Shown here piece by piece: positions 1 to 64,000 of a stretch of 64,000 bases of DNA; within the stretch, counting starts at the first letter, position 1, and each line of letters begins with the position of its first letter. The notes under the pieces are model-generated. The model ran no database searches and was not told the origin of the DNA. It was given only the letters and a program-made list of their open reading frames with translations. Source of the DNA: Monosiga brevicollis MX1 (Eukaryota > Opisthokonta > Choanoflagellata > Craspedida > Salpingoecidae); the NCBI RefSeq assembly GCF_000002865.3, contig NW_001865049.1, positions 481,455 through 545,454 of the forward strand, written 5' to 3'. Made by a program: the position numbers and the translations under genes.

Positions 1-518
1 TAAGGGCACGAAGGACCTTGGTCTGACCTATCGGTCTGGCCAGCACCTTCGCCTCACGACCTACACTGATGCGAGCTTTGCTCAAGAAACTGGTCGTAAG
101 TCTCGTGAAGGCTGCATTGTCTACCTCGCTGGTGGACCCGTGCAGTGGCGCTCCAAGCTACAGACGGTCACTGCCACGTCTACTGCTGAAGCCGAGTTTA
201 TGGCTGCTTACTCTGCGGCCAGCGAGACTATGTTTGTTGATCATTTGGTTCGTGAACTCTCACACGCCGTCTTCAAGCCCGTGTTGCTCAGTGACAACCA
301 GGCGGCGATCCACATGATTACAAACGGAGCCAACTCTCCGGGCTCCAAGCACATTGCTGTCAAGTATCGCTTTGTGCAAGAGAGGTATGAACGCAACCAG
401 CTCGATGTCGGTTCTGCGGGACCAAGGACATGGTTGCTGACCTTCTCACCAAGCTGCTCAATGGACCGAGCCATCGTCGTTTGTGTGACATGCTCTTCCG
501 TTCTCAGCTTGAAGGGGA
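1..518 (+). mobile_element. Ty1/copia retrotransposon fossil, 3' end of pol (RNase H region)
   Basis: The translated region carries the usual copia RNase H signatures in order: YTDASFAQ, GGPVQWRSK, STAEAEF, DNQAAI and SKHIAVKYRF. It is followed by a purine-rich tract at about 511-518 that has the position and composition of a copia polypurine tract just before the 3' LTR. The element is cut by the window edge on the left, so only its 3' part is visible. It looks broken and old. A LINE lies directly against its LTR on the right. Confidence 0.85.
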
Positions 519-652
519 GTATTAGAGGCACAATCTGAGACGGTATACTTTACCACGTTGTGTGTCCTCTGGTACTTGATGTTGTCCCACCTTGTTGTGT
601 AACATCTGGTTGTACCATCTTGTTGAGGCATCTGTTGGTCCCAACAGATTGC
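519..652 (+). repeat. Partial 3' LTR of the copia fossil
   Basis: The stretch begins directly after the purine tract and is non-coding, as expected for an LTR. It stops where the A/T-rich tail of the neighbouring minus-strand LINE begins (about 653). No second LTR copy is present in the window, so neither the LTR length nor the element's age can be measured here. The right boundary is approximate, because it is defined by the LINE tail and not by an LTR end. Confidence 0.5.
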
Positions 653-654
653 TG

Positions 655-986
655 ATATAATAAATAATAAATTAGGTGTTTGAACCTCAGAGCCGAAAGC
701 AAAGCTGTGCAACCCCGACATCAAAATCACGACGGCACGCAAAACAACACAAGAGAACAAGACATTTTCATCGGCTCCTATCATGCCGAGGAGTACAAGC
801 GCGAAGAATTACGCACATAGAAACAAAAATCATGAAAAACGACTAAGTATAACCAGAGATACGGCCATTTCAAACACTAGACACCCGAAAGGGCAGTCAC
901 ACATCACAAGTATAAGCCATCACAGCACAAACACAAAGAACACCACGGCACGCTCACATCCAACGAGACACAACGTCGGATTGAGG
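655..986. repeat. Left arm of the long inverted repeat (LINE 3' UTR)
   Basis: About 330 bp matching the reverse complement of 2075-2390 almost continuously, for example the shared blocks TCATCGGCTCCTATCATGCC and GATACGGCCATTTCAAACAC. It is explained by two LINE 3' UTR copies in opposite orientation and not by a DNA transposon with terminal inverted repeats, because the right arm has its own target duplication. Confidence 0.8.
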
Positions 987-2073
987 AAAACAACCGGCCA
1001 CAGAAGACAAAGACATCATACAAAGGACTTTACAAAAATTCAGCAAAAATACCACACAAATACAGTCAAAATCAAAGCAAAATTAAAACAAAAATACAAG
1101 ATCACAACGAGGAACCACCCTGGGAGCGACAGGTGCACACAGGGATCCCCACAGAGGGAACCCCGAGGCGGTGCCTACCTACGACGAGCGCAGGCAGACA
1201 CCGCCAAAGTGGCGCTGGATGTGGTCAGCGTTCATCTGATGGACCAGAGCCGCAAAGCGACCCTTCCACCGAGGAACAAAGGCCTCATCCAGCCCCGGCT
1301 GGTACACACCACGGGCCTCGGCGCAGCGGGCGAGCTGACCAAGCAGATCCACAAAGGAGGAGGCGAACCCACCGGTTGTCGTCATCGCCGCAGGGACGAT
1401 CAGAGTTTTTCCATGGTTGAAACCGGTGTAGTACTCGCGCTTCTCCTTTTCGGCTCGGCGAAGGGCAGCGCCCACCTTGATGCAGGCTTGCGAGGTGGTC
1501 GGGGGTTGGGCTGTGCGCACAGTCGCGTCAATGCCCAGGTCGGGCAGAGCTGGGCCCAAGGCACCGCCGGGAAAGGGGTTGCGGCAGTGCAGGTCGATGC
1601 GGCAGCTCTGACCGTTGGCGTTGTAGCCAGACTTTTCCACCCAGACATGGGAGAGGGTGGCGTACCTGAGCAGGCGGCCCATCTCGTCGCGAAGGGCGTT
1701 GTGACGCTTGATGGGACGGCAGGTCAGCAGGTGCTCGCGGGTCAGTCGCGGAGGTGTCTTGCTGCTGCAGAGCGGGCACTTGTCCGTCGGCTTGATGTTG
1801 ATGAGTTCATGGAGGCCAAAACCCATCATGGACACGACCGCAATGGCAAAGGTCGTGTCGCTCAAGCGACGCAACTTGTCTCGACCCCGCATGGTCAAGA
1901 CTGTGCTGACGCCCCACTCGCGTGAGGCCAGATATGCCTGCTGCAGGTCCAGCGCACACTTGGCCATCAGGTCGTCCAGTGCCGCCTTGGAGCGGAGGGC
2001 AATGATCTCAGCTGGTCGCTGGGTCGCCGCGTCCTTGACCGTGGCCATCTGGAAGCCAGCTCGCTGCACGTGG

Positions 2074-2452
2074 ACCTCAACCCGACGCTGTCTCTTGTTG
2101 TATGTGAGCGTGCCGTGGTGTTTTTTATGTTTGTGCTGTGATGGCTTGTAGTTGTGATGTGTGACTGCCTTTTTATGTGTCTAGTGTTTGAAATGGCCGT
2201 ATCTCTGGTTATACTTGGTCGTTTTGTACGATTTTTGTTTCTATGTGCGTAATTCTTCGCGCTTGTACTCCTCGGCATGATAGGAGCCGATGAAAATGTC
2301 TTGTTCTCTTGTGTTGTTTTGCGTGCCGTCGTGATTTTGATGTCAGCTTTGCTTTCAGCTCTGAGGTTCAAACACCTAATTTATTATTATCGGGGTTGCA
2401 CAGCTTTGCTTTCGGCTCTGAGGTTCAAACACCTAATTTATTATTACCTCAA
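2074..2452 (+). mobile_element. 5'-truncated LINE 3'-UTR copy inserted into the LINE above, with 7-bp target duplication
   Basis: 2081-2445 is a plus-strand copy of the same 3' UTR that lies on the minus strand at 655-986, so the two form a long inverted repeat with only scattered mismatches. The heptamer ACCTCAA occurs at both edges (2074-2080 and 2446-2452), as expected for a target-site duplication. The 3' edge ends in an ATTTATTATT tail. At the 5' edge the element's own sequence shares CCTCAA with the target, so the 5' junction shows microhomology. The last part (about 2345-2445) holds two copies of a unit of about 57 bp that is single in the other arm. Confidence 0.7.
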
Positions 2453-2655
2453 AGTCGGCAGCCCTCGATGCATCCTCTAAGAGCCGATCGTAGACCCGAG
2501 GGTAGCGAGTGGCCAGCTTGGCCATGTTGCAGACATAAGCCACCGGACCGCGCTCAACCAAGTCGTGCAGGCCAAAGCCCCCGGTGTTGGCCTGCGTAAA
2601 GATGCGAGCCTCCAGAGACAACCGCTGTCGCTTCTTGTTGTGGCATCTCTGGTTT

Positions 2656-3170
2656 GGCACGAGTTGCACTTTACCCTTTCCCTTCGCATATAAATTAGCA
2701 TCGAGCGACTCTACAGGCCGACTGCAGTTTGGTTCAATTGGCCTTGAGATGCCAACCAATCTTCCGCTTCGTCACGACGGACGTCCCTCGAAGCTCTTTC
2801 AGAACGCTTTCTCAACACCATGCACTTTCTTGCAACTCAAAACTGGCCTCCACACGCCGTGAAGCCTGGTAGCATCTGATCTCGCTTGCTGTTTCACACA
2901 TAAGGTAGTCTGCACGGGCCTGCATTATGACAGCATAGCATTCATTTTCACCTCGGTTGTGTTGCTCGCAAGGTTCGAGCAGGTTTTCCTCTAATCCCAT
3001 GATATAAGCTGAAAACAAATGGAGAGGGGGGTCACAATTGGTTCGTAATAAATGAGCTCAAATTGTTGGCATAAAAGCTGAACAATGACTCCCAACGAGA
3101 ATTTGTCTCGAGGACCCGAAAAGTTCCCGTGTGAGAGATGAAGACTCGAGTCTTTCCGCCCAAACACCAC
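2656..3170. other. Intergenic, no feature recognised
   Basis: Lies between the truncated 5' end of the LINE and the 3' end of the PHF12-like gene. Short open frames exist on both strands, but none shows a recognisable domain or a convincing splice arrangement. It probably includes the 3' UTR of the PHF12-like gene. Confidence 0.4.
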
Positions 3171-6126
3171 TCATGAGGCTTGAGCAAGCTCGCTGTACTG
3201 CATTTTGACTCCAGCGACTTCCAGGAGGTCTCCATGTTGCATCAAAATCGGCGCTTCAACATCTTCAAGTTTTCGATCATTGTGGCGGACCAAGCTTGGA
3301 TCGCTCCGCGTGAGCATCCAAACTCTGAGCGACACAGAGAGTCAGTCAGTAGTGACTTTGGTTCTTTCAGGGGTGTTATGAACCGATTGAAAACTCACTC
3401 TTGTAGGTCGTTGCGTTGTAGTTCCACGTCAACATTGCCAGTAGGATCAGTCAGAACAGGCCAGCAAGGCACAAATGGCAAATTCTCGTCTTCCGTATTG
3501 TCAAGCTCAAGCAGGCACAGCTCCGCTGATGGGTCAGTACCAATTCTACAAGAGTAGAAAACGAGAATCGAATATGAGCGAAGAAAGTTCGCATTCTGTC
3601 GAGCCATCCCTACGCACCGTAGATGCGCACAGTCTTGCTGTGAAGTGGCTTCATTTGGAACAAAAAAGAAACATTCACCTGTCGCGATGATGCGCTACAT
3701 ACAACAAGCAGCAAGTCAATGCCACAACGTGGTTAAGTTTAGTTGAGGCAAACACGACGCGAGTTGAAAGGCGACATGATATGCTTGTCCGAGTTTATTG
3801 AGAGTCGAGCAATACCATATGTGCGTCTTTGGGGCTGAGAGACGTCGGTGCCTCCTCTGGAACGATGGTCTTAGTCACCAGTCGGCTGAGCCAATCGCGC
3901 TCGCTAAGAACGGTTGCTCGCTCAGCGTCCCGCATGCTTTCTTCAGTCTCGAAAGTTGCTGTGCACGGGGGCTGAGGGGAACAAGCCACCGCTTTGGCAC
4001 GCGAGGGCCTTGCTGTTTTTCTTTCCTCTTGCAGAGCCTGCACTGTATGAGCCAAAGCATACGCATCGCGATAGGCGGACGAAGGTGCTTCCTGTACGCA
4101 TTTCATCACGTCGAATGAACCAAGAGCGACACCAACTGATGAAAAAAAAAAAAAAAACATGCGTTGCCATTGAACACATTGAACACTCACCAGCAACTGC
4201 CGCAGACAACGGACGCTAGTCCGAAGCTCATTCTCGGGCATATCGTCAACAATTCCTTCCAACGCCGTGAGCACGTCAGAATGCCCAAAATTGTTGTCTA
4301 AAAGCAAGGCGCCAGCTTGTCGCCTGTATTCAAATCCACGAGCAGCACACGAGCTGAGTGAGGACATTGACCCATAACAGACAATTCAAGTCGCAACACG
4401 GGAAGATACTTGCCGACGAGCAAGCTGGATGAACTGTGGCACGATTGAGCGAGACGTGAGTGGCTCATCGTGGTCGTGCCCGCGTGAGGGTATTGCTTTT
4501 AACCGCTGCGTTAAAGAAAAATCAGTCAAAAGGCACGATTAGCAGTGTTCTCAAAGGGTGCTCATCAGGTCATCGTGGCAGTGTGATGATCGTGGAGCAT
4601 TGGAGCTACCGGGTGCAAATGACAGCGCCAGCGGATATTGCGGGCGTGTGATGCTACTGGGGGGCTTGCGCAAGCGTGATGGAAAAACACCTTGCAATCG
4701 ATGCATTGGAGAGCGTTGTCGAGTGTACAAGCACTACAAATAAGGGGCAAGCATGAGGAGGCATTCATATTTTAAAATCCGCGGCATGGTGTCCTAAATA
4801 GTGCGGTAGAATCAACACACCGTTTACAGCCAAAACATAGAAGACGTTCTGGATAGGTGGCTGTGTATTGCGAGAGAGCTTCCATCTCTTCTGCACTTAG
4901 ACTATTGCTGCCATTCTTCTTCATTTGCTCCTCCCTTGTCACCGCTGCGCGAAGGGTAGAGCCTAAAACATTTGTCACATGTTATCATATTATCGCAGCG
5001 TGGATCGGTGCCAGCGAGTCGATCAAAAGCCTTGGACCGCATGCATCAAATCAATAAATAAAATGAACTAAAAGGATCTTGTCTTTCTGCTCTGACTTAC
5101 TTGATACGACGGTCGGCTCCAGGATGTTGTTGCTTGAATCAAGAAGCAGAAAGGCGGTGGGATTGGTGCTTTGCAATTTATTCATGATGGCTGTGAATAA
5201 GGGCGGAAGAACGCTGGGATTTGAAGGCTGCAGTCATAGGTGACAAAAAAGGGAAATAGTGAGGAAACCCTCGTGTGAGCACAAGCCACCCGGGTTGGCT
5301 CTACCGACCAAGGAACGAGCACGGCATGAGCGACAGAAATAGTCATCTCCATCAGCCACTTTATCGGGGTCTAGAGGAGGCTCGCTGCAGCAGTCCAAAG
5401 GCATTGGTATCATCGCAAGAGCAATCATGAAAAGAGGATGCAATAACAAGGTGAGCGCTAGCGACCAACAATGATGGGCCATGAGTTTGAGTAAAAAGAC
5501 ACAGCGGCAGTTTGACGGGTTTGAGCAGTGCAGCTGACCAGCAAAAGGGATGAAAAGAATTGGCACAAGCCTCACAGCACACAAGGTCTCCACCCAGCAT
5601 GCAGGCGGTGCAATTGTCGTTATTTGTGTCCGTAACTCCGCCAACCGCGCCTTCGTGGATCTCTGAGCAATTCATGGAAAGTCATGCACTCTTTAAGCGC
5701 AATCAAAACGGCGGCAGTCGATCACACACGTTGCTGTTGGGTACAGGGTTGGTAATATGAAGTACCTGTTGAGGATTGACAGGTGGTCATCGTGACAGGC
5801 TGTGGTAACTGGGGTGAACGCTATGAAGTGGATGAGCAAGAACAAGCATGAGAGATGAGGTGCAATGGCCCTGCTCGGTTTCGATTTGCAGCTCCAAGAC
5901 AGGTCGGCCCCAGGACCGCTAAAGCAATGCGACTCACTTTGGCGAGCTTGGGCATTTGTGCTGAATCGTGCATGTCTGCTGGTGATGGCGGTGGATGAAG
6001 AGCGAGACGCTCGTTGGTGTTTTCATTTGTGCTCGAGCTTTTAGCCCGTGCGTTGCTCTCGGCGTCCACGCTCACGTTTCGCTGGCGAGTGCGCTTGGCG
6101 CGACTTGGTGGTGTCACAGCACTCAT
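3171..6126 (-). CDS. PHF12: PHF12 (Pf1)-like protein: PHD finger, PHD finger, FHA-like domain
   Basis: A multi-exon nuclear protein. Exon 1 is 6126-5938 (MSAVTPPSRAKRTRQ..., basic). 5660-5539 plus 5384-5309 encode PHD finger 1: CTAC...CEAC...FHPFCCEPPL...YFCRSC. The Cys codon of CCEPPL is split by the intron and the phases close. 5227-5101 and 4962-4821 plus 4733-4610 lead into PHD finger 2: CFGC-X11-CIDC-X5-HHAC...WRCHLH. 4505-4410 and about 4350-3800 are linker exons. Exons near 3678, 3545-3399 and 3324-3171 encode a block ending IYGAIGTDPSAELCL ... MQHGDLLEVAGVKM, which resembles the start and end of an FHA fold. Human PHF12 has the same PHD-PHD-FHA order and acts in Sin3/HDAC repression. 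Junctions around 4410-4135 do not close in phase by my reading, so the linker model is incomplete. An AATAAA overlaps the frame at 3792-3797; a shorter isoform ending there is possible. Confidence 0.7.
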
Positions 6127-6933
6127 AGCGCAAGCCTTTGCCGTCGTGTATTGGCCGCCGAGTGCCGTGGTAACCTACCCTCGCCGCTATGTGATGTGTG
6201 TCAGATATGCCTTTCCATCTGGGGCGAGCAAAGAAGCTGAACTAGAGATTCAAAAGCGACACATGCAACAACACATCTGCTCGCACCAGCACACACATTG
6301 AGACTTGGCGCAAAAAGAGGCAGTCCAAGTGCCTTGCACGGCAATGAATGCAAATATCCAATTATGCCAGTGTCGGTTGCACCCACTTGCTCAGCGGGTG
6401 GGTGCCTTGAGCCGAAAACAGTTGTTGGGCTTGTCAACTTTCACTCACCCAAGTGTCGTCGTAGTGTGGTCCGGTAACGGTCAAATGCATGGTTGTTCAA
6501 ACGCGTGTTGGTCTGTATTTTCTTTTGTTCTTTCAACTTTTGTTGGTTCTCACTGACAACCCCGCTCTTTTTCTTCCTTGCGAAGCAGTCTGGCATTCGT
6601 GTAGAAACGAGCCAACAAAGCGTTGGCTCTTAAGAAAGCAAAGCGCACTTTGAATTTATTATCAGGAAGGAAAGGGCAAAGCAGAGAAGAGAGGGTGAAA
6701 AAAGCCCCGAAGACAAAACACTTGACCAAACAAACATTCACAGGACGGGGGAGTGGGAAGCGGCACTGAAGTAGCCGTGAACAACATCATGACAACTTTT
6801 GACACGCCATCCTTCCGATGCATAGCCATGGTAGACCTGGGGCCAAGGAGAAAACAAGGAAACAACCATCTACCCGAATGGGATGAACCGAAAAACAATA
6901 CTACGTGTCATTGACGCTTGAGTGGCAGCGCGC
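6127..6933. other. Intergenic, promoter side of PHF12-like gene
   Basis: Upstream of the PHF12-like start and downstream of ARPC3. It must hold the promoter and 5' UTR of the former and the 3' UTR of the latter. No conserved coding segment, RNA gene or repeat was recognised. Confidence 0.4.
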
Positions 6934-8424
6934 TTAGCGCGAGCCAGGTCCCTCAAGCGACTTGCCCAAAAATTTGCGTTTGGCAAAGCAAACCCACCAC
7001 TAAAGGCGAATAAGGCAATGAACGGTGTGTGTGCGTGAGGAGGAGGAGATGGAGAGGGAAGAAAGGGAGGGGGCCAGTAGAGAACGGATGGTAACGAAAG
7101 GAGGAAAAAAAAATTAATAATAATAAAACCAACCTTGGAGGGCTTATCTGAAGCATCACAGCAGCGCTCTGCAAGGCGGTTGCCCAATTCCTCGCGACAT
7201 TGCTTCAGATAGGCGCGCAATTCATCTGCAGTGGCGAGAAAAAAAAAAAACAACCAGAGAAAGAAGTGAGCCGTATGACCAGATGGCAATACAAAAAGTG
7301 AGGCAGCACACAATTGAGTCGATAAACGTACCGCCGTCCGATTTGCTCGAGAGAGGTTGGTAGTAAGAGCTCAACTGAAAGCCCGAATCGCAGGGTAGCT
7401 GCCATGACCGACACACCAAGAAGTGAGACTTGAGGAACCAAGTTTTCTGCCTGAGCGTGAGAAGGACATCACAACCAAGCTGTATAAAAATGCAATGACC
7501 GAATTGAGGATCGGTGCAACGCACCGAAAAGTTCTCTTGAGCGAGCTGGAACAGAGCACGCTGTGCGCCGTCTTTGGATGTAGTCTGTCAATTGCAGTGT
7601 CCACGTTGTGTGCGTTTGAGACTGCCGAGACACACTAAAGCGGAAGTGTTCGAGGGCCATCGACGCGTCAACCAACCTTGGCAACGCGCATGATGCATTG
7701 GTGCGTGTACAAAGTGAGGTAGATCAGCAGAAGATCTGCTGGACCCCTGACTTCATAACTCTGAAAGAAAACGTTGGCCTTGAAGAATTTGAGAGTTTCA
7801 TCGATAATGTCTACCTCATCCTCTGGGCCTAGAAGATAGCCATAGAGCCGCGGTTAGCACGATTGTGCAAGGAAACACAAGCCAAAATTGAAAAGCAACC
7901 GTTTGACGCAGAACGAGAGCATCTCAAGGGAAGGAACGCAAAGAGCGGTACCTGGTCGAGGAGCCGGGCCTCGGGTATGATGCGCATGGAAAGGTAAGAG
8001 GGCCACGCCACCCACAAGCTTGACGCCTTGGCGTTGGTTATGCGATGAGTGGTAAGCCTAGTCAAAGGCAACAAGCGACACGATAAATCAGAAAGCAGGC
8101 GCATGCCCAACTGTCACAGCGCCACCAGGACAATCGCTACCAAAACACAAGACGGGTGTCCAACTAAAGCACTGTAAATCTTTCTTGCGCCTCATAAACA
8201 ATGAGACAACCACTGCTCAGGTCGAGCGGTTGTGCCATGAAGACAAGAGGGCGCTGAACAGCTACAAGTTTTGTTTCAACCTTTCTTTTCTTCACGGTGG
8301 GAAGTGGCGAGCGCCAGAGAACCACAGGCCAGTGGCCTGATCGACACCACAAATTGACACAACATAACATAACACATGCATTGAAAACCCCAGGCAACGT
8401 CAAGAGGTACCGACATACCGGCAT
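6934..8424 (-). CDS. ARPC3: Arp2/3 complex subunit 3 (ARPC3, p21-Arc)
   Basis: Subunit of the Arp2/3 complex, which nucleates branched actin filaments. Seven coding exons close in phase: 8424-8419 (only ATG CCG), 8057-7952, 7828-7677, 7584-7525, 7398-7332, 7225-7134, 6999-6934. They give 182 residues; animal ARPC3 has about 178. Family hallmarks are visible in order: MP|AYHSS at the start, KLVGGVALLPF, GPAPRPGPEDEVDIIDE, FFKANVFFQSYE, IYLTLYTHQCI, DELRAYLKQCREELG, DKPSKWW and FAKRKFLGKSL. The first coding exon is only two codons; it is supported by the conserved M-P-A-Y-H-S start and a GTATGT donor. The protein extends a few residues past the usual KSL end. The gene is divergent from the phosphatase gene to its right. 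Confidence 0.95.
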
Positions 8425-8943
8425 GATGGCGAGACCTTGAAAGGGTCAGAGAACACGCCGCCCACGGATCCAACAATCAAAAGAAAGGAGCCGGCTGGCT
8501 CTGCTTCAACCCGCCGAGTCGCCGCCCGAGTCGCCCGCGGGAAGAGGAGGAGGAGGGAGAGAGGGAGTGAAATGGTCGAGACAAGTGCGCGAGTGACAAC
8601 TGGATCCACTGGAAAACCAAAGGGCATAGCCAAGTGGGATACTACACGAACAAATTGCGCGTTGTTCTTTTGCTGAACAACGTTTCTGGTTGTCTGCAAG
8701 CAAATCTGGCCCTTTCGAACGTCAGACAAACTCGTCACTCGTATTGTCAGAAAAAAAAGCGCGGTTGCGCGCGCAGGCACCGTCATTGAAGGTTGTTTGG
8801 GTACAGTGAGTTCATTGGTCCGGTGCTATTTTTTTTTTTTTTTTTTTTTTTTTTTTGATGCTCAACAGGCCGCTCGAAGTTGGCAGAGAGTACATCAAGA
8901 TCCAAAGTTAAAAACGCACAGCTCTTGTTCGGAACGTCAGAGC
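8425..8943. promoter_or_regulatory. Divergent intergenic region between ARPC3 and the rhodanese-phosphatase gene
   Basis: 519 bp separating two divergently transcribed start codons, so it presumably holds both promoters. It contains a run of about 29 T at 8828-8856 on the plus strand, about 90 bp before the phosphatase start. No TATA box was identified with confidence. Confidence 0.4.
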
Positions 8944-11278
8944 ATGCCGCCACCACCGCCGCCGCCGCCGGGACCGGCCCCAAAGCCCTCGGGTCCAGCC
9001 TACAAACACGATGGGTCTGACCTCAATTCGGTGTTGTTTGCCCGGGTGGACAAAGTCGAAGCCATCGAGCCTGTGCGGCCCTCAACACCCCCCGACTTTG
9101 GCCCAGAGGTCTTTCACGAAGTGCACTTTGACTGGATCAACGCCTCCGACCTCTATAACCTTTTGCAGGTTCGTCACCAGCCTCTGCTCTGCTCATGCAC
9201 AACCACATCACACAGCGAGCACCCGTGGCCATTTCCAGTGTGTCAAGAAGGCTTGTGTTTCTCATCCTGGATGCCCCGTGCCCACCCCAGTTTGGTTCGC
9301 AGCTTCTGGTCATCGACGTGCGCAGCAATGCCGCCTACGACAGGTCGCTTGCCTTTCATGCTGCGAGTGCCACCTGTTTGTTTCTGGTTTGACTGCTTCC
9401 TAACCCACCCCCCGTGCCGTGCACGCAGCGAGCATGTGCGCTCTAGCATATCTGTTGACTGGGAAGCTCTTGAATGCGCTGGTAAGATTTGTCGCTGGCA
9501 GGTGATCCATGCCCATCGAGACGAAATGAAAGGATTTTCTTGGCACCCGCCAGAACCCAGTCTCTCATGACCACGCCTCGTTGTGCAGACATGCTGGATT
9601 GTGAAGCGACCGTGCACCAGCGCTTCTGGCATCGTCGCTTCTTCAACGTTGTGCTCTACGACGACGAATCAACACCCGAGGTGGCACTCAAGATCGCGAC
9701 GGCACCCTTTCTCCTTCCGGCAAGGACTCCGGTCCAGTCTAACAAAGCCTCATTGCAACGCAATCCTTTGCTCCCCCACCGCAGGCCGAAGCAACCACCT
9801 TGGCCTCTTTCTCAGCAGCCTTGCAGACAGAGAAGCGGTGTTCGCGCGTAAGTGTGTCACCTGCCGACGCCGAGCATTGTCCCCCTCCCACCGCAGTTCA
9901 ATGTCTGTGCTATCGCCTGCTATCTTAGACGGTCCACAAGCTCCGAGGTGGCTTGCGCCAGTTTATGGAGGCGTACCCCTTCCTGGTCAAGGGCCATCCC
10001 GCCTTTACCGACGCAGAATTCCCTTCTGAGGTACGTACAGCACTGCCTTGCCATGCTGGGTCGCCCTTGTTTTTGTTTCCTTTCTTCTGAAAGAAAGCAT
10101 ATGCAAAGTCAACGCCCTGTCGTCCATAGATCAAGGATGGCTTTCTATTCCTGGGCAGTTGGAAGTCAGCCTCCAATCTTGAAGCTCTCAAGGCTTTAGT
10201 AAGGCCTTTGTTCGGCCATATCAGACGCGAAAGCCCGCGCAGGCACCATGTCTTGCCTCGTCTCACCACTTATTGCTGTTGTAGAACATAACTAGAATCG
10301 TTAATGCCACCGCGTCGTGTGACATGCCCTTTGACCAACAAGCCGTGGTGCGGCATCGCAATCTTGCAACCCGTTGGATGCCGTTGTATTACTGGGCAGG
10401 GCAAACACCGATCAAAAGATGATATTTCAACCGTATCCTCACTCCCGCGTTGCCGCCGCACACTCGCCCACGCACTCGCTCGTCTGTAGTATCTGCACTG
10501 CCCGCTGGACGACAAGCCAGATCATGATCTTAGCCAATTTTTTGGTGACTTTATCGCCTTTGTGCGCAAGGCCCAAGGCGAGGGTCAACGCGTGCTCGTG
10601 CATTGTCAAATGGGCATGAGGTCTGTGTCGTGACTGCCGCTGTCATTAGCGTCTCTCATTTTTGCCTCCCATGGGCGTATGCCTGCCTCATGCCCAAAAT
10701 CATCCAAATTGCAAACTTCCCTAGTCGCTCGTCAGCCCTGGCCATTCTCTGGATGATGGATTTTCATGACATGACCCTCAAACAGGTATGGCGCCTTGTC
10801 ATTGTAACTGCCGCCTCCTGAAGGGAAGGCGGCAATACCGTGAACCTACCTTGTCTGTTCCTGCATGCTAATTGTTGACCCAAACCTGGTTGCTGTGGTG
10901 ATGTCCAGGCTTACGACTATGTCCACTCAAAGCGCCCATACATCAACCCTAACCCTGGGTTTTTGAAGCAGTTGGGCGAGTGGGAGGTGAGGATTCAACC
11001 GCCTCGAGAGATTGCACAATTTTTATCCTTTTGCCGTGGGCTAATGGCCATGTGACTTTCCTGATGGAACGAACTTCAGCATGCCAACCGAGGCTCAAGC
11101 ACCATCCGTTTCCCTGAAGACGATGCCCCTATCACACTGATCACACCCTACGAATGGCTTCAAGCTGACGGTGCGTCCTTCTTTTCCCTCGTGCGATCTG
11201 ATGCTTCTGTTCAGCCGCAACAATGACCCTCTCCTCCCCGCAGGCACGTGGAAGATGCGGGTGCTCAAGCACCAATGA
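8944..11278 (+). CDS. Dual-specificity phosphatase with N-terminal rhodanese domain (MKP-like)
   Basis: Thirteen exons close in phase: 8944-9168, 9291-9343, 9429-9481, 9589-9719, 9785-9847, 9929-10030, 10130-10198, 10285-10347, 10490-10620, 10725-10785, 10909-10986, 11080-11170, 11244-11278. The protein starts MPPPPPPPPGPAPKPSG, then a rhodanese/CDC25-homology domain (LLVIDVRSNAAYD...EHVRSSISVDWE). A dual-specificity phosphatase domain follows, with DGFLFLGSWKSASN, ITRIVNATASC, LDDKPDHDLSQFF, the active site VHCQMGMSRSSA (HCX5R, split by an intron after MS) and KRPYINPNPGFLKQLGEWE. Catalytic Cys and Arg are present, so it should be active, unlike the pseudophosphatase STYXL1. Rhodanese plus DSP is the MAP-kinase-phosphatase layout; the substrate is not predictable. 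The intron after 9719 appears to use a GC donor. An upstream in-frame extension through poly-T was rejected as the start. Confidence 0.88.
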
Positions 11279-11306
11279 AGCTTGTTTTCGATTTCACATG
11301 TCAATG

Positions 11307-11312
11307 AATAAA
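11307..11312 (+). promoter_or_regulatory. Polyadenylation signal AATAAA of the phosphatase gene
   Basis: AATAAA about 29 nt after the TGA stop at 11276-11278, on the coding strand. Position and sequence fit a canonical poly(A) signal. Confidence 0.6.
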
Positions 11313-11398
11313 CACGAGAACGATGGTGCCTCGTGGGCAAATTGCTAACTAATCAACTCACGTACATCTCAAGCTCAAAGCGTCAAAAGGGATCATGG

Positions 11399-11427
<29 letters not shown>
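11399..11427 (+). repeat. Poly(A) tract between convergent genes
   Basis: A run of about 29 A on the plus strand in the 310-bp gap between the convergent phosphatase and aconitase genes. It could be a homopolymer microsatellite or the scar of a retroposed tail. No target duplication was recognised. Confidence 0.7.
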
Positions 11428-11429
<2 letters not shown>

Positions 11430-11588
11430 TAGACAAGATAACCACATAGTGTCCATGTTAAGACACCGCCACCTTTAACATTGGCTGGGTCATCCTCCTG
11501 CCTAACGATGTTGCTTTTTCCTGCTTCCATTAATGAGTATCCGAGCCTGGGGTGAGGCACAGACTCAGGGATGTCTTCACGGTGAGTA

Positions 11589-14500
11589 CTATGCTGCCGC
11601 TATGGTTTGGGCAATGTAGTTTAGAGCGGAGCCGCTGCGAATCCAGTCCATTTGAATGGGACTGAGCGTGTGGCGAAGCGGCACGGTAAACTCTTCTTCT
11701 TGCTCTGAGCGACGCACGCGAAGCGCTGGGGCTTCCCCGGGCCTCAACCCAATCAAGTCGACAATATCACTTGAGCACAGCTGGTCGTAGTCGTTGGGGT
11801 CGGCAAAAGTCAGCGGGAACACGCCTTGACGCTTCAAATTTGTCTCGTGGATGCGAGCAAAGCTTCGGCACACAACGGCAACACAGCCCAAGAAGCGAGG
11901 CTGCATGGCCGCGTGCTCGCGAGCTGACCCCTCACCGTAGTTTTCATCACCAACAATGATCCACTGCACGCCTGCATCTCGATAGGCGGCGGCCACTTCA
12001 GGAATTGTTCCATAGTTTTCACCGTCAACAAGATAGTTGCGTACTGAGTTGAGTCGGTCATGTTCAGCGTTGACAGCCGTGATCAGCGTGTTCTGGGAGA
12101 TATTCTCCAGATGACCTTTGTACTTGAGCCACGGCCCCGCGGCAGAGATGTGGTCCGTCGTACACTTGCCCTTCACCTTGATGAGGACACGCAAATTCTG
12201 AAAGTCTTGTCCATCCCATGGAGCAAAAGCATCCAAACGCTGCAGGCGCGTCGACGTTGGATCAATGCTCACATTGATGCTCAAGTCTGGCTCTGGAACA
12301 GCGGAAGGCTTCACCACGTTATTCTCGAAGCCGGCCGCGGAGAGGCTCTCGCCCTCCGGGGGACTAAACTTGAACGAAGTGCCATCTGCCGCCAAAAGAC
12401 TATCTGTCAGGGGATTGAACGTCAGAGACTTGCTAAATGCCATGGCAGTCACGATTTCCGGCGAACACAAAAAGTTGTGGGTCTGCTTGTTGCCATCGTT
12501 GCGTCCAGCAAAGTTGCGGTTGAAAGATGAGAGAATGCTATTGGGCACGCCGTCCTCCATGGTTGGACGGCTCCACTGGCCGATGCATGGGCCACACGCA
12601 TTCGCCAGCACGGTACCCCCAGCACGCTCCAAGACATCCAAGACGCCATCCCGCCGGCACGTTTGCAAGATCTGCTCCGAGCCCGGAGTGATAAAAAAGG
12701 GGACCGCGGCAGTCAGGCCTTTGTCGATTGCTTGCTGTGCAATAGAGGCAGCTCGGGTCATGTCCTCGTAGCTGGAATTAGTGCAGCTACCGATTAGCGC
12801 TGCCGAGAGCTCGAGAGGCCATTGCTTTTCGCGCGCCTGATTGGCAAACGCGCTCAATGGCGTGGCCAAATCGGGAGTGAAAGGTCCGTTGAAGTGCGGC
12901 TCGAGCTGATCCAAATCCACAGTAATGACTTGGTCATAAGCACAACTATGACATGCAGTAATGTCATCAAAGAACGTCGCGTGTAGCAATTGGAGAGTGC
13001 AAAAACGAGAGATGGACACGTTCGATGAGAAGGGGAGGGAGAGAAGATGAGAGCGTGTGCGTGGTGCAGAAATAAAGCCAAGAAGAAGAGTGTATCATGG
13101 ATAAGTAAATGATCCTGAGAGTCAAGCCAAAGTTCTGCGCAGCAAAACATACCCAGGGTCAGCTCGCAAAAGATCGTGGGCCACGGCATTGGCTTCGTCG
13201 GCCTGAGCGCCACGACCCGTGAAGCGCAGATAGGCTATCAGCATGGGAATGCGAGAAGATGGCGATGAGAATGTAGATGAGACGTGCGTTGAAACAGGGC
13301 CAGGAGGAGAGGAGAGCGCCAACAGCAAACTGCATGCATGCGTGTGTGTATGTGTGTGTGTCTATGCGCGTGTGTTTTAGACGCTTAGATCGAGTTTGGC
13401 TGGATCGTCCAAAGTATCCACGCGTGCAGTTGCTGTAAATTCAGTCCCAACGAGGCGTACCTTCTTGTGGCTCTGCGTAGGGGAAGATGGAGGTGGTGGC
13501 ACCCACCTCGGCACCCATGTTGCAAATCGTGGCCATGCCCGTGCAACTCAGAGTTTGAGTGCCGGGGCCAAAGTACTCAATGATATGTCCTGTTCCACCC
13601 TTGACTGTGAGCTGACCGGCCAAATGCAGAATGATATCTTTGGCGCTACACCATTTGTTTAAGCGACCCTAGTGCAATGATTGAAGAGCAGTGAGAACAA
13701 GGCGATGGGCTTGGAGTGCGACGCACGCAGAATGACATTTCTCGATGGCAAGGGCCGCAGACGATGAACAATGTACCTTGAGTTCTACACCAATAATCTT
13801 AGGGACAAGGAGCTCCCAAGGCTGACCACTCATGACCTCAACGGCATCCGCACCCCCAACTCCAATGGCCAGGCAACCGAGGCCACCCGCGTTGGGGGTG
13901 TGCGAATCACATCCAATCATAAGCATGCCGGGTGAGGCGTAATTCTCGAGCACGATTTGGTGGATAATGCCCGAGCCTGACGGTGGGGAACCGCAAACGA
14001 ATGGCACATGAGAACGGAATTTTACGCTGCATTTGGTAGCGAAATAAAAGGTGCGGTCAAGGCAGGCGTGACGACAATTTGAAGCGCGCACCGGGAGGCC
14101 AGAAAGCAACACCGAAGCGCTTGGAAGCCGACTCCAGGAACGAAAAGACCTCTTCATTTTGATCCTTGGCCAGGGCTAGGTCACGGTCCCTGCGACAACC
14201 CAAAACGATGTGGTCAGCCAGCAGTTACCAATGAAGCGCGGCGGGTGGCGATTTGACAAGGTGCCTTGATGGCAGCAATTCACGTACGCGCCCTCTGGCG
14301 AGCCAACAATCAGGTGGTCACAGTGGACGCTGGTAGGCACGGACACACTATTCATGCCAGGAAAGGACGGGCGCAGACAACGCGTTGTGAGCTTGCACTA
14401 CCTCGACAATGGTGTCATTTGGGAGCGAAGATGCATGAATGGACTGACCTTGGCGCGCGGGTGAGCATAAACTGCAGGAGTGCTGTTTGTGCTGAGGCAT

Positions 14501-14869
14501 CCTGACCATGGTGTATGATTGATGGTGAGGAAGCACAGACGCGGCCAACAATCACTCTTGGCTCGATTGATGAATGAGCTCGTCCGACCCACGCACTTGG
14601 AGATTGACTCGATCAGGGTAGAAGAGGTTGTACTTGCCGCGATCCAAGCGTGCCTACGTTTGCGACCAAGGCAGAAAATATCAACAAAAGGGTGATGAAT
14701 GCCGGCATCGCGCGACCACTGCCTGCGGGGAGAAACATACCGCCTCTGGGTGAAGATGAGCGGCCAAGATTTTCTCTGCTGCGGTGAGAGGGCCTGCCTG
14801 CTGACTGCGATAGACCTGCAGTCGTTGCGCGAGGTCACGGAGTGACCGTTGTACGGCTCTGCTCGCCAT
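11589..14869 (-). CDS. ACO2: Aconitate hydratase, mitochondrial type (ACO2)
   Basis: [4Fe-4S] enzyme that isomerises citrate to isocitrate in the TCA cycle. Nine exons close in phase: 14869-14741, 14653-14597, 14501-14449, 14347-14288, 14189-14092, 13976-13777, 13668-13461, 13234-13153, 12945-11589. They give 747 residues; mammalian ACO2 has about 780. Visible hallmarks: [95 protein letters not shown], the cluster ligands [10 protein letters not shown] and [21 protein letters not shown], the swivel domain, and [14 protein letters not shown]. The basic start [17 protein letters not shown] looks like a short mitochondrial presequence. The start was chosen as the first Met before the conserved N-terminal helix. 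The gene is convergent with the phosphatase gene. Confidence 0.96.
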
Positions 14870-15547
14870 ATTGGCTGCAAAGTCAGCGAAAGGACAAGAT
14901 GAGCATACTTTGTTCCCTGAATCCTGAATCCTGGAGGCAAAACACGCACGCACGCACGCACGCACGCTAGAAACACCGATGCTCCAACAACCCCTGAGCG
15001 CGATCCCCTCACTCACATGTGCGTCAGGGACCAAGACGAAGAAGAAGGTCCGGTCCGTGCAGCCCGGTCGCCCACGAGGTCACCTCGGGCTGTTGATTGA
15101 ACAAGTGGCCTTGCGCCATCCCCCGTCGTCAGCGACAACTTTAGTCGGGCTGAAGGCCAGTGTTGTGTTGTGTTGTGTTGTGTTGTGTTGTGTGTGTGTG
15201 TGTGTGGTATCCGTTTTTTGCCGAAAGTGACCTCTGGACGTGCGCGCTCCCACGGCGATATGGTGTGCAGAGGGCGTTACTTGGTGAGATACTCGACACA
15301 TGCTGGGTGATGGCTGCTCAAACTGCGACTCACATTTGCTCTTAGTTGCAGACTCGAAAGAAGGTTCTTTTGTTCATTGAAGCACAAACGGAAGGAAGGA
15401 AGGGTGGGTCTCTTAGTAAACTGGGGAACAGGCCTCGCATGGTCATGACACACAATGCGGCACACAATGCGGCACACACGGCACCTTGCCTCGGACGGGA
15501 TGACAATGACATTGCTATTATCCTACAGGCTGGCACTCAACGCCACT
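14870..15547. other. Intergenic between aconitase start and DNAAF6 end; TGTTG/TG repeat
   Basis: Holds the aconitase promoter. A TGTTG-type tandem followed by (TG)n lies at about 15158-15208, and a CACG tandem at about 14944-14966. No coding segment or RNA gene was recognised. Confidence 0.5.
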
Positions 15548-16595
15548 TTAGGCCTCTCGTAAGAATTCGAGCTCCCGATTCAGGGGCAGGACAACCTCGA
15601 GGATGGTGCGATCACCATGCCACTTGGCGCTCCCATCTTGGTGTTTCACCTGTAACCCGAACGCCCAGTGAGTGACGCGTGGCAGTTGTCAGTGGCTGAG
15701 TCGCAGCATCACCAGGGTGTGTGCGGCGGCATGGTCGCCCCCATAAGCAAATTATCTGCTGCATACCGGGTGGGGGAGAGGTAGGTTCAGGCAAAATGCA
15801 GGGGTGCGCACATCCAGATGTTGCGCTTTGACATCCAGCGTGACATCTTTGAAAGCCGTCTTTGGCAACTGGATCTTGACCTGAATGTGCACAGCCAGGG
15901 TCAAGGAACGGAAGGCACGCCCCCGTCATCCAAAAACAGAGCGTGGTGGACGGAGTTGGGACTGTCCTCGCTAAAAGTCAAAACGTACCACCATCTCCTC
16001 ACAGCCAGCTGAAGAAGGATTGCGGCCGCTCATGCCCAGATACATATCTTCCGAGGAGACGGCCTGTCTATACACAATGTCATACCTACCAGACCATAGC
16101 ATGGCTGATCAGCCTTCCCACACTGGAACAAGAGGCCATGCAAAAACCCAATGGCCAGGTCGTCTCACTCTGGCGTAGGGCGCGGATCGTCCACATCAGG
16201 CAGGGCACCTGCATCCTCCACATCCTCCTCATTGAAAATGGCTATCCACGACACCCATTCGAAAGTGAGTCCCTGATGGAAGCCTTGAAACCTCGGATGA
16301 TGATTCGAGGCCCAACTCTGGTCGCTCTGCGAAGCACCTTCATTCATTAAGCCACGGTTGACACCATCAGCGACCACGTACCCTGGTTGTTGGCCTGGCT
16401 CGTCGTGGCGCGCGCCGCTGTCGCTGCCTGTGCCCGCCGTTGCGTCCCAGAGGGTTGGGCGGCCCTGGAGATGGCACCCGGGTCTGAGAAGGCTGCAGGA
16501 GAACCCTTCCCAGCCGGCGAATCTAAATCCAGCTGATCCGCATTGCCATCCAGCAATTGCGCCAACGCCGTCAAACTGTTGCCAAGACCCGCCAT
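15548..16595 (-). CDS. DNAAF6: DNAAF6 (PIH1D3) axonemal dynein assembly factor
   Basis: A PIH-family co-chaperone that helps assemble axonemal dynein arms in the cytoplasm. Five exons close in phase: 16595-16382, 16241-16169, 16085-15989, 15880-15767, 15649-15548, giving 199 residues (human about 214). Recognisable blocks: GLGNSLTALAQLLDG near the start, then an acidic stretch with DVDDPRPTPEYDIVYRQ, AVSSEDMYLGMSGRNPSSAG, VKIQLPKTAFKDVTLDVKAQ, HLDVRTPAFCLNLPLPH and the C-terminal TILEVVLPLNRELEFLREA, all aligning with the human protein. The start is uncertain between 16595 (MAGLG) and 16616 (MRGEHRDMAGLG). Its presence implies that the organism builds motile cilia. Confidence 0.9.
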
Positions 16596-16638
16596 GTCCC
16601 TGTGTTCGCCGCGCACAGCTCCAGCTCTGCCAAATCAC

Positions 16639-16640
<2 letters not shown>

Positions 16641-16680
<40 letters not shown>

Positions 16681-16681
16681 C
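16641..16681. repeat. GTGGTC hexamer tandem between DNAAF6 and CYSTM genes
   Basis: About six to seven uninterrupted copies of GTGGTC on the plus strand in the 209-bp divergent gap (16596-16804). Unspliced, it would be in the DNAAF6 5' UTR or promoter. It produces apparent Val- or Gly/Arg-rich frames that are not genes. Confidence 0.8.
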
Positions 16682-16804
16682 GCTTGATGAATGCACTCGA
16701 AGCTTTCAACGTCATGACAACGCGTCCGCGACGATTCATATTGTCATCATTTTCTGACAAGTGGCATCGGGGCGCGCCTTTGTGAGGTTTGTGAACTGAC
16801 GAGA

Positions 16805-17618
<814 letters not shown>

Positions 17619-17862
17619 TTGGCCCCTCTCAACCCCGCCGTGTCTCGCGTTGCGTTGCCCAGCATGTTATCATTTTTATCAGAGTACACTCGTGATCGAA
17701 ATTGCCAAGATGGCAATGCGCCCACGTATTGCGTAGTCCCCGTGACTCGCAGGCAGTCGATTCTGATAAAGTCAATTAAACCCTGTTTGCTTACTCCACT
17801 ACAGATGCGCCTCGGCCACAGACTGACTCAACACGCACGCACACACACACACACAAACCATT

Positions 17863-18702
17863 TCAATCATCCAAACCCGCCTTGACAGCAGAATCACGCA
17901 CACTGGATGACGAGGTTTCTATCTGCCTGCTAAAAGCAGTATCCAGTGGGCCATGGCTTGCTTGCGTGGGCTCAGTGGCATCTTGCGGCGTGGTCGATGG
18001 CACTGTAGATTGGTTCGGCTTGGATGAGAGCTCGCCTAGCTCGGGGCCAGACTCGATCAAGGCTTCGACGCTTGCGCTGGCCGGATCCAAACCTGTCTTA
18101 GACATGGCTTCGTGGTCCATGGCCTGTGCTGTGACAGAGGCAAGATGCTCCAGTGCCTCACTATCAAGATCCAGGACCTCAGGTGGTGGCTCACTCTCGT
18201 CAAGAACACTATGCGTGTCGTCTCCGGGGCGTGTTACAGAAGACCACGGACCATCCTCCATCAACTGATCCAAGATGCGGCGGCTTTCTGAGAGCAGCTC
18301 ATCTGCATTGGCCTCCCCGCCAGCAATTGTCAGATCTGATACGCCATGGTTCAGCTGCTGAGGCGCCTGCCCCAAGCTTGGTGATGCCGTGCTGTGCGCA
18401 ATGGATTGTTCCCGAGTAGATGCAGCAGCCGTGGCAGACACGGTCGAGGGACCCTGCTTTGCCTTCTTGTGGAGGGGGGGACACGCATTTTGGCGGTCAT
18501 AGTATTGGTAGAGCTGCCTGATGCGAGTAATGTACTCTTGCTGTCGCAACAAGGCCACGTTTGATGATTTGCTGCTTTCAGCGACGCACAGGTGCTCCAT
18601 GCACTCCTCCAGCACTAAAACAACGAGGCGATACGTCAGCTCAGAGGTGGCCAACAAAGTGTAGCGTGCCCTCGCTTATCCAAGCCAAACCACCCCGTTT
18701 TG

Positions 18703-18770
<68 letters not shown>

Positions 18771-21700
18771 TTAAGATACGTACTTTCAAGATCTCGAGCC
18801 AAGTCCATGGTGCGTTGATTAATGAGTTCCTGCTGTTGAGCCCATTTGCTAGCCTCATCGTGACGATCCGAATCTCGAGCGCGCAACAGCTGCACGGCAA
18901 CGGCGCGGTTGATGCTGACCAACGTCAACAGATCCGACTCAAGAGCACGCAATACAATCGGCATCATCGACGTCCACGATGGTGCCGACGAATGCCGTGG
19001 GGTTGAGGTCTAAGACGTGGTTCAGAGTACAGTGCGTTGAGTCGTGTAGCACTAGCCAATATGGAATTCAATGTCCATACCCATCCGTGCGTGACCAACC
19101 TTGGACGGCGGAGCCAGCACTTTGGTCCGGCTGGGCGTTAGCTTACCAGCTGCCTTGGCCCATGGTGCTTTCTCTGCCGATCGCGCTGCCCAATGAAAAG
19201 AAAACAAGTGAGAATACACAAGCCAGGTTTGCCCTCGACCAGACTGAGTTTACGATTGTTTCGCATGACGCCGACGCACCAGCGCGTGCCCTCGAGCCAA
19301 AACAGAGGTAGCAGGTATAGGCTGCAGGAACACGGTCTTCATCCACCCCAGCACAATCCCTGCCATCGCCACGTCATGATGCATCCCAGCGATGAGAAAC
19401 TAGCCAGGCGTTTTCGCAAAGGTCGAGTCAAAGCCATTGCCTCGACAGTCTGGTCCACTCGACGCATGCTTACCCATGCTGCCAAGTGCCACAACGCTCG
19501 CAAAAGATCATAAACTCGCTCTCTGAAGTGAAGCCACACATGCACCGCACGACAGCACCCACATCCTCGACGCTCGTTGATGACTGTTTTCGTCGGGCTG
19601 CTGCTCCTCCTTGTGAGTCATGACAAACCGGCATCCCGCAAGCATGAGGAGTGATGATCGAGGTTTTTGTTTTTAGCAAATAGTAGCCCGCGCATCTGGC
19701 GTTCTTGGCTGCATCATTTGTGCAATGTTACCTTTTTTGTTTTTCTTCCGATTGCCATGAATGAGCACCGTGACCTTGGGCGAGGGGCTGGCTTTGGGCG
19801 AGGGAGTTGCCGTGGCCGAAGAACGCCGTGCGTGCTGCGCAGAACCGCGACTCTGGTCAACAGCGCGACGTGCACCCGTCGCGGCTTCGGTGCTGGGTGA
19901 GCCCGCCCCATTGTTTGATGGCGCCCCATGCGACTTTGGGGCCGCTTCGCCCGACGGCGCTTCCGCGTCTTCTGTATTCTCTCCACCAGCAGCCTCAGAC
20001 AAGCCTGTCGGGGCTGCGTGGGCACCTGGTGCCTTGTCCGGAGTCACGCTTGTCGCCGCACTGGCTGAGAAGGAGCGCAAGGCCGCACGACGTCGGGACG
20101 GAGGATCTGTGGGAGTCGAGGGCGTCGTGGGACCTGAAGCCATGGGTGACCCTGCTTGCGGTGTCAAAGGCGTCTCTTTTGAAGTCACTGAGGCACGAAG
20201 AGGTGAGGCAACTTGTGGTTGGTTGAGTGCCTAAAGTGATACCAGAATAAAAGACCATTCGATCGTGATGCAGGAATGCGTGAACAAACCGGTGAAATCA
20301 AAAGGACAAGCTTTCAATGTGGTCTCAAGCAAAGGTGGCCTTACCTTGCGCCCGTGGGCGGTTTTTTGATGCAAGAGAAGGCTCCTACATCATTTGAACC
20401 GCGATCACATTACTGAGACGCCATGAAAAAGCCCACAGGCACGACCGCGGGAGGGCCGGTCATGCTTTGTTCCGCCACACACCTGGTCGAAGCATAAGTT
20501 TTGGAACAGCCATCGATGGAGCAGGCTAGAGAACCAGAAGAGGGTGAGGCTGGCGATTCTACCGAGCTTCGCTGGGCTGAGCGCCGGCCACGTTGCCGTC
20601 CGTCTGAGTTGGGGGAGGTAACAGCGGCGGCCTTGGATGGCGTGGTGCCCTCGGCACCGTCACCCTGAAAAGAGGCCGAAGAGGTGTTGAGGCGTGAACA
20701 CAAGTGGCAACTCCTGAAGGCTTGCCAGGAGCGTGGAAAATCCATGTAGAGGCACTTGGTGAGATGCACATACCTCGGCTGACGCTGCTCGTGCACGCTT
20801 GGCCGCATCCCCGCTGGGTGTTGCGCCCGAGGACTGCTGTGTTGCTAAAGTCTCGCCGCCAAGTTCGCCGGCGAGCGTGGCGTCGGGACTTGAGGGTGCA
20901 GAGGATTCACGCGAAGCAGCCTTGCTTCGCGTCCGTGAGCTGGTGCGCCGCGTTGTTGTCGTTGGCGTCGCTCCACTACCCTTGGTGGTGCGTGTGGCCT
21001 TGGTGGGCGTCTTTGCCGTGCCGCGTTTGGGGGTCTTTTTAGAAGGTGCCTTGTTGGCATTTTGACGAATGGCCTCGTCGTTGGCAATGGCCTTTCGACA
21101 TGCCTCTGCCGCAGTGTCGACCAGACGTTTGAGTCGCAGCGAAGCCTGATCATCTGAGCCCCGTTTGGCTGCGCGAATAAAACGAATAAAAGGGTGAGTT
21201 AATCGACTCGTTTTGCGGAGACCGAAAAAAGGGTCGCTCTCTATCCGACGTACCTCGATTCAGCACTCGGGCCGTGCGTGACTCTGCGACATAGTTTCAG
21301 AATAGCATGTTGTACACCCAGGAAGCAGCAGTTTTTGCGAATTGGCCGGAGGGACCACCGTGATGCCACGTGGTTGCGCAGCCAGGAAGCAAAAAAAACA
21401 GGCAAAATAAGCAAGATTTGTGGCACGTCCGTGCGCATGCAAGCCGGGCAAAAGGTTTGGATGGCTTTCAACCTGATACAGCGCCTGTGTGCCTGTTTCT
21501 CGCAAGCGGGGGCGGGCGCACCTTTATTGGGATCTGGGACCTTGGCAGAATAAAGAGGGGGTTTCTCATGGCCCACGGTGTTGAGAAGTTTTCTTCCCTT
21601 TTTTCCTGCTAAAACATCCGAGTGGTGGACACGCAGAATTTTGGTGCGGCTCGGGTCGTCGAAAGAGATGTCAAAATACGCTGCGCCGTTGTTGACAGAT

Positions 21701-22616
21701 ACGTGAGCATGGGTTGCGGCAAACCAAACACGATGGGCACCCCTAGACCAGATTTGTCTCAAGACCAGCTGGCTCAAAGGGAGTGGCACAGGAAGAGCAA
21801 CAACAGACGTACGTGGGTCTTCGCCATCGTCGTGTCGCACCAGAATGATGGCCGTGTACCATTGTTCGTCATGCCACATGGCAGCCACAATGTCGCCAAC
21901 CTGGCACTCATTGGCAGCTCGCTGTACGTGTGCGATTTTGTGCGCGAGTCAGAGAGCCCATTGGGCGACAATTTGGCCAAATGAACATGGCATGATTGAA
22001 GCGATGCAAGAAAAGAATGAGCCCAGGGCGCAGCAGGCGCACAACTCGAGTTTGGCCATCAGCAAGCTTGCGTACATTGGCGACGGCCCGGTCAGGGGAA
22101 GCAAAGGAAATCATGGGCCGCAGGCGTTCGCTATCAAAATCAATCCATTCATCAAAGCGTCTGCCAGCGCGATGCGCCAGCCACACGAGATGAGCTTTGG
22201 CTAGCCAGCCAAACGCCTGTGCAGCCGCACTGAGAAGGGCGATTCGGGGAGCCAGAGTCGAGTCCCTACTTGTTCCAACGCTCAAAGTGGATCAATGCTT
22301 GATGTTGTGCTGGATTAACATCTACGACGCGTGCGTGGTACCTGCTCGGGATAGAGGAGAGGAGCGAGGAGCAGAGGGGTCGATCAGCAGAAGCGTTGAT
22401 CAGACCAGCCACGTGAATGTTGCGCCAGACTTGAAGCAAGATCCTCCAGTGCAATATAAAGAACGGCTCGCATAACCCAGTCACTGACCAGGTGGCCAGA
22501 TAGTCTTGGGCATCCAGCCGGCTGCCAGGCTTGAATTTGATGCCATGGACCAAAGGGATGGTGCCACCGTGTTCAGGCGAGGTTTGGGCCGATGCCTTGC
22601 CCTCTGCGCCCGCCAT
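17863..22616 (-). CDS. PHF20: PHF20-like chromatin reader: tandem Tudor/MBT-like, C2H2 finger, PHD finger
   Basis: Starts at 22616 with MAGAEGKASAQTSPEHGG. Exons 22616-22489 and 22341-22270 and one from 22160 encode the first Tudor/MBT-like domain (GIKFKPGSRLDAQDYLATW, HFERWNKRFDEWIDFDSERL). About 21950-21800 starts the second (CQVGDIVAAMWHDEQWYTAI), followed by Ala/Pro/Ser-rich basic exons (about 21150-19740). A C2H2 finger is split across the exon ending near 20485 and a short exon near 20390-20347 (CSIDGCSKTY...HQKTAH). A PHD finger lies at about 19550-19270 (VRCMCGFTSES, FCERCGTWQHG, DEDRVPAAYTCYLC). A helical region (about 18960-18785) and an acidic Ser/Thr-rich tail finish at 17863. Order and motifs match human PHF20/PHF20L1, readers in the NSL/MOF acetyltransferase complex. 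Not every internal junction was resolved. Confidence 0.85.
18706..18768. repeat. (CA)n microsatellite in a PHF20-like intron
   Basis: An uninterrupted CA/TG dinucleotide run of about 62 bp in the intron before the last exon of the PHF20-like gene. Apparent Thr-His or Cys-Val frames across it are artefacts. Confidence 0.9.
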
Positions 22617-23134
22617 GTTGTTTGTGCTGCTTTAAACGCTGGCCTGCCTGAAAGCAGTCATACCCAAAGACTCCCCGGTCATAAAACACCACCCCCACAG
22701 GCTCATCTACCCCTACCACCTGCCACCTTTTTGCCCGCCAAGGCCTGACTCGCCCTGCGCGTGCCCTCTGACCGCCTCGAGGCCGTCGCGCGCCCGTCAC
22801 ACACAAACGTCGCAACAAAACCAGAAGAAGACAAAAAAAATGAAGAAGAAATGAACCTGCACGAACCTCCAGAATAGCAACATGAACACAAACTTGATTT
22901 ACACAACGAACCTTAGCATTCTCTACGCCATCGACAACTTTTCAGTAAACAGCGACAACAACCGTGTCCGTCTGTGGATAAGAGGTCTCTCTGACTTCTC
23001 TCTCTCTCTTTCTCTTCTCTCTGTAGTTGTGCTTTTCCTTTGTGTCTTTGCTCTTTATTTCTCTCTTTCTCTTCTCTCTCTCTCTCTCTCTCTCTGAGCT
23101 CCAAACGGACGTCAACATCGGAACAAGCGGCAGG
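22617..23134. promoter_or_regulatory. Divergent promoter region between PHF20-like and SCCPDH-like genes
   Basis: 518 bp between two divergent start codons. 23000-23098 is pyrimidine-rich (TCTCTCT runs) on the SCCPDH coding strand just before its start, which may be 5' UTR. No TATA motif was recognised. Confidence 0.4.
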
Positions 23135-25585
23135 ATGGCGGCGACAACGGCAGCGGCGGCGGCCGCACGCACCTATGACGTGATTGTCTATGGCGCGACT
23201 GGTTTTACTGGGTTTTTGGTGGCCGAATATTTGGCGGAGCGGTATGCGGGTCAGATCACCTGGGCCGTGGCGGGCCGGAACAAGACCAAGCTGGAGGTTG
23301 GAGACGCGTGACAGTCCGCCGAGTTTTGTGTGGACCGAGGCTCACGACGTGATTGCAACTGCTTAGGAGGTGCGCAGCAAGCTGGTGACGGCAAACCCTA
23401 GCAAGCGCGATCATTTGGCCCAGCTGCCGATTTTGGTGGCAGATAGCAGCGATGGTGCAGCCCTGCATGCCATCGCGCGCCAGACCCGCGTGCTACTCAG
23501 CACCGTCGGCCCGTTCTGGAAGTATGTCGCCGACATCAGCCAAGCTTCGCCTGGTCTTGCTCTGGTCACACGTGCCAGCCTGCGCAGAATCCTTTTGTGT
23601 GATTCCGGCCTTTATCTGTGTCCCACACCCCGTGCAGGTTTGGTTCTCAGGTTGTGGAGGCCTGCGCCACCGAAGGAACGGATTACGTGGACATCACTGG
23701 CGAGGTCAGCACACTGACATTCGGATGAGATCGGCACCGCGATCTTTTGAGGAGGGGCGCTAGCTTACATTGTGGCTTGATGGCCATTGTCTTGGCCACA
23801 TAGATTCCGTGGGTGGCCATCATGAAGCAACAATACCAGGAGGCCGCTGTCAAGTCGGGCGCCAAGATTGTCTCGCTATGGTATGGCGCGAGTGGGAGAG
23901 GGCATTGTAATGAGGCGGTCTGGTCTTGCTGCGCTCATGGCTTTGCCCACCGATCCAATCGTATTGCACCGCCACAGTGGCTTTGATTCGATTCCAAGTG
24001 ATCTGGGCACCATGCGCGCCGTCGAAGCATATCGAGCTGCGCATGCGGGTGCCAACCCCCAGCGAGTCGACACCTTTGTGACCAAGCTCAAGGGCGGCGT
24101 CTCCGGTGGTACGAATTGATTGCGCTGTGGCACATGGTCTTGGCCACCTCTCATGGGGTGGGGGGCAACCTTGTGGCGCGCCCGTCGCTTGCATCTGGCT
24201 ACAGGAACGGCACAGAGCTTCATCAACATGTTTGAGCGTAGCAGTGACGAGTTTGCACAGATGCGCAAGTTAGTTTCCAGCCGCCCGCTCCCATCCTGCA
24301 CGCTCCCGTTTTTGCTCACCACGACATGGCGCGTGAAGAAGAAAACTGGCCGTCAACTTACCCTCGGGCATTTCTGGGCCTTTCTGTTCTCTCTATCAGG
24401 GCGATTGGCAGTCCTTATGCCATGGTGGACCCCGAGGATCGACCCAAGCAACGGCAGCCAGATGTTGTGCGTCGATGATGTTTGTCTCTGGCACGGGCTG
24501 GCGAGCCAAAGGTTTTGCTCACATGTGGTGTTGTGTTGTGATGCCTTCTTTGGGGGTCAGGGCCTGCCCTTTTACTCGAAGGACATTGACGGATATGTGT
24601 GCCCCTTTGTCATGGCTACAGTCAATTCAAAGGTCGGTCGAGCGCAGCAGTAGAAGCACTGCGCATGGCATGCACCTTTTTCACCCATGTTGATGATTCG
24701 TGAGCCGGCTGCTCACGGTTGTCAATGGCCATTGCTGAACGCGGGAGGAGTAGGTGGTGCACTGGAGCAACGCACTGACGGGGTTCTCCTATGGTCGCGA
24801 GTTTCAGTACTGCGAACAAATGTCAATGCCTCCGACGTGGACTGGGTAAGGCTGATCGTGGCAGCAGTCAAACTACCCGGCGCAGATGGGCCTTGTGTGT
24901 GTGTAACAACACTTGACGGGACTTTCAACCCTTTACTATCCCAGTCTCTTTTCCGCGGGAGCTTTGACGTTTAGCCTGGCTGGTCTGGGCCTGGCAGCAT
25001 ACATGTCCCTGACTCGTCCACTTTTGAAGCGGGTGCGTTGTGGCACGTCATATCTCGTTCAAGGAAAGACTTGCTTGGGGCTCATGGCGGTGGTCTCGCA
25101 GCTGTTGCCCCAGTCTGGACAAGGCCCGTCCAAGGAAGAGCAAGAAAAAGGCAGCTTTACCTATATCATCAAGGCTCAGGTTGGTCTTTGGATCATGACT
25201 TTGCTCGCCTTGCTGTACCTCTGGCCCTGCTGTTGTTTCCGGCCCTGCTGTTGTTTCTAACCTTTTGGTCCGCCCTCTTCCGCTGTCTTATTTCCTATTC
25301 CTTGACCGCATTCTCCGTGCTCACCTCATCCAGGGAGAGGCTGGTGTGACGACGATCAAGGTGACGGGCAACAAGGACCCAGGCTATGGGATGACGGCCC
25401 GCATGGTGGCCGAGAGCGCCCTGTGTCTCGCACGGGATCGAGCTACTCTTCCCGACCGCGCGGGCTTCCTGACAACGGCGTCAGCCATGGGATCGCAACT
25501 CGTTCAGCGCCTCGAGGGAGCCGGGCTTGCTTTCACCGTCCTGGACTCCAGCCCTGCACAGGCCCCGCCCACGAGCCGCTTGTAG
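23135..25585 (+). CDS. SCCPDH: Saccharopine dehydrogenase-like oxidoreductase (SCCPDH)
   Basis: Member of the SCCPDH family, a Rossmann-fold putative oxidoreductase of unknown substrate found on lipid droplets and membranes in animals. Coding starts at 23135 (MAATTAAAAAARTYD). Early exons: 23135-23296, 23367-23521, 23638-23705, 23804-23880, 23978-24108, 24205-24268, 24400 onward. The last is 25334-25585. Landmarks: VIVYGATGFTGFLVAEYLA (nucleotide-binding loop GATGFTG), WAVAGRNKTKLE, LLSTVGPFWKFGSQVVEAC, TDYVDITGE, CGFDSIPSDLGT, VVHWSNALTGFSYGREF, a hydrophobic segment SAGALTFSLAGLGLAAY, QSGQGPSKEEQEKGSFTY and the C-terminal SALCLARDR...FTVLDSSPA. All match the order in animal SCCPDH. The exon between 24480 and 24640 is less certain. 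Confidence 0.88.
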
Positions 25586-26212
25586 TTGTGTGACGTGTTT
25601 TGTTGTGATCCTTGTTGTTTGCGTTGAATGTCAGAAAGTTGCTTTTGTCTGACATCTCAACCAAATTACAACCAAAATGCCGGTAAAAATCACGTTCTGC
25701 TGATTCACTTTACCTCACCCTTTCTTTCATTTCAAAGACAAAAGCCACAATGCAAGACACCGCTCGAGACCACAACAGCACAGCAACAGCAACAGCAAAA
25801 ATTCAAGAACCAACATCACAACATGAAAAAGGGGGAGAAGAGAGGGCATTGGAAACAACAATAGATGAGGGCATTTTTCCCTGTTCACTGGTGAGTTGGA
25901 CTCGCGCTCCCTCTTGCGCTCCCGACGCTCTTGTGCGTTTTGGAGTTGTGCCACTGGTCTCGCCGTCAGCGGCGCGGAGGTTCAGGCAGAAGGTCGTGGG
26001 GTTGGCTGATGGGTTTCTGAATCTGGGTCAAGCTGGAGGCGGTGGCTCGGCCCCGATGCCAATGCACTCGGTCCCATGTTCTCTGAACAAAGTGCCGCCA
26101 CTGACTGGAGCGCGCACAGCCAGCATCATCGGCTTTTGGCTCACCTCTTGCTGATGGTGCGCGACGTTCTCGCAGCTTTCTGTGCTACGACCTCTTTTGT
26201 ACCATCAGCACC
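25586..26212. other. Intergenic between SCCPDH and CAP
   Basis: 627 bp; SCCPDH 3' UTR and CAP promoter. It contains a CAACAG/ACAGCA-rich stretch at about 25772-25800. No coding segment or RNA gene was recognised. Confidence 0.4.
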
Positions 26213-28122
26213 ATGTCCTCCGACCTTGCTTCCCTCGTTGCCCGCCTCGAAAAGGTAACCACCATATCGTCTGCATCTCGCTTGAGTGCCCGTCCCGTCT
26301 TTCCTCTCATCGCTCCTGCTGTTTCGCGACGCGGCTCGGCGCACCTTGGTCTTCTCTCGTTAGGTGGCCGATCGTCTCGAACAGTCGGGCGGTGCCTCGG
26401 CCGCCAAGTCGGCGTCGGCACCAGCTGCTTCTGCTGGCAATGCCGGCGGAGACAGTGGCACGCCTTCGCTCGATGCCTTTGATGAGGTCAGTTCATCGCT
26501 CGACCTGACATGGATCCGCCTCTCAGCCTCACGTGCTGAACAGATTTGCACTCGCACATGCCCCGCAAACACCGCGGCTGGTGTGATACTCAGCCTCGAC
26601 CTCCCATGCCGGGCCCCTGTTAGATTGTGAATGGCTCTGTGGCCAGCTTTGTCGCCCAGGGCAAGGCCATCGGCGGTGATGTGGCTACCATTGTACGTGC
26701 GCAATGTTCCCTGCGAGCTGAGCTCGCTTTTGTCTTCACCTCTTCATGTGTTGCTATGCTCTTGCATGGCTTTGAGGGTTTTTGTGTGTGTTTGTGTTCC
26801 TGGTTGAGTGTGGTCTTGCTCTTTGGGTTTGATTCTTCGCTGGGTTGAGGGCTTGGAGAGACGGTATCACGGATCGCTGCGCTCACCCCCAATGGCCTCG
26901 CCGCCTGCCTTGCCTTACTGGTGTATCTCCGCAGGTGGACAAGGTTGAGCAGGCTTTTGCGGCTCAGCGCGCCTTTTTGGAGGTCGCGACCAAGGCCAAG
27001 CAGCCCGATCAAGTGCAGCTGGGCTCGCTCCTCAAGCCCACCTCGGGTGTCATCACGGACATTGTTCAGTTTCGTGAGGGCAACCGCCGTAGCCCACAGT
27101 TTGACCATCTGTCCGCCGTCAGTGAGGGCATTCCTGCTCTCGGCTGGGTCACGATTGCCCCCAAGCCTGCACCCTACGTGAAGGAGATGTCCGATGCCGC
27201 CAACTTTTACGTGATTCGCGTCCTCAAGAACTTCAAGGACTCAGATCCCAAGCAAGCCGAATGGGCCAAGACCTGGTTGGCTGCCCTCGGCGAGCTCCAG
27301 CAATTTGTCAAGCAGTATCATACCACCGGGCTCGTCTGGAACCCCAATGGTGTGGACGCCTCGAGTGTGCAAGGTGCCGCGGCCCCCGCTAAGCCTACTC
27401 AGGCAGCGGCGGCGCCTGCCCCGAGCAAGCCTGCCCCCGCGGCGGCGCCCGGAAGCGATGCCCGCGGTGGCCTCTTTGCAGAGCTGTCCAAGGGTGGCGC
27501 CATTACCTCTGGCCTGAAGAAGGTCGAGAAATCCCAAATGACCCATAAGAACCCGGCCCTGCGCGCATCCTCAGTCGTCACGGAGACGGAGAAGAAGCCT
27601 GCAGCTGCCCCTGCCAAGAAGTATGGCGCAGCCGCTGCGGCTCCCAAGGAGCCCGTTTTTGAGCTGGCCGGTAAGAAGTGGGTCATTGAGCACCAGCGCG
27701 GCAACCACAACCTGGTCATTGACGACTGCAACAACAAGCAAACAGCCTACATCTACAAGTGCGAGGATTGCACCATCCAGATCAAGGGCAAGATCAACTC
27801 GATCTCAGTTGACGGTTGCAAGAAGATTGGTATCGTCTTTGACACGGTTGTGGCCGCGTTCGAGGTGGTCAACACCCAGCGCGTGCAGATCCAGGTCACG
27901 GGCAAGGTGGCCACCATCAGCATTGACAAGACTGATGGCGCACAGGTCTACCTCAGCAAGGATTCGCTTGACGCCCAGATTGTGACGGCCAAGTCGTCTG
28001 AGCTCAACGTTTCCGTTCCCAAGGATGACGGTGATTTTGTCGAGTTTCCTCTTCCCGAGCAGTACAAGAGCGTGTACGATGGCTCCAAGTTTGTCACCGA
28101 GGCAACTGACATTGCCGGTTAA
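26213..28122 (+). CDS. CAP1: Adenylyl cyclase-associated protein (CAP/Srv2)
   Basis: Actin-monomer recycling factor that works with cofilin. Four exons close in phase: 26213-26254, 26364-26486, 26624-26692, 26935-28122, giving 473 residues, normal for the family. The N-terminus MSSDLASLVARLEK has the RLE-type oligomerisation helix. Residues about 60-240 form the helical folded domain (PTSGVITDIVQFREGNRRSP, FYVIRVLKNFKD). An Ala/Pro-rich linker follows. A WH2-like segment is seen in ITSGLKKVEKSQMTHKNP, and then the C-terminal beta-helix domain (KKWVIEHQRGNHNLVIDD, KINSISVDGCKKIGIVFD, VPKDDGDFVEFPLPEQYK). The first three exons are very short and the last is long, so most of the protein is in one exon. 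Confidence 0.96.
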
Positions 28123-28684
28123 AACTAGTGCCACCAGCGTTGATGCCTCAGCCCGTGTGTGTCTGTGTATCTGACTGTTTGTGTGCCAGAGCGTGTACAT
28201 GTGTTCTCTTTTTCTACTCATCAACCCGCCCTTTACACCGAGGCCCGCGTCAAAGTGATTGTCTCTGGGTTGGTGGCTCTGTTGCTTTCATTTTCTTTGT
28301 TCCTCTCCTCTTTTCCAAGCATTCCTTTTTTTGGCAAGCAAAAGATGAAACCCTATCTAAAAGTGTTAAGCACTCACGGGCCACAAATTCGCGAGGAAGG
28401 GAATGCCCGAGCAGAACCAAAACCGGTCGGTGCACCGGTTTTGGTTGTTCCCTGCAAACTGGTTCAAAAATGGATTTCGTTTGCATAACTCAGTCTTAGT
28501 CTTAAACTTTGTTGGGTTGACAAACACGTTTGTTTATGTTGGTACGATTTGTCAGCATGCTGAAAACCGGTGCGGACGAACCGTCCAACCATGCATGACA
28601 TGGACTTGAAAGGCTCGTGGGTGCATTTTGCGGGTGCCAGCCCTGGGCACCTCCATCCTTTTTTTGCCTTACCCGACTTCAACC
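28123..28684. other. Intergenic between CAP and the histidine phosphatase gene
   Basis: 562 bp. A short imperfect palindrome around AACCGGTCGGTGCACCGGTT lies at about 28421-28441. Otherwise no feature; it must hold the CAP 3' UTR and the next promoter. Confidence 0.4.
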
Positions 28685-29368
28685 ATGGCCACGACCAGGC
28701 TGCTGATCGTGCGGCATGCGGAGCGGCTGGACGAGAGCCGTGACCATCAAGCCATCCAGGCATTCATGGTGCGTCACCGGCATACGGATCGCTTGTACGA
28801 TTGCCCCATCACAGCATCGGGGCGGCAGCAAGCCCGAAGCGCGGCAAGCCACGTAGCGTCAGCAGTGCATACACATGCACACATGCCCCTGCCCAAGGAT
28901 GAGGCCGACCGCGTAATCATTTATTGCAGCCTGCTTCAGCGCTGCGTGCAGACTGCCGACGAGCTGGCCCAAGGACTGCCTTTTGCGACCGTCCTCCAGC
29001 CCGTGGCTGGACTGGCTAGCTGTGCTGCCGCCGTCAACGACGTTGGCTGCGCAAACTTTAACTTTCTGACTGATCCTGAACTATCAGCACTCTGCGCCAC
29101 ACCCGTGCTTCCAGCTTTGCGCAATGCCGACGCGTTCGAAGAGGCCTTGGATGTCCTGCACGCCCGGCATCCGGACCACTTGATTATAACCGTGTCCCAC
29201 CGCGAGGGCATCCGCGAACTCAAACTGCTTAACCATCATCTGAGCCATGCGGCTAAGCGTCGCACCCCCCGCTATTGTGCTGTGGCTCAGTTTAGCCACA
29301 GCCCCGATGCCACTTGCCACTGGACGTTTATCCAACAAGAGGAGCTTGACGGCACCGTGATTCGGTGA
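28685..29368 (+). CDS. Histidine phosphatase superfamily protein (UBASH3/TFC7-like)
   Basis: Single-exon gene, 227 residues. The phosphoglycerate-mutase-like fold is shown by the N-terminal RHG-type motif LLIVRHAERLDE, then DCPITASGRQQA, the CSLLQRCVQTADEL block and the second catalytic His in IITVSHREGIREL. PITxxGRxQA plus CSxxxRCVQTA is typical of the branch that contains UBASH3 C-termini and fungal Tfc7. Catalytic residues appear intact, so a phosphatase is likely; the substrate is unknown. The start at 28685 (AACCATGG context) is preferred over an upstream in-frame Met at 28628 because homology begins directly after it. It is unusual here for lacking introns. Confidence 0.82.
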   Translation: MATTRLLIVRHAERLDESRDHQAIQAFMVRHRHTDRLYDCPITASGRQQARSAASHVASAVHTHAHMPLPKDEADRVIIYCSLLQRCVQTADELAQGLPFATVLQPVAGLASCAAAVNDVGCANFNFLTDPELSALCATPVLPALRNADAFEEALDVLHARHPDHLIITVSHREGIRELKLLNHHLSHAAKRRTPRYCAVAQFSHSPDATCHWTFIQQEELDGTVIR

Positions 29369-29803
29369 CACCTCGGGCCTGGACCGGACGAGCCATCACC
29401 TGTCACAAATGGCGGTGGGTGCAGCATACATAAGTCAAGCCTTGCTTGGATGAAAATTCCTCCCTCCTTTCGCGGTCTGTTTGTCTGTGTGCGATGCTTG
29501 TAACAAGCCGTGTAAAAGCAAAGTACATGTATGACGTGTTTTTTGTGAGCAAAACGAGTGTTTCATGGCATTCATGCCTCAAGTCGGCACGAGTTGCGAC
29601 TGGGAGCAGAAAAGGTTGATCAAAGCTCCAGCATGTGAAATGTACTTGCACTCAAGCAACCAATTTGACATCATGAGCTTGCATGGTCTTCTCTCATTCA
29701 ACTCGACAGTAATAGCTGGCCGGCTGTGCTATGGCGCTGTATTGATGGGAAGCGCAGGTTTGTTGTGCGTGGCGCAGTTCAAATGTCGCTGAACGCATGC
29801 TAC
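29369..29803. other. Convergent intergenic region, no feature recognised
   Basis: 435 bp between the convergent histidine phosphatase and NUDC stop codons. Only 3' UTR sequence is expected here, and I see no repeat or RNA gene. Confidence 0.4.
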
Positions 29804-31872
29804 TCATGCCATCTTGACATTGGAAAAGTCCATCTCGGGGTGGGCCTTTTTGAACCTACACAAACAACAAAATGCACAAAGACGTCCCGAACGAAAAAGG
29901 CAGAGACGTGAAAATTTGTACGGGTGCGAGCTCAGCGCAGTCAGACAATCCCAGAAGCGACCACCCGGCCTGGCGATAACGGTGGCCAACGCCGCGGTGC
30001 AAGCGCTGGATGCCTTACTTTTCCAACATATCCAGCTTCTTCTGCTCATCCGACGTTGGTTTGCCCATTTGCTTCTGTTGTTGATCAAACATCATCTTTT
30101 CCACCATCCCCCGGGTTTCATCGTCCAAATCCGAGAGCTTGGAGTTTTCCGGCTTGACTTTCTTCGTATTGATCTCCGGCTCGCCCTTGATGACAGAGGG
30201 CCACCAGGTCATGCCCTCAACCTTCTCCAGATGAATGTTGAGAGTGTTGTTGTCAAGTGTCCAAGTGGACTCCATGTCGTCCACCTTGATCTGCCAGTCA
30301 GGTTTGCAGTGAGCGGAGCGTCAGCGAATGGGGATCAACAGTGTTGTGGCGTCTTTGATGAAGCGAACCGCGTGCATCACCTACCGGAGCATAGAGCTCG
30401 CCACCAAGAAGGCTAGGTGCGTTTTTCAAACCTGCCTTGAGGCTCTGAATCAACATCAAATGTGCGGGCAACACATGTGTGAGATGAGCGGGCAAAATAT
30501 GTATCTGTACCCATGTGCGCACAGCATGTGCCTGCAGGCAACAAATGCCGTGGGATCCAACGTACGGTTTTTGTCAAGTCGACGGCACAATCCTTGCCAC
30601 GGGCCTTGAAGCTCACGTTGAGCGGAATGCGAACCTGCCCAGTTCAACAACAGGAGCAGAGATTGTATGATCATACCCGGATAAAAGTGAGGGGCATACC
30701 AGCTGAAACCGCTACTTTGTCCAAACATGGAGTGAAGGCGGTCACCAAGGGCACGAGCATCACTCAAAGCCAACTGCATAGGAGAGCACCCACATCCACA
30801 TCCGTAAGGCTTTGTGTCCAGGAATATGTGGGCATGTTGGCACCGTTACCACTGTTGGGCTTGAGCTTGTCCTTGCCCGCTTCATCATCCTAAACAATGC
30901 GTGGGCCGGACAAGGAATGTGAGCGACCAGCACGGTTGATTTGGCACCAAGAGCTGGCTTCTCTCAACAAATAGAGGTGCAACCACCGAACCTCATCGCC
31001 AGAGTCCATGCCTGAGAGCTCCTCCACGGCTGGGGCAGCCGAGGCATTGGCTGCCGGCTTTTTGGGGGCGGGGGCCGATGCTGTCGATTTGACTGACGCG
31101 CCACTCGTGCCCGACTTTGTGGGATGTTGCCAGATTGACGGTGAGTCTGGCCGCATTGACCTCTGCCAACAATGGTAAAACTCATACCTTCTTCTTAGCA
31201 GCCGCAGCTTCGATGCGGGCAGCCTCTTCATCAGTCACTTCTTCGATGCGTGGCCTGCCGTACCAAGCAAAGGCAAGGAAGAAAAGTGCGCGACACATTG
31301 GCCAGAGATGAGAGGCACCCACACCCCCCCACATGACATGAATGGCATTGGAAAAGTCTCAAAAGAAACGCACTTGGAGGACACATCCTCTACTGGTTCG
31401 GGCTGAGGCTCAGGCTCGCCCGTCTCCTCGGCACGGCGACGCTGGGCAGCCTTCAAATGCTGCTCAAATTTGCCCATCACAGCCTATGCATGGCGAAGCA
31501 ACATCGTTGAGTTGAGCATTTGAGTGAGACATGACGACCTCATGCATTGGCTGTGGCAAAGCTAGCATAACAGACCTTGCGGGCATCGGCAGCCGCAGCA
31601 CCCGTAAAAAAGTCGGTTTTTCGACCCAGAAATGAGAAGAAGACCTCAAGCAGCTGTAGACGGCGGCAGCAACCACAAAGTCCACAGATGAATGAGCCAT
31701 TAGGCCAGCAGAGCGAGTGGTGACCCAACGAAGGAGCAGGTGTATTCAAGAGGAAGCTCTGCATTTCAAGAATACATCGATGCCTTGCGCAGAGCCAGAT
31801 TCCACATACGTCATCAATGCCATCGCACTGCGAGGCAATGCTCAGCAGCACGCCGTCGAATCGATCCGTCAT
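29804..31872 (-). CDS. NUDC: Nuclear distribution protein NUDC
   Basis: Hsp90 co-chaperone with a CS domain that stabilises LIS1/dynein. Ten exons close in phase: 31872-31810, 31653-31576, 31483-31374, 31254-31188, 31114-30992, 30889-30794, 30634-30566, 30444-30385, 30290-30019, 29855-29804, giving 329 residues (human 331). The N-terminus is [32 protein letters not shown] charged helical linker follows, with [18 protein letters not shown]. The CS domain runs from [20 protein letters not shown] through [15 protein letters not shown] and [20 protein letters not shown] to the hallmark [20 protein letters not shown]. It ends [13 protein letters not shown]. Near full-length collinearity with animal NUDC makes the call firm. 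Confidence 0.96.
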
Positions 31873-32474
31873 GATGGCTCGTCTGTGACCTCGTTCGCAC
31901 CACGCAGATGAGATGTTCGAGAAGCACAAAAAAAAAAATGGCGAAGCAAGCACTGGAACAAATCACACGTTGTTGTCTCTTTTTTTTCTGACTTTTTTCC
32001 TTTGAGAGCTTTTTGTTCTGACTCGGTTCTGACTCCTCTGCTCTCTGCTCTCGACTCTCTGCTCTCTACCCTTGACTCTCGACTCTCGACTCTCGACTCT
32101 CGACTCTCTCTGCTCTCTTGAAGAGTTTCTTGCAATAATTTGCTCTACTGCTTGACAGCGCGCAAGCCCTGTGCCTCATCGACAGTCTTGGTAGTCCTGT
32201 GCCCCGTTGACAAACTTCACTGCAAAGGGTATCTGCCCTGGCACCATAGCTTGCAGTTTGCGACCATTGCAAACATACCAGTCGACCAGTCGATTGACCT
32301 CCAACTGGATGAACCATCGAGTTATGGTAACGCCGATGAAAAGGAACACGCTTCATTCAATGCACAACCCCACGCCGCCCAAACACATTGCATTTGAAGG
32401 GGCCCATGCTGTTACAGGCCAAATGTCTTGGAAGGGCGGCGTGGGGGTCCCATGGCCTGATGCCCGAGTGCTGC
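31873..32474. repeat. Intergenic between NUDC and MsrB, with GAGTC-type tandem
   Basis: 602 bp. 32025-32115 is a tandem of TCGACTC/GCTCTC units (GAGTCGA on the other strand), with a T-rich stretch at 31978-32000 next to it. It lies upstream of NUDC, so may overlap its promoter. No coding segment was recognised; Glu/Ser/Arg-rich frames across the repeat are artefacts. Confidence 0.6.
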
Positions 32475-33458
32475 TTATACCACCTTGGCTTCGGTCAGCC
32501 CGGGATCAGGCTCACCCTCAACATAGCGTACGGATACGCTGTTGACGCAGTGCCGTTCGTTGGTCTCCGTAAACCGTTCACCCTCAAACACGTGGCCCAA
32601 GTGGCCATCACACGCCGCACAGACAATTTCCACTCGCCGCATACCTAAATATCAGGTGAGATGAGCGAACAGGTCATGGGGGGAAACAGACTACAAAATC
32701 GCCCGGCCACAATCGATGCGCGCAGGCAGGTAGAGCATGGACGCGTGATGAATGCACATACCGAAGGAGTTGTCAACGTGCGTTTTCACGGCGCCTGCAT
32801 AGCACTTGTCAAAGGCCGGCCACCCACAGCCACTGATTGGAACGCGACAACAACCCATGCGTGAGGCACACACCTCTGCCTATAGTTACGCCCTCACTGT
32901 CGCCCATCAAAAGACCAACCTCGCAAACTTGGCTGCCGCCGAATAAAGGGGCGTCTGACAGCCCCGACAGACAAAATATCCCTTTTTGGGGTAAAACTTG
33001 TCGTATTCACCTAGTCCACAAAAAGCGTCGGATGCCTTCAGATAGCCCCAACACACGGCGTCTCACCGGGATACTCAGTTTACCAGCGGCGAAAAAAAGG
33101 CATCGTTCGACACACCGTTGGTTGGTTCAGTACCCTTGTTTCGCAGCACACGATACTCCTCCTTGGACAGCTACGCCCATGCCCATCGAGCCCGTGGAAT
33201 AAGACGCTGCTCTTTCAAGTGTGCCGAGGAGTGATGAGATGGATCTGACCAGCCAGGACTCACCTGGCTTCGCCACTCTTGGTCCGACTTTTCAACGCGC
33301 GGCACGCCAGATGCCATGGTGCGGGTGATGGCAAAAAAAGGAGGAGGTCTGCTGAGCACAGGTGTTGCTGAGGTCGACTCGCGCACAGCCAGTCGAGCGA
33401 GGATTCGCGTTGAGTGTTGCCAACAACGTGCCAACATCCTACAACACAGCGTCATCAC
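32475..33458 (-). CDS. MSRB: Peptide-methionine (R)-S-oxide reductase MsrB, probable mitochondrial leader
   Basis: Reduces methionine-R-sulfoxide. Exon 1 (33458-33264) ends [16 protein letters not shown]. Exon 2 (33170-33084) is [18 protein letters not shown]. Exon 3 (about 32985-32930) has [18 protein letters not shown] with the first zinc CxxC. The next has [10 protein letters not shown]...VDNSFGM. The last has [16 protein letters not shown] with the second CxxC, then [14 protein letters not shown] with the catalytic Cys, ending at 32475. The E1 extension [20 protein letters not shown] is Arg-rich, lacks acidic residues until its end and looks like a mitochondrial presequence; a cytosolic form could start at the internal MASGVP (33317). 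The acceptor of exon 3 is a weak CAAG, and the downstream junctions were not fully phased. Confidence 0.88.
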
Positions 33459-33703
33459 GATTCAGTGGCGTTGAGGTGTCGCGCGCGGCAAGCTGCCAAC
33501 ATAGTGGCTCATCAAGCGCCAGCGGCAACAACCCCACGGGCATGTAAACCCCTCACCCACACACATCCTAATGATGATGATGGCGATGATGATGTTGACG
33601 ACGATGAACCTACCAGCCGAGCACGGGGTGCGCACTTTCACGGCACAGTCTTGCGCGAGAAAAAATGACTCTGAACACTCACACACACACACACACACAC
33701 ACA

Positions 33704-33751
<48 letters not shown>

Positions 33752-33855
33752 CTCTCTCTCAAACTCTCTCTCTCTCTCAAACTCTCTCTCTCTCTTTCTC
33801 TCAAACTCTCTCAAACTCTCTCCAAACTCTCTCAAACTCTCTCAAACTCTCTCAA

Positions 33856-33892
<37 letters not shown>

Positions 33893-34029
33893 CTCACACA
33901 CACACACACACTCTCTCTCTCTCTCTCTCTCGCTCTCTCAAACTCTCTCTCTCTCAAACTCAAACTCTCTCTCTCTCAAACTCTCTCAAACTCTCAAACT
34001 CTCTCCTCTCTTTGTTGCGCAAGACGAAA
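33459..34029. repeat. Divergent region dominated by CA/CT microsatellite
   Basis: Between the MsrB and GNAT-membrane gene starts. 33680-34012 is almost entirely CA and CT runs with CTCAAA interruptions (pure polypyrimidine-type strand asymmetry over about 300 bp). It ends about 18 bp before the chosen start codon at 34030, so it is promoter or 5' UTR of the plus-strand gene. Confidence 0.8.
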
Positions 34030-37000
34030 ATGATGACAATGATCGCAAAGCTGATAACAAAACACACACACACACACAACGAGCGCGAGGTGAGAGATCT
34101 CGTTCCGCATCCGCCCCCCTCGTCGCTGCTCGCCCTGATGCCTTTGTGTCTTTCCCCCGCTGTACCACGCCGTGGCGGGTGGCCTTTTTCCGGCCGTCTC
34201 ATCTCTGTCACTTGCCTTTGATCGGTCGCCGGTCACATACACCCTCTCTCTATCTCTCTTCTCTTCTCTTTTTTTTTTCTTCTTGTTTTTGCATGCAGGT
34301 GATCGCGTCCGATCAGGCCGGATCCGCGGTCGCCAAGGGTGTGCGCGTGTGTCGAGTCTTGCCCAAACTCTTCTCGGAATCTCGTGAGCAAGTAAGTACG
34401 TCATTCATCCAAAGTCCACACATGACTGAACCGATCTGACCCCCAGTCACATGTGGCACCTCACCCCTGAGGCATGCGTTAGGGACAAACCTGATGCTGA
34501 CCGCCATGAACGGGCTGCAACTTCTCCATATCAAGGATCGCCACGATGTGGCCAAACACAAGGCCCAGATCCAGCCTTTCTTTGCCATGTATGAACGCCA
34601 CTTTGACGAGAGTGTGCGTGAGGAGCCGAAGCACATCTTGGCGCGCCTCGAGCAGCAGCCTGCCGTCGAAAATCGCTCCGTTACCCACATCTTTATTCTC
34701 CACTGCCACGACCAAGACCAAGACCAACTCAACATGGCCGGAGGCATGATTCTAGAGTACTACCCCCGCAGTTGTGTGCTCCTTCTCTCCTACATCTTCA
34801 TCGACAAGCGCTTCCGCAACGAGCGTCAAGTTGGTGGCGAGACCATTCGCCTCGCCGAGAGCCTCATTAACTCACCCTCGCTGGGTGGAATCCCGTCCCT
34901 GATTCAGCGTCTTCGTCAAAGCAAGCAAGAGGTTGCCGCCGTCGTCCTGGAAGGCGAAAACGCCGCTCGCACTCTGGACCAATCGAGCAACGGAAACGAG
35001 ACCTTCATCTCCCCTGCCGCTCTGCTCAAGTTCTTTCGGCGCATCGGAGCCAAACGCGTCAACTTTGATTATATTCAGCCCGCCGTCGCCGCCGACGCGC
35101 CCATCGACACCTCGCAGGACCTCTTTGTGATCCCGCACCTGACCGAAAGGAGCGGCGTGTTGCCCCGCGTACGCGCCGCTGTCATTATGCAATACATCAT
35201 CGACATCACTTACTCCCTGGATCGCTACTCCAATCCCCCCGCCTATGCCGCGGACGCCTACCAAGCAGACCTGCAGCTAGCACAAACCATCGCCCCGGGT
35301 GCCACAGTGCCCGCGTTTCAAGGCCCGCGCTTGGTCAGTGAATCAGCCCGGCGACTGCAGCTCTCCCTGCTGGAGCAAGACGATGACCTGGAACTGGAGG
35401 AAGAGGTTAAGCTCGATCTCACCGAGGTCCCATACGCTGAAGAACCTTTGCTCAAAATGTCCGCCGTCAACGTCTGTCTCATGTACATGGTGGACGAGTC
35501 CCTCTTCAAGCGCAGGACCAACCACCGACGCAAGCCTTGTCCCGTTTTTCACTCGTTCGAGATGGATCTGCTCAACTATGCCTACCAGCGTCGCGACCCA
35601 GCCTTTGAGGGCCGCTTTCAGCGTGTGGTGGAGGTGACCATTCGTTTTCCAGAGCGCTTCGAGTTTGTGAGCGAGGTAAGTCGCCGCCTGGTTACTGCTG
35701 TTCACCTGCAAGGTGCTGGCACATTTCGATCTTCAACCTCACACACGGGTCACATCCCACCATTCCCGCACGCTTCTCTCTCCCCATCTTATTGACATCT
35801 TCTGCACGACATGGACCAGGGCCGCCACGAGCTGTTTGTGCCCTTGAATGACGGGACGCTGCGGCAGTTTGGTGAGCAATTCCACCGCTGCGTTGATGCA
35901 CGACTTCACCTCTCCTCCTTTCGCTTTTTTGGCTGTGACGAGCTGATCTGGAACGTCGGCATCGCCCCCGCCGCTGATTCGGCTTTTACTGAATATGATG
36001 TCATCAAACTGCTCAAGTACTTCAACGGTCTGCAGGAGCACGGCAACCTGAGCGCCATTCAGCGGCAACAGAACCGCATCCAGTTTACGCGTCGTGGAAA
36101 CGATGTATTTGCGCCCCTGACTGAATTTCTTTTTGGCGAAAAAGGCATCATCTGTCACTACGAGCCCCTCTCGGCAGACATTCCACCACTAGGGGTGCAA
36201 GACATTTCCTCCGGCATTCTCGAGTTGGTGTTGGGGGATGAGTACTCTCAGTTGTGCCGCAACAAGGTCTTTGTCACGGACGATCGTGCCGCCGACGTTT
36301 TTGACATTGTGGAGAAGTGCTCCTCGGATGAGGGCAATGTCGGCCTCTCCCATTCAGACAGTGAACTGGTGGCGTACTGTCACATTTTATGCGGGTTCTC
36401 TCTGGGTATCATGGATTTTGCCCGCATGGGTCTGAGCGAGTTGACGGACACCGTGCCCCCCCCCCCCCCCCCCCCCCCTTTTTTTTTCTCCTGGTCCAGA
36501 CCCCAGTGGACCGGTTTTTCTGACGCTGGTTCTGCTTGGCCCCTGTGGTGACCTCTTGCTGGCATTTTTTCTGCTCGGCAGACAATGGAGCCATTATCAT
36601 CAACCGTGGTCTGCAATTTGCGATCTCCGTTACCAAGGATGACCTCGAGGTCGATACGCCGATGGTGGGCTTGGAGGAAACCCTGTTCATGAACCCTTAC
36701 CTCATGGTGACGACGGCGGTTGCTAGTTTCAACCACCACCTCCTGACCAAGTTGGCAAAACGGGCCACGTACAACTTGCAGGCCTTGCGCGATTGTAGCA
36801 GCCAGCGCGCTCTGCAACCATTGTTGTCCGACATGTCCGATGTTGAGCGCCGCCTGCAGCGCCACGTCATGCCCAACATGTACAATTTTGAAAACGAGCG
36901 GGAAATTCACAGCATCATCTCTGATTCACGCGGCATTCAAATATTGCAGGAGCAGATCAAAAGCATGCAGGCCTCCTTTGAGTTCAACGTCGAGCAGCTG

Positions 37001-37356
37001 CAAGAACGCATTGCCGCCGGTCACCAGCAACGCCTTGAATTGCTCTTGGCCATTGTTGGCATCGCTGGGGTAAGTCTGTGACGGATGTTGTTGTTGTTGT
37101 TGTTGTTTTTTCTTGCTTTTGAGGGGGAAGAGGGCGCGCGGGGCAGCCAGCGAAAAGCCACTTGTTTGAGCCAAGGGTCATTGCGATGTATGCCTATTGA
37201 TCTTGCTGATGTTATTCGTCCTGGTAGATTTCGGGCGTCTTCTTTGACTTTATCGCCGACGAGGACTTGGCCAAGCTTGTGGCTGGTATTGTCTTGGGAG
37301 TTTTCCTGGTGGGCTTTTTGTTTTTTGAGTGCCGCCGTGCTCGGGCGACGCGGTGA
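34030..37356 (+). CDS. GNAT-like domain protein with long extension and C-terminal two-helix membrane hairpin
   Basis: Six exons close in phase: 34030-34089, 34299-34383, 34447-35675, 35820-36429, 36582-37069, 37228-37356, giving 866 residues. Residues about 70-310 resemble a GNAT acetyltransferase fold: NMAGGMILEYYPRSCVLLLS, YIFIDKRFRNERQVGGETIR (site of the acyl-CoA loop, only a partial Q-x-x-G-x-G match) and FFRRIGAKRVNFDYIQPAV. An acidic linker and a beta-rich middle of unknown family follow. About 690-810 is helical/coiled-coil (SMQASFEFNVEQLQERIAAG). Then come two hydrophobic helices, LELLLAIVGIAGISGVFF and LVAGIVLGVFLVGFLFF, and a basic tail CRRARATR. The helix-then-hairpin end recalls CorA-type topology but no GMN motif is seen. 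A paralog of the first half lies tail to tail at 37665-39367. Function unknown; GNAT assignment is by pattern only. Confidence 0.75.
36456..36488 (+). repeat. Poly(C)-poly(T) tract in an intron of the GNAT-membrane gene
   Basis: About 21 C followed by about 10 T in the fourth intron (36430-36581). The opposite strand is a G-run, able in principle to form quadruplex structure. It is a likely place for sequencing or assembly length errors. Confidence 0.85.
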
Positions 37357-37382
37357 GAATGCTTGTCGCATCGCCTGCTGCA

Positions 37383-37388
37383 AATAAA
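37383..37388 (+). promoter_or_regulatory. Polyadenylation signal AATAAA of the GNAT-membrane gene
   Basis: AATAAA 27 nt downstream of the TGA at 37354-37356, followed by an A-rich run. Confidence 0.6.
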
Positions 37389-37664
37389 AAAAAAAAGACT
37401 CGTGTCTGGTCCTCTGTTGGTTGTTTTGCATGTTATGGCACATTGTTATAATTTGTATTCAGTTATCCCGCATGTGTTACTTTTCAACTTTTTGGAGTTT
37501 GCGTGGCCGTCTGCAACGCAAAACGGGCAGGCTTGGCTCAACCCGAGCATGCGAGCATCTTTCGCTTCGTGGTAGTTGCGCTGAGCGCAAGGGAGACTGG
37601 GTGCGAGGGGGAAACTTTTGTCATGTTTTGTGGGATGAAAGGCAAGAAGATGTACACCGCTCAA

Positions 37665-39367
37665 TTACGCCGTGGTCGAAGACAGAACGAGACGGCGACC
37701 ATCGCAAACCAAGGTGCGACTGGTGGGCGTGACATCCATTTCAGTGCACTCAGCTTGCGCGTAAGCTCGCAGCAAGGTTACCAGCGCCTCCAAACCACTC
37801 TGATCTGGCAGTTTGACGCTAACGCGCACCTCGACCGTCATGGCTGCCGCTACACTACCAGCCGCATCACCGAGCAGCAGCTGGGGTAGTTTGGCAATTG
37901 GATGCCAAGCTTGGGCTGACTCATCAGAGCCCAAACTGACGCTGGCCAGGCGACCCAACCAGAGGGCCGCCAATACCAGCGGATTGGTCGGCGCAGTGAG
38001 AGCAGAGATGTCCATTTCAATGGCACTTCCCTCGGCCGTGGCCTTGGGCATACCAGCAGCCGTGGCCACGCGCTGGTGGGGCTCAGATAGGCCACAAGTG
38101 CGCGCATCCACGGTTTCGGGGAAAATGAAGCAATGCGCTTCCGTCTCGCCTTCGGGGGTGGAAAAGCGCCACTCATCGTGAAAGGCAAGGCGGAGGGCGG
38201 GAAACGTGCTGGGCAGGGCTGCGGCTGATGGGACGTTGAGGCGCAGGCGCAGTCCGTCCAAGGGGGTTGGGAAAGGAGGATCAATCGGAATGTTGATGGG
38301 ACTCACGGCAAAGCCATCGGTACGACTGCGTACGAGGCTATCCAGCATGTCTTGCAAGAGGTTATGCCCCCCATAAGTGACGCCAGTGAGGCGCAAATCA
38401 GCCAGACCACCGGCTGAGACGGTGCGCATGCGCTCGACGTCAGCCATGAAGACGTCTTCCTCGTAAATGCGAGGCTCCATGTTCTCATCCAGAGAGGTGG
38501 TCAATTCCATCAGAAAGACCATCACATCACGAAGATCGAGTCCTTTGGGGTCTGCCTGATAACGTGGGAAGCAATTGAGCATGAGGTTGGTGACGGGCGA
38601 CTTGCCCTCTTCGAGTGGTGGTTGGACGTAGGCGCACGGCGTGCGCTTGGCCCCGATGGATCGGAAAAAGCGAAGGCGCTTGTGAGGGGGCATGGAGTCC
38701 TCTTCGGGATCGGTGCGAGCGGCATGATTCGACTCGAACAGAATCGTGCTCACAGTAGCGTACTTGGCGCGCAGGGACTCAACCACCTATCAGCCACATC
38801 CATCCCCAGAGTGAGCTTACTCGATTGCAGGGTGGCACCAACATGCGCGATGCAGCAGAAGCGGCCCCGATGACCGACCTGAGGAAGCCCGAGGTTGTGG
38901 TTAAACAAAAAGTCGGCGACGCGGAGTCGAGAGCCATCTTGCAGGCTCTGGTGCCCACGAAGGGCCTTGGCCACGAACACGTAAGTGAGGAGGCCACAGC
39001 TGGAGAGTGGGTAGAACTCGATCACCATACCACCGCCAAAGACCCAAGTGCCATCCTCGCGCTCAAGCTCCACCGCGAGGAGATGGGTGAACATGCCCGA
39101 TGGATGCCCTGCCTCCTGACTACGAATGCGCTGCTTGATCACCTCGGGATCCTCACGTTCATCATCGTCTGGAAAGTTGTGCTTTTGCTCATACTCCTCG
39201 AAAAAGGCCGTCACCAGGGCCGCCTGGGACTCGAGGTCCGTCGTTGACTGCACCACCGTGTGCCGCGCCGCACGATATACGCCCATCTTGCCGGCTGTTA
39301 TGGTCCCCTCTACTGAGGGAAGATGCATTTGTTCAACACCCACGATGAGACATTGCACGCATGCCAC
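37665..39367 (-). CDS. GNAT-like protein, paralog of the neighbouring membrane-anchored protein
   Basis: Two exons, 39367-38879 and 38786-37665, close in phase and give 536 residues. Shared blocks with the plus-strand neighbour, in the same order: GGGMVIEFYPLSSCGLLTYV (versus GGMILEYYPRSCVLLLSYI), FFRSIGAKRTPCAYVQPPL (versus FFRRIGAKRVNFDYIQPAV), LMELTTSLDENMEPRIYEED (versus IIDITYSLDRYSNPPAYAAD) and VEVRVSVKLP (versus VEVTIRFP). No membrane segment or signal peptide is evident, so it is probably soluble. The C-terminal third is rich in Ala/Leu/Pro and unlike the neighbour's. The start could be the first Met (39367) or a later one. The GNAT call and any acetyltransferase activity are inference. 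It is convergent with its paralog across 308 bp. Confidence 0.75.
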
Positions 39368-40006
39368 CTACACCCCTATACGCCCGTCTCCCGTCATCAG
39401 CTGCCCCGCCCACCAGAGCAGAGCACAACAGATTGCCGAGCGCAAGGCGCCCCAACTTGACACGCACCTCGACTCGATCAACAAATACAACACAAGTGTG
39501 TGTGTGTGTGCGTGTGTGTGTATGTGTGTGGTCTTGCTGCAACAAGTTCAGACATTGGCGTCTGACATTGACCACCAGTCAGTCTGACAAAACATCGGTG
39601 ATCATCACCAGTGCTTGCGCAACGGCCTTGCAAATGGCGCATGCGTGTGTGTGTGTGTGTGTGTGTGTGTGAGTGAGTGAGAGAAAGAGAGAGAGAGAGC
39701 GCGCGCGCATTTCCTGTCGCATGTGCCCTCGTTGACCAATCGCATCTCTCTCTACGGGGTATGTTTGGACTGCCGAGTCGAGGGATCAGCCAGGGCTGGT
39801 TTGGTCGAGAGCGGTTTTGGTTGTTGGCGTTGCTGGTGCTGGGGAAAGAGGGCCGCATTGCTGTGACCAGGGAGAGAGAAGAGGCCCATTCCCTGTTCAG
39901 TGTGCACCAGCCTTGACGTCTGCTCACGTGCCGCACGAATCGTTTTTGATGCAAACCCATGTCAGTCGATAAGCTGTACCGCCTTGACTTGCCCTTTGCC
40001 ACAGCC
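39368..40006. repeat. Divergent region with TG, GA and GC dinucleotide runs
   Basis: Between the GNAT paralog start and the MTD1-like start. (TG)n at 39496-39530 and a composite (TG)n-(GA)n-(GC)n at 39644-39709. Both promoters must lie here. An in-frame Met at 39959 could extend the MTD1-like protein by 16 residues. Confidence 0.7.
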
Positions 40007-42144
40007 ATGAGTGCACCTGCCTCAAGCAAATCGGCGCTGCGCGTCAACGTCACCAAAATCGCTGGTCCGTGACCTGCCCCTCCCTCTGCCCCAGCCTGCC
40101 AACCAAAGGTTCCGTCACACCCCTTTCCCCACCCCCGCCCCACCCTACAGAGCCCTTTCGGGAACACATCCGTCACATGACCACAGCCCGCTATGAGACT
40201 GCTCGGCCCAAGCTTCTTGGCATCCTAGCCAACGATGACCCCGCGGCCAAGAAGGTGCGTTGTGCCACTCTGCGCGCAAATATGCCTCACTGGTCTCGCC
40301 CAGCACCTGTGCTTCCATGAACCGTGTCTGCAAGTTTCCGACGAAAGCTCACCACCGTCCAATCAACCTCTGTTTCTTTTTCCCGCTGGAACGTGTCAGT
40401 ATGCCGAGTGGACCGGCAAGGCTTGCCGCAGTGACGGCATCGACTACGAACTCGACCAGGTGCGCCGCACATCAAATACCGCCTGGCCTTTTGCACGGTC
40501 CTGAGCTCCATCCCGCGTCCAGACAACGGCTTACCCCACAGCCTTTGCAATAGGTGGAGCCCCACCGCTTGGAGGACCGCCTGGCCGAGGCCAACCAAGA
40601 CCCCTCTGTACATGGCATTATCATCTATTACCCCGTCTTCGGCTCCAAGCCCTCATTCTTTGGCACCACCATGGACGACGAGCTCCGTGACAAGGTGCGT
40701 TCCTTCCACACCAAGGCACTGTCCTCGGCATTGGCACTCACTAAATCAGATTTTTCAGCATCTCAAACCGCCCTCATACATCATGCTGCCCATCTTATAT
40801 ATCATGCTGTCCATCCACGTACCTAGGTGGACATTACCAAGGATGTGGAGGGTCTGACTCGCTACTATCGCGAGGCGCTCTATCGCAACCAGCGATTCGT
40901 TGATGAAGAGCAAACTCAGAAATGTGTCTTGCCCTGCACCCCCCTGGCCGTCGTCAAGATTTTGGAGGATCTGCACGTATGCTTTTGTGCCACCGCAGCC
41001 CCACTGACGATGCCGAGCCCGTGTGCCCGCCAGCTGGGTCAACGCTAGAGGTGATGCGCTCACTTCCCTTTGCCACCACAGGTGTACAACCCCGATCTTC
41101 CCGTGGGCGACCGCCTTCGTGGCAAGTCAGTCACTGTTATCAATCGTTCTGAGGTCGTGGGCCGACCTCTCGCAGCCATGTTGGCTAATGACGGTGCCCA
41201 GGTAATCGACGCCTATCCATCCTCTTTGCTACGATACAACGCGCTTTTGCACTAGCTGCCTGCAGCGTACCCCTAGGAAACCATCTAGCCCTTGCAAATC
41301 TTGGCCCTCATGATACGCTGTCGCACCTTTTTGCCCCGCTTGCAGGTCTTCTCTGTGGACATTGACTCGATCTATGAGTTTCGCCGTGGCCATCTCGAGC
41401 TCACTGATCAGACCGTGGAATCCGCTTGCCGGCGTTCAGACGTTATTATTCTCGGAGTCCCGTCCAAGGTCTGATTTGCATTAGTTTTTGAAAGGGAATT
41501 TCTCGCCGACCCAGCTTTGCCTGTTTTGCACCATGAGCAAAGTCGTCTCGTCTCCTGGCCTTCTCATTCACCCCGACCCCCGCCGTGCTCTCACAGGACT
41601 ATCAGCTGCCCATCGAATATTGCCGCGACGATGTGGTCATTGTAAACGTGGCCTCCTTCCGCAACATTGACGAAGAAGCCTTGGCTGCACAACGCCCAAA
41701 TGCTCGCTTTGTGCCCATGGTGGGCAAGGTATGCTTTTGCCACGCTGCGATCAAAACTCACCAATAGCATTTGCGTACCCATCACAACACGGATAAGATC
41801 CTCAACACTGCCCGGCATACCTGCACACGGGATCCCATCAATACTATGCCCTGGGAGACAGTATGCTCATTGATGTGACATGTTCATGCTTCCGTGCATC
41901 GATTTGCTAGGTCACCGTGGCCATGCTGGAGCGCAATGTTCTGCGCTTGTATGAAAATTTCCACTCCCCGGAAGCCCGTCAGCGCCAGGCAGCTCGACAG
42001 GCCGTCCAACCTACCAGCGCCCAGGAGCAGTGGGCTTGCTGCACCCCTTTGGCAGCGAATGGTCACGCCCGCCTCGCCCTTGTTGGAGGCCTGGGTTTTC
42101 TACTCGGCGTCGCCGCAGCCCGCATCTATTTTACCAGTGCCTAG
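40007..42144 (+). CDS. MTD1: NAD-dependent methylenetetrahydrofolate dehydrogenase (MTD1 type) with added C-terminal membrane segment
   Basis: Oxidises 5,10-methylene-THF in one-carbon metabolism. Nine exons close in phase: 40007-40064, 40151-40254, 40400-40459, 40554-40694, 40827-40976, 41082-41201, 41346-41468, 41597-41728, 41911-42144, giving 373 residues; yeast Mtd1 has 320. Matches run the whole length: LLGILANDDPAAKKYAEWTG, GIIIYYPVFGSKPS, KDVEGLTRYYREALYRNQRF, CVLPCTPLAVVKILE, VINRSEVVGRPLAAMLANDG, VFSVDIDSIYEF, RFVPMVGKVTVAMLERNVLR. This is the fungal-type monofunctional enzyme rather than bifunctional MTHFD2. The last about 50 residues are extra and end in a hydrophobic helix LALVGGLGFLLGVAAARIYF, a plausible tail anchor. 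The start at 40007 is preferred; 39959 is also in frame. Confidence 0.92.
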
Positions 42145-42374
42145 CCTCGTTTTTGTTTTTGTGTTTGTTCTTAGTTCCGTCAGCCCATTTAGTTTGACGT
42201 GTACGAGATCTCTTGCCTTTCGCGTCTCGGATGCATCGTGTTGAGCTGACACAACTTCAAGTGACCTCACACGTTTTGAAAAAGAAGAAGAAAAAAAATA
42301 GAACCAAGTGTTTTGCAGTGGAGCCGTTGCCATCTTGGTCCAAACGACTTGACATTCGCCAATTCAATTGACAG

Positions 42375-44491
42375 CTAGTATCCCAGCTTGGCGTTGAGCG
42401 AGTTGCGTCCATCACCTTTTTGGTTTGTCGGGGGCCGCCACTCCTGCATGGAAAGCGTGCCGGGGTGCCATACACGTGAGCATGTCCAACCTGATCCGTG
42501 AACCCCGCACAACAACGCACAACAACGCACGCCGGCGTACCTGATAAGTCGCGTTATTATCGAGGCGGCGACTCAAGCTACTGTCTTCAGCCTCAGCCTA
42601 GAATGCAACATGTGACATGTCAGCAAAATGCATGCCAGACGTATCCAATCACACAGACACGTGTGTTTGCCCCACCTCGCTGGGGTTGAGAGCAGCCTCA
42701 AGTGCCGGATGTCGTCGAGGGGGCTGCGACGGCGCCGCGGACGCTGATGATGATGGTGCTGATGATGGTGCTGTTGGAACTGATTGAGTAGACGCTTCAT
42801 CGTGGTCCGCACGCGCATATTTCGGTGCTGGCTGAGCTGCGGCCTCTGCCATCGCCTCGCGCAGGCGTGCTGCCCTTGATGCACCGTCCTCCTCGTCGTC
42901 TTCGTCGTCAAAAGACATCAATGCTCGCGCCTTTGATCGACGATCGGCGCCACTTTCCTGCACCCCGGTTGCGGTTGGCTGTTCAGAACTCTTTGAGTCG
43001 GCATTGGCGCGAGCTGAGCCCAAGGGCTGCACTTCACCAACCGCCTCTGGCTGCTCTGAGCTGGCGTTTGTTGTCGAAGCCGTGCCCGAGGCAGAGGTGT
43101 TAGCGAGGGGGACAAGCGCCGGTTTGAGCAGCTCGATAAACTTGTCAGTATTCTCAATCTGTTTGTCCAGTTGTTGAACCTCTCGCTTCAGCTGCTTTGC
43201 AGATGCAGCGGCCGTGTTTGCCGCCAAGCTTTGCATGTACTCGTCCATTGCATCCCCGGCCTTGATCGCCGTTGCAGCTTCGGCTTCCTGCGCCTGGATC
43301 TGCGCCAACAACGAGCTTCGCTCCGCTACCATCTTGGCGCGCTTTTCCAGCAAAGACTCGTAGGTCTCGGCTTGTTTGGGGGCACCGCCCTTCTTTGCCA
43401 TCCGACGCTGCATCCCCCAAAATTCAAGCAAACAAGTTTTTGTTATTCCGCGTGACCCACTCAATCCACACTACCAAGAGGTGGTAAGCACTGACCTCAC
43501 GCTTGCGCTGAAGCTCGCTTGTGCGGTCAAAAAAATCGTCTGAATCGTCGTCACTATCCTTGCTGCGCTTTTGACGCTTGGCCGTGTGCTCAAGCAATAA
43601 CCCACGTGAGTGGAGAAGGCGACACGCCTTGAGAGCACATTGCACCACCGCTTCCTTGCCCTTGGTGTCACCTAGAGTGTCACCCAAACCATGCCGCATC
43701 ATCAAGGCTTGTCAATCAAACCTCTAACCTTGGTCATGACCATGGCCTCTGAGGCGCAAAGCGTGAAGCCGGCTTGGTTTAGGGCGATGCTCACTCACTT
43801 GAGGCGGTGATGGTGATGGGATTGCCGGATATGGTCTTCAAGGGCAGCTCCAAGGTTGCCATGTGCAATCTGTACGGCCAATCGTAGAGTGAGCTCGCCA
43901 TTGCGCGTCAGAAAGCAGGTCGGCATCCCGATGAGCCACTTGGCTGGTTTTGGGGCATGGTCGTACCGTTGGCGGCCCTCCTTCTGTGATTCAACCGTAT
44001 ATTTTGGCACCTCGCCGTAGCGATCAAAAAACACCTGTGTGCAAGAGTGTACAGTTGTAAAGATGAAGTGTGTGATCCGCAACCGGCTAAAGGAAGGGAG
44101 GAGTCAAGTAAGCCTTGAGGCGCCTCCAGCCACTTGGGCGCCCATCGTACCTTGAGCGCCTTTTTGGGGTCCTTGACGAAAAATGGCACTTTCCCATCCT
44201 CTCCCTCTTGATCAGCGTGGCCATAGCCCGCTCGAGCATCCGCCAGCAATGCTGTGAACAACATGAATAGGCAATGACGATATGATGATGCCAGGAACTT
44301 GACACACAGCCTCAGACACTGATCACGCACCAGCATCGCCGCCCGCCAAAAGTGCCTCCTCATCAATGTCATCAAGGACACGGTCATCGACGTCTGCGGC
44401 ACGGTTCATACCCCTTGGAAGATGAACATGACGATCCCGAGTAGCCGATTAGCTTGGACGAGTTTGTGCCGATAGAAGATGCAAAAGCTTT

Positions 44492-44534
<43 letters not shown>

Positions 44535-45693
44535 CAGGCGCGCGCACCAGACAGAAGTCTCCGATTCATCATCTGGCCCATCTTCATTTTTGCCTAGGAT
44601 GGCAGAGCGCCGTTTAACGGCTGCATAACCAGATCAAAGCAGTGGGACAGGATTGGCCGTTTATACCATGAGCGGATACGCGTGCGTGCAAGAAAGCATT
44701 GAGTTGGGGGCTCTTGCCCCTGCCTTGGCAATGAAAAAGAGAAACACACCATCAACCTCCTGCAAGGCAAGGTGCTGCTCTTCGTCGCGCGTTGCTTCTG
44801 CCGGCCCCTGAAGAACGTAAAGTCGCGTGCTACCGCAGACCACCAGCAACAAGGATAATGAAACGGACCAGAACACAACGGTTAGAGTCGCGCGTGAGAG
44901 CACTATGAAGACAACTCGTGCTGCGCCCGAACCTTTCTCCAGGTCGAAACAATTGACCAATGCGCAACTTGATATGGCGCCTGTGTGTTCAACGGCGTGA
45001 GAACGGTGGGGTGAGAGCATAAGTTAAAATGGTGCTCGAGAACGCGCAGGCAAGGACCAAGCAGACCTGGGATTGAGGCGCGCCTTGTTGAGCTTGGTGC
45101 CATAGGTGCTCTCGAGATCGTAGATGTAGAAAAAACCTGCCAGTTGTACATGGAAGGCCATTAGAGTTGAATTGGCCTCGATCCAAGCATTTGGCACGCT
45201 GACGAACCGTCGTTGCAAAATTGAAGCACGACATGATAGCGAGAGATGGATTCGTGCTCAGCCTTGATGTCTGCATCAGGAGCCCGGCCTAAGACAAAGC
45301 TGCAGCTCGGATGACAACACAGGGTGGTCATGGATGCCCGGTCAGTGCTGAGCACATTAGTGCGCCAAGGCGATCGGTCACAGCGGTCACGTACTGATCC
45401 TTGCCACGCAGTGGGATGGTTCCCAGAATAACGCCCTTCTTGAGAACCTCTAGCTTGTACCCCGAAGGGACGGTGGCGGCCCAGTCCGGCCGCGTGTACT
45501 TGCCACCGGCGACGACGACCTCGGGTGCGGCAAACGCTGCCTCCTTCGCCGCCGCAGCTCGAGCCTGCTTCGCCGCTTGTGCCTCAGCTTCCGCCTGAGC
45601 CTCGGCCTCCCGCTTTTCCTTGAGATCACGGGCCGAAATCAGCCCACCCGGCAAGTCATCACCCACCTCCAGCCGCTCCCCAACGTCCGCCAT
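42375..45693 (-). CDS. SLC4A1AP: Kanadaptin (SLC4A1AP) with FHA domain
   Basis: Conserved nuclear FHA protein. Exon 1, 45693-45395, encodes MADVGERLEVGDDLPGG, a Glu/Ala-rich helix and the FHA start (YKLEVLKKGVILGTIPL). The next exons give CSFVLGRAPDADIKAEHESI and SRYHVVLQF, then FFYIYDLESTYGTKLNKARL, then STRLYVLQGPAEATRDEEQH. Further exons: HADQEGEDGKVPFFVKDPKK near 44200, VFFDRYGEVPKYTVESQ near 44030, EAVVQCALKACRLLHSRGLL near 43630, DDDSDDFFDRTSELQRKRE, then a long helical and Ser/Ala-rich region (43410-42690). The C-terminal end is EWRPPTNQKGDGRNSLNAKL-GY at 42375, the family's conserved tail. The whole order matches animal kanadaptin. A 40-bp CA repeat lies in one intron. Some internal borders were not individually phased. 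Confidence 0.92.
44495..44533. repeat. (CA)n microsatellite in a kanadaptin intron
   Basis: About 19 CA units, uninterrupted, in a kanadaptin intron. Non-coding. Confidence 0.9.
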
Positions 45694-45958
45694 CGTCCAG
45701 TTGCTTCAAGACCTGTTCAACTCGACGACGCCGTTTCCAGTCACCCACCCGGTCCCGGAAATTGTCTCCCACATGTCAATTCTGACGACCGGAAGAGCAA
45801 CTTCTCGCTTTTCTTCTTCTTCTTCCTATCCACCATGTCTTAATGTAATCAGCTTTTACCGTGAGATTTCTACTTCTTCATCAGTTTCTTCTTCTTCTTC
45901 TTCTTCTATCGAGTTGTATGTGTCAAAAGCAGTTTTGCTGTTGTTGCGGACTTCGACT

Positions 45959-46085
45959 GATTGAGCCGTGGTGAGCTGCTGATTGAGCCGTGGTGAGCTG
46001 CTGATTGAGCCGTGGTGAGCTGCTGATTGAGCCGTGGTGAGCTGCTGATTGAGCCGTGGTGAGCTGCTGATTGAGCCGTGGTGAG
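45959..46085. repeat. 22-bp tandem repeat in a divergent promoter
   Basis: Five perfect or near-perfect copies of ATTGAGCCGTGGTGAGCTGC-TG plus a partial sixth, ending about 50 bp before the start codon at 46136. The unit is not a multiple of three and lies outside both neighbouring genes. TTC trinucleotide runs at 45819-45835 and 45886-45908 precede it. It lies in the kanadaptin/hydroxyacid dehydrogenase divergent region (45694-46135). Confidence 0.9.
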
Positions 46086-46135
46086 GCGTGAGCTCTTATT
46101 CCTTGGATCCTGTGTCTCCCAGCTCAACCTGTACA

Positions 46136-48007
46136 ATGGCGAGCGGGAGTGCTGTTGGCGGCGTTCTTCGTCAACGACTGTATTGCTTCAGCCGGGTTCA
46201 CCAACTACCCGACAAACTTGCCCAAGCAATGGCCGATCGACAACTGCCCGTGGTATGGCGAAGCCGTCTGTGCCGCATCATGCTCTTCACTCTTCAAGTG
46301 CTCAACGGCTCTTGTTCTATCCCACCCAACCATTCACACATTGAGATTCGCCCCCCGCCACCCACTTTCGCCATCCCCTGCACGCTGGCAAAGCTCACAG
46401 TCGTCCATTGACCCACGGTAGGACATTGTCACACTCGATCCGCAAAAGAGCTGGAACACGCAAGAAGGTCTGGCTGAGATGCTCCGCCGCAACCACCACC
46501 CATCGCATTTGCTTCCCAACTTCTTGCGCTGCCCGTTTCTCTGCTTTTTTTTTTGCTGTTGACAGAGATGCCTTCCGTCTGAGCATAGGGAAACAACAGC
46601 TGGCCAACGTCCAATTTCTCGTGGCTGACCCCACGGAGCTGGGACCCCACTTGGACCTTTTCCCCGCTCTCAAATGGGTTCAATCAACGTTTGCGGGTGT
46701 TGATGCTTTGCTTCGGTCCTTGAATGGCCAGGTGAATCCTTATTGGTGTTCCTTTTGCTCTGTGTAACGCTGGACGATTTTACTGACCAACCACACACTT
46801 GTCCTTGCTGCACTGACAGACTCCCTCCTTTCACCTGACCCGGTGAGACTAACATGTGTCTGGTCAGAACTTGCGTGCAGGGCGCCCATCAGCTCCAACT
46901 CACCCACGTTGCCATGCCCGTGGGTTATTGTCGTCCTTTGCTAGATATGCAGGTTTTTTTGGCCCGCCAATGACCCAGTATGTCCTGGCTCATATTCTAG
47001 CCCAGCTGCAGCGCATTCCAGTGTTTAGACGCCACCAGGTAATCAAGTCACAAAGTTGGCCGAAATGAACCGAAGGCCTTCTGCCCTGCGGTCTGTCTCA
47101 TGTCAGGGCTTGGCATGTGGCAGGAGAATCATACGTGGCCCGCCCGAGAAGAGCGCTTGACAGGCTATCGCCCTTCCAATGCGGTGCGCGTTGCCATTCT
47201 TGGAATGGGTGCAATTGGCCGAGAGGTGCGCAAACCAACCCGCTTCATGATAATGGCTTTCTCTTTTTCTTGCATCTGCAATCTGCCTTACTGCTGCGCG
47301 CCTGGGCGCCATGACAGGTCGGCCAAGCCTGCCAGGCACAGGGCATGTCTGTCACAGGCTTGGTTACCAGCATGCCCACCTCCCCACGTTCGTAATCTTG
47401 GCGCATAGTTGGGACATACATAGCTGGCTGTCGATGGAGATCCCAACTTTATCTTTCTTTGATTTGAAGTCTTGCTTACGGTTGCACTCTGCGCTCGTAC
47501 CCAGTGCCCGGAGTGTCCTACACCACCGAGCTGCAAGAAGCGCTGACTGGGCGAGATTTTGTCGTATCCCTGCTGCCTAGCACCCCCACAACGCGAGGGT
47601 GCATCAACTTGGACTCTCTGGCCGCGTGCAAAAGCCATGATGTATGCTCTCCTGCCACCCATCGTCTACACAACATGCCGAGCGCTCAACCGCACATACT
47701 CATGGGGATCCGCTTGTAGACCGTGTTTATCAATGTGGGGCGTGGTGATGTGGCTCCGAGCGATGACATGTGGCTTCAAGCTCTCGATCAAGGATTGTTG
47801 CGTCATGCCGTACTGGACGTCTTCAACACAGAGCCTCTGCCCCAGGAACATGGCCTGTGGCGACATCCGCACACCACCATCACGCCTCACATCGCAGCCG
47901 TCACCGAGGCTGACAACATTGCCAAACTGGCCGCCGACAACCTGGCAGCTTTGAATGATGGAAAGCAAGAGCTGCTGCACACAGTCGACTTTGCTGCCGG
48001 CTATTAG
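46136..48007 (+). CDS. D-2-hydroxyacid dehydrogenase (glyoxylate/hydroxypyruvate reductase A-like)
   Basis: NAD(P)-dependent 2-ketoacid reductase. Exons: 46136-46252, 46401-46417 (17 nt), 46566-46731, 46820-46842, 46945-47038, 47124-47225, 47318-47362, one around 47502-47641, and 47720-48007. Family motifs in order: ALKWVQSTFAGVDALL, YAGFFGPPMTQYVLAHIL, ENHTWPAREERLTGYRPSNA, VAILGMGAIGRE (Rossmann GxGxxG), FVVSLLPSTPTTRGCI, VFINVGRGDVAP, AVLDVFNTEPLPQEHGLW and TPHIAAVTEADNI. Catalytic Arg (GRG block), Glu (NTEPL) and His (TPHIA) are present. The N-terminus begins MASGSAVGGVLRQRLYC. The junction between the seventh and eighth exons does not close with a standard donor in my reading. Confidence 0.88.
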
Positions 48008-48085
48008 GACCTTTGAACACCAAGCTGAGACCTTGCAGCAGTCCAATTGACCAAGGCACCATGTGTCGATTGGGGTGGACAACGC

Positions 48086-51000
48086 CTATTGGCTGGCCAC
48101 CGCATCGTGCAGCATCTGCGACAGCTGGCGGACCACATCAGGCTGATCATCATACTCGTTGTAGTTTTCAAAGGCATCAAAGTCCATGTTCGTGTCTCCT
48201 GTGTGATTGTACAGCTCTCCAGCCACCTAGCTCGGAATCGGAAAAGATCGGAGACCAATGGATGAGAATTGAAGCAAGGTGTGACTCATGGCCCTGAGGC
48301 ATGGCTCAAGCCTGACGAGGCCCCAAAAGATCAAGTGACAATTGAACACTAATACTAGTACGTACCAGCTTATCCCACTCGGGCTTGAAGTCGACGCCAT
48401 TCCACTCGACCCACTCGGTGTATCGCCATTGATCGGTCCGAATGCTGTAACCCATAAAGTTGATGCGCGTGCGGTCAACAAAGAGACACCTACAGCGCAG
48501 CAGGTCGGTGGCATCGTCACGTGAGCTCATAAGTAGGAGTGTTTCATCTCGTGGCAAGCCCCACGACATGCACGTTTGACCACCCGAATCCCCCTGCCCT
48601 GACATGGCGCTAAACAGCAGGATCTTACACATTGTTTTCGTCGTAGCGCGTTTCATTGCCCAGAAACTACATGACGAAAAAAGTGAGCACGTGAGCAAGC
48701 ATGCGCCACATGGTCCCGGCCGGAGCTTTTGAGCAGCACGTGCTAGGTACCTGAGGGCAGCGCGGGTACTGGGAGAGAGCATAAGGTCGAACTTCAGCAC
48801 TGGCGTTCTCCAAAATGGGCTTCAAGCTTACGCCGTCCTATGAAGATAGTTGCGAGATCAGCTGAGTAGAGAGGATGGATAAGGCGACACCGACCAAACG
48901 CAGACTGATGATCGCCGCACCAGCTTTTGTGCATCAGGAGGTGCTGGCAAGCCCAGGACATCGATGGTGGTAGGATAAACATCCACCAGCTCCACCTACA
49001 TTGAATAGGAGGGGCGCGACAAGGCAGGATTGGGTTACGATGCCAAAGAGTAATGGGGCCGGACAGCAATGGTACACCAAAACGTACCAAAGAATCCGAG
49101 ACCTTGCCAGCGCTGTTTTCAATCCAGGGAGCCTGAACACAACAAAATGGTGATGTGGTTGTCAAGGCGCCAGAAATCCCCGCATAGCTTGCAACAAACT
49201 TACCCGAATCACCAAAGGGACACGCGTGCCGGTTTCCCAGTTGGTAAACTTTTCATACTGGCCATGTTCTCCCAGATTCCAGCCCTAAAAGAAGAAAATG
49301 GTGATCAAAGGTGTCACGCCGTGTCATCAATATGTCAGCACAGGTTTGGTCTGTCGCTGCAATGCTCAGTCAAACAGACCACAATAGTGAGCCCAACCGT
49401 ATGGTTGGTTACTCACGTGGTCAGAATGAAATACAACCAGGGTGTCATTGTAATGGCCGCCCTGCTCCAATAGGTCCAGAACACGGCCCACCTGGCATGA
49501 TCCAAACATCAGGTGAACCACCAAAGCAACTGATGACGCTTGATCCACCGGTGTTAATGTGCAATGGGGCTGAAGACACGGTGGCGCACCTGCGAGTCCA
49601 TCCACGAAACGCAAGAGTAGTACTCAAGTCGTAGGGTTTGGGAGACATTGGTTGGCAGCGCCGTCCATGGATCGCTCTGCAGGCAGGGGTCGTGGTGGGC
49701 GATGGCAGGCATAGAGGGGTCTTGGGTTGGGTGGGCGGCTATCTTAATCTGGTCAAGCGCTGGATACACATCCCGCCATGGTGCTGGAAAGCGAAAGGCA
49801 AGATGTGGCTTTCTAGACACGGTGGGGAATCAAAAGCCAACTGCGAGTCAGTGTGCACTGCCGGTACCGTTGCCGACTTGGAGGGTATAGTGTGTAAGAA
49901 AGAAAGTTTGGAGGTGCACAAGCAGGTAGTGCGTCCACTCGTGGTTGAACAAGAGCGTGCCAGCGACACCGCACCGAAACCCAACGGCCATAAAAAAGGG
50001 CTGCCCGGTGGCGTCGCGGTTTGCCATAGCCCGTGTCAGCTTCTCGACGGCATCGTCACCGATGGTCTTGTCGCAGAGTGGATTGGAGCCATCTTGAACC
50101 ACGCCATCTTTGGTTGCGTTGACAAAACAGGTGCTCTGATCCCTGCAATGCCATGCGATATCCCCCCCCGACCGACAAAACAAAACAGGCGTGATGCAAA
50201 GTGTGAAATGGCGCTGGAAGCTTTGAGTGCCCGAAACTTGGGCCAAAGAAACATACACGGGTTCCTTGACGTTGCAGGGCCACATGTTGGCAACAGCGTT
50301 GACCTCTTGCATGGACCATGTTGGAGACCATGAGATGGGATCCTGGTTTGGAGGCATGCCTTCACCGTTCCTGTAGGTGGGATATGGCAGGCAAAGCGAT
50401 GAACCGTTACGTAGCCACAGAGAGCCGCCTGTTGGAGTTGATGATTGCACCATGCGTTACACTACCAAGGTTGGGGCTCCAGGCCGCCCTCCTCTGTATG
50501 AAAGCACTGCCGTTACCAAACAAGCCGTACAGGTAAGACAAGCGTTCTGGACTCATTCGGGTTCAGCCGTTGACCAACAAACCTTGCCACTGCCTGTGGT
50601 GGATGCCCCAGATGGTTGTTATCAAGTGTAGTCGTGACACAACCCGGCAAAAAGAGGTGTTGATGTGTAGAGAAGGTGAAGGAGCCCGCATCGTCAGTCA
50701 TCAACAAGAACACCAGATGGGGACGGGAGGGGGCATCCCGGGTACGTCAGGGTGCGCTTTCAACACGCACTCGCAGTCAAGTAACCGTTCAGATAAAAGT
50801 GTTGCGGGTGTGAGGTCCAGTTTGCTGTCGTCCAGCTACCTGACATGCCTACACAAATACCCCGAGATCAACACTGTGACTGTGAGCAACGCTGATGGCT
50901 GTGATAGTGATTAAACAGTCGAACAAGGCCAACCCAGCCAACACTGAGTTCATCAAGAGACAACAGCAACTCCATTCTTCTGGTCAGGGGTACGAAGGTC

Positions 51001-52857
51001 GCTCATGCATACCTGAGATGAACGCGCCATCTTGACCCCGTCCCAGAACGTCGGTCAGCAAGCTGCAATTGCCCTGGATGTGAAAGGGGGAAGCAAAGTT
51101 CAGTAGGAAACGACCAGACGCTTGATGGGCCCGGAGCGGCTCAGACGAAGTCGATTTCAGCTGCTGCCGTTGATTTTCACCTTGCTGACATCATATGACC
51201 ACGCCACACATTGAACTTCAATGGTACAGCTGGTGCAGCATTGCCCCGAGCCCCCTATATTGGTGGTTGGCGTTGCCGTGCCGTGAAAGCTCACCGCGCT
51301 CAAACGGAGCGAGCCATGGTGCATGACACACCTTGGTGGTCGCTAATGGCGAGGGACCGAAGCACTTTGCCCTGATAGTTGACCTGATTGTCGACCAGGC
51401 CGCAATCTGCTTGACGAACTACAGAGGTTGAGTCAGCCGCACCAAGGAGGAAATTGAGAGGGGCACCACACAGGGTACCAAGCGGATGTGCAACTGCGCA
51501 ACTCGGACAATCAGGTCCTGTTATAAGGCACGAACAGTGGTTGATAAAGTTGTAGGCACGTGTGTGGTCCGGGCGTCTGAAAAAGAAATTGATCACGGTC
51601 AACAACAGAGCCCCGTGTACGCAGAGGGGAATGAGAACTCGGCGCAGAGTGAGTCTCGACCAAGGCACCAGTCTAGGTGGTGAGCAAATCCAAAGAGAAA
51701 AAGCTTCGTGTGCCAAGCCAAGCAAGCAAAGAGATGGGCCGCTGAAAATACTGACCGGCCAGTCTGCAGTTTAAAGGGGTGAAAAACAGCGCAGATGAGG
51801 GATCAGCCGTGATTTTCGAGTACCAATGGAGTGCGGTGGCCAGCGATAAACGTACCAGGAAAGACATGCGGCTGGGCCTGTTAGCATGAGCAGGGCAAGG
51901 CGGCAGCCGGTAGTCCGAGACAGTGTGAGCTACGTGTAATAGGTGGTATTTTCAAGCAGCGAATGCGGGGGAGATGAAGGTCAACCAAACGCACGAGCAG
52001 ACGGCTTGCTGACAATACGCCCGTCGGAAAGTGGTGCCAGTGGCCATGAGCTTGCCCAAGTTTGGGGCGTGCACGTAGTCTTGTCCATATGGGCCTGGCA
52101 GCTCAGGGCGCAAATCGTCGACGAGGATGTAACTAAAAAGGCATTGTTGGGCCAACGAGCAGGAGGGACGATGACATGAGCATGGGCACTAGCTAGAGGG
52201 ATCAAGACCGCAGCCTCAGCTAGCAAAAAGGGGTCAACGGACAGAATGTTCTTGGCATTGGCAGGAGCTGGAGTGATGGGGCGCGGCTCGGGATGTGGCT
52301 GCGGTGTAGGGCTGGAAGCACAGGTGACCGCATTCTGCTCCAGCTGACCAAGTTTGCTTTTGAGCCAGCAACAGCCATTGGCAAAGCTACAGCGCGTTTG
52401 GTAGGTTGAGGCCACGATGAGGTGCGGAGAAGGGGCCTGGAGCATGCCAGCAAGGCCTGTTTGAGCACGTTGCTTCAATGCAATCGGGCTGACGTACGAG
52501 CAGGTGGCGTGCTGCGGGTTAGGCCAGGCTGGGGCCGTGTAGACAAAGCCATTGCAGCCACTGGTGTTCTGACACAAGTTGTAACACAGCTCGGGATCTA
52601 AGCCGGTGAGTTGTCAGCAGAGCCAGTACGAAACGATCGCGCGGGCAAGCTGAAGTGGAACGGTGATCGGCATACGTACTGGCGGCAACGAGTGGGACAG
52701 GCATGTTGGGCAGATCGTTTCCCGGGTAATTGATGCCTCCTTGACAGTGCGTGGAGCGAGGCGTCGTGTCGGCCCACGCAGCGCCACTGATCCCGACCAG
52801 CATCCCCAGCAGAAGCCGGGCCATGCCGAAGCCCAGCACACCCATCCTCTCAACCAT
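48086..52857 (-). CDS. Secreted iduronate-2-sulfatase-like sulfatase with two PAN-like Cys-rich modules
   Basis: Starts at 52857 with a signal peptide ([20 protein letters not shown] inside the first 31 residues). Exons 52857-52680 and 52597-52243 encode a Cys-rich PAN/apple-like module ([16 protein letters not shown]...[12 protein letters not shown]) and a Pro-rich linker. The sulfatase core begins [19 protein letters not shown] (52132-51995). The active-site signature CSPSRMSFLTGRRPDHTR is spread over exons ending 51995, 51877-51856 (22 nt), 51763-51756 (8 nt) and 51576-51536. After NHFRQADCG comes a second Cys-rich block ([39 protein letters not shown]). The core then resumes: [89 protein letters not shown]. 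It ends [19 protein letters not shown] near 48086. The catalytic Cys (formylglycine precursor) is present. The model between 51250 and 50250 is provisional. Likely lysosomal or extracellular. Confidence 0.85.
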
Positions 52858-52923
52858 GACCAGATCCTACCCTCGTCTCCACCGCCTGTTCGTCCTTCTA
52901 CAACCAAATCAGCAGCACCCCCT

Positions 52924-52957
<34 letters not shown>

Positions 52958-53275
52958 AAACGTGCTCTGCAGCTGCTGATCGTCTGATCAACTAACACCG
53001 TTTTTTTTTTTTTGACACAAAACATTGTTGTGGTGGTGGTGTAAGTCGTTTTTTTCTGACTTTTCTGACTTGATTCTTCTCTCTCTTTCTCTCTCACTTT
53101 TCTCTCTCTCTCTCTCTCGCGCTTTTGCCGATCGTGTCTCGCTCGCAGTCGAAAGGCGTTTGAAGAGGGCGTTTGCGCTGGATGTTGGGGGTGCGCAATG
53201 GCGTGAGTGCTGCTGCAAGACATCACCAGCACTGATTTGGGGCGTTGGTTTGCATCATTGGACCACCACACCAAG

Positions 53276-53981
53276 ATGGCCGAGCCCATGCGAAAATTGG
53301 TTCACAGTGGAGACGCGCGGGACGTCTTGACCGTGCAGCAGGAAATGTACGAACGCGCGCCCCGCCTGCACACCTGCTTCATGCGGCCCACTGGCCGCCT
53401 AGGGCATGACGCCCATCAACCCTGAGGATGAGCTTTGCTTAGCAGTCTCAGCAGATGTCTCACTGGCGCATTGCTCGCTGTAGACTGGGGGAGCTGGAAC
53501 AAGAGCGCTCGGACATCGAGGCGCAGCTGAGCTCGGCCCGTGCTCGCTATCAACATCAGCAGATTGCTCTGGTTCAGCACACACATACCCTCAAGGAAGC
53601 TCATATCGCCCTCATGGGCCTGTTTCAGCGACTTCGGTAAGTTCTACCAAGTCTCCATACACGAACGGCGACCGGCCTCTCTTTGAACGGCCCGCTTGCC
53701 ACTATGCCAGTCCTTCACCTCTCTACTACGTCGATTCACTGCCTTTGATCAACCATGAATTCAACAGTGTGGTTCGAGATGCACTGCAAGCTCAGCACCC
53801 CGACGCCTATAGTCGTGAGTCGCTGGTCGTATGACATAGTGCCCAGCTCGCACCGGGAGGTGCAGGCATGCAGACCGCTGATGATTGCTTGATGGATCTG
53901 GATATCGTAGAGGCCCGCAAACGCGCCCTGGAACGCGAGGCGCGTCGTGATGCGGAGCATGAGGCCACTCAAGAAGCCTGA
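53276..53981 (+). CDS. Small coiled-coil protein, unknown function (model incomplete)
   Basis: Three 3' exons join in phase: from about 53442 to 53638 (QMSHWRIARCRLGELEQERS ... ALMGLFQRLR, heptad-rich), 53767-53815 (VVRDALQAQHPDAYS) and 53874-53981 (MQTADDCLMDLDIVEARKRA ... ending EATQEA). A likely first exon begins MAEPMRKLVHSGDARDVLTV at 53276, but I could not find a donor that joins it in frame, so either the start or the first junction is wrong. Total size would be around 150 residues, mostly alpha-helical with many charged residues. I do not recognise the family. The gene is divergent from the sulfatase and convergent with BLOC1S2. Confidence 0.5.
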
Positions 53982-54212
53982 TACTTAGCGTTGCCGACTG
54001 GCTTGTGGCTGCCGCGTACGCGCGTGCTGGTGGGCACTGTATGGATAAAATTCAATTTTAACTGCGTCAAGCTAAACGCTGAAAGTATCGCTCAGACGCA
54101 CTAGCCCGGACGCACGGCCGCTCAAGTTTGTCCACCGAACGACGGGCGAGGACGATAAACACCATACGCAAAAGGCCAGGTCTAACAAGGGCCTTCTATC
54201 AACAATCAAAAG

Positions 54213-54981
54213 CTAATTTTTGGCACGAGTAGCCTGACGAAGACGTGCCTCTGCGAGCCACCACGAGTGCCATGGACACGTGAGAGTAAGCCTCCCCTCG
54301 AGCCATGCATTGACGACAATTGTTGGAAGTGTCGAATCTATCATCGAAATCGAGCCTGACACATACCGAGCTCTCGAGAAAACTCGTCCAACTGTTGTGC
54401 CGTGCCCAACAAGGTTTCGACCGATGTGGCCAAGTTGTCAATGAGTTGCAAGGCTGGTTGTACTTCCTCGTCTACAGCATCAAGTTGAGCGCGAGTGAGT
54501 ACACTTTGGACAGACCGTGTGCCGGCGTGTTGGCGTGATGACCCATGGATCATGTCAAAGTCAAGTGTTTGCGAAGGACCGCTGCTACGTTCCAAACGCA
54601 CATGTTTGCTGAAGTTGCAGGGCACTGTCGTTAGCATGTGCCAGCTTTTCGGTCCATTCGCCGTATTCCCCGGCTGCCGCGTTGTTTAATTTGGTCAGAA
54701 GCGCATATTCCGAGCGCGTACCTAGAAGACGAAGGGAACGCGTTCAATCGCCTCTCAACAAAGTTGCCACACCTCCCTGGCGATAGCCAAGCATTCAACA
54801 GCTACAACCACAGGAAAAAAACAAATTGGCCAGCACGACATGGCACACCTTCAAACTCCGCGTTGGCATACTGACTGACGGTACTGAGCAGGCGCTCAGC
54901 ACTCGACTGCGTGTGCGCCGCCGCTTCAGTAGCATTATCTGCCTTTGCCGAATCGACCGGGGCGGGCTTGGTGTCGGCCAT
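54213..54981 (-). CDS. BLOC1S2: BLOC-1 subunit 2-like coiled-coil protein
   Basis: Subunit of the BLOC-1/BORC complexes in lysosome-related organelle traffic. The first exon from 54981 is MADTKPAPVDSAKADNATEA ... ERLLSTVSQYANAEFE. Later exons give SEYALLTKLNNAAAGEYGEW, then LDAVDEEVQPALQLIDNLAT, then SVETLLGTAQQLDEFSREL, and the end ARLRQATRAKN at 54213. The C-terminal heptads (IDNLATSVETLL...AAQxLDEFSREL) align with the human C-terminus, where the pattern is LDQINVIEEQVAALEQAAYK then LDAYSKKLEAK. Overall similarity is modest and coiled coils mislead, so the call is probable rather than certain. Confidence 0.68.
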
Positions 54982-55142
54982 GGCTCAACGCTCAGACCCT
55001 GCTGGACAAAAGATCAAGCCAGCAGCACCAATGCGAGGCATACACACAATCAAACTCCAGTTTGAAAACCACTGACTGTCCTTTTAAAAAATGGTCTTGC
55101 TACTTTATATAAATACTTTTCTTTGCCGTATTCACACGTTAA

Positions 55143-55214
55143 GGCGCTTTAGCTTAGTGGTAGAGCGTTGGTCTTGTAAACCAAAGGTCACGAGTTCAAT
55201 TCTCGTAAGCGCCT
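55143..55214 (+). tRNA. tRNA-Thr (anticodon TGT)
   Basis: Full cloverleaf: acceptor stem GGCGCTT/AAGCGCC, D-arm with AGCTTAGTGGTAGAGC (A box), anticodon stem-loop TTGGTCTTGTAAACCAA with anticodon TGT, and T-arm with GAGTTCAATTCTC (B box). 72 nt, no intron, CCA not encoded. A TTTTT pol III terminator follows at 55223-55227. Confidence 0.95.
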
Positions 55215-55222
55215 GAGCATTC

Positions 55223-55227
55223 TTTTT
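55223..55227 (+). terminator. RNA polymerase III terminator of tRNA-Thr
   Basis: TTTTT 9 nt after the mature 3' end. Confidence 0.8.
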
Positions 55228-55685
55228 GACTTGCTGCTTTTACACCTGTTGCTTGTTCTTTTTTGTTTTGTTTTTTCCGTCGAGTCAGCTGTGAGACAGC
55301 CTGCTCCGCATCATGGCTCTGCGTATGCATTGAAAGTGAGTGCAGAACGACGGGCTTGCCATTGGCCGCGTTCCGCATCATGCTAGATGCGCTGATGACA
55401 TTCACTGAATTCGCAACGTGGAACATTTGCACAAAAATCGTGTGTGGTGCATTTTGAGATGCCAGTGTAAGTGTAAAACTTTCGGCTTGCACCAAATTGG
55501 TCCAATGTCAGAGAAAAGCAAGGTGCTGGAGGTGTTGATGGGATTCTGCAGTGAATTTACTGCAGAAAATCCGATATTCTCACCCCGTAAAAAGTTCGTG
55601 ACTCATCTAACCCGCTATAGTGGAATTGCTTGAAAGTCTGACATCTTCGACCAAAAACAATGCGACCAAAATCGTCGTTGTGGGT

Positions 55686-55690
55686 AAAAA
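55686..55690 (-). terminator. RNA polymerase III terminator of tRNA-Met copy 1
   Basis: Five T on the minus strand, 11 nt past the tRNA 3' end. Confidence 0.75.
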
Positions 55691-55700
55691 GAATCGTCAT

Positions 55701-55772
55701 GCTCCCAGCAAGGCTCGAACTTGCGACCTCTGGATTATGAGACCAACGCTCTGCCAACTGAGCTATAGGAGC
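55701..55772 (-). tRNA. tRNA-Met, elongator (anticodon CAT), copy 1
   Basis: Minus-strand cloverleaf: acceptor GCTCCTA/TGGGAGC, A box TAGCTCAGTTGGCAGAGC, anticodon loop CTCATAA (CAT), T-arm GCAAGTTCGAGCCTTGC. 72 nt, no intron. Elongator type is inferred because initiator-specific features are absent. TTTTT on the minus strand (55690-55686) is the terminator. An identical copy lies 329 bp away. Confidence 0.93.
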
Positions 55773-56013
55773 AGCTGTGACAGTGTGTAGAAAATTATTG
55801 TATGAAAATGGCTTTGATCCAGTGACCTTCATTCTATCTTCTCTGCAAAGAAACAAGTGATGGCAATCCCACCACAATCATGAATTGAAACTCTTCATGC
55901 TCGACCATAGAATAGAGGGCGGTGGCTCGTCGCCGACGAAGCAAAATTTGGCATCGCCATTGAGCGAACAAGGAGCGAGCAAAAAAAAACAAGCAAACAA
56001 GAAGCGAGCGAGC

Positions 56014-56020
56014 AAAAAAA
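56014..56020 (-). terminator. RNA polymerase III terminator of tRNA-Met copy 2
   Basis: Seven T on the minus strand directly downstream of the tRNA. Confidence 0.8.
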
Positions 56021-56029
56021 GATCGTCAT

Positions 56030-56101
56030 GCTCCCAGCAAGGCTCGAACTTGCGACCTCTGGATTATGAGACCAACGCTCTGCCAACTGAGCTATAGGAG
56101 C
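56030..56101 (-). tRNA. tRNA-Met, elongator (anticodon CAT), copy 2
   Basis: Identical over all 72 nt to the copy at 55701-55772, same strand. The flanks share only ATCGTCAT before and CAGCT after the gene, then diverge, so the duplication unit was small. Seven T on the minus strand (56020-56014) form the terminator. Confidence 0.93.
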
Positions 56102-56253
56102 AGCTTGTAGCACTGTCTCTCAACTTTTACATATAAAATAAAAGGGTCAAAAATTGATCGGATTTGATCGTCTGCTTTTCTTTGTGTGTGTCGTTTTGCA
56201 GCTTTTCAAGAGCGCGCCGGGGCACGACTAGATCCATCCATTCAACAATCAAG

Positions 56254-57370
56254 ATGCCAAAAGGTATAACGGTCAAAGCAGTATTGGGCCCGTACTGCCA
56301 TGTTGGCTGGCTTCTTCCTCTGTGGTATGGGCTCTGCCACTCACTGCTTTTTGTATGTGGTCTGTAGGCAAGGGCAAGAGCAAGGGTGGTGCGGCCAGCG
56401 GTAAGAAGAGCGGGCTTGCTCGCGATTCCGCACGACGCATGTGCGATGAGAGTTGGCGGCCTTTACGACCGAGCCTTGTTTGTGCATCTACTGGTAACCG
56501 GCGACTGGTGCAATTTCCGGCTGATAGGTGGTGATGATGGCGGCCTCAAGCCCGGCTCAGGCACGGCTGTCGAAGTGCGGTACGATGAACCATGCCCTTT
56601 CTTCATGCTCCTCTGCTGCGCCTGACGCCGTTCCTAACATGCATCGTTCTGCGATACCTCAACCCAGCCACATTCTCTGCGAGAAGCACGGCAAGTGTAT
56701 GCAAGCGTTGGAGAAGCTTCGGGCTGCCTACAAGCCCGAGGATGGCAAGCCTCAGTCAGGACTGGGTGTCTGGACACAGGTGCGGCCTGGCCAAGACCTG
56801 ACAACCAGGCTGTGCGTGCGAGTGCCTGCACATAGTTGGTTGACTTACCCCTGTTGTTCGTGTTGCGCCATCTGCTTGGGCATCCTTGCCTCTGCTTGCT
56901 CGCCGTGGCAGGTGGCCATGGAGTTTAGTGAGGACAAGGCGCGCTCGGGTGTATGTTTCGCAATCTTTGCATGCGCGGCCAGCACTGGCCTCCGTTTCCA
57001 CCATGACCGGCTTTGCGCCCGTGGATTCTGTACCTCTGAGTGTTGTATGCCTGTACTCTTGCTCTGGTCACTCCGCATGGGTCGTGTTGTCCTCGGTTAG
57101 GGTAACTTGGGTTGGATGACCCGTGGTGGCATGGTGGGTCCCTTCCAAGATACAGCCTTTTCAATGCCGGTGCGTCCTGGGTAGCTTGGCAGCTGGACTT
57201 TGCTTAGTGTGATGCCTGTCCTACTGCCATTGAGTTGTGACGGCGTGCCGTGTTGCTGCGCTGGTGGCCTTTGACAGATTACCAAGCCTTCGGGCCCCGT
57301 CATTTTCACGGATCCTCCGGTCAAGACCAAGTTTGGTTACCACATCATCATGGTCACGGGACGCAAGTAA
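56254..57370 (+). CDS. PIN4: Parvulin-type peptidyl-prolyl isomerase PIN4
   Basis: Seven exons close in phase: 56254-56263, 56368-56400, 56528-56579, 56668-56779, 56912-56950, 57101-57169, 57278-57370, giving 135 residues (human PIN4 131). The basic flexible N-terminus [16 protein letters not shown] is followed by the parvulin domain: [75 protein letters not shown], ending VTGRK. Parvulin catalytic-site residues (His in RHIL, His in GYHII) are present. It lacks a WW domain, so it is not PIN1. An insert relative to human ([20 protein letters not shown]) lengthens the loop after the first helix. Confidence 0.95.
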
Positions 57371-58005
57371 AGACTCTTGGTTGTGTCTTTGCCCGTTGTT
57401 GCATGACGACTCAGCGCCGCGCGCGTCTCGTACTTGATTGGCGAGCTTCTGTCATCTTGTCGATAATTTCCTCTTAATTTTTCGGATATTTCGAATAATT
57501 TACACTATGACTACACACGTCCGTGTGAATATGTGTTTGTGATTGCGCGTGTGGACTTGGTAGTTGTACGCGACTCCCTGCGCTTGACCAGCAAGCTGTT
57601 GTGGTGTGTGAGTGGTTCATCGGGTGTGTCTGGGCTGCAGACCCAATTCACAACGTAAATTTTGAGTTTGCAATATTGTTGAACAGACAGCCTGAACAAA
57701 AATAGGTTTGATACGATACGTGTATTTTGATGCTATTCGACACTGCTTCATAGCTACATGGACCAAAAGAGGTCATTTCAAAAATGCGGCACCAATGGTG
57801 CAATGGTACGAGGTCAATTCAACCCGCCAGCTGGGGAGTAGCACACGGCTCATAGCCATACAGTCATTTACAGCACACACGTTTTCAATACACGACAGCA
57901 CGATAGGGTGCGCGCGCACACACACGATGATGCACGGCACAAGGAGGCACACTCAGGCATACACTCGTGATGAAGCCTGCCAGAAGCTGGCATGCATCGC
58001 ATCTC
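57371..58005. other. Convergent intergenic region, no feature recognised
   Basis: 635 bp between the convergent PIN4 and rhamnosidase stop codons. Relatively AT-rich at 57470-57720. A short CA run lies at 57911-57925. No gene or RNA was recognised. Confidence 0.4.
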
Positions 58006-61000
58006 TAGGCAAAGACGGAGACCAAGCGAATGTGACCACTCCCCGCTGTCACACAAGTTTCGCCGGGTGCGAGATCGCCAGCTGGTCCATACACACGAGC
58101 AGGTGGACGGTTCACAACATGTGGGGCACACACGGTGGCGGTGGTACCCACGGGCACCAGGACCGAAACCTCGGCCGCTATCATGTACGCATTGTACAGG
58201 GTCAGGCATGAGGGGAGGCACCACCGTTCAGCACCTGCATAGTCATAAACCGCACGAACCTCCTGCTTGCACGACCCACTCCACGGTCAAGAGCCCATAG
58301 CGGCTGGTAAACTGCAACCTGGCCTCGGTCAGGTTGCCGGCAAGCAAAGGCTTAACTGTGAACGCGGCAAAGCCAGGCTCGGACGGCTGCAATCCTACAA
58401 GCGGAATCAGGAATCACATGAGCCCAGTCGCTCAAATCTCTAAACACACCAGATGCAATCGCTTGATACCAATTTTGCATGGCGAGAATCAGCAGGACAG
58501 TCGTACCCATGGTATAGCGATATTGGAAATCAAGTGCACCACCGCACAAGAAAATGTGCCCATGCTATAACACAACACGCACGAGGCAGTCGGGTGTGCA
58601 CAAGACACCCATCAATCCACCAACAGCCGTGTCAATCGCATACTGTAGGCTGAGGCGGATGCGAAGCGTCTGCCTGGCCGGACCAATTCTCCCAACAGGT
58701 TGTAGCACCTTGGCCCACCCACCATCCGAAGGATGGATACGTTGTCTGCAACAACAAGTGATTTGTTGACTAAAGCAAACAAAAACAAAAACAAAACAAG
58801 CCGCAAGCCTTGCGCGGAGATGGAATTCGTCGGCGACCTTGTATAACAAGAAAGGCAAAAGTTGCTATTGTATTGCTGCTTTCGGTTCCGGGTTCACGAC
58901 CACGGCCACATACCTTGGTTAGCATGCGCCAGGCCACATCGTAGTGACCTTGATCGGCAAGTGTCTGCATCACATGGGATGCCCCGACGCTACCGTAAGT
59001 CAGATGTCCGTCTGCGAGGTTTCAGATGCCAGGCCCAGCAGGTGCGTTAGCGTCACAGCAAGCCTCGAAGCGAGAAGCCCTCTTTGAGACACAGGTCGTA
59101 CCAAAAGTATCCACAACGTTGCTCACGTAGCTTTCGACCACCGAGGCATGCAACGCAGTAGGAATGGTGGCGCCAAGTGCCAGCGGGGCTGCAGTCAGTG
59201 TCTGTGCGTCCATGTCATACCCACCATTGTACAAGCCCGCCGAGGCATTGAAAAAGCGAGCATGAAAGGCACCACGGGCGCGAGACGCCAAAGCCGCGTA
59301 AGCCGAGGCGTTACCACTCTCGCCCAGAGCCTGATCACCACACAAGAACAACATCAACGGCAGGGGCAAGAGCGACCAAAGAACCAAACATGAGGTAGAA
59401 GCAAAACGATCGAACCCGTATCACTTTGGCAGATGACCGAGCACAAGCCACTCCACACAAAAACATACCGACGAGAGACGCGCCATTGCGTCCAGAGAGA
59501 GAATCCAATTGAACGCGGCGAGCTCCGGGCCCGTGGCAGGCGTCGCCAGAGCCCGAGCCTGAAAAAAAAAACGTTAATCAGCCACTTCGGTGCAACATTG
59601 TCATCGAGAGATTGGCGGTATGCGGCCAGTAGCCTCCATCGATCGTCCCACACAGCCACGCACAACACTCAACGCAGTCAACAATGTCCAACCTGAAAGG
59701 GGCACCAGTCGCCCCAGGTAAAAAAGTCGGCCAGACCACCTGGCTCCGTTGTGGCCAGAGCATTGAGGTTGTTGAGATAAGCATGAAGCGAATCATACAG
59801 CTCGGCTGCAATTGTCAAGTCACCATACATCTGGTAGACGAAGTCGGCAATCAGGACGTAGGCCGCAGACCAGCTAATGTCCGTGGCCTTGCTTGCGGCA
59901 GTTTCTCCGACTGAGCGTACAAAAGAGCATGCACGAGTACGCAAGACTTCAGGCTGAGAGAAGAGCGTCATCAATGTCACATGCAGCAGCTGCAAACAGG
60001 TTCGAGCAACGCCTCGAGCCACGACAGCGCACCGTTGTTGGTAGAGGGCACGACCCCTGGGACGTCGCCAGAAGGCAGTTGCGCGTCAGCAATGGAGCGT
60101 AGGAATTGTTCGTGCAGGGCTTGCGTATCAAAGCTGAGCATGGCCTCTGGGGCGGTGGTGAGAGCATCCCCTAGCCATCCATGCTTCTCGCGTGTGGGGC
60201 TGCCAATAACCAAACATCGTTTCAGCACGGCAAAATTGTCAATCCCAATGTTCCGACAGGGGAAGCGGCACCACAAAGGCCTCAGGGTCGGGGCAGGTGA
60301 CACGTACCAGTCGGTCGGTAGGGCGGTGGCCATATTATTCTTCTGCGTGCGGAGGATCATATCATTGATCTGACCCACCAACAAACCCTCCGGGGTACTG
60401 GAAGCGTAGCTGAGCGTGGCTAGCATCCAGCATCCGATGCCCAGGGATGAGGAATACGATGGTACGTGACGTGCAAGCATATCCGGACCCCTGCGAACTT
60501 GGGCTTCATGGCTCAGAGGCCAGGAGCGACTACAGCTTACCGGTAGGTGTGATGTCTGTGTGACTGTACACAGCGGACACCAAGTTGTGGATGTTGCTTG
60601 GGTCAAAGGCTGGCCAGTTCGTGACGTTAAGCTCCACGTACTGAAAGCCATGCCACGTGAATGCCGGGAGAATGTCGGCGGGCATGCCGGAAGCACCCTT
60701 TATGACGTCGACCTGAATGCTGGGCTTGCCGCTGTACGTGTTATTGACGGAGCCATCGGGGTTGAGGGTCTCACCGTGTACCAAGCAGAGCGTCGCCCCA
60801 GGCGGCAGGGTTGTGTGGATGCGCGTGACGCCGACAATATTGGCACCAAAGTCAATGACATGGTGTCCATTGCGCAAGTGAGATACATTGACAGGAGCAC
60901 GTTCTTCCTCGATGATGATGGGGGGCATGTTCATGGCTCGCAGGGTGACACCGTAGGCATCCGGTGTATCAGTTCGGGCCACAGCCTGAGCCCAGCGCGC

Positions 61001-62301
61001 ATCTGGCTGGTAGTCAGGGAACGATACATTGGGCTGGAAGTCAGCAAAGTCCATGACCACACCATTCCACACATCGTCTTGCACATAATGCGAGGTTGTA
61101 GCTTGCCAGTGAGCAGCCAAGCTGGGATAGATGCTGTACTGGCCCTTCTGATCCACAACCACGAGCTGGGATTGCACAGGGCACACATGCGTTGCAGCGC
61201 AACGTGAGCACGAGCCGAGCGGATACCGCGATTCCCTCTGATTTGTTTTTTCACCCTTTGAAATGAATAGAGGCAGCGGCAAACGACAGCCAAATTGTGA
61301 CAACGAACCAAGGTTTTCACAAGCGGCGGGCCTTTGTCGATTGCGGCATAAAAGCCGTGCCCCAAGGTTATGGCCAGCGCATTGGAGGCCGCCGGCTGTA
61401 AAACGCTTGTCAGATCAAGGGCCTCGTAAAACACACGTTTTTCGTACTCAAGCCAAGGACACTGGGCTCGGCGATCCCCAAGCGCATGTCCATTGACGTC
61501 CAAAAGGTAGCAGCCGGGACTTGAGATGAAGAGGGTGGCACGACGGATGCTCGTGGCATTGACGACCAAGGTGGTTCGCAGCAGCGTGGCGTTTTCATTG
61601 CCAAGCCATTGTGCACCGTGCCAGTCGGAGGGCACACGGGGTCCCATGACAAATGAGGCTGGTGTGCTTGGCGGTGATGACGCCTATAGAGCACAGCAAC
61701 CATGAGGGGCCAGTCAACAGCGGCAAGGGCTGATGCTCGAGATTAGCTGCAGCAGGCCACAAAAGCAAAAGCAACAGCAGAAGCAAAAACGGCCGCAGTT
61801 GGTCTTACGGTCGACGACGTGTTGGCCCACCAAGTGGCTTGCCAAGAGTAGGCATGCAGTGGCTGTAGCGCGGGGCCATCATAGCGCGTAATGACGCTGC
61901 CATTGTACTTCTGCATGCACGCGCGGATTGCATACAAGTCCACTCTCATCAGACAGTGTTGGCAGGCTGGTGAGAGGGGGCGCTGGCAGTCTTCTCATCA
62001 GTACCTGTTGCTGGGTGTCCCAGATGACGGTCTGGTCGTCCTTGTCCGTGACCACAAGGCGCGTGGCAGTGGGGTAGGTGTTGGGCGCTACTGTGTCGGC
62101 ATTCGGGAAGCGCCAGGCGAAGCGCGGGCGCGGCACGTCAATGACCATGGGATCAACAAGGTGCTCCGTTGTCAGGTTGACCAGCGGTGGCAAGTCAATC
62201 ATTGCATGACTGGATGCCCGGCCAAACGGCCAAAAAGACCAAAGCAACAGTGACAGCATCAAAAGTCGAATCTCTCGCGGTATGAGAGCAGTCATGGCCA
62301 T
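58006..62301 (-). CDS. Secreted alpha-L-rhamnosidase, GH78 family
   Basis: Cleaves terminal alpha-L-rhamnose. Start 62301 with a signal peptide (MAMTALIPREIRLLMLSLLL-WSFWPFGRASS), then VDPMVIDVPRPRFAWRFPN, typical of GH78 N-termini. Next come KYNGSVITRYDGPALQPLHA and the N-terminal beta domain (SIRRATLFISSPGCYLLDVN, LDLTSVLQPAASNALAITLG). Middle exons have WNGVVMDFADFQ, HVIDFGANIVGVTRIHTTLP, TWHGFQYVELNVTNWP. The catalytic (alpha/alpha)6 barrel has NNMATALPTD then CPTREKHGWLGDA, the family's acid motif, with the D-C junction split by an intron, then DISWSAAYVLIADFVYQMYG. C-terminal beta-sandwich: GLQPSEPGFAAFTVKPLLAG, then VSVLVPVGTTATVCAP, stop at 58006. About fifteen exons; not all borders were phased. 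Length (about 950 residues) fits GH78. Confidence 0.88.
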
Positions 62302-62747
62302 GGTGTCGAGAGCCGAATCAGTGTGCTTCAGGAAAGATGTTGATCCCTGGAACTGAAGAGCAACAACACTTTCAAGCCCCCCCTCCTTCCCTCCCAACGC
62401 TTGGAAAGCCCTTTGCGAGCGTGGCAGGCCGATCCCTGCGCATGAACCGCGTCGTCTTCTCGTATCGTGAGCGAGAGAGAGAAAAACATCAACAAATCTG
62501 TTGCTTTTGAGATAAAATGAAGATATACTTCTTAAAATTGATATACCCGACCTTTCATGTCGCAACCGCCACGAGATGCCGTAACCTGGGAATTGGTGAG
62601 ATGGTCTCTGATGAGAGACCAGAATTCACTCATATCTCTATTACCCTATGGGTTTAAGCCTTGTTTACCACCAGCGAGCATCCAACTCTCTGAGCTAACA
62701 TCACATATATTGCTCTCTCTCTGCTGCTCTCGCTCAATGGCGTGTTC

Positions 62748-62782
<35 letters not shown>

Positions 62783-63277
62783 ACTTTTTCTTCTTCTTCT
62801 TCTGATTGCGGACGAGAGGGTCTGCTCGCTGCTGCTGCTGCCGCTGCTCTGGTACTGGTGCCCGTCCCGTCCCGTGGTGCTTGGTCACTCGTTTGTGTTT
62901 GTCTGCTTTGGTCTTTGGCGCTTGAGTGCGGATGCAGTGCTCGGTATGTTGGCTCACACATGTGGCGCTTGGTCGGAAACTTATTTCTTCCAGCTTCAAG
63001 TGGTCGCTCGTGTCACCGGACGAGCCTTCCGTCCTCTTCCCATCATCGGGTCTGAGTGTACGTCATTTGCAGCTCGTGGCACCCGGGACCACCTGCTTGT
63101 GATGGGTAGCTACACCAAGCTCAAGCTACCAAAGGGCTCAGCTATCACACGGTCTTGCATTTTATACCAGTCAGACAGTCAAGCGAATTCTCGTGCCAGC
63201 ATGGCTCACCCACAAGTCTCACCCGGCGCTCTTCTCTGTTTAGCTCAGTCCCACCACCAGGGCATAGAATTTGAGCC
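62302..63277. promoter_or_regulatory. Divergent intergenic region between the GH78 gene and MCCC1
   Basis: 976 bp between two divergent starts. AT-rich at 62500-62720, then (CT)n at 62749-62779 and TTC/GCT trinucleotide runs to about 62850. Open frames here are short and repeat-driven; a non-coding 5' exon of MCCC1 is possible. No TATA box was called. Confidence 0.4.
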
Positions 63278-64000
63278 ATGGCCCTGGCCATGTGGCAACG
63301 CAGTCTGCGGTGAGTTGGGTTGCACCTCATGTTTTCTCTCTCTCGGTGATGGATCAACTCATGTCCTGCGACTGATCATGTGTTTTTTCCCAGCCTGCCC
63401 ATGGGGGTGCGCGCCCTGAGCACGTCAATGCGCCTTGCCGTGCGTACCGAGCCACCGCAATGGATCGATAAGTGCGTTCACTGCCCACTTTTGCTGGTTT
63501 GGTGTTCTTTTTGCTCTCCAAACTGTTACCGTCTCATGTCTACTTCTCGCTGGAACCGGCCTGTGACATGGATCATAGGGTGTTGATTGCCAACCGTGGC
63601 GAGATTGCTGTTCGTGTCATGCAGACGGCCCAACGCCTCGGCGTCAAGAGTGTTGCCGTCTATAGCGATGCCGATGCTAACAGCATGCACGTCAAACTTG
63701 CTGATGAAGCTGTACCTATCGGGCCGGCTCCTTCATCCGAATCCTATCTGCGCATGGAGCGTATCATTGCGGCTGCCAAGGCGACCGGCGCCAAGGTGTG
63801 AAGTTTTAATTGCCGCTTGTATAAATACACGCTTCCAACCTCATGCGCACAGCTTTTCGCCAGTACCTCACGCATTGTTGGGGGTTGGTGACCAACTAGG
63901 CCATTCACCCCGGCTATGGCTTTCTGTCCGAGAATGCAGCCTTTGCCAATCTGTGCAAGGAAGAGGTGTGGCGACTCGAAAAGCACCATCGTCCCCTCGC
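63278..64000 (+). CDS. MCCC1: Methylcrotonoyl-CoA carboxylase alpha subunit (MCCC1), 5' part, runs off the window
   Basis: Biotin-dependent carboxylase subunit of leucine breakdown in mitochondria. Exons 63278-63309, 63394-63471, 63579-63795 and 63900-63965 close in phase; the rest lies beyond the window. The N-terminus [28 protein letters not shown] is Arg/Ser-rich without acidic residues, a good mitochondrial presequence. The biotin-carboxylase N-domain follows: [85 protein letters not shown] and IGPAPS fit MCCC1 better than propionyl- or pyruvate carboxylase, but with the C-terminal part missing PCCA is not fully excluded. Confidence 0.87.

Follow-up and report, generated by a model that had tools for sequence, protein, structure and literature searches.

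A published account of bacterial conflict systems describes both a GCN5-like acetyltransferase domain and 2TM pore-forming effectors, an acetyltransferase modifier of this type and a SLATT 2TM effector each being known from operons of the NTP-dependent systems (eLife e52696, PMC7159879). A similar combination is found at a locus of Monosiga brevicollis, within the 64,000-nucleotide stretch of DNA analysed here (the window), although the proteins submitted gave no Pfam SLATT match, and the hairpin here is C-terminal. Nearer to this locus are bacterial pairs of GNAT and 2TM genes (L070, Croceicoccus, Sphingobium and other Sphingomonadales), in which both halves are homologous to one choanoflagellate gene and stand in the same order, but as two adjacent or overlapping genes rather than a single fused one. 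The reading we favour, with a probability of roughly 0.7 for its parts taken jointly, is that the plus-strand gene is a fusion of a bacterial GNAT and membrane-protein module, that its minus-strand neighbour is a sister of the GNAT half, and that the GNAT domain most likely acts on the membrane partner by controlling or marking it.

An inverted pair of sister genes

In the gene models, the two genes are tail-to-tail neighbours on opposite strands, the plus gene having exons at 34494-35675, 35820-about 36449, 36582-37069 and 37228-37356, and the minus gene at 39286-38879 and 38786-37665. The original prediction took them for paralogues, and rightly so: residues 13-270 of the plus protein align with residues 12-263 of the minus protein, a block of about 260 residues, at 29% identity (BLAST, 105 bits, E 4e-28), and the whole-protein score is reached by none of 300 shuffles. 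The local inverted duplication it proposed is likewise upheld, as the two are sisters in both trees (support 100/98 and 99/99), and when plus exon 1 and minus exon 2 were each searched against the 39.47-Mb genome, the pair itself gave the sole matches at E<1e-7. Three of the four sequence blocks said to be shared are homologous. The fourth (VEVTIRFP, 35628-35651; VEVRVSVKLP, 37806-37835) is not: the regions following the GNAT part are unalike, 931 of 1000 shuffles reaching their score, and the plus copy falls within the part matched by the bacterial partner, where the L070 counterpart reads AEVSIHFP.

A codon-usage score, trained on two exons, is positive in the called frame for each tested exon stretch of both genes, if just 0.010 in the final third of exon 2 of the minus gene, and negative for introns 1 and 3 of the plus gene and for the minus intron. 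A start at 34030, as originally placed, is not supported, with 34030-34446 scoring -0.333 in the frame then proposed against 0.240 for the GNAT part (34494-35303); it does not look coding. Pfam, NCBIfam and PADLOC searches of the window's proteins gave no meaningful match for either half.

Sister to the plus GNAT half (99/99), the minus gene shares only the GNAT part with the plus gene and has a different tail. Its first exon (38879..39286) encodes the first half of the GNAT-like domain, and is followed by an intron (38787..38878) with a weak donor, GTCGGT, that is non-coding by codon usage; the second exon (37665..38786) completes the domain by about 38400, then continues into an unrelated tail of some 245 residues. 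None of the searches run with this tail gave a significant match, and 884 of 1000 shuffles reach its score against the L070 partner. No segment of the minus protein lies above a hydropathy threshold of 1.5, with two stretches passing 1.3.

All relatives found were bacterial, in collections that were almost wholly prokaryotic and viral. This would also be expected of bacterial contamination of the assembly, an explanation of negligible probability given the GTAAGT donors at introns 1 and 3, a contig of at least 545 kb with a CAP gene within the same window, exon codon usage like that of the window's CAP and aconitase exons, and identities to the L070 proteins of merely 25-33%. The natural interpretation would be a transfer from bacteria, with vertical descent or another eukaryotic route being possible. 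Deep branching in the GNAT tree is weakly supported (53/43), and therefore no donor can be named.

A counterpart of a bacterial membrane protein within the plus-strand gene

As modelled, the plus protein begins with the GNAT-like domain (residues 1-265, 34494..35288), delimited by BLAST to the minus protein, the fold model with Foldseek, and the coding score. A linker in open frame (residues 266-308, 35289..35417) leads to the partner-like half, which runs from residue 309 through the rest of exon 1 and exons 2-4 with their introns (35418..37356). From residue 309 to 751, it matches the 465-residue L070 partner (blastp 96 bits, E 3e-25, z 47, 0 of 1000 shuffles), and the match also holds piece by piece, for residues 266-394 and for each of exons 2 and 3, again with 0 of 1000 shuffles reaching the score. 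Exons 2-4 also match the partner from Croceicoccus (z 14.2) and that from Sphingobium (z 11.1), with 0 of 1000 shuffles each, and with one shuffle in 1000 reaching the score in each case once the hairpins were removed. A profile built from bacterial partners only ranked the exon-3 ORF second among 453 sequences (domain E 5.7e-7), after the spliced plus protein itself. The GNAT halves match the L070 GNAT at 70.5 bits (minus) and 50.8 bits (plus), such that the suspected bacterial kinship extends to both halves of the plus protein. As its extension matches a separate partner encoded 3' of GNAT, the plus gene would therefore represent a fused two-gene operon; the new element is the identity of this extension, which, judged by these alignments, is that of a separate bacterial membrane protein.

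The two halves share exon 1, which is stop-free through the linker and 86 residues of the partner-homologous region before its GTAAGT donor, and coding is unbroken across the junction (scores of 0.125 over 35304-35500 and 0.289 over 35499-35675). Intron 1 (35676..35819, GTAAGT...CAG, phase 0) is defined by its splice sites and coding score, and intron 3 (37070-37227) runs GTAAGT...TAG. The exact donor of intron 2 (36450..36581) is in frame conflict: the natural one (GTGCCC after 36452) is out of frame with the acceptor at 36582, and the four donors identified that would preserve the frame (36405, 36429, 36513 and 36528), in a region with a poly-C tract, are all poor. This conflict is what might suggest two genes or an annotation accident, with exon 1 encoding a GNAT and an independent membrane gene lying downstream. 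That is very improbable, however, with GNAT and partner sequence contained in one exon, and the intron-2 problem sitting in the partner half, away from the fusion point.

As predicted, the plus gene continues for more than 500 residues past the GNAT part, the extension being about 540 residues long and ending in two hydrophobic segments. The stretch to which the profile of bacterial partners fits best, RHVMPNMYNFENER...QEQIKSMQASFEFNVEQLQERI (36860..37012), is probably helical, and precedes a C-terminal hydrophobic hairpin (37034..37326) defined by hydropathy, with its first segment split by intron 3 (37034-37069 and 37228-37254) and its second at 37276-37326; residues 577-595, in exon 2, form an additional hydrophobic stretch. 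A CorA-type end had been suggested, and the topology alone is alike, in that a probably helical stretch is followed by two hydrophobic segments at the C-terminus. There was no Pfam match to CorA, and the GMN motif that marks the CorA family is missing from the plus protein and from all nine bacterial partners; the structure model of the partner (pLDDT 32) is too low in confidence for a fold comparison.

A GNAT fold with an altered acyl-CoA loop

The predicted GNAT fold is supported by structure and by sequence profiles. The model of the domain has a mean pLDDT of 56.7, being high at residues 11-100 and below 50 after residue 237, and Foldseek gave 16 matches to it at E<=0.001, every one a GNAT-type or HAT-module entry (TMt 0.30-0.63, and at least 0.5 in 12). 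The best solved structure by sequence profile is PDB 3ey5 ('Acetyltransferase-like, GNAT family'), matched by profile A7 at E 4.7e-6, and of three bacterial GNAT proteins compared with Pfam, those of Rhodococcus and Burkholderiales pass the cut-offs, with that of Croceicoccus just missing. Hence some bacterial members of the subfamily reach the Pfam models of the GNAT superfamily (PF00583, PF13508), whereas the plus and minus proteins match none and are without the canonical loop glycine, despite sharing the core fold, E and Y-x-Q-P.

The GNAT pyrophosphate loop has the form R/Q-x-x-G-x-G/A. Neither the plus loop (RFRNERQVGGETIRL, 34809-34853), reading RNERQVGG, nor the minus loop (ALRGHQSLQDGSRLR, 38921-38965, minus strand), reading RGHQSLQDG, has this motif, and the alteration of this feature, to which the original prediction had drawn attention, makes ordinary catalysis by either GNAT domain doubtful. 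These domains could, tentatively, be pseudoenzymes retained as protein-binding scaffolds, given that the second glycine of R-G-x-G, conserved in 17 of the 20 aligned rows and present in the L070 GNAT, is missing from the plus, minus and Ferrovibrio rows, and that a helix tyrosine of some bacterial members is phenylalanine in both copies. Conversely, both retain the core fold, the E shared by 17 of the 20 rows, and the Y-x-Q-P motif (20, 19 and 20 of 20; YIQP in the plus protein, ending at 35081); the loop of the Ferrovibrio relative departs too; and the alignment of the plus and minus loops shifted between two runs.

Bacterial gene pairs and a candidate function

The partner gene lies directly 3' of the GNAT gene at nine bacterial loci (L013, L015, L020, L021, L059, L060, L061, L063 and L070), overlapping it through ATGA in L061, L063 and L070 and TAATG in L059, or separated by 31-45 bases in L013, L015, L020 and L021 (with starts as used) and 15 in L060. 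L070, the best-matching pair, belongs to the same class as Ferrovibrio. Several loci on this list were reached via GNAT, the unbiased count being that of the partner-profile search, which identified the partner in six of 396 Sphingomonadales genomes (seed included), with GNAT adjacent in five of the six. Profile A7 found GNAT in one of 398 Pseudomonadota at E<=1e-8, namely the seed, and profile A13 in six genomes among 240 from a single proteobacterial class; all of these counts are lower bounds, and rarity is not firm. L062 has a partner without GNAT, and L072 a sphingomonad-type GNAT without a partner. By hydropathy, two C-terminal segments are present in seven of nine bacterial partners (in one at a lax threshold only), and one in those of L060 and L062.

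The original prediction raised the possibility that one enzyme occurs here in an anchored and a soluble form, which would make the plus protein a membrane-anchored acetyltransferase of ordinary housekeeping or metabolic function. The GNAT fold, the hairpin ending the plus protein, the hydropathy of the minus protein, and the proximity of some bacterial pairs to housekeeping genes (L061 adjoins rpoC) are consistent with this account, but we consider it unlikely. Firstly, the plus tail has as its bacterial counterpart an entire separate protein of 465 residues, far beyond a mere anchor. Secondly, the minus protein has its own unrelated tail. Thirdly, the canonical loop glycine is absent from both copies. 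Fourthly, bacterial occurrence is patchy among the sampled genomes.

The fused module is instead probably of a conflict or stress type. The neighbourhoods of L061, of L059 (which adjoins a histidine kinase) and of L060 (with MauJ about 1 kb away) are not defence neighbourhoods. Elsewhere, in L018, L014, L023 and L071, the GNAT family adjoins a second partner family, TIR-fused or membrane-anchored, whose members match one another at E 3e-32 to 1e-94 (TIR_2, E 5.4e-12; ThsB-like TIR in PADLOC). In Rhodococcus, GNAT adjoins a C-terminal-hairpin protein, and a caspase gene lies some 650 bases beyond. Homology of this hairpin protein to the partner family is not supported, 106 and 222 of 1000 shuffles reaching its scores, although one in 500 did so with an earlier 835-residue model. 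PADLOC matches the TIR and caspase neighbours, and none of the bacterial GNAT and 2TM proteins submitted. With these and the window genes lacking matches, the latter in Pfam and NCBIfam too, a conflict function is guilt by association. It is conceivable, on balance not our preference, that the locus is a domesticated, undescribed conflict module, with sensor or modifier and effector fused and the sensor half duplicated, and the GNAT family the core of systems whose interchangeable effectors may be the 2TM protein or the second partner family, with TIR or a membrane anchor.

Under the favoured reading of a fused GNAT and membrane partner, the plus protein would join the GNAT part, by way of a short linker, to a membrane protein made up of a soluble portion, a stretch that is probably helical, and the hairpin. 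In bacteria, GNAT may acylate the membrane effector, or gate it by binding an acyl-CoA-like ligand, perhaps in a conflict- or stress-type response. In the eukaryote, both parts would be locked together at the membrane, with the GNAT domain probably regulatory or ligand-binding, its transferase activity altered or lost, and the minus sister may serve as a soluble counterpart or competitor.

Proteins that are neighbours in one organism and fused in another provide strong evidence of working together, and the plus fusion is the first cross-kingdom support for a bacterial gene pair of unknown function. An anchor-like tail can turn out to be an entire second protein, and for the choanoflagellate the fused gene is a candidate for a borrowed membrane module. 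Should the pairs in bacteria prove to act in defence or cell death, the fusion would represent a further route of bacterial immunity into eukaryotes.

A sister pair of GNAT genes in eukaryotic DNA

The tail-to-tail pair lies within a genome of 39.47 Mb in 57 contigs. Its eukaryotic nature is shown by the presence of introns and of a cyclase-associated protein gene (Pfam CAP_N and CAP_C). On the plus strand, exon 1 was modelled from an ATG at 34494 to 35675, with intron 1 (GTAAGT...CAG, between 35675 and 35820) separating it from exon 2, which starts at 35820; exon 3 (36582-37069) and exon 4 (37228-37356) flank intron 3 (GTAAGT...TAG, between 37069 and 37228). The minus-strand gene encodes 509 residues in two exons (39286-38879 and 38786-37665), separated by an intron with an unusual donor, GTCGGT. 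A codon-usage score, trained on two exons from the window, one of the cyclase-associated protein gene and one of an aconitase gene, was positive in all called exon stretches of both genes (0.010 to 0.289), and negative in plus introns 1 and 3 and in the minus intron. The original prediction had also included 34030-34446 in the plus gene; this stretch scored -0.333 in the frame then proposed, and does not look coding. Plus intron 2 scored near zero (0.006); its likely donor at 36452 breaks the frame, and four frame-keeping donors are poor. A poly-C then poly-T tract inside this intron (36457-36487) adjoins the frame conflict, and its length may have been wrongly read in the assembly. Elsewhere in the window, long CT and CA simple repeats (33600-34090) lie directly upstream of the plus gene, and three tRNA genes, one Thr(tgt) and two Met(cat), fall within 1 kb (55142-56102).

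The two proteins are homologous, as originally proposed, with approximately 260 residues aligning at 29% identity (E 4e-28; no shuffle of 300 reached the score). Three of the four collinear blocks on which this proposal relied fall inside the aligned stretch; the fourth (VEVTIRFP/VEVRVSVKLP) is not common to both genes, the regions following the GNAT domains being unrelated (931 of 1000 shuffles reached the score). Both trees placed the pair as sisters with strong support (100/98 and 99/99), and no third copy emerged at E<1e-7 when the whole genome was searched with exon 1 of the plus gene and exon 2 of the minus gene.

Neither protein alone had a meaningful Pfam or NCBIfam match, or any PADLOC match, and it was a profile including bacterial relatives that matched GNAT structures, the best being 3ey5 (E 4.7e-6). 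The predicted GNAT fold was recovered from an AlphaFold model of plus exon 1 (mean pLDDT 56.7, with high values at residues 11-100), for which all 16 Foldseek matches at E<=0.001 were GNAT-type or HAT-module entries. The loop that holds the acyl-CoA pyrophosphate in GNATs is altered in both eukaryotic copies: 17 of 20 aligned rows retain its second glycine, which the plus, minus and Ferrovibrio rows lack. The alignment of this loop in the plus and minus proteins shifts from run to run, such that its exact form there is unsure. We infer that the GNAT domains of both eukaryotic proteins have a regulatory role and are not enzymes of the classic kind.

Kinship with bacterial GNATs

The trail to bacteria began in a plasmid tblastn search with the minus protein, which returned eight records at E up to 10, including two Burkholderia multivorans DUF1173 matches (E 0.03 and 0.4) and three weak matches (E 2, 4 and 10). 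Those three pointed the way to the GNATs of Croceicoccus, Novosphingobium and Rhodococcus, and gained their weight only through subsequent tests by pairwise comparison, profile and neighbourhood. The bacterial kinship initially suspected was upheld when both window proteins were compared with the three GNATs: no shuffle of 500 reached the score in five of the six pairs, and 8/500 did so in the sixth, plus against Novosphingobium. A scan of genome contigs, restricted to bacteria and archaea, confirmed eight loci among 99 pattern matches. In the equivalent plasmid search, the protein of plus exon 1 drew 92 records (E up to 10), which we read as chance matches; 18 of the 25 listed are DUF932 proteins, and the lowest E among those listed is 0.3. 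A viral origin was also rejected, with no relative in six scans of viral contigs and a single match, at E 1, among the 50,697 records of a phage tblastn. The deeper branches of the GNAT tree had too little support for a donor to be named.

Fusion with a bacterial membrane partner

In Croceicoccus and Sphingobium, the gene after the GNAT codes for a protein with C-terminal hydrophobic segments, and both of these partners match plus exons 2-4 (0/1000 shuffles each; 1/1000 each with the hairpins removed). When the class to which Ferrovibrio belongs was searched with a GNAT profile, it yielded locus L070, in which the GNAT gene, whose product keeps the second loop glycine, overlaps by ATGA with a gene for a 465-residue partner. 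This partner matches plus residues 309-751 (E 3e-25, 0/1000 shuffles), and also residues 266-394, exon 2 and exon 3, each taken alone (0/1000 shuffles). These matches place the fusion point inside plus exon 1, at approximately residues 265-309. Both halves of the plus protein are homologous to the products of bacterial neighbours, in the same order, and are joined within a common exon.

Hydropathy identified two C-terminal segments in seven of nine bacterial partners (one only at a lax threshold), and one in the remaining two (loci L060 and L062). As for a CorA-type end, there was neither a sequence match nor a GMN motif, and the model (mean pLDDT 32.1) was unusable. For the minus tail, approximately 245 residues encoded at 37668-38400 on the minus strand, our searches returned no significant relative, and its last third has a weak coding score (0.010); the suggestion that it is a partner remnant is without support (884/1000 shuffles reached the score; best BLAST E 0.18).

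The partner profile was found in six of 396 Sphingomonadales genomes, seed included, and a GNAT gene adjoins it in five. The GNAT profile was present in 6/240 genomes of the Ferrovibrio class at E<=1e-8, one being a seed, and four of the five non-seed regions were examined: L070 has the two-helix partner, L071 a second partner type, and two have neither. Among Chloroflexota (11/301 genomes), gene calling in four regions found no two-helix partner, with the GNAT frame of one, L049, itself uncalled. Among Actinomycetota (8/396 genomes at E<=1e-6, one a seed), Y-x-Q-P was in no ORF of at least 150 residues in eight further loci from seven genomes.

Alternative neighbours and a possible role

The second partner family, with the motif WGPSIPIC...YGDENNS or YGFGDENNS, adjoins the same GNAT family, and its member from a genome of the Burkholderiales (L018) bears a TIR domain. 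Members at L014 (5840-7636), L023 (7827-10001) and L071 (6150-7661) have an N-terminal hydrophobic segment, the form seen in Novosphingobium, Sphingobium xanthum and L071, and are related to the L018 TIR protein at E 3e-32 or better. At L018 (4432-8347 and 10721-11938), the TIR-fused protein is followed by one with two tandem GNAT-like stretches, with a patatin gene about 2.4 kb beyond; this looks like an undescribed conflict locus. On a Rhodococcus plasmid (L012, 5535-10222), a 757-residue protein with a C-terminal hairpin precedes a GNAT that starts three bases later, with a caspase-family gene about 650 bases beyond. Homology of this hairpin protein to the partner is unproven (hhalign probability 3.2; 106/1000 and 222/1000 shuffles); with an 835-residue model, 1/500 shuffles reached the score.

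The GNAT and the membrane partner would act on one another, given that their genes adjoin in bacteria and form a single gene in the eukaryote. The TIR, caspase and membrane partners, together with the patchy occurrence, suggest a role for the bacterial module in conflict or stress. However, several bacterial copies adjoin housekeeping genes, and L062 and L072 contain one half without the other; none of the PADLOC defence models matches the bacterial pair. GCN5-like domains and two-helix effectors are already known from bacterial conflict systems (PMC7159879), and at least 175 candidate transferred genes have been reported for one choanoflagellate genome (PMC7971027). No description of the GNAT and two-helix pair was recognised in the titles and opening abstract lines of the literature searched. 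What is new here is the fusion of a GNAT with its partner, and the bacterial pair that this fusion exposes.
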